From: a virus
Virus record (IMG/VR): IMGVR_UViG_3300027861_000201
Coordinates: 1 to 23,277 of that record
Reading direction: 5' to 3' (one strand)
DNA length: 23,277 nt
In this document: piece after piece, positions 1-23,277 of the stretch
Numbering within the stretch: the stretch's first letter is position 1
Layout of the letters: every line of letters starts with the position of its first letter
Translations under genes and position numbers: made by a program
The notes under the pieces: model-generated
Databases searched by the model: none
Told to the model about the DNA's origin: nothing
The model's input: the letters and a program-made list of their open reading frames with translations, nothing else

Positions 1-2
1 AT

Positions 3-71
3 GTTGTTGCTCACTTATGTATAATAGGGGCTTCAATCTTAGCTACATTAATTTACATTCAAAACTATTAA
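3..71 (+). CDS. C-terminal end of a small membrane protein (5' truncated)
   Basis: Reading from base 3 gives 22 codons ending in TAA at 69-71, one base before the next ATG at 73. The visible residues (VVAHLCIIGASILATLIYIQNY) are strongly hydrophobic over most of their length and look like the last transmembrane helix of a membrane protein. The ATG at base 1 is in another frame and stops after seven codons, so it is not the start. The tight junction with the next gene fits the compact operon style of this phage. The start lies outside the window, and no function can be assigned. Confidence 0.45.
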   Translation, partial: VVAHLCIIGASILATLIYIQNY

Positions 72-72
72 G

Positions 73-432
73 ATGACTATACAAGACGCAGAATACTTAG
101 AATTTTCTACTTATGTAGATTATAGCGAACCTAAAATATCCTTTATTACAGGTAAGCCAATTGATGATAAAAAAGTAATAGCTGAACATTGGCTGTTAAA
201 ACCTCAATACATTCCTGCTCAGGTAACGAGTTCAGGTGGTAATGACTTAACTTACAACAGCCGTTCAGTTGTTGTTGTAGGAACTACTTTACAATGCTAC
301 AGGAAGTTTTGTGAAATGCTCAAGACTTATGGTTGGCAACAGAAAGACTGTTGGGATGTAGAACTAAAACCAATCTATAAAACACACTACAAAAATAATG
401 GCAATTTGCCTGTAATAATAAATTTAAAATAA
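73..432 (+). CDS. hypothetical protein, early region (119 aa)
   Basis: This is an open frame of 119 residues starting with ATG directly after the upstream stop. I do not recognise the family. The protein is soluble-looking, with aromatic residues spread through it, a central GGNDLTYNSRSVVVVG segment and a C-terminal half with two cysteines (CYRKFC, QKDCWD) but no paired zinc knuckle. Its stop overlaps the next start (TAATG at 430-434), which supports translation as part of the same operon as the two following genes. Position in the first part of the window, before the replication genes, suggests an early accessory gene; that is inference only. Confidence 0.7.
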   Translation: MTIQDAEYLEFSTYVDYSEPKISFITGKPIDDKKVIAEHWLLKPQYIPAQVTSSGGNDLTYNSRSVVVVGTTLQCYRKFCEMLKTYGWQQKDCWDVELKPIYKTHYKNNGNLPVIINLK

Positions 433-629
433 TGGAAGAAATACAAAAAAGACTGCACGAGATAAACACTTTTCAATGTGTAGATAACGAACTATACCTA
501 AGAGGTAAAGACGAATACGGAAAAGACTTTATGATATGCTTTGACGCTTTCAACTTCTTAGAATGGATAGACAAAGAACAACTAGAATACATAAAAGAAC
601 AACTAATTAAATACATACAAAAAAAATGA
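432..629 (+). CDS. hypothetical small acidic protein (65 aa)
   Basis: A 65-residue frame that overlaps the preceding stop by one base and the following gene by four bases (ATGA). The sequence has a short hydrophobic and aromatic core (FMICFDAFNFLEWID) followed by a charged helix-like C-terminus rich in Lys and Glu. I do not recognise a family. Coupled overlaps on both sides argue that it is a real translated gene and not chance open sequence. No cysteine or metal-binding pattern and no signal peptide are visible. Confidence 0.65.
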   Translation: MEEIQKRLHEINTFQCVDNELYLRGKDEYGKDFMICFDAFNFLEWIDKEQLEYIKEQLIKYIQKK

Positions 630-991
630 TACAAGAATTAAAAGATTACACAATAGAAGGGCTAGAATACCTAAAAGGAACAAACCCTGAAGCTTCAGAA
701 GTACATCACGAAATATGGAATACTGACTATTTTATAATTGGCTATGCAGCAGCTGAAAAATGGCTAGATGAAAATGTTGGTTCTTTTGAAGCAATAAGAA
801 TAATACAAGAATACGAAAAATCTAATTTCGGAGAAATTTTCACAGACTTGTCAAGTTCAGAAAAGGTTTGCAATATGTACGTTTACATTCAAGGAGAAGA
901 AATACTACACGAAAGTAAAACCCTCAGCAAATTATGGGATAGAAAATTAGATGATGAAGATTTACAAGATATTATAAACGAATTAAATTAA
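626..991 (+). CDS. hypothetical protein (121 aa), phage accessory
   Basis: A 121-residue frame starting in an ATGA overlap with the previous gene. The middle (residues about 34-50, IIGYAAAEKWLDENVG) and the segment FTDLSSSEKVCNMYVYIQGEE look like a compact alpha/beta domain. I have the impression of small uncharacterised proteins common in flavobacterial phages, but I cannot name a family with certainty. It ends the first operon-like block: 65 bases without a gene follow before the recombination genes. No membrane segment or zinc motif is visible. Confidence 0.65.
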   Translation: MIQELKDYTIEGLEYLKGTNPEASEVHHEIWNTDYFIIGYAAAEKWLDENVGSFEAIRIIQEYEKSNFGEIFTDLSSSEKVCNMYVYIQGEEILHESKTLSKLWDRKLDDEDLQDIINELN

Positions 992-1056
992 ATTTAGTAT
1001 TTTTAACGAAATTATTAACAGGCAAAAACCCTAGCCGATAAATATAGGTAGAATAT

Positions 1057-1449
1057 ATGAAAACAGAAGCACTAAAAGAAAAGTACATTAAGTACAATCT
1101 AACCAAAGATGATGTCTTTAAACATCAGCACTACATCATCTTGACAAGAAGCGGTATTGATAAGATACAAGCTTTGGAAAACATCAATATAGATTATGAT
1201 GTTATTAAATGTGAAAAAGATTTTTGCGTAGTAAAAGCCAATGCAAGAAAAGAAGGGAAGGCAATTCAAACTTTTGGTTCAGCTTTGAAAGGAGCAGGGT
1301 TTAAAGACGGAAACACTAACACTTGGTACACTATGGAAATGGCTGAGAAACGAGCTATGTCAAGAGCTGTTCTCAAGCTTACAGGGTTCTATGAACTTGG
1401 AGTATTTGGAGAAGATGAAGCAGAAGACTTTAAAAAGAGTAATAATTAA
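1057..1449 (+). CDS. putative Rad52/RecT-type single-strand annealing-like protein (130 aa)
   Basis: The protein has a conserved-looking core at residues 73-125: an FGSALKGAG turn, GNTNTWY, then MEMAEKRAMSRAVLKLTG and FGEDEAEDF. The AE-x-RA-x-SRA-x-L-x-LTG block resembles the helix that ends the core of phage annealing proteins and related Rad52-fold proteins, where ageing-out of the N-terminal beta sheet is common. The gene is followed 15 bases later by an OB-fold SSB-like gene, and annealing protein plus SSB is a standard phage pair. I see the motif and the neighbourhood; the annealing activity itself is inferred. At 130 residues it is shorter than most annealing proteins, so it could instead be an accessory DNA-binding protein. 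Confidence 0.5.
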   Translation: MKTEALKEKYIKYNLTKDDVFKHQHYIILTRSGIDKIQALENINIDYDVIKCEKDFCVVKANARKEGKAIQTFGSALKGAGFKDGNTNTWYTMEMAEKRAMSRAVLKLTGFYELGVFGEDEAEDFKKSNN

Positions 1450-1463
1450 ATAAATAAATAAAA

Positions 1464-1805
1464 ATGGAAGTAACAGGAAAACTAGTAAAGAAACTTGAAT
1501 TAGAAACAGGAGTATCTAAAGCAGGTAAAGAATGGAAGAAGCAATCAATAGTAATTGACACAGGTGGAGAATTTAACAATGAAGTCTGTGTTAGTGCCTT
1601 CGGTGATAAAATGGAACAAATGAACAAGCTAGAAGTAGGTATGGAGGTATCAGTTCTTTGTAATGTTTATTCAAGAGAATATAACGGAAGATATTTTCAC
1701 AATATAGACGGCTACTTTTTCACAAACCAAAGCAACAAATCATCAGGAAATTTATTAGACAATAAAGATACTATGATGAATGGCGATGGAGATATGCCTT
1801 TTTAA
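1464..1805 (+). CDS. DUF3127-family OB-fold, SSB-like protein (113 aa)
   Basis: Residues 1-90 show the pattern of the DUF3127 family, which is largely confined to Bacteroidota: GKLVKKLELETGVSKAGKEWKKQ, then an acidic strand, VSAFGDK, and a VGMEVSVLCNVYSREYNGRYF strand pair. The family is predicted to adopt an OB fold and bind single-stranded DNA. The C-terminus ends in GDGDMPF, very like the acidic tip with terminal Pro-Phe by which bacterial SSB recruits partner proteins. The gene lies between the annealing-like protein and the DnaA-like gene, consistent with a role at the replication or recombination fork. An A-rich stretch with repeated TAAA precedes the start, a typical Bacteroidota translation start region. 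Confidence 0.75.
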   Translation: MEVTGKLVKKLELETGVSKAGKEWKKQSIVIDTGGEFNNEVCVSAFGDKMEQMNKLEVGMEVSVLCNVYSREYNGRYFHNIDGYFFTNQSNKSSGNLLDNKDTMMNGDGDMPF

Positions 1806-1806
1806 G

Positions 1807-2316
1807 ATGAATACAGAAGATAACTTTAAAAACCTTTGCGACCTTACTACAAGTTTAGTAGGGTTGCCTAAAGGCTCTCTAGCTTTGAAATGCAGGAAGA
1901 TAGAATACCAAGTGCCTAGAATGGTAGCAGCTATGATTTCAAGACTAGAAGACGAAACCCACAGGGATATAATTGCTAAAGTCTTAGACAGGGATAGAAC
2001 AAGCGTTAATCACTATGAAAGATGTCACTCAGGCAACTATGCTTCTTACCCTTTATATCGTGATACATTCAATAAAGTGTACAATGCTTATGCTGAAATA
2101 AAAGACGCTAAATTAACGTTCATAGACTTGTATAACTTACAGGAACACTTGAGGAAAAACGGAATACACGATAGTTCAAAACATCAAACAACTATTCGTA
2201 TTGTTTCAGGTGAATTTGGAACTGATATAAAAGTTTCTTACAAAGATTTCTACAATCAGTTAGAATTATGTAAGTTAGCCCTTCAAAATTATCAACACGA
2301 AATAGAAGTTATATGA
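1807..2316 (+). CDS. DnaA domain IV-like (Trp-repressor-fold) DNA-binding protein (169 aa)
   Basis: I place the start at ATG 1807, one base after the SSB-like stop; an in-frame ATG at 1780 would overlap that gene by 26 bases. Residues about 28-75 read like the origin-binding domain of DnaA: a KCRKIEYQVPRMVAAMISR helix, then HRDIIAKVLDRDRTSVNHYER. The last block matches in layout the DnaA signature, in which a conserved RDHTTV sits in the recognition helix. There is no AAA+ ATPase domain, so this is domain IV alone with a C-terminal extension of about 90 residues. Lying directly upstream of the initiator gene, it may help to recognise the phage origin or regulate replication. The alternative is a transcription regulator of the same fold. 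Confidence 0.6.
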   Translation: MNTEDNFKNLCDLTTSLVGLPKGSLALKCRKIEYQVPRMVAAMISRLEDETHRDIIAKVLDRDRTSVNHYERCHSGNYASYPLYRDTFNKVYNAYAEIKDAKLTFIDLYNLQEHLRKNGIHDSSKHQTTIRIVSGEFGTDIKVSYKDFYNQLELCKLALQNYQHEIEVI

Positions 2317-3008
2317 AACATTTACTAAGTAGTTCAGCTTTTTTAATAGTGAACAAGCAATTGGCGAAGCAGGTAGGGTTGAAGGGTGCAGTCCTGCTTG
2401 CTGACCTAATTAGCAAAGAAGAATACTTTATAGCTAACGGAATGACTGATGGTTGGTTTTTTAATACTGAAGCCAATATAGAACGAGATACTACACTAAC
2501 TTCATATCAGCAAAGAAAAGTCCTTAAATCGCTTAAAAAGTACCAAATAATAGAAACTAAGCGTAAAGGAATACCTGCAAAGCAATACTTCAAAATAAAT
2601 GAAGCTAACTTATTGAAAATCATAAGTTGTGAAGAAACTGAAGAACTAGTTGTGAAGAAACTTAATGACTTGTCAGAAACAAACTTAACAACTATTAATA
2701 AGAATAAAGAAATAAGAATAAATAATAATATTAATATATCTAAAAGGAGAAATGATTTTGTTTTAGAGGTTTTGTCTTTTGATTATGATGAAAGTATTTT
2801 AAATGGATTTGTAGATTATTGGACAGAACCTAATAAGTCTAATACAAAAATGAAATTTGAATTAAATAAAACTTGGAGCACAAAGCTCAGATTAAAAACT
2901 TGGGCTAACAATCAAAAGAAATGGGATAAACCAAAGTCTAATAAAAAAACAATGAGTAAGTTAGACGCTCAAATTAATGAATGGCAAAAAGCAAGAGAAT
3001 TATTATGA
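2313..3008 (+). CDS. winged-helix phage replication initiator-like protein (231 aa)
   Basis: Residues 1-100 form a plausible winged helix: an N-terminal helix pair (FLIVNKQLAKQVGLKGAVLLADLISK), a GWFFNTEANIERDT turn and recognition helix LTSYQQRKVLKSLKKYQIIETKRKGIPAKQYFKI, the common start of phage replisome organiser proteins. An Asn/Lys/Ile-rich linker follows at about residues 128-145. The C-terminal domain contains FVDYWTEPNK and WSTKLRLKTWANNQKKW, a pattern I associate with phage proteins annotated as replication or DnaD-like. It overlaps the upstream gene by four bases and the next by four. The linker is encoded by the AT-rich direct repeat described separately. Function is inferred from fold pattern and neighbours. 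Confidence 0.6.
   Translation: MKHLLSSSAFLIVNKQLAKQVGLKGAVLLADLISKEEYFIANGMTDGWFFNTEANIERDTTLTSYQQRKVLKSLKKYQIIETKRKGIPAKQYFKINEANLLKIISCEETEELVVKKLNDLSETNLTTINKNKEIRINNNINISKRRNDFVLEVLSFDYDESILNGFVDYWTEPNKSNTKMKFELNKTWSTKLRLKTWANNQKKWDKPKSNKKTMSKLDAQINEWQKARELL
2697..2722 (+). repeat. 12-bp direct repeat in AT-rich stretch inside the initiator gene
   Basis: AATAAGAATAAA occurs at 2697-2708 and again, identically, at 2711-2722. It is followed by almost pure A/T sequence to about 2739. It lies between the two predicted domains of the initiator gene. Lambda-type phages carry their origin inside the initiator gene in a comparable place, so this could be part of an origin, or only the low-complexity code for an Asn/Lys/Ile linker. 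Confidence 0.4.
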
Positions 3009-3373
3009 AACCATTAAAACAAGAAAACCTAAAAGAGCTTACTGAAAAAGTCCTAGACTTAGTAGCTAGAACTTCAGTTGAAATAGGACATAGGTCAGAC
3101 GCTCAGACTTTAGCTTTACTATCTAAAATCTTTGCTGAAGATTTAATAAAAGAAAAGCGTTTCGGCAATATGACTTTCAATCAAGTTAAAGACGCATTTA
3201 GACAGGGAGTAAGATTTGGAAAGGATGAACCCTTTTTAAATATCAGAACTTTTTACAAGTGGGTGTATGCTCAGAAGAAACTAATTGACAATGCGTACTA
3301 TGAAGTACACACTTTAGGAAAGCCAAAAGGAAAGACCTTATGGTATCAAGAACCAATAAAATTATTAAAATGA
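3005..3373 (+). CDS. hypothetical protein next to the initiator, possible replication accessory (122 aa)
   Basis: The start is taken as ATG 3005 in an ATGA overlap with the initiator stop; the in-frame ATG at 2981 would overlap more. The protein is mostly helical and ends with a distinctive block, KDAFRQGVRFGKDEPFLNIRTFYKWVYAQKKLIDNAYYEV, which I believe recurs in flavobacterial phages. Helicase-loader-type proteins often follow phage initiator genes, so that role is possible from context, but no Walker motif or loader signature is visible. I do not assign a function. Confidence 0.6.
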   Translation: MKPLKQENLKELTEKVLDLVARTSVEIGHRSDAQTLALLSKIFAEDLIKEKRFGNMTFNQVKDAFRQGVRFGKDEPFLNIRTFYKWVYAQKKLIDNAYYEVHTLGKPKGKTLWYQEPIKLLK

Positions 3374-3573
3374 TATTAGAAGAATTAGATGTATTCAAAG
3401 AAAATTTATTAAGACAATTAGCTTTATTGTTATTTGTAAACAATGAAAAAGAAAAAGATTTAAAAGAATGTAAAAAATTAATTTTAAAATGTGAAAATTT
3501 AAGTAAAATTGAAATAATTGAATTAATAGAAAAAGAAGAATACAATTACGGGTTTAAAATTAAAACAAAATGA
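3370..3573 (+). CDS. hypothetical small helical protein (67 aa)
   Basis: ATG 3370 overlaps the previous stop (ATGA); a longer frame from 3340 would run 34 bases into the upstream gene. The 67 residues are rich in Leu, Glu and Lys (DVFKENLLRQLALLLFVNNEKEK) and probably form two amphipathic helices. No family is recognised. Its stop in turn overlaps the ATG of a very short gene at 3570, so three consecutive genes are coupled by ATGA junctions, which supports expression. Confidence 0.55.
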   Translation: MILEELDVFKENLLRQLALLLFVNNEKEKDLKECKKLILKCENLSKIEIIELIEKEEYNYGFKIKTK

Positions 3574-3659
3574 AGATATTAACAATCGTATGGGGAATAA
3601 TAATTGTACTTTGTCTTTTAGAAGCTTATTTTTGTTCTAAGTTTGAAGATGAAATTTGA
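3570..3659 (+). CDS. 29-residue single-pass membrane microprotein
   Basis: The ATG at 3570 lies in an ATGA overlap with the preceding stop, and the stop (3657-3659) overlaps the next gene by 11 bases. The 29 codons give a short basic start (MK), a hydrophobic stretch ILTIVWGIIIVLCLLEAYF and an acidic, charged end (SKFEDEI). That is the layout of a single transmembrane helix. Exact coupling on both sides and the obvious helix argue against chance. The function is unknown; tiny phage membrane proteins can be lysis regulators or superinfection factors, but nothing here distinguishes these. Confidence 0.5.
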   Translation: MKILTIVWGIIIVLCLLEAYFCSKFEDEI

Positions 3660-4077
3660 AAGAAAAGCACATAGGGAAAGACAGAACAAAGCTTTAACTC
3701 AGTTCTGCAATCACTTTGGTTTGACTTATGGTTCACACGAAGAATACGCTCACATTGACGCAGTCCTTTATAACAAAGGAAAGATAACAGGTTTTGCTGA
3801 AGTAAAAGGAGTTCATAAAAACATAGAGGACAAACAAGATGTTATTGTAGCAATGCGTAAAATAGTAAGAGCTCAACAGCTTCAAGTCAATAGCGGCAAA
3901 CCTGTAGCAATTATATGGGCTTTTAATAACGCTATTGTATATGAAAGAATAAATAACTTAAAAGGTATTTTCTATTATGGCGGTAGAGCAGTCAGAGAAG
4001 GAAGCACATACGACCAAGAAATGCTAATAAAAGTATTAATTAAAAACCTAATAAGAATTGAAGAAGACAGTAAGTAA
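3649..4077 (+). CDS. PD-(D/E)XK nuclease-like protein (142 aa)
   Basis: The start is ATG 3649; a TTG two codons earlier is also in frame. The nuclease core is visible as HIDAVLYNKGKITGFAEVKG, with Asp37 and the Glu51-x-Lys53 pair at the expected spacing for a PD-(D/E)XK active site. The N-terminal helix is strongly basic (RKAHRERQNKALTQF), suitable for DNA binding. The length suits a small phage endonuclease, for example a Holliday-junction resolvase-like or VRR-NUC-like enzyme. It overlaps the NinG/Rap-like gene that follows, which fits a recombination cassette. Exact substrate is unknown. I am confident of the fold class and not of the specific activity. Confidence 0.65.
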   Translation: MKFERKAHRERQNKALTQFCNHFGLTYGSHEEYAHIDAVLYNKGKITGFAEVKGVHKNIEDKQDVIVAMRKIVRAQQLQVNSGKPVAIIWAFNNAIVYERINNLKGIFYYGGRAVREGSTYDQEMLIKVLIKNLIRIEEDSK

Positions 4078-4468
4078 ATTAAAAAAGGAACTTGACAAAT
4101 GGTTCAGTCTTTACATCAGACTTAGGGAAGCAAACGAATACGGAATGTGCCAATGCTTCACTTGTGGAATAGTTAGACACTACAAAGAAGGTATGCAAAA
4201 CGGACATTTTCAAAGTAGGAAGCATTTGTCTACAAGATTTGATGAGGAAAATTGTCAAGTACAATGTGTTAAGTGTAATGTCTATGCTTGGGGAGAACAG
4301 TACAAATTTAGTCTAGCTTTAGACGGTAAGTACGGAGAAGGTAAAGCTGAAGAATTACAATACTTAGCTAGAACAACTTTAAAGATAAGTCGTATTGAAT
4401 ATGAAGAAAAGATAAGTTATTACAAATCACTTGTTGATAACTTAAAAAAAGAAAAAGGAATTGAGTAA
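4058..4468 (+). CDS. ninG: NinG/Rap-like recombination protein (136 aa), TTG start
   Basis: The pattern of lambda NinG (Rap), which promotes phage recombination by acting on branched DNA, is clear: ELDKWFSLYIRLREA, then Cys31-x-Cys33-x2-Cys36, the MQNGHFQSR block around His50, RFDEENCQVQC with Cys66, Cys70 and Cys73, and a YKFSLALDGKYGEG helix. The cysteines and His50 form an HNH-like zinc site. No ATG exists in frame before the first zinc cysteine except Met30. The frame is closed upstream by TAA at 4052, so TTG 4058 is the only standard start that keeps the conserved N-terminus. It overlaps the nuclease gene by 20 bases. Confidence 0.75.
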   Translation: MKKTVSKLKKELDKWFSLYIRLREANEYGMCQCFTCGIVRHYKEGMQNGHFQSRKHLSTRFDEENCQVQCVKCNVYAWGEQYKFSLALDGKYGEGKAEELQYLARTTLKISRIEYEEKISYYKSLVDNLKKEKGIE

Positions 4469-4490
4469 ACTTTTTTATTAAGTTTGGCGT

Positions 4491-4847
4491 ATGATAGAAC
4501 CAATTTACGCAAGTGCTGAACACAAGAACATAATTGAAACTTATATAACAATGTGCACAGAGTTTGCAAAAGATGTAAGTTCAAAATCAAGATACAATAA
4601 TTATTTAGATGTAGTAGATGTTATTTTAGAATACCACAACAACTATGGTAAAGGAGTAAGAGAAAACAATTGGTACGATTGGATTATGATAATACCAACA
4701 AATCTTTCAGTTGCTACAAATGGTTTTTTTGCAGGGCTTGAAACTAAAACAAACGCTTCAACAATAAGAGCATATAAGGTTGTGCTTAGTGAAATGGTTT
4801 TTGATGTAGTAGATAAAATTGACGCTTTAGAACAAGTAAATGACTGA
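4491..4847 (+). CDS. hypothetical protein upstream of the sigma-like gene (118 aa)
   Basis: A 118-residue frame starting 22 bases after the NinG-like stop and overlapping the sigma-like gene by 8 bases. It is predominantly helical with an aromatic middle (NNWYDWIMIIPTN) and a C-terminal acidic helix. There are no recognisable motifs. The overlap with the sigma-like gene means the two are probably co-translated. A partner or antagonist of the sigma-like protein is possible but only a guess. Confidence 0.6.
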   Translation: MIEPIYASAEHKNIIETYITMCTEFAKDVSSKSRYNNYLDVVDVILEYHNNYGKGVRENNWYDWIMIIPTNLSVATNGFFAGLETKTNASTIRAYKVVLSEMVFDVVDKIDALEQVND

Positions 4848-5385
4848 TATATATGCAGAAATATCTAAGCTAAGTTCATTCTTTAGAAATATGTGTTACG
4901 GTATAACGCAAGATGAAGAAGCTATTAATGACGCAGTACAGGAGCTTATGATTTATTTCCTTCAGATGAACCCTGAAACATTAAAAAACATTTACGATAA
5001 AGACGGTGTCAAAGGAATTAAAGGATATGGTGCTGTAGTATTGAAAAGAAGTTTAACAAGTGTAAGAAGTCCTTTCTATTATAAGTATAAAAAATACTAC
5101 ACAAATTTAGTAGGAGTATATACACCATCTTGTAGTCAAAACGCTTTTCATAAAAGTATCTATAACTTGCCTGAAGAAACAGAAAACAATTACAAGTGGG
5201 AGAAGCTAGAAGAAATAGATAAAGTATTAGATAAACAAACGTGGTACGATAAAAAGATATTTGAATTGTATTACTCAGGAGAAACTTTAGACAGTCTAGC
5301 TAAGAAAACAGGGATAAGTAGAAACAGTCTTTTCACTACAATAGATAAGGTAAGGGAAATACTTAAAAAGGAATTGAATGAATAG
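4840..5385 (+). CDS. sigma-70 / ECF-like sigma factor (181 aa)
   Basis: The domain layout is that of a short two-domain sigma factor. Residues about 10-50 (FRNMCYGITQDEEAINDAVQELMIYFLQMNP) resemble region 2, where DNA and core polymerase are bound and a D-A-x-Q-E motif is typical. Residues about 135-178 (DKKIFELYYSGETLDSLAKKTGISRNSLFTTIDKVREILKKEL) form a region 4-type helix-turn-helix that normally contacts the -35 element. The middle linker carries many Lys and Tyr residues. It lies after the replication genes and before the first late-promoter motif, the position expected of a middle gene that turns on late transcription. It could also be a sigma-fold DNA-binding regulator without initiation activity. 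Confidence 0.65.
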   Translation: MTDIYAEISKLSSFFRNMCYGITQDEEAINDAVQELMIYFLQMNPETLKNIYDKDGVKGIKGYGAVVLKRSLTSVRSPFYYKYKKYYTNLVGVYTPSCSQNAFHKSIYNLPEETENNYKWEKLEEIDKVLDKQTWYDKKIFELYYSGETLDSLAKKTGISRNSLFTTIDKVREILKKELNE

Positions 5386-5782
5386 GTTCTTTGTACCTAA
5401 CGAAATATATGAAGATAGGATTACTATTTGTAAGGGGTGTGTTTATTATTTCAAGCCTACAGGAACTTGTACCGACTGCGGCTGTTTTATGAAGATAAAA
5501 GCAAGACTAGCAACAATGGGATGTAGTCAGAAGAAATGGGAAAAGACAAAAGAAGTAGAAACTCCTGAAAGTTTACCACAGGAAATAGTTGATGAAATAT
5601 TAGATATGTGGGAAGACTTAAAAACAGGTAGGGCAAAAGACCAAGCAGCTAAAAAGAGAATGATTGAAACATATAATACGATATACAATACTAACTATGG
5701 TGTCAGAACGAATTGCGGTTCTTGTATATCAACTTGCTTTGATGGAATAAAAAAACTATATAATGAATATGCTAAGGGCTAA
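5378..5782 (+). CDS. cysteine-rich zinc-ribbon protein, DUF6171-like (134 aa)
   Basis: The N-terminal half carries Cys18-x2-Cys21, then Cys31-x2-Cys34-x-Cys36 and Cys49, in the frame ITICKGC...GTCTDCGCFMKIKARLATMGC, a zinc-ribbon arrangement I associate with DUF6171-like phage proteins. A helical middle and a C-terminal NCGSCISTCFDGIKKLYNEY block add three more cysteines. The gene overlaps the sigma-like gene by 8 bases, so the two proteins are probably made together. A role as a transcription co-factor is attractive from context but not shown. The operon seems to end here: a possible terminator follows. Confidence 0.6.
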   Translation: MNRFFVPNEIYEDRITICKGCVYYFKPTGTCTDCGCFMKIKARLATMGCSQKKWEKTKEVETPESLPQEIVDEILDMWEDLKTGRAKDQAAKKRMIETYNTIYNTNYGVRTNCGSCISTCFDGIKKLYNEYAKG

Positions 5783-5791
5783 ACTTAACTT

Positions 5792-5823
5792 AAATAACAA
5801 AGCGGTTATTTTCTTATTTTTTT
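5792..5823 (+). terminator. possible intrinsic terminator at the end of the early/middle operon
   Basis: AAATAAC (5792-5798) can pair with GTTATTT (5805-5811) across a six-base loop, and is followed by TTCTTATTTTTTT. The stem is short and A/T-rich, so it is weak by classical standards. A longer-range inverted repeat, GCTAAGGG at 5771-5778 and CCCTTAGC at 5829-5836, encloses it and could strengthen the structure. It sits between the zinc-ribbon gene and the next gene at 5860. Confidence 0.4.
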
Positions 5824-5859
5824 CTGAACCCTTAGCGTATTTAAACTAAAACAATAGAT

Positions 5860-6051
5860 ATGAAAAGAACTTACAAAACAATTAAATGGGTATTAAACAA
5901 CCACGTTAAAAAGAATGTCAGAAGTCTTTGGACTTGGGAGAATGACAACTTTACTTGTATCTTTGAAAACTACTCAGGTGATAGTAGAATATATACACCG
6001 CACCAATTACTTAAACTTTTAGATAATGACACAGAACGAGAAACTAATTAA
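5860..6051 (+). CDS. hypothetical small protein (63 aa)
   Basis: A 63-residue frame after the possible terminator. The protein is basic at its N-terminus (MKRTYKTIKWVLNNHVKKNVRSLWTW) with a predicted beta segment FTCIFENYSGDSRIYTPHQLLKLL. I do not recognise it. It overlaps the next frame by 26 bases if that gene starts at 6026, or lies 13 bases before it if the later Met is used. It could be a small regulator; nothing in the sequence shows this. Confidence 0.55.
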   Translation: MKRTYKTIKWVLNNHVKKNVRSLWTWENDNFTCIFENYSGDSRIYTPHQLLKLLDNDTERETN

Positions 6052-6316
6052 AAACCTAGAAAATATGACACCAATTGAATTAGATAGTGATTACAAAAAA
6101 ACACCTGAACCAAGTTACTATTCAGGAAAGAAGTACGGTTACTCAGCAAGAAAAGTAGTAGAGGACTTCCAACCTGATAGCTACAACATAGGAACTGCAA
6201 TCAGTTATTTGTTAAGAGCAGGTAAAAAGGAAGGTAACCCTGCTGAACAAGATATACAGAAAGCAATTAATCACTTACACTTTGAATTAGATAGATTACA
6301 TAATGACGCTGTATAG
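6026..6316 (+). CDS. DUF3310 protein (96 aa)
   Basis: Residues about 28-92 carry the DUF3310 pattern: a Tyr-rich start (PEPSYYSGKKYGYSARKVVEDF), then NIGTAISYLLRAGKKEGNPAEQDIQKAINHLHFELDRL. The family is widespread in phages and includes T7 gp1.7, which has been reported to have nucleotide-kinase activity. Here a role in nucleotide metabolism near the DNA-modification cassette is possible. The frame starts at ATG 6026 and overlaps the previous gene by 26 bases. ATG 6065 (Met14) would avoid the overlap and keep the whole domain, so the start is uncertain. Confidence 0.7.
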   Translation: MTQNEKLIKNLENMTPIELDSDYKKTPEPSYYSGKKYGYSARKVVEDFQPDSYNIGTAISYLLRAGKKEGNPAEQDIQKAINHLHFELDRLHNDAV

Positions 6317-6536
6317 TTGCGAATGTGGAAATACAATGGAAATAGGAAAAGCTACAATAGTCCTAAGAGATAAGAAGTGGGTATGCAAAGAAGCTCAATG
6401 TAGTTGCGGTCTTTATATGGATAGCAAACCAACAGACGGAATGCCTAACTTAAAAAGAACTGAACCTACTCTAACTATGAAACGTGACAAGCTTTGGGAA
6501 GGAGCAACAGAAAAGATAAGAAGCAAGACCGAATAA
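6303..6536 (+). CDS. small zinc-ribbon protein (77 aa)
   Basis: The protein begins MTLYSCECG and continues with CKEAQCSCGLYM, giving a C-x-C-x(about 20)-C-x4-C-x-C zinc-ribbon spacing within 40 residues. The tail is charged and helical (MKRDKLWEGATEKIRSK). It overlaps the DUF3310 gene by 14 bases. I believe similar small proteins occur next to DUF3310 genes in flavobacterial phages, but no function is known to me. It is the last gene before the first late-promoter motif. Confidence 0.55.
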   Translation: MTLYSCECGNTMEIGKATIVLRDKKWVCKEAQCSCGLYMDSKPTDGMPNLKRTEPTLTMKRDKLWEGATEKIRSKTE

Positions 6537-6551
6537 AATAAATTAACAAAA

Positions 6552-6566
6552 ATTCTATTATATACT
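6552..6566 (+). promoter_or_regulatory. late-promoter motif, copy 1
   Basis: ATTCTATTATATACT directly abuts the ATG of the ParB-like gene at 6567. It shares TTCTATTATATA with four other intergenic copies and then diverges (ACT in place of ACAGA). An A-rich AAAATAAATT lies 19 bases upstream of its TCT. If TATTAT is the -10 element, transcription would start at or next to the ATG. Confidence 0.6.
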
Positions 6567-7127
6567 ATGAAACTAAAAATCAACGAATTAAAACCAAACG
6601 AAAGCAATCCTAGAATAATAAAGGAAGCTAAATTTAAAAAACTTGTAAAGTCAATTAAGGACTTTCCTGAAATGCTAGACCTAAGACCAATAATACTTGA
6701 CGAGAACAATGTTATCTTAGGTGGTAATATGAGATACAAAGCTTGTGTTGCAGCAGGGCTTAAAGAAGTGCCTGTTAAAATAGCTAAGGGCTTGACAGAA
6801 GAACAGAAAGAAGAATTTATAGTTAAAGATAATGTAGGCTTTGGTGAATGGGATTGGGATATTCTAGGAAACCAATGGGATAACGCAAAGCTAGGAGAAT
6901 GGGGTATGGATGTATGGCAACCTGAAGAAGCAGTAGACTACTCAGTATTAGAAGATTTAGATTTAGGCTCTACATTACAAGATAAAGAAGCTTCAGTAAA
7001 GAGAGCAATACAGATAGAGTTTGAACCTGAGCATTATGACGAAGCTGTATTACTGATAAACACAGCAAGAAAGGAAGGGAAGAATGTAGGTTTAATTGTT
7101 TTAAATGCTTTTAGAAACGATAAATGA
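6567..7127 (+). CDS. ParB/sulfiredoxin-fold protein of a DNA-modification cassette (186 aa)
   Basis: Residues 1-75 form a ParB N-terminal domain: KINELKPNESNPR, then LDLRPIILDENNVILGG, with GGNMRYKA at 52-59 (the GxxR nucleotide-binding loop) and a VPVKIA strand. KDNVGFGEWDWDIL follows, a segment common in phage ParB-like proteins. Such domains are often found beside DNA methyltransferases or base-modification enzymes, and some have nucleotide-binding or nuclease activity. This gene overlaps the glycosyltransferase by four bases and heads the late unit. It probably guides or supports the modification, by analogy with published TET/JBP neighbourhoods. It lacks the helix-turn-helix of chromosome-partition ParB, so partitioning is unlikely. 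Confidence 0.75.
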   Translation: MKLKINELKPNESNPRIIKEAKFKKLVKSIKDFPEMLDLRPIILDENNVILGGNMRYKACVAAGLKEVPVKIAKGLTEEQKEEFIVKDNVGFGEWDWDILGNQWDNAKLGEWGMDVWQPEEAVDYSVLEDLDLGSTLQDKEASVKRAIQIEFEPEHYDEAVLLINTARKEGKNVGLIVLNAFRNDK

Positions 7128-7864
7128 AAATAGCTATACCCTCATACAAAAGAGCTGAAACACTATGCAAAAAGACATTAAAGTATTTATTACAAGATTG
7201 TAAAATAGATTTGAAATGTATAACAATTTTTGTAGCAAATGAAGAAGAATACAAAGACTATAAAAAATCAGTCAATAAAGGATTAAAAATTGTAATAGGA
7301 AAAGAAACTTTAAAAGGTCAAAGAAATTTTATGGACTTTTATTATGAAGCAGGTGAAAAGGTTTTATTCTTTGATGATGATATTGAAGGTCTTTACATAA
7401 AGTCAGGAAATAAAACTAAATTATTTACAGACTTAGTTTCATTATACAAGATAGGGTTCAATGAATGTGTAAAACATAATACGGCTTTATTTGGAATATG
7501 TGCTGTCAATAATGGTTTTTATATGAATGGTAAAATAAGCACAAATCTTAAATACATAGTGGGCTGTTTCTATGGTCAAATAATTACACAGGACAGAACT
7601 TTGTCTGTTACCTTAGAGGATAAAGAAGATTTTGAAAGGACTATATTGTATTTTGATAAGTATAAAAAAGTAGTCAGATTAAATATGATAGCTCCAAAAA
7701 CTAATTATTATGATGAGGACGGGGGTATGCAAATTACTAGAACAGAAGACAGGGTTACTGCAAGTGCTTTGACGCTTATAAATAAATACCCTCAATACTG
7801 TTCACTAAACACTAAAAAGAAAAGCAGTCATACAGAAATTAAACTAAACTCACGAGCAAAATGA
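7124..7864 (+). CDS. TET-associated glycosyltransferase (TAGT)-like enzyme (246 aa)
   Basis: The sequence has a GT-A glycosyltransferase layout: IAIPSYKRAETL at the N-terminus, an IFVANEEEYKDY strand-helix, GQRNF at 65-69, and the metal and nucleotide-sugar binding cluster FFDDDIEGL with Asp84-86. A helical middle and a C-terminal DGGMQITRTEDRVTASAL block follow. This order matches the TAGT family that was described computationally beside phage TET/JBP dioxygenases and was proposed to add a sugar to oxidised bases. Four-base overlaps tie it to the ParB-like gene before and the dioxygenase after it. I infer transfer of a sugar to a hydroxymethylated base in phage DNA; sugar donor and base are unknown. 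Confidence 0.75.
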   Translation: MKIAIPSYKRAETLCKKTLKYLLQDCKIDLKCITIFVANEEEYKDYKKSVNKGLKIVIGKETLKGQRNFMDFYYEAGEKVLFFDDDIEGLYIKSGNKTKLFTDLVSLYKIGFNECVKHNTALFGICAVNNGFYMNGKISTNLKYIVGCFYGQIITQDRTLSVTLEDKEDFERTILYFDKYKKVVRLNMIAPKTNYYDEDGGMQITRTEDRVTASALTLINKYPQYCSLNTKKKSSHTEIKLNSRAK

Positions 7865-8670
7865 AAACAATTAAACTAAAACAAGTAGAACACAATATTA
7901 AGATAGGTAAAGACTGTCCTTACTATGAACCAAACATAAAAGAAGATTGCCTGTTAGAACTTGACGGAGAGATAGTAGGTTTTTATATTAAAGATGTGTC
8001 AAAGTATAGCGAAAGACTGAGTTTGTTATTAGCAGTTGCTGATAAAGAGTTCAGAGGTGATAATGTTCCAAAAAGTTTATTGGAACGTAGTGATGTTTTT
8101 GATAAAGTTTACAATCAAGGTATGACAAGAAAAGAAGCAAAGGCGACAGGAGTTGTTCAAATGAGTACTATACTCGGCTCTATACCACCTAAACCTCATA
8201 TGCGCAGACCTTATCCAAACATATCTTCAGTACACAGGGATAAGAAAGCACAAACATTTATAAAAGCAATGTGGGGAGCTTGTTTAGAAGCAGAACAAAT
8301 CATTAAAGAAATAACTCCTAAGATATACGAAAGACAACAAGAACTATTTGAAGATGTAAAAGATGAATGGAGATTTGGAACAATGTACACAAGTAGTATA
8401 TCTAACTTTAATATATCAGCACCATTCCACAGAGATACAGGAAACATTCAAGGAACAGTAAACACAATACTTACAAAAAGAAACAACGCTAAAGGTGGCT
8501 GCTTGAATGTGCCTGACTATAATCTAACCTTTGAACAAGCAGATAATTCAATGTTAGTTTACCCTGCTTGGAAGAACGTACACGGAGTAACACCAATAAA
8601 ACCAATAGCAGAAAATGGGTATAGAAATAGTTTAATCTTCTATCCATTGAAAGCATTTAAAGGAATATAA
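7861..8670 (+). CDS. TET/JBP-family 2-oxoglutarate/Fe(II) DNA dioxygenase (269 aa)
   Basis: The C-terminal half shows a complete double-stranded beta-helix dioxygenase core. FHRDTGN holds the iron ligands His190 and Asp192. It is followed by GTVNTILTKRNNAKGGCLNVPDY, a LVYPAWKNVHGVTPI strand with the distal ligand His241, and GYRNSL with Arg255 for 2-oxoglutarate. The run from about residue 176 to 255 follows the phage members of the TET/JBP family, which oxidise the methyl group of a base in DNA (5-methylcytosine for TET, thymine for JBP). The N-terminal 110 residues include KEFRGDNVPKSLLERS and are probably DNA-binding or structural. Co-transcription with the glycosyltransferase supports oxidation followed by glycosylation. 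Confidence 0.8.
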   Translation: MKTIKLKQVEHNIKIGKDCPYYEPNIKEDCLLELDGEIVGFYIKDVSKYSERLSLLLAVADKEFRGDNVPKSLLERSDVFDKVYNQGMTRKEAKATGVVQMSTILGSIPPKPHMRRPYPNISSVHRDKKAQTFIKAMWGACLEAEQIIKEITPKIYERQQELFEDVKDEWRFGTMYTSSISNFNISAPFHRDTGNIQGTVNTILTKRNNAKGGCLNVPDYNLTFEQADNSMLVYPAWKNVHGVTPIKPIAENGYRNSLIFYPLKAFKGI

Positions 8671-8671
8671 T

Positions 8672-9031
8672 ATGGACGAAAGTAGACACATAAAAAAGGA
8701 AAGTATCTTGAAAGCTTTGGAAAAGAGTTTAGGAGTTGTAACAGTTGCGTGTAAGTCAGCAGATGTTCCACGTTCAACATACTATAAATGGCTAAATGAA
8801 GATGAGGAATTTGCTAAACAAGTTCAGGACATTGAAAACATTGCACTAGACTTTGGTGAAAGCCAATTACATAAACAGATAGGAGACGGCTCAACATCAG
8901 CTACAATCTTTTTTTTAAAGACAAAAGGAAAGCGTAGGGGATATGTAGAGAAGTCAGAGTTAGATATAACTTCAGGTGATAAGGTTATCAATATGCCTAT
9001 AATAACATTCGTAGAAACTGATACTGAATAA
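8672..9031 (+). CDS. terS: terminase small subunit (119 aa)
   Basis: The N-terminal half is a helix-turn-helix: ILKALEKSLGVVTVACKSADVPRSTYYKWLNEDEEFAKQV, the usual DNA-binding form in small terminase subunits. An oligomerisation-like helix (ALDFGESQLHKQI) follows, then ATIFFLKTKGKRRGY, a strongly characteristic ending segment of this family. The gene begins two bases after the dioxygenase stop and overlaps the large subunit. Its role is to recognise phage DNA and hand it to the packaging motor. Being in one transcription unit with the modification genes means modified DNA and packaging proteins would be made at the same time. Confidence 0.8.
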   Translation: MDESRHIKKESILKALEKSLGVVTVACKSADVPRSTYYKWLNEDEEFAKQVQDIENIALDFGESQLHKQIGDGSTSATIFFLKTKGKRRGYVEKSELDITSGDKVINMPIITFVETDTE

Positions 9032-10220
9032 GAAATACAATCCATTATTTAATTCTGATGCTAGATACTTTATAATAACAGGTGGTAGGGGTTCAGGAAA
9101 GTCTTTTGCTGTAACAGTCTTTTTGACTTTACTGACTATGACTAAAGGGATAAGAATACTCTTTACTCGTTTCACAATGACCTCAGCTCATTTGTCAATT
9201 ATTCCTGAGTTCTTAGAAAAGATAGGACTTCTAGGGTTTGATGAAGTGTTTAGCATTAATAAAAAAGAAGTAGTCAATACAAAGAATAATTCAGATATAT
9301 TATTTAGAGGTATCAGAACCTCAGCAGGTAACCAAACAGCAAGTCTAAAATCTTTACAAGGAATAAGCACTTGGGTATTAGATGAAGCTGAAGAATTAGT
9401 TGATGAGAATATATTTGATACTATTGATTTAAGTATTAGAGAAAAAGGAATACATAATAGAGTTATACTTATACTGAACCCTGTTACAAAAGAACATTGG
9501 ATATACAAAAGGTTCTTTGAGGACAAAGGCGTAGAGGGTGGTTTTAACGGCTTTAAAGACAATGTATGCTATATACACACCAACTACCAAGACAATAAAG
9601 AAAACCTCTCACAGAGCTTCCTAGAGCGTATTAAGAGCATAAAGCACAGAAACTTTAAAAAGTATCAACACAAAATCTTAGGGGGGTGGTTAGACAAAGC
9701 AGAAGGAGTAGTCTTTGAGAATTGGAGTATAGGAGAATTTAATCCTGACGGACTTCAGACTTCTTGTGGAATGGACTTTGGCTTTAGTGTTGACCCTGAT
9801 AGTCTGACAGAAGTAGCTATTGATAAAAGGAAGCGTAAGATATATTTAAAAGAACATATCTACAAGAATGGTATAAAGTCAAATGAATTAGCTAAAATCA
9901 TATTAGACAAAGTAGATAACAAACTTATAATTGCTGATAGTGCAGAGCCAAGACTAATAGCAGACCTTAGACATTTAGGAGTAAACATCAAACCTGTTAA
10001 AAAAGGAACTATTGAAAGTGGAATTACTCGTATGCAAGACTATGAACTTGTTATAACTCCTGAAAGCACTAACATAGCTAAAGAGCTAAACAATTATATA
10101 TATGCTGACAAAGGCTCAAAACTTTATGTAGATAACTACAATCACGCAATTGACGGTATAAGGTATAATGTAATTTACCACCTAGACAACCCTAACGCAG
10201 GGAAGTATTACGTACAGTAA
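9024..10220 (+). CDS. terL: terminase large subunit, probable CTG start (398 aa)
   Basis: The frame contains the packaging ATPase Walker A GGRGSGKS (residues 20-27 from CTG 9024), Walker B WVLDEAEE (Asp120, Glu121), and the RNase H-like nuclease acids in CGMDFGFSVD (Asp251), IIADSAEP (Asp305) and NYNHAIDGIRY (Asp377). No ATG, GTG or TTG occurs in frame between the stop at 9012-9014 and the Walker A motif; TTG 9123 would delete the ATPase site. CTG 9024, overlapping the small-subunit stop (CTGAATAA), gives an N-terminus NKKYNPLFNSDARYFIITGG that looks natural. ATA 9021 is another possibility. Confidence 0.85.
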   Translation: MNKKYNPLFNSDARYFIITGGRGSGKSFAVTVFLTLLTMTKGIRILFTRFTMTSAHLSIIPEFLEKIGLLGFDEVFSINKKEVVNTKNNSDILFRGIRTSAGNQTASLKSLQGISTWVLDEAEELVDENIFDTIDLSIREKGIHNRVILILNPVTKEHWIYKRFFEDKGVEGGFNGFKDNVCYIHTNYQDNKENLSQSFLERIKSIKHRNFKKYQHKILGGWLDKAEGVVFENWSIGEFNPDGLQTSCGMDFGFSVDPDSLTEVAIDKRKRKIYLKEHIYKNGIKSNELAKIILDKVDNKLIIADSAEPRLIADLRHLGVNIKPVKKGTIESGITRMQDYELVITPESTNIAKELNNYIYADKGSKLYVDNYNHAIDGIRYNVIYHLDNPNAGKYYVQ

Positions 10221-10252
10221 ACTAAAAACAACAAATTTCTATTATATAACAG
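10219..10252 (+). promoter_or_regulatory. late-promoter motif, copy 2
   Basis: TTTCTATTATATAACAG at 10236-10252 ends exactly at the ATG of the tail chaperone gene (10253). It is identical to copies 4 and 5 over TTCTATTATATAACAGA. An A-rich stretch covers the 19 bases upstream. The position implies a very short or absent leader on the tail-module messenger. Confidence 0.65.
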
Positions 10253-10852
10253 ATGAAAGTAAAAGTTAAAAAAGAAGGAAAAGTAAAAGAGTTCAAATTG
10301 ATTAATAGTTGGGAAGAAGTAACTCTTGAAAAGTGGTTGCAACTTATTGATTTTGAAACAGGTACAAAGACTGAAGAAGCAACTGAAACAATAGCAGCAC
10401 TGTCTAATATTCCTAAGCAGTTAGTTAAGGAATTAGCTTTATCAGATGTAGCAGTTGTAATGAGTAGGATATCAGAGCTACAACAAGAGCAAGATACAAA
10501 GCTAAAAAGGATTATTGAAATAGATGGTATTGAGTACGGCTTTCATCCTGATTTGGATAGTATAACATTAGGTGAGTATGCAGACTTGGAAACTTTTATT
10601 AAGAACGGAATTGAAAAGAATTTACCTGAAATAATGGCTGTTCTTTACAGACCGATAAAAGAAAAGAAGAATGACATTTATATTATTAACTCTTATGATG
10701 GAGATATTCGGCTCAGGACGGAAGAAATGAAAAAGATGTCAGCTCAACAAGTGCAAAGTGCATTGGTTTTTTTTTACACTTTAGGGAAAGAATTATCAGA
10801 GATTTTGCCATTGTATTTGATGGAGCAGCTGAAGGAAATGAAGACGCAATAG
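10253..10852 (+). CDS. tail assembly chaperone, short form (199 aa)
   Basis: The protein is mostly helical with a segment IIEIDGIEYGFHPDLDSITLGEYADLETFI that resembles tail-assembly proteins of flavobacterial phages. The decisive evidence is genetic layout: near the 3' end the gene crosses nine T residues (10767-10775), and the -1 frame then stays open for 83 codons beyond. That is the classic gpG/gpGT organisation, in which a minor frameshifted product carries an extra domain that loads tail-tube subunits onto the tape measure. This short form ends at TAG 10850-10852 with a helical tail ELSEILPLYLMEQLKEMK. It is the first gene of the tail unit. Confidence 0.65.
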   Translation: MKVKVKKEGKVKEFKLINSWEEVTLEKWLQLIDFETGTKTEEATETIAALSNIPKQLVKELALSDVAVVMSRISELQQEQDTKLKRIIEIDGIEYGFHPDLDSITLGEYADLETFIKNGIEKNLPEIMAVLYRPIKEKKNDIYIINSYDGDIRLRTEEMKKMSAQQVQSALVFFYTLGKELSEILPLYLMEQLKEMKTQ

Positions 10853-11025
10853 CTACAGAAAGCTTTGCCGAGAAGTGGGGTTGGTTCGGTGTAATGTATA
10901 GATTGACAAATGGTGAGATAGTAAACTTAGAAAGAATAACGAATTTAGGATTGTTAGAGTGCTTGACTTGGTTAAGTTATGAAACAGACTTAAACTCACA
11001 AAACAAAGTAAAAAGAAATGGTTAA
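10253..11025 (+). CDS. tail assembly chaperone, -1 frameshift long form (about 257 aa)
   Basis: If ribosomes slip back one base on the T-run at 10767-10775, they read HFRERIIRDFAIVFDGAAEG and continue through a good protein sequence (SFAEKWGWFGVMYRLTNGE, NLGLLECLTWLSYETDLN) to TAA at 11023-11025. The -1 region has no start codon of its own before its conserved-looking core, and without slippage the 165 bases after 10852 would be the largest gene gap in the window. The tail of the -1 frame overlaps the next ATG (11018). The alternative is a T-run length error in the sequence, in which case one continuous 257-residue gene exists. Confidence 0.7.
10767..10776 (+). promoter_or_regulatory. slippery site for -1 frameshift (T9-A)
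   Basis: Frame 0 reads GTT TTT TTT TAC. Nine consecutive T residues allow both tRNAs to re-pair after a one-base backward slip, and the -1 frame continues with TTA CAC. No strong hairpin is obvious just downstream. Homopolymer sites in tail chaperone genes often work without one. Confidence 0.6.
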
Positions 11026-11563
11026 TAATAAGACATATAATAATGTAGTAAACACTTTACTAAGACTTGGTGAGTATCACGAACAGATAAGCACTACTTC
11101 AGTAGGTGATGTGTACGACCTCAATCTTGAAAAGATGGAGAAGTTTCCAATAATGCACATAAACCCTACATCAGTAAACACAGGTGATAGTCAATTGACT
11201 TACAACTTTCAAGTCTTTGTAATGGATATGGTATCTGAAAAGTCAGATTGGCAAACTAAACAGCACGAGCTTTTAACTAAGTTAGTAAACACAGAGAATA
11301 ACGAACAGGAAGTATTCAATCAGACACTAGCTATTTGTACAGATATTATAGGAATGTTAAGACACAGCTCTAGACAATCTATAAACGGAGTTGATGATAT
11401 TAACCAACCTATCTACTTTACACAAGACCAATTTACAATAGAACCTTTTCAGGAAAGGTTTGATAACTTATGCTGTGGATATGTATTTAATATAGGCGTA
11501 TTAGTTCAGAACGATTTTCAGACTTGTAATATTCCTGTAGGAACTAGGGGTGCAGGGTATTAA
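11018..11563 (+). CDS. putative tail-completion / tail terminator-like protein (181 aa)
   Basis: The sequence begins MVNNKTYNNVVNTLLRLGEYHEQIST and continues with FPIMHINPTSVNTGDSQLTYNFQVFVMDMVS. This resembles a group of flavobacterial phage proteins of about this size that sit among tail genes and have the helix-plus-beta layout of tail terminators. It starts 8 bases before the end of the chaperone -1 frame. Tail terminators cap the tail tube and join it to the head. The fold assignment is by pattern and location only, and it could be another head-tail connector. Confidence 0.5.
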   Translation: MVNNKTYNNVVNTLLRLGEYHEQISTTSVGDVYDLNLEKMEKFPIMHINPTSVNTGDSQLTYNFQVFVMDMVSEKSDWQTKQHELLTKLVNTENNEQEVFNQTLAICTDIIGMLRHSSRQSINGVDDINQPIYFTQDQFTIEPFQERFDNLCCGYVFNIGVLVQNDFQTCNIPVGTRGAGY

Positions 11564-11637
11564 TGTTTAAGTTTAGGATAGGAAGACTAATAGTTCAAAT
11601 AGGATGGAAGAAATTTAAAATAACAATAAAATTATAA
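11563..11637 (+). CDS. possible 24-residue basic microprotein
   Basis: ATG 11563 overlaps the previous stop by one base (TAATG) and the frame closes at TAA 11635-11637, one base before the next ATG. The peptide (MFKFRIGRLIVQIGWKKFKI and four more residues) alternates basic and hydrophobic residues. The fit between two genes suggests a real gene or the remnant of one. Chance cannot be excluded at this length. Confidence 0.3.
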   Translation: MFKFRIGRLIVQIGWKKFKITIKL

Positions 11638-11638
11638 A

Positions 11639-12088
11639 ATGGCAGATTTAACAACAACAATCACAGAAAATGTAGTATTGAACGGCTCAGTAAGAGGTTC
11701 TTTAAACACAATAACTACAGCAAATATAGTAGATGTATTTGAAAGAATATTAACTTGTACTCAAGGTCAGACTACAACAGTAGCAGTATTTAATTCAACT
11801 CCTTATGGTGCAGATGGTGCTTTAGATGTAGAGAATTGTAAATATTTTAGAGTAACTAATTTGAGTGAAGACCAAGATATGAAAGTTGCTTTTGTAACAG
11901 CAGCTACAAACTATCAAGTAACTGTAAGAGCAGGTGGTTCTCATATCTTATTCCAAGCTGAAGAAGCATTGATAGGTGAAGAAGACGCAAGTCCTGCATT
12001 CCCTACATTAGAAGACTTAGTAACTGTAGAGGTAAAACCTTCAGCAACAACTGATGTTCAAGTAGAAGTATTTGCAGCACTAGTGTAA
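11639..12088 (+). CDS. putative virion structural protein (149 aa)
   Basis: The protein is beta-rich with many Thr, Val and Ala residues (ADLTTTITENVVLNGSVRGSLNTITTANIVDVFERI), followed by a segment KYFRVTNLSEDQDMKVAFVTAATNYQVTVRAGGSHILF that looks like a beta-sandwich. Similar proteins appear among structural genes of marine phages in my memory, without an assigned role. The stop overlaps the next start by one base (TAATG). It may be a decoration, neck or minor tail protein; the position between tail-completion-like genes favours neck or tail. Confidence 0.55.
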   Translation: MADLTTTITENVVLNGSVRGSLNTITTANIVDVFERILTCTQGQTTTVAVFNSTPYGADGALDVENCKYFRVTNLSEDQDMKVAFVTAATNYQVTVRAGGSHILFQAEEALIGEEDASPAFPTLEDLVTVEVKPSATTDVQVEVFAALV

Positions 12089-12633
12089 TGAAGTTAGACG
12101 CTCTTGAAAGATACCTCAATAGCTTTGGTAAACAAGTAGTAAACAGAGCAAAAGGAAACTTACAGAAATCTAAAGGGGGTGATACTGCTTTAGAAAAATC
12201 TATTACATTTACTGTGATAGAGGACAAAGGGGTTTTAAGTGTAAAGTTTAAGATGGCTGCTTATGGTAAGTTTGTAGATAAGGGAGTTTCAGGAACAGAA
12301 AAAGAAAGAAGTTTTAAAGATTACAAAGGCAAAACTCTTAAAAGTCCTTTTGCTTATAAAAAATCTAAAGGACATTCACAGCCACCTACTAAGGCACTTG
12401 ATAAGTGGATAGTAAAAAAAGGGATAGCACCAAGAGATAAAGAAGGAAAGTTTATGTCTAGAAAAAGTATAAAGTTTTTAATTGCTAGAAGCATTGGTAA
12501 AAAAGGAATACAGGGGATAAGCTTCTTTCAAAAACCTTTGATGTTAGGAATGCAACAATTTAGCGGTAATTTTGGAGCAGCAATAAAAGAAAGTATATTA
12601 GACAGTTTAAAACAACAAAAAATAATTAGCTAA
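12088..12633 (+). CDS. HK97 gp10-like neck/tail completion protein (181 aa)
   Basis: A basic N-terminal helix (LERYLNSFGKQVVNRAKGNLQKSKGG) leads into KMAAYGKFVDKGVSGTEK, the kind of Tyr-x2-Phe-Val-x2-Gly loop that marks HK97 gp10-type proteins. A Lys-rich middle and a helical C-terminus follow. HK97 gp10-like proteins act at the head-tail joint or in tail completion. The N-terminus overlaps the preceding gene by one base, and the next gene starts immediately after its stop. Confidence 0.5.
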   Translation: MKLDALERYLNSFGKQVVNRAKGNLQKSKGGDTALEKSITFTVIEDKGVLSVKFKMAAYGKFVDKGVSGTEKERSFKDYKGKTLKSPFAYKKSKGHSQPPTKALDKWIVKKGIAPRDKEGKFMSRKSIKFLIARSIGKKGIQGISFFQKPLMLGMQQFSGNFGAAIKESILDSLKQQKIIS

Positions 12634-14025
12634 ATGGCAACAACAATAACACAAAAACCTAGATATTCAAATGCTGTACCTGTAGGACAAGAGATAATTT
12701 TTACAATATCAAACAATAATATAGTAGCACAATTTACTAATATTAGTTTTCAAGCTGATGTGTATATAAGTAACGGAACACCACCAACAGTAACAGGTTC
12801 ACCTTTAGCTACGTTCAAGACAAAACCAAATAATGTAGGTGTAGGTATGTTTGATTTTAGACAAGTAGTTGAAAGCTATGTGTCTTCTGATAATATTGCA
12901 GGAGAAGGAAGTTCTTATAAAACGGCAATAACAGGTAATGAAACGTCAAACCCTCTACACTTAATAGATAAGTATTCAAAAAATAGAAACGCTGTAAGGT
13001 GGCTAACTATTCAATTTAAAACTGTATATACTGACGCTAACGGTTTTGAACAAGAAGACACCCCTGTTACTTCTGTTGATTACAGATTGTTCAATGGATA
13101 TTTAAAATATGATGATGTATTAGATTTACAGAATGTAGACTTTGGTTACAATACTCAAAAATTGATACTTAGTAACGATACAAAACAATTTTTAACTAAC
13201 TCCCCTACTTCTCAATATGCAAACGTAGAAGACTATGGTACTGTAGGTTTTTTAGACCACCCTCATAACGTAGCAGCAATTCGGCTTACATATTATGATA
13301 GTTCAGGGAGTCAGATAGGAACTGAAAATATTGATAGAAACTTCATTAATGGTGCTAATTCAGCTTCTTCTAATACTACTGATGTACAGTTTCATATATT
13401 ATACTTTGGTTGTTTTCCTGCTAACCTTAGAAGTGATGGCTCTACAATGTTTGCAGGTTTAATTACAGCAGGAACTATACAGGGGGGTTATTATACGGTA
13501 GAAGCTCTAAGTAATGCGTTCGTACCTGTTTCAAAATTATACACAATAAATGTCAATTGTCCTAACTTAAAAGGATATGAGTCTATAAGGCTTTGTTGGT
13601 TAAATCAATGGGGTGCTTGGGATTACTACACATTCACTCAGAAGTCTACAAGAAGTATATCAACAAAAGGCTCTACATACGAGCAACAAACGGGAACTTG
13701 GAATGAGTCAGCTTACAGAGTTAATGGTTATAAAGGTGGTAAGAAAACTTTTAGAGTGAACGCTACTGAGAAAATCAAAATGAACACAGACTTTGTAAGT
13801 GAAAGCGAAAACGTAATGTTTGAAGAACTAACAAATAGTCCTGAAGTCTATGTCCTAGCAGTATATTCATCTGTGTATGATGTGCAAACTAATCTTAATC
13901 AATATGTAACACCTGTAAGAATAACGAGTACAAACTTTACAAAAAAGACTGTAGCTAACGACAGACTTATTCAATACACTTTTGAAGTAGAAAAGAGTAA
14001 GACACTAAGAACACAATCAATATAA
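12634..14025 (+). CDS. large beta-rich tail or baseplate protein (463 aa)
   Basis: The sequence is dominated by beta-strand patterns with Asn, Thr, Tyr and Val and has no enzyme signature. The N-terminal 100 residues (YSNAVPVGQEIIFTIS... FDFRQVVESYVSSD) look like an immunoglobulin-like or baseplate domain. The middle contains WLNQWGAWDYYTF, and the C-terminal part (MFEELTNSPEVYVLAVY... RLIQYTFEVEKSK) resembles a distal tail domain. It lies between neck-like genes and the largest tail gene and overlaps the latter by one base. A distal tail or baseplate role is inferred from position and composition. Confidence 0.55.
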   Translation: MATTITQKPRYSNAVPVGQEIIFTISNNNIVAQFTNISFQADVYISNGTPPTVTGSPLATFKTKPNNVGVGMFDFRQVVESYVSSDNIAGEGSSYKTAITGNETSNPLHLIDKYSKNRNAVRWLTIQFKTVYTDANGFEQEDTPVTSVDYRLFNGYLKYDDVLDLQNVDFGYNTQKLILSNDTKQFLTNSPTSQYANVEDYGTVGFLDHPHNVAAIRLTYYDSSGSQIGTENIDRNFINGANSASSNTTDVQFHILYFGCFPANLRSDGSTMFAGLITAGTIQGGYYTVEALSNAFVPVSKLYTINVNCPNLKGYESIRLCWLNQWGAWDYYTFTQKSTRSISTKGSTYEQQTGTWNESAYRVNGYKGGKKTFRVNATEKIKMNTDFVSESENVMFEELTNSPEVYVLAVYSSVYDVQTNLNQYVTPVRITSTNFTKKTVANDRLIQYTFEVEKSKTLRTQSI

Positions 14026-16745
14026 TGAGCGTACAACTAATAGTTTACCCGCAACATTATGACGGCTACGGTTCTGTATTTTCACAAACAGGTGAATTTT
14101 GTGTAGATGGTTCAACTTTCAACGCTTTAGCTACTTCACCATACCCGACATACACGACAGCGTCAACTTCAACTAACCCTATACTTTCAGCTTTAGGTGT
14201 AAACGCTCCAAATGTGATAAATACTTGGTTCAGCTACAGAAGTTCGTCAGCAGGAACACCAACAGAACCAACTGTAATATCAGGGGGGGTTACTTTATAT
14301 TCAGTAGCAAGTGCAACTATATCAGGAATATATCAAAGATTATCTAACTTAGTTGTTGGAACGACTTATGAAATGGTGATAGACTTATCTACTACAGGCA
14401 CAGGATTTGTTTTAACAAGTGCTTATGATAATATTACTATGATATCGCAACCTTTACACGCAGCAAATCAAAGTCAAATCACTTTTTCTTGGACTGCTGC
14501 TAGTACAGATGATACGATAGTTATAAGTTATTACAATTTTGTTGCTGACAATATAGTTATAGATAACATATCGGTTACACAACAGGGAATAACTCCTACT
14601 CAAACATATTCAGACTTACTAGATGGTCAAGTTATTTGCGACCTATATGAAAATGAAGATATCCCTTTAAGTCTAAGTATTGATGACTTTAAAAATGTAG
14701 CTGAGAAAGTACAGTCTTATTCAAAGGCTTTTAAATTACCTGCAACAAAAAGAAACAATAAAATCTTTGACCATATTTTTGAAATAACTAGAACTTATAA
14801 TGAAATTAATTTTAATCCGTATAATAAAACAAAATGCGTGTTAAAACAAGACGGCTTTTTATTATTTGAAGGCTATTTAAGAATGATAGATATTTCTGAC
14901 AAGTCAGGTGAAATAAGCTACAATGTAAATTTATATTCTGAAGTTGTTGCGTTATCTGATGTTTTAGGAGAAAGGACATTCTCAGACTTAGACTTTGCGG
15001 AATTAACACACGATTATCAAAAAGAAAATATCTACAGAAGTTGGTACGACTCAGCACCCTACGCAGGGATAACTTATACAAACCCTAACACTTCAGGTTT
15101 TAGAGACACCTATTCAACCTTAAAGTACCCTTTTATAGATTGGGCTCATCAAATAATTGAAACGCCTATTTCGCCGCCTAATGGTGCAATTTGGGGAATG
15201 CCTGAACTATTAGATTTACAGGCAGCGTTCAGACCGTGTATAAACGTAAAGTATTTAATTGACAGAATATTTCAAGACAGTCCTTATTCGTATGAAAGTG
15301 AATTTTTTGAAAGTGATTTATTCACGAAGCTTTATATGGACTTTAATTGGGGTGAAAATATATCAGGAATACCTGAAACAAGTGGTATTTACAACCCGAC
15401 TGTAGTCCAATCGGTCACTACATCATTTAACGACATTACTTTATCAAGTAACTCTTTTGACTCTCAGATGGGGTTTAATGGAACAAGTAAATTTGTTGCT
15501 TCAGTTGCTCCTCAGATATTTGAATTGTCAGCAGAATTGGCGTGGGGGCTTGGTTCAAGTGCAGGTACTAATTTTGTTGAAACTAGATGGGCTAAATATA
15601 ACAGTTCAGGTACTTTGCTAGATACTTACGACTATCACTTATCAGTGCTTACAGCAGGTTCAACTCCTACTCCTTTAAACACGTCTTCAGGTTTAATAGT
15701 ATGTGATAATGCAGGAGATTATATTCAGCTAGAATGGAAATCCAACTACGCTTATGATGTTTTTTTTAACAGCGTCTACAATTGCACTATATCAGGAACA
15801 ACAGGACTTCTTAATATGACTACGAATACTATATTACAAACTTTAAGAGGTGAGCTTAATCAATGGGAATTCTTGAAGGGTTTGATAAATATGTTTAATA
15901 TAGTGACTATGCCGCACCCTAATAATCCTGAAAAGATAATTTTTGAACCTTACTATAATATGTTTATAGATAATGACGATAGTAAAGAATTAAATTGGAC
16001 TGATAAAGTAGATGTAACAGAAATAAAACTAACTCCTTTAACTGACTTAAATAAAAAAACTAAGTTTGTCTTTGCTGAAGATGAAGATGACTACGCAGCA
16101 AGTGTTATGAAGTTTTCAACAGGTGGACATCCTTACGGCTCATTAAATCAGATTGCACCTTCAGCTCAATTTGACTTACTTACAGGTGAAAAAGAAATAT
16201 CAGCAGAACCTTTTGCTGCGTCAGTACCAAAGCCATTGACTAATATTAACGATGTTTCTGAATTGATTACTCCTGCTATTTATTCTGTATCTGATGATGG
16301 TGAGTCGCAACCTTTTGAAAACAGTCCTAGATTATTTTTCAACAATGGAATAAAAAGTGTAGGTAGTGGTTCTTATTACATTCCTGCTTGGAATAATTTT
16401 TCTGAAGCGAATTGGACTGAATTTTTACAATTTAGTCACTTGACAGATATACCTACTACAAATACAACAATAGATATAAATTACGAAACACAACAGATGA
16501 TAAGTGGGATAGCACCTACTATACCTACTGCTAATTTATATAGTTTATTTTGGCAACCGTATTACAAAGACCTTTACAATCCTGATACTAGAATTGTGAC
16601 TCTTAAAGTAAACTTAACTCCTTCAGACATCAATAGTTTTAATTTCTATGATACAGTAATGATTAAGAACAGAATTTATAGAGTAAATAAAATAGATTAC
16701 AAACCTAACGACTTAGCAAAAGTTGAATTCATACTTATACCATAA
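14025..16745 (+). CDS. baseplate hub/receptor-binding protein with N-terminal carbohydrate-binding-like domain (906 aa)
   Basis: This is the largest gene in the window. Residues about 20-185 form a jelly-roll-like unit with the look of a carbohydrate-binding module (VASATISGIYQRLSNLVVGTTYEMVIDLS, and FVADNIVIDNISV at its end). From about residue 190 a different domain begins: ICDLYENEDIPLSLSIDDFKNVAEKVQSYSKAFKLP, GFLLFEGYLRMIDI, which reads like a tail hub of flavobacterial phages. The C-terminal region (VNLTPSDINSFNFYDTVMIKNRIYRVNKIDYKPND) is a typical hub-type ending. The protein probably sits at the tail tip and binds surface sugars. Confidence 0.55.
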   Translation: MSVQLIVYPQHYDGYGSVFSQTGEFCVDGSTFNALATSPYPTYTTASTSTNPILSALGVNAPNVINTWFSYRSSSAGTPTEPTVISGGVTLYSVASATISGIYQRLSNLVVGTTYEMVIDLSTTGTGFVLTSAYDNITMISQPLHAANQSQITFSWTAASTDDTIVISYYNFVADNIVIDNISVTQQGITPTQTYSDLLDGQVICDLYENEDIPLSLSIDDFKNVAEKVQSYSKAFKLPATKRNNKIFDHIFEITRTYNEINFNPYNKTKCVLKQDGFLLFEGYLRMIDISDKSGEISYNVNLYSEVVALSDVLGERTFSDLDFAELTHDYQKENIYRSWYDSAPYAGITYTNPNTSGFRDTYSTLKYPFIDWAHQIIETPISPPNGAIWGMPELLDLQAAFRPCINVKYLIDRIFQDSPYSYESEFFESDLFTKLYMDFNWGENISGIPETSGIYNPTVVQSVTTSFNDITLSSNSFDSQMGFNGTSKFVASVAPQIFELSAELAWGLGSSAGTNFVETRWAKYNSSGTLLDTYDYHLSVLTAGSTPTPLNTSSGLIVCDNAGDYIQLEWKSNYAYDVFFNSVYNCTISGTTGLLNMTTNTILQTLRGELNQWEFLKGLINMFNIVTMPHPNNPEKIIFEPYYNMFIDNDDSKELNWTDKVDVTEIKLTPLTDLNKKTKFVFAEDEDDYAASVMKFSTGGHPYGSLNQIAPSAQFDLLTGEKEISAEPFAASVPKPLTNINDVSELITPAIYSVSDDGESQPFENSPRLFFNNGIKSVGSGSYYIPAWNNFSEANWTEFLQFSHLTDIPTTNTTIDINYETQQMISGIAPTIPTANLYSLFWQPYYKDLYNPDTRIVTLKVNLTPSDINSFNFYDTVMIKNRIYRVNKIDYKPNDLAKVEFILIP

Positions 16746-17602
16746 TGAGCAAAGTACCTACAACACCATATTTAACAGGGTTTGATGTAAAACCTGCAAG
16801 AATAAATTCAATAGGAACAGTTACCTTTACAGACGGCACGAGTGAGATAACTCCCAATCAATTACAATGTGAAGCTTACGGGTACAAATATAATAAAGTA
16901 ACAAGGACTTGTTCGGCTTTTAAATACAGCAGTAATTTAGACAGAAATATAAGTAATATAAATAACAAGATAAACGGAGCAGGGAACACTACTTTTCCTA
17001 ATACTGACAACACTTACATAATAGGACAAAAGAATACAGTAAGAGGTGACTCAATAAATAATATTGTAGTAGGTAACTATAATGAAATAGCAAATGGTGT
17101 AAGTAATACTACTGTCTATGGAACTTTAGGAGAAGCAACTGCTGACAACTCAATTGTCTTAGGGGGTAACGTAGCCGCTGACTTATTAGGTGAAAGGCAA
17201 AGCATACAAGTAATATACGGAACACAAACTACTAACGGAACAAATACTATTAGTTACTTAAACAACACAACAGATAAACTCTTAGCAGTACCTGAGAACG
17301 CTGTAATGTATTTTCACGCAGACATAATAGCAGTAAGAGTAGGTGGAACACACGCAACAGGAAATTTAGGCGACTATGCAAGTTGGGTAGAAAGGGGGGT
17401 AATAATAAACGAAAGCGGAACACTTAGTATTAAAAGAGAACGTGACTCAATTAAAAGCAACGGAACTGTTACCAATTGGCAACCAACAGCAATAGTTTCA
17501 GGAACAGATTTTGCTATGAGAGTAAGAGGGCATACAGATATGACAGTAGAATGGTGTAGTAACATAACATTCACACAAATTAAAACAGGAGTAGCACTTT
17601 AA
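16745..17602 (+). CDS. tail fibre with YadA-head-like repeats (285 aa)
   Basis: Residues about 80-150 contain a short-repeat block (NTYIIGQKNTVRGD, NNIVVGNYNEIANGV, NTTVYGTLGEATAD, NSIVLGGN), each repeat with a beta strand and a Gly-Asn turn. This is the pattern of left-handed beta-roll heads in trimeric adhesins and many phage fibres. The C-terminal 120 residues resemble a fibre tip (DYASWVERGVIINESGTLSIKRERD... GTDFAMRVRGHTDMTVEW). It overlaps the hub gene by one base. A receptor-binding fibre assembled as a trimer is the likely role. Confidence 0.6.
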   Translation: MSKVPTTPYLTGFDVKPARINSIGTVTFTDGTSEITPNQLQCEAYGYKYNKVTRTCSAFKYSSNLDRNISNINNKINGAGNTTFPNTDNTYIIGQKNTVRGDSINNIVVGNYNEIANGVSNTTVYGTLGEATADNSIVLGGNVAADLLGERQSIQVIYGTQTTNGTNTISYLNNTTDKLLAVPENAVMYFHADIIAVRVGGTHATGNLGDYASWVERGVIINESGTLSIKRERDSIKSNGTVTNWQPTAIVSGTDFAMRVRGHTDMTVEWCSNITFTQIKTGVAL

Positions 17603-17613
17603 AAAATAAAGAT

Positions 17614-19167
17614 ATGGCACAAGGAGAAGAAATTGTATTAAATGTAAAATCAGACATAGGTAAGGTTGTAAAGGAAACTGAAAAGCTTGAAGGAGCTACT
17701 AAAAAAGGTAAGAAAGGTTTTAAAGGTCTTGGTGTTGCTATTAAAGGTGTTGGTACAGCGTTGAAAGCAGCAGGAATAGGAATTATTGTTGCCTTACTTG
17801 CAAAACTAATGGAAGTGTTTAGTAGTAATCAAAAAGTGTTAGACGCTTTTGACACAGCGATGACAGCTTTAAATATTGCCTTTAATGACTTGTTTGACTT
17901 TCTAAATAATAATATAGGAGCGTTTACAGGTTTCTTTAAAGATATATTTGAAAATCCACAACAAGCTTTAAAGGATTTTGGAGATATGATACAGAACAAT
18001 ATCATAGAAAGGTTTAATAGTCTTTTAGATACTTTCGGATATGTAGGGAGTGCTTTAGGAGCTTTATTTAAAGGAAAGTTCAAAGAAGCAGGAAAATTTG
18101 CAAAAATGGCGGGTAAGGAAATGGTAGATGTAGCAACAGGCATAGACAATTCTTATGACAAAACAGTTGAAACAGTTACTAAAGCAACAGACGCAATTGT
18201 AAAATATACTAAAAAAGTCATAAACAACGCAGCAGCAATAACAGAAACAAAGAAAGCAGCAAACAGAGCAGCAGTAGAGTTTGCTAAGTTAAATGCTCAG
18301 TACTTAAAAGACGCTGAGATACAAAGACAAATAAGAGATGATGAAACTAAAACTTTTGCGGAAAGAATTGAAGCCAACAATAAGTTAAATGATATACTAG
18401 GAGAACAACAAAAACTTCAAAGAGAACAAATACAAGCAGGAATAGACGCAGCACAAGCTCAATATAATATAAATGCAAATGAAGAAAACTACATAGCATT
18501 ACAAGGTGAAAAAGTAAGAATGCTTGAACTTGAAGAAACTATTACAGGTCAGTTGTCAGAGCAAAAGACTAATGCAGTAGCTTTAGAAAAAGAATTACAA
18601 GAAGCTCAAAAGGAAATAAGAGCTGAAGGGATGTCAGGAATGGAAAGGGAATTGCAAGAACTTAAAGACGCTTACAAGTTAAAGGAAAAGATGGCTAAGA
18701 AGTCAGGAATGAAAACTACAGCTATTACTAAGCAATATGAGAAAGCAAAGTCAAAAATTGTTCAAGAAAATGTCAATGCTCAATTAGAAGCGTTTTCAGG
18801 TCTTGCGGCAGGGTTAAGTGCTTTAGCAGGTGATAACAAAGCGTTAGCTGTAGCAAGTGCAGTAATAGACACGTATGTAGGTGCAAATAAAGCCTTTGCT
18901 CAGGGTGGTGTTGTAGGGTATGTAACAGCAGCAGGAGTAATTGCGGCAGGGTTAGCTAATGTAAGAACTATTATGGCAACAGAAGTTCCCGGACCTGACT
19001 CTACTCCACCACCCGCTACAACACCACCTGCGCCACAAATGATGTCAGGAGCTTTTGAATTATCAGGGGGGGTGGAAAACGAACCGACTAAAGCTTATGT
19101 AGTTACAGACGAAATGACAAGCAGTCAAAACCAATTAGCAAACATAAGACGTAGAGCTACAATTTAA
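17614..19167 (+). CDS. tail tape measure protein (517 aa)
   Basis: A basic, Gly-rich N-terminus (EGATKKGKKGFKGLGVAIKGVG) is followed by a hydrophobic helix GTALKAAGIGIIVALLAKLM, a long coiled-coil region rich in Ala, Glu, Lys and Gln (about residues 200-390), and a second hydrophobic Ala/Gly stretch (ASAVIDTYVGANKAFAQGGV... AAGVIAAGLANVRTIMA). A proline-rich segment (PGPDSTPPPATTPPAP) precedes the C-terminus. This is the layout of tape measure proteins, which set tail length. By the usual rule of about 0.15 nm per residue it implies a tail of roughly 80 nm, so a siphovirus with a short tail. It lies 6.6 kb after its chaperone, farther than usual. Confidence 0.75.
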   Translation: MAQGEEIVLNVKSDIGKVVKETEKLEGATKKGKKGFKGLGVAIKGVGTALKAAGIGIIVALLAKLMEVFSSNQKVLDAFDTAMTALNIAFNDLFDFLNNNIGAFTGFFKDIFENPQQALKDFGDMIQNNIIERFNSLLDTFGYVGSALGALFKGKFKEAGKFAKMAGKEMVDVATGIDNSYDKTVETVTKATDAIVKYTKKVINNAAAITETKKAANRAAVEFAKLNAQYLKDAEIQRQIRDDETKTFAERIEANNKLNDILGEQQKLQREQIQAGIDAAQAQYNINANEENYIALQGEKVRMLELEETITGQLSEQKTNAVALEKELQEAQKEIRAEGMSGMERELQELKDAYKLKEKMAKKSGMKTTAITKQYEKAKSKIVQENVNAQLEAFSGLAAGLSALAGDNKALAVASAVIDTYVGANKAFAQGGVVGYVTAAGVIAAGLANVRTIMATEVPGPDSTPPPATTPPAPQMMSGAFELSGGVENEPTKAYVVTDEMTSSQNQLANIRRRATI

Positions 19168-19170
19168 AAT

Positions 19171-19205
19171 CAAATATATTAACTATATATCTATTATATA
19201 ACAGA
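19171..19205 (+). promoter_or_regulatory. late-promoter motif, copy 3
   Basis: TCTATTATATAACAGA at 19190-19205 lies in the gap between the tape measure gene and the gene at 19235. CAAATA begins 19 bases upstream of the TCT, at the same distance as in copies 4 and 5. With TATTAT as the -10 element the leader would be about 30 bases, A/T-rich and without structure. Confidence 0.65.
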
Positions 19206-19234
19206 ACCTTAATTTACAATCTTAAATAAATACT

Positions 19235-19774
19235 ATGAACAAGCCAACACCATTCGGAAAGAAAACATTTGCAGAATACGAAAAAGAAGTAAAAGAATAT
19301 AACTTGAGTAAAGTTGAAAGAGTTGAGTTATCTATTGTAGGCGATTTAAAAGCAGCCACAAATACTGTAGCTAAGTTAATTGACAACTACGAAAAGAGTT
19401 GGAAAAGTTTATCGGCAGCAAGTGCATCAACATATATGAAAGTTCAAGATTTGTGGGATGATTGGAACGGTATTTCTAAAAAAGCTGAGTCATTCAAAAA
19501 AGTTAATAATGACTATAATAAAGATTTCGCAGAAGTAGCTTCATTGGACTCTAAATTAGAAAATGCTAATAAAGACTTAATCAAAGTTATCCAAGAAGCA
19601 AAAGAAGCTGCTAAAGAATTAGGGGTTGATGTAAAAGACATTGGTGGTTATGGTGTAGCAGTACAGGAAGCTGATATGTCAATAGATATTAGCACTAAAA
19701 TTCAGAAGGATATGAAAATGATATCTAAAACTATTGGTACTACATCTGACGCCATTTTAGACATAACAAGGTAA
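19235..19774 (+). CDS. coiled-coil protein of the head module (179 aa)
   Basis: The protein is almost entirely helical. Residues about 15-95 are charged helices with Trp (YEKSWKSLSAASASTYMKVQDLWDDWNGIS). The C-terminal part contains EAKEAAKELGVDVKDIGGYG, which resembles KGAKELGVNPNDIPSYSD near the end of the next gene's product. The gene follows late-promoter copy 3 and lies one base before the protease gene. A head-assembly or scaffold-like role is likely from position. I know of similar uncharacterised proteins at this place in flavobacterial phages but no function. Confidence 0.55.
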   Translation: MNKPTPFGKKTFAEYEKEVKEYNLSKVERVELSIVGDLKAATNTVAKLIDNYEKSWKSLSAASASTYMKVQDLWDDWNGISKKAESFKKVNNDYNKDFAEVASLDSKLENANKDLIKVIQEAKEAAKELGVDVKDIGGYGVAVQEADMSIDISTKIQKDMKMISKTIGTTSDAILDITR

Positions 19775-19775
19775 T

Positions 19776-20744
19776 ATGACAGAAACTAAAATAGTAGAAT
19801 TAGTAATTGCAGATGATAGTCAAGAACTAGCTATTGACGCAATCAGTTTAGTAACTTCACCTGCAATAGAACAAGACTTTGTATTTTTCGGAAAAGAAAA
19901 GAACAACTTGACATTTGCTAAGGTAGATGAGGAGAAAAGAATGTTAATCAGTCCTGCACTTATTCCTAATAAAAATATTTTCAGACACGACCCAAATACA
20001 GACAGCGACTATTATGTTTACTTTTCAAAAGAAACAGTACGTAAGGCTTCTGAATTATATTTAAAACATAATAATCACCATAAAGCTACATACCAACACC
20101 AAGATAGAGTTTCAGGTGTTTTAACAGTTGAAAGTTGGATTAAGGAAGGAGACCAAGATAAGTCTAAGTTATACGGCTACGACTTACCTAACGGCACGTG
20201 GTTTGTAAAAATGAAGATAGAGAATGATGAGCTTTGGAATAAAATCAAAGAAGGAGAATTAAAAGGTCTTTCAATTGAAGGCTACTTTACTAATAAATTT
20301 GAACAAATGCAAAAGAAAGAACCAACTACAGAACAAATACTAAGTGCTTTAAATGAGCTAATAAGAGAAAACAAAACTGAACTTAAGGCTGAGAAAATAT
20401 CTTTGAATGACGCTAAAAAATTAGCTGCACTTGGTAACTCAGCAGATGATTTTAGAACTTATATTTTAGGAAATATAAAATCCCTACAAACATTGTCAAA
20501 AGCAGTAAACGAAGCAAAAAAAGAAGCGAAAGACTTAGAAAGCAACATAAAATCAGCTAAACAGTTGGATAAGGATATACAAAAAATAAAACAAATTTTG
20601 CAAAAAGGTGCAAAAGAATTAGGAGTAAACCCAAATGACATACCTAGTTATAGTGACGCTGATGAAAAACAAGCAAGGTTAAGAGGTGAATTAGACCAAG
20701 CAGAACGAACACTAGCGGGAGTTAATAGTGTTATTAAAATATAA
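19776..20744 (+). CDS. XkdF-like prohead protease with C-terminal coiled coil (322 aa)
   Basis: Residues about 1-180 follow the XkdF-type phage serine protease pattern: IVELVIADDSQELAIDAISLVTSPAIEQDF, KRMLISPALIPNKNIFRHD, YVYFSKETVRKASELYL, ATYQHQDRVSG with possible catalytic His108, VESWIKEG, and WNKIKEGELKGLSIEGYF with possible catalytic Ser166. Such enzymes process capsid and scaffold in the prohead. After residue 185 a separate helical extension of about 135 residues follows, ending with the GAKELGVNPNDIPSY motif shared with the upstream gene. Position directly before scaffold and capsid genes agrees with this role. Confidence 0.7.
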   Translation: MTETKIVELVIADDSQELAIDAISLVTSPAIEQDFVFFGKEKNNLTFAKVDEEKRMLISPALIPNKNIFRHDPNTDSDYYVYFSKETVRKASELYLKHNNHHKATYQHQDRVSGVLTVESWIKEGDQDKSKLYGYDLPNGTWFVKMKIENDELWNKIKEGELKGLSIEGYFTNKFEQMQKKEPTTEQILSALNELIRENKTELKAEKISLNDAKKLAALGNSADDFRTYILGNIKSLQTLSKAVNEAKKEAKDLESNIKSAKQLDKDIQKIKQILQKGAKELGVNPNDIPSYSDADEKQARLRGELDQAERTLAGVNSVIKI

Positions 20745-20748
20745 AAAT

Positions 20749-20783
20749 CAAACAAATAAATAACTATTCTATTATATAACAGA
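20749..20783 (+). promoter_or_regulatory. late-promoter motif, copy 4
   Basis: TTCTATTATATAACAGA at 20767-20783 lies in the 55-base gap before the scaffold gene (ATG 20800). CAAACAAATAAATA begins 19 bases upstream of its TCT at 20749. Downstream sequence ACTTAA partly matches copy 3 (ACCTTAA). The implied leader is about 18 bases. Confidence 0.65.
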
Positions 20784-20799
20784 ACTTAAAAATTAAACT

Positions 20800-21471
20800 A
20801 TGGATTTAAAGAAGCAAATTTTAGTAGCACTTGGGCTTGACAAAGAAGAAACAATTTCTTTAGAGTGGCAATCAAAATCAGAGGACGGAACTATTTTTGT
20901 TTCAACTGCTGATGAATTAGAAGCAGGAGTAGATATTTCAGTATTAACTGAAGATGGAACTACAATTTTATTACCTGTTGGAACTTACAAAACTGAAGAC
21001 GGAGTATCTTTCAGAGTAGAAGAAGAAGGTATTGTTGCTGAAGTAATTGAGTCTGAAACTGAAGAAGTAGTTGAAGAAGAAGAAGTTGAAGCTTCAGAAG
21101 AATTAGCTGAAGATGATGGAGAAGAAGCAGATGTTGCTGATTGGGAAGGTATGGAGAAAAGAATTCAAAACCTAGAAGACGCAGTAGCTTCATTAAAAGG
21201 AGAAGAAAAAGATACTGAAGAAGAAGTTGAGGAATTAGAAGTTGAAGAAAGAGGAACTACTCCTAAGTCTATTAAAACTACAGAAGTAGTTGAATTCTCA
21301 ATAGAAGAATTAAAAGCTGAAAATGAAAGATTAAAGACTGAGTTAGCAGCACAACCTGCTTCAGCACCTTTAGATACAAATAAATTCAGTTCAGATAGTA
21401 AACCAATGTCTAGAAAAGATTACGCTAAGTTATCTAAAAGAGAAAAATTCTTAAACGATTTAAATAAATAA
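20800..21471 (+). CDS. acidic capsid scaffolding protein (223 aa)
   Basis: The N-terminal 75 residues include a small beta domain (DGTIFVSTADELEAGVDISV, LLPVGTYKTEDGVSFRVEEEG). A long extremely Glu-rich stretch follows (residues about 85-155), then a coiled coil (FSIEELKAENERLKTELAAQ) and a basic C-terminus (PMSRKDYAKLSKREKFLNDLNK). Acidic coiled-coil protein with a basic capsid-binding tail immediately before the major capsid gene is the standard picture of a scaffold. It begins the head unit after promoter copy 4 and is probably cleaved by the upstream protease. Confidence 0.7.
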   Translation: MDLKKQILVALGLDKEETISLEWQSKSEDGTIFVSTADELEAGVDISVLTEDGTTILLPVGTYKTEDGVSFRVEEEGIVAEVIESETEEVVEEEEVEASEELAEDDGEEADVADWEGMEKRIQNLEDAVASLKGEEKDTEEEVEELEVEERGTTPKSIKTTEVVEFSIEELKAENERLKTELAAQPASAPLDTNKFSSDSKPMSRKDYAKLSKREKFLNDLNK

Positions 21472-21497
21472 AAATTAATAAATAAAAAACAAAAATT

Positions 21498-22409
21498 ATG
21501 GCTTTCACTACGACAAGCAACTATGCAGGAAAGGCAGCAGGATTTTACATCTCAGCAGCTTTAAACCAAGCAAACTCACTAGACTTCTTAACTTTGATTG
21601 AAAACATCAAGTATAAGTCTAACATTCAAAAAATGGCAGGTTCATCTTTAGTAGCAGACGCTTCGTGCGACTTTACAGACGCAGGTACTTTAGCACTTAC
21701 TGAAAATGTACTTACTCCAAAAAACTTACAAATCAACCTTGACTTATGTAAAGCTACTTTACTTGACAGTTGGGAAGCATTACAAATGAAAGCAGGAGCA
21801 GGAGCAACACCACCTGCAAGTTTTGATGATTACGTTATCTCTTATATGGGAGAAATTATCGCTAACGGAGTTGAAGGTTCTGTATGGTCAGGAACAGGAG
21901 CAACAGGCGGAGAATTTGAAGGGTTCTTAACAGCTACTACAGGAGCATTTGCAGTAGATGGTACAGTAAATAGTTCAACTGCTTCAGGTGCTTATACAGC
22001 AGCTAACATTATTGCTAACTTACAAACTTTAACAGCTGATATGGCAACTGATATTTCTGCTGTATTAAGAAAAGATGACTTACACATCTATATGTCTCCT
22101 AAGACTTATGCTATATATATTTCAGCAGTATCTACTTTAGGATATGTTAATGCTTACAATATGAATGGAGATTATGTTCCTGTATTTGAAGGGTACAAAA
22201 TTGCAGTTTGTAATGGAATGCCGAACGACCAATTAGTAGCAGCAGAAAAATCTAACTTATTCTTTGGTACTGACCTTTTAGGTGACCAAACTAGAATTTC
22301 TTTGATGGATATGGCTGCTTTAGATGGTTCTGATAATATGAGATTAGTTGCTCGTTACTCAGCAGGTGTTCAGTTAGGTATCGGAGCTGATATCGTTCAC
22401 CAATCATAA
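21498..22409 (+). CDS. major capsid protein (303 aa)
   Basis: The protein is Ala-, Gly- and Thr-rich, with helical N-terminus (AAGFYISAALNQANSLDFLTLIENIKYKS), central strands and loops (WSGTGATGGEFEGFLTATTGAF), a YMSPKTYAIYISAVSTLGYVNAYNMNGDYVPVFEGYKIAVCNGM block and a C-terminal VARYSAGVQLGIGADIVH. The last two blocks, a P-domain-like helix and strand followed by a final beta sheet, match HK97-fold capsids in arrangement. Place after scaffold, size of about 300 residues and a well-formed A-rich ribosome-binding region (AATAAAAAACAAAAATT) agree. A hairpin follows the gene. Confidence 0.75.
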   Translation: MAFTTTSNYAGKAAGFYISAALNQANSLDFLTLIENIKYKSNIQKMAGSSLVADASCDFTDAGTLALTENVLTPKNLQINLDLCKATLLDSWEALQMKAGAGATPPASFDDYVISYMGEIIANGVEGSVWSGTGATGGEFEGFLTATTGAFAVDGTVNSSTASGAYTAANIIANLQTLTADMATDISAVLRKDDLHIYMSPKTYAIYISAVSTLGYVNAYNMNGDYVPVFEGYKIAVCNGMPNDQLVAAEKSNLFFGTDLLGDQTRISLMDMAALDGSDNMRLVARYSAGVQLGIGADIVHQS

Positions 22410-22424
22410 TTAAATAAATAATAC

Positions 22425-22451
22425 GGAAGTGGGTGCTTAGGCACTCACTCC
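22425..22451 (+). other. strong intergenic hairpin after the capsid gene (TTAG loop)
   Basis: GGAAGTGGGTGC (22425-22436) pairs with GCACTCACTCC (22441-22451) around a TTAG loop, with one G-T pair and one bulged A. No T-run follows, so it is not a standard intrinsic terminator on the plus strand. It may stabilise the capsid messenger's 3' end or reduce read-through into the tail-tube-like gene. Its stem and loop resemble those of the terminator at 23089. Confidence 0.65.
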
Positions 22452-22475
22452 CTTAACCTAAAAAAAACAAATAAA

Positions 22476-23063
22476 ATGGCTTGTGGATTATTAACAAAAG
22501 GTAGGGGGCTTGATTGCAATAGAATTTCAGGTGGAGTAAAATTTATTTATTTCGGAGTTTACGACCAATTTGACGCACCAATAGACGGAACAGGAATTGT
22601 TGAAGTAGATGGAGAAGTTACTGATATTGAAATGGGTTCTAATATTCTTTACAGATATGCTATGCCTTTAGGTGTAGCTTCTTTAACAGATACAATAGTT
22701 GGGAGTAGAGAAAACGGAACAATCTACTACACACCAACAGTTCAAGTATTATTCAACAGACTTACAAAAGAAGACCAAAATCAGATTAAATTGCTAGGAG
22801 CTACAAAAGTAGTTATCTTTGCTCAATTAAACCAACAACTAGCTAACGGACACGATGTTATCGTTTGTCTTGGTAGAGTTAATGGAATGGAATTAAACGC
22901 AGGTACTATGGATAGTGGTGCTGCTTGGGGAGATAAAAACGGATATACTCTTACCTTTGACGGTATGGAAGCTGAGCCGTTCCCAATGGTAGCAGATTAC
23001 ACTACAGACCCGTTTGACAATGCAGCATTTAATTTTGGTGCAGGAAACCCTGCTACATATTAG
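22476..23063 (+). CDS. putative major tail tube-like protein (195 aa)
   Basis: The sequence begins MACGLLTKGRGLDCNRISGGVKFIYF and contains YRYAMPLGVASLTDTIVGSRENGTIYYTPTVQVLFNRLTKEDQNQIKLL, VVIFAQLNQQ, a GRVNGMEL turn, GAAWGDKNGYTLTFDGMEAEPFP. This matches a group of Bacteroidota phage proteins of about 200 residues that I recall as tail tube or structural proteins, with a beta barrel plus the conserved LD-C and NGYTLTF elements. It is produced in high amounts in such phages if it is the tube subunit. The gene lies between two similar hairpins, apart from the main tail module. Confidence 0.6.
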   Translation: MACGLLTKGRGLDCNRISGGVKFIYFGVYDQFDAPIDGTGIVEVDGEVTDIEMGSNILYRYAMPLGVASLTDTIVGSRENGTIYYTPTVQVLFNRLTKEDQNQIKLLGATKVVIFAQLNQQLANGHDVIVCLGRVNGMELNAGTMDSGAAWGDKNGYTLTFDGMEAEPFPMVADYTTDPFDNAAFNFGAGNPATY

Positions 23064-23088
23064 TAGTTTTCTTATATATTCTTGATTA

Positions 23089-23116
23089 GGGTGGGCTTAG
23101 GCTCACCTTTTTCTTT
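23089..23116 (+). terminator. intrinsic terminator after the tail-tube-like gene
   Basis: GGGTGGGC (23089-23096), loop TTAG, GCTCACCT (23101-23108) form an eight-pair stem including two G-T pairs. TTTTTCTTT overlaps and continues after it. This is a good rho-independent terminator, placed 26 bases after the stop at 23063 and before late-promoter copy 5. It is the clearest terminator in the window. Confidence 0.8.
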
Positions 23117-23133
23117 ATATTACTAACTGAATA

Positions 23134-23168
23134 CAAATAAATACAGCTTATTTCTATTATATAACAGA
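23134..23168 (+). promoter_or_regulatory. late-promoter motif, copy 5
   Basis: TTTCTATTATATAACAGA at 23151-23168 follows the terminator and precedes ATG 23179. CAAATAAATA begins at 23134, 19 bases upstream of the TCT, the same spacing as copies 3 and 4. A terminator directly followed by this motif is the strongest positional evidence that the motif is a promoter. Confidence 0.7.
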
Positions 23169-23178
23169 CAAACTAACT

Positions 23179-23277
23179 ATGATACAAGCAATAACAGAAA
23201 ACGCTTTCGTGATATATGTACAAACTGAAGACAATCGTATAAATACTTCTGTCGCTTCTACTCAAATAAGGCACTTA
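23179..23277 (+). CDS. start of a gene that runs out of the window (33 aa visible)
   Basis: ATG 23179 lies 10 bases after late-promoter copy 5, and the frame stays open for 33 codons to the window edge. The visible start (MIQAITENAFVIYVQTEDNR) alternates hydrophobic and polar residues like a small structural protein. It opens a new transcription unit, probably of more head or tail genes. No family can be named from this fragment. Confidence 0.6.
   Translation, partial: MIQAITENAFVIYVQTEDNRINTSVASTQIRHL

Follow-up and report, generated by a model that had tools for sequence, protein, structure and literature searches.

A ParB-TET/JBP gene cassette beside the terminase genes of a marine phage carries an exchangeable slot for its glycosyltransferase

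The window analyzed here, a 23,277-base IMG/VR record that is, like its nearest relatives, a genome fragment, carries genes for a ParB-domain protein, a TAGT glycosyltransferase and a TET/JBP-type dioxygenase, followed by terS and terL. The TAGT gene occupies a slot between the ParB and dioxygenase genes whose contents are swapped among relatives. We consider it likely that the cassette is a system for post-replicative DNA hypermodification, in which thymine would be hydroxylated and then glycosylated by the TAGT enzyme, the ParB-domain protein would help with placement, and the genes would be co-expressed with terS and terL. Systems of this kind are already known from mycobacteriophages (ParB-TET-TAGT-terminase) and from flavophage P12024L (TET-TAGT), and the slot swapping is the interesting part. 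The features are as follows.

4840-5385, + strand: sigma-factor-like protein (PHROG RNA polymerase sigma factor, 2.2e-4)
6554-6564, + strand: promoter-like motif TCTATTATATA before the ParB gene (5 exact copies in the window)
6567-7127, + strand: ParB_N-domain protein, 186 aa (Pfam ParB_N, 1.9e-6; 5' of the dioxygenase gene in 107/109 loci)
7124-7864, + strand: TAGT glycosyltransferase (GT-A fold), 246 aa, in the exchangeable slot (Pfam TAGT, E 4.8e-10; AF2 pLDDT 91; Foldseek)
7861-8670, + strand: TET/JBP-type 2-oxoglutarate/Fe(II) dioxygenase, 269 aa (Pfam Tet_JBP, E 3.4e-9; AF2 pLDDT 90; Foldseek)
8062-8190, + strand: hypervariable segment of the dioxygenase, about residues 68-110 (DNA identity to near-isogenic relatives)
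8672-9031, + strand: terminase small subunit, terS (PHROG terminase small subunit, 4.9e-8)
9030-10220, + strand: terminase large subunit, terL, exact start codon uncertain (Pfam Terminase_3, 1e-30)
10238-10248, + strand: promoter-like motif TCTATTATATA behind terL, opening the following unit (5 exact copies in the window)

As the initial annotation had described, the three open reading frames are joined by 4-base overlaps, each reading ATGA, and run into terS, with a single base separating the dioxygenase stop codon from the terS ATG at 8672. No in-frame ATG, GTG or TTG precedes the Walker A motif of terL in 9030-9123, and the first, at 9123, would remove that motif; the junction sequence is conserved in relatives, and terL likely uses a non-standard start. 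Further along the window, 19776-20744 matched families of head maturation proteases; it also hit PHROG 1530, whose DNA methyltransferase label looks like a fusion artefact here. The source phage is marine and its host probably flavobacterial, the host being supported indirectly because Nonlabens phage P12024S/L has the nearest terL in culture (63%) and a homologue of the dioxygenase is present in a Flavobacteriaceae MAG.

The dioxygenase passed the curated Pfam Tet_JBP cut-off narrowly (36.6 bits versus 34.9). Direct sequence search of the protein against the PDB returned chance matches only, while a profile from a wider alignment had TET2 sequences as its best, weak matches (E 0.014), with the HRDxxN, H(G/A)(V/T)TP and RxSLxFY motifs in register with TET2. 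The His190-x-Asp192, His241 and Arg255 set read from the sequence at the outset is present and, together with N195, S257 and Y261, invariant across 28 dioxygenases with identity down to 22%. An AlphaFold2 model built from 25 relatives had a pLDDT of 90 and a pTM of 0.88 (the other four models, 68-79). When this model was compared with the PDB by Foldseek, ranks 1-26 were taken by CcTet, human TET2, NgTET1 and CMD1, with FTO and AlkB after them, and among viral models (BFVD) the best named matches were mostly JBP1/TET-domain proteins. Because TET enzymes ranked ahead of other oxygenases, the protein does not fall among unrelated hydroxylases, a placement that the initial annotation had singled out for checking. 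The predicted reaction is oxidation of the methyl group on 5mC or on T within DNA.

RefSeq and PHROGs name TET-like proteins “queuine tRNA-ribosyltransferase” (PHROG 6059; NC_011044, NC_020847, NC_020857), a label that we rejected for this protein since Pfam and the fold both give TET/JBP. In S-CBWM1 and Cr30, proteins annotated “SNF2 DNA repair” lie near a TAGT relative (L095, 3729-6061; L164, 728-5891), and the S-CBWM1 protein is a TET-like fold match.

The glycosyltransferase passed Pfam TAGT (PF20691) with 40.1 bits versus a cut-off of 27.5, and Foldseek matched its model to GT-A enzymes such as AvpGT, TarS and TarP, and a GT-A fold has likewise been reported for T6 TAGT (PMC13216743). The DDD cluster (Asp84-86, the DxD metal motif) is present; across 27 slot glycosyltransferases Asp85 is invariant and Asp169 nearly so. 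Both enzyme assignments are thus backed by Pfam profiles and Foldseek folds. For the T-even type TAGT, sugar transfer to a hydroxymethylated base or to a DNA-borne sugar has been described. By phmmer, the C-terminus of the glycosyltransferase matched 2od4. The ParB-like domain assigned to the first gene scored above the curated ParB_N cut-off. NCBIfam parB_part, a model of the full-length partition protein, gave 21.6 bits versus a cut-off of 58; because ParB_N is the sole match, we call the product a ParB-domain protein and not a partition protein.

The initial annotation, whose enzyme assignments held, was only partly supported as a whole, and the exchangeable slot was missing from it. Across 122 loci with a ParB gene, the slot held several groups of TAGT-type glycosyltransferases with less than 40% identity between groups, some of them missed by Pfam TAGT. 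Other contents were a P-loop kinase, an FkbM methyltransferase, GT32 plus TAGT, TAGT plus a sulfotransferase, TAGT plus a nucleotidyltransferase-like protein, and a PLP enzyme plus an amino acid:DNA transferase; a few slots were empty. Even the 16 loci whose ParB and TerS share no less than 96.7% and 97.4% identity, respectively, with those of the window comprised five slot classes, one of them the P-loop kinase, with genes that are unrelated or barely related. DNA identity was 22-64% in the swapped slot versus 89-99% in the flanking ParB half-genes. Since the main classes recur in separate samples, assembly chimeras are unlikely.

Among the alternative enzymes, the slot kinase shares 56% identity with the C-terminal domain of a protein (L155, 6413-7918) in which an amino acid:DNA transferase, of a family tied to thymidine hypermodification, is fused to a slot-type P-loop kinase; this gene lies beside one for a PLP-dependent enzyme, within a ParB-TET slot. 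The FkbM-family methyltransferase occurs alone with TET in L092 (16431-17132), L071, L074, L140, L143, L145, L147 and L148, which would predict an O-methylated hydroxymethyl base. Isolates have ParB-TET, then either TAGT, deacetylase and kinase or an amino acid:DNA transferase, and then the terminase. Donny, Klevey and Altadena have deacetylase genes following TAGT, which points to N-acetylation of the sugar in these phages. In LilMcDreamy and MO526, genes for an aspartyl/asparaginyl hydroxylase-like protein and an FAD oxidoreductase stand behind TET and the amino acid:DNA transferase (L157, 2656-3759; L158, 6556-7347) and may provide extra tailoring steps. Nearly all slot enzymes derivatize a hydroxyl or are tied to base hypermodification, which fits a dioxygenase whose product is a hydroxymethyl base, and the hydroxyl on which they act is plausibly that hydroxymethyl group. 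Swapping of the sugar-adding gene suggests that DNA chemistry changes rapidly, as a means of escaping host defences. A limited literature search found no description of slot exchange among near-identical phages or of the FkbM variant.

A second variable region lies within the dioxygenase itself. Segment 8062-8190 had 47-65% DNA identity to several near-isogenic relatives, compared with 78-94% for the surrounding gene, so that residues 68-110 vary as abruptly as the slot but separately from slot class. The segment has an HTH-like look (GMTRKEAKATGVVQMST), with many types among relatives. Loop type was associated with slot class more than in shuffles, in a comparison uncorrected for relatedness; strict coupling was rejected, as the slot proteins of L001 and L063 are each 98.8% identical to that of the window and yet occur with different loops. 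We speculate that the segment is a target-recognition loop that sets the target sequence. It is conceivable, at somewhat less than even chances, that a constant thymine-hydroxylating TET works with a finishing enzyme that is swapped rapidly (several glycosyltransferases, kinase, FkbM O-methyltransferase, amino acid:DNA transferase) and with a recognition loop that varies on its own, giving near-identical phages chemically different DNA (base-J-like, perhaps with methoxymethyl bases) in an arms race against modification-sensing host defences.

The motif TCTATTATATA that the initial annotation had noted upstream of the cassette occurs five times in the window (6554, 10238, 19190, 20768 and 23153), always on the + strand and shortly before a gene, versus 0.04 copies expected, and is probably a phage-specific late promoter. 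Because it stands before the ParB gene and again after terL, at sites that are both kept in many relatives, ParB to terL is probably a single transcription unit. A scan for Sigma-70 promoters found no excess over shuffles, and the Bacteroidetes TAnnTTTG motif was uninformative (23 versus 22 on the two strands). The sigma-factor-like gene is conserved 5' of the cassette in relatives, and P12024S_33, a few genes 5' of terL, is annotated Sigma-70 region 2; our guess is that the sigma-factor-like protein reads TCTATTATATA.

We also determined how often the cassette adjoins the terminase genes, counting those loci that extend 1.5 kb or more on the side in question, a few of them isolate records. 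A ParB gene was found 5' of the dioxygenase in 107 of the 109 loci and terS or terL 3' of it in 101 of 109, across different TerL types; the exceptions include other terminase types. The linkage recurs in unrelated phages, namely Mycobacterium phages Nigel, Donny and LilMcDreamy, Gordonia phage LittleMunchkin, Microbacterium phages Terij and MO526, and the Prochlorococcus-isolated MED4-184 and MED4-117. The gene linkage and the common promoter-like motif behind the proposed co-expression with the terminase are real. Arthrobacter phages Klevey and Altadena and flavophage P12024L, however, keep TET and TAGT away from the terminase, and timing of modification to packaging is thus no more than a possibility. 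The same three phages, and the slot being itself a recombination hot spot, favor the view that a plastic site next to terS carries the cassette as a passenger, with no functional tie to packaging. The linkage across TerL types and across Mycobacterium, Gordonia, Microbacterium and Prochlorococcus-isolated phages argues against this view, to which we give almost as much credence as not; it concerns location alone and is compatible with the oxidation-glycosylation chemistry.

To weigh thymine against 5-methylcytosine as the target base, we looked for enzymes that could supply the substrate. C5-methyltransferase (PF00145) was found in none of 11 complete isolate genomes carrying the dioxygenase family, nor in P12024L, and was missing from the window and from 55 of 58 fragments. 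Thymidylate-synthase-like enzymes, by which 5hmdU nucleotides are usually made, were likewise missing (PF00303; 0/11 isolates, 0/28 fragments), and TET would therefore supply the hydroxymethyl group. The absence of C5-methyltransferase makes thymine the likelier target, and TET as the hydroxymethyl source, together with the thymidine-type finishing enzymes, favors it as well; the initial annotation had left the base open. A search among P12024L relatives for a control TET clade linked to C5-methyltransferase found the enzyme in 1 of 19 and hence offered no contrast. By profile alignment, the base-reading TET2 residues N1387 and H1904 correspond here to N195, which is kept, and to L263, the Leu in place of His being a further point for thymine.

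The cytosine route, in which a host or phage C5-methyltransferase would make 5mC, the dioxygenase 5hmC and TAGT its glycosylated form, keeps a small probability since the fragments are incomplete and N195 is TET2-like. This pathway is experimentally known and said to be common in phages (PMC12730594). The methyltransferase is present in 3 of the 58 fragments, it could sit off the contig in the window and its nearest relatives, and 5mC could come from the host. Against it stand the 11 complete genomes and P12024L, and the thymidine-type finishing enzymes that also occupy the slot, and we regard it as unlikely, at perhaps one chance among several.

Less probable still is a non-DNA target, for example a virion protein or tRNA, with the glycosyltransferase decorating capsid or tail: phage glycosyltransferases can decorate virions (cited in PMC12619734) and the PHROGs label points to tRNA. 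On the other side, TET enzymes acting on nucleic acids lead the structure matches, amino acid:DNA transferase and kinase take turns in the slot, nearly every locus has a ParB-domain gene joined to it, and neither Pfam nor fold backs the queuine label.

Under the preferred reading, DNA hypermodification, the TET/JBP-type dioxygenase would act on a pyrimidine of the phage DNA and hydroxylate its C5-methyl group, most likely converting thymine to 5-hydroxymethyluracil, and TAGT would move a sugar from a nucleotide-sugar onto the hydroxyl so formed, with a base-J-like nucleotide as the outcome. A probable role of the ParB-like protein is to bind DNA and aid placement of the modification, and expression with terS-terL would mean that modification precedes packaging or accompanies it. 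In this scheme TAGT is an interchangeable finishing module. The glycosylated hypermodified base proposed in the initial annotation is supported by anatomy and comparison, while the product itself is a prediction. If the reading is true, these phages would be a natural set differing mainly in the enzyme that finishes one base modification, and would allow direct comparison of how each DNA decoration affects restriction and other defences. Should the target be thymine, the system would parallel base J in a bacterial virus, with enzymes that write new groups on ordinary DNA without a prior methyltransferase.

Such systems were reportedly predicted by Iyer et al. in 2013. The modules of actinophages (Mycobacterium Donny/Acadian and Nigel, Arthrobacter Altadena) likewise have a ParB-like gene and then a TET/JBP dioxygenase; TAGT may be present or absent, the terminase usually follows directly, and the genome is without C5-methyltransferase. 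Their dioxygenases, however, are only 22-26% identical overall to that of the window, and TAGT stands behind the dioxygenase instead of between ParB and dioxygenase, often with an extra deacetylase or kinase. Prochlorococcus-isolated MED4-184, MED4-117 and P-HS2 share the order ParB-[slot]-TET-small gene-terL and have a dioxygenase 48% identical, but their slot holds an FkbM-family methyltransferase where the window has TAGT. The statement that the combination is little described with a flavobacterial host was partly wrong, as Nonlabens phage P12024L (Inhavirus; JQ823123, with a PF12851 note at deposit) has a TET/JBP dioxygenase adjoining TAGT and a terL 63% identical to that of the window. 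Its dioxygenase belongs to another clade (25% over 115 aa), and it lacks the ParB-slot-TET-terS order, with an N6/N4 methyltransferase adjoining. Kinetoplastid base J synthesis (JBP1/2 and a glucosyltransferase) is alike in the proposed logic, thymine hydroxylation in DNA and then glycosylation. The cytosine pathway of phage TET enzymes, which includes a C5-methyltransferase (Burke et al. 2021; Pyle et al. 2024; cited in PMC12730594 and PMC12619734), shares TET oxidation followed by a glycosyltransferase but starts from enzymatic 5mC, whereas complete genomes with the dioxygenase family of the window are without such a methyltransferase. In Rhodococcus phage Tonitrus, genes in a similar layout have been put forward as a putative system for thymidine hypermodification (PMC11955845): it too has ParB, a TET-like J-binding protein and then finishing enzymes. 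Where the window has TAGT, Tonitrus has an aGPT-Pplase2-domain protein together with a 5-hmU DNA kinase.
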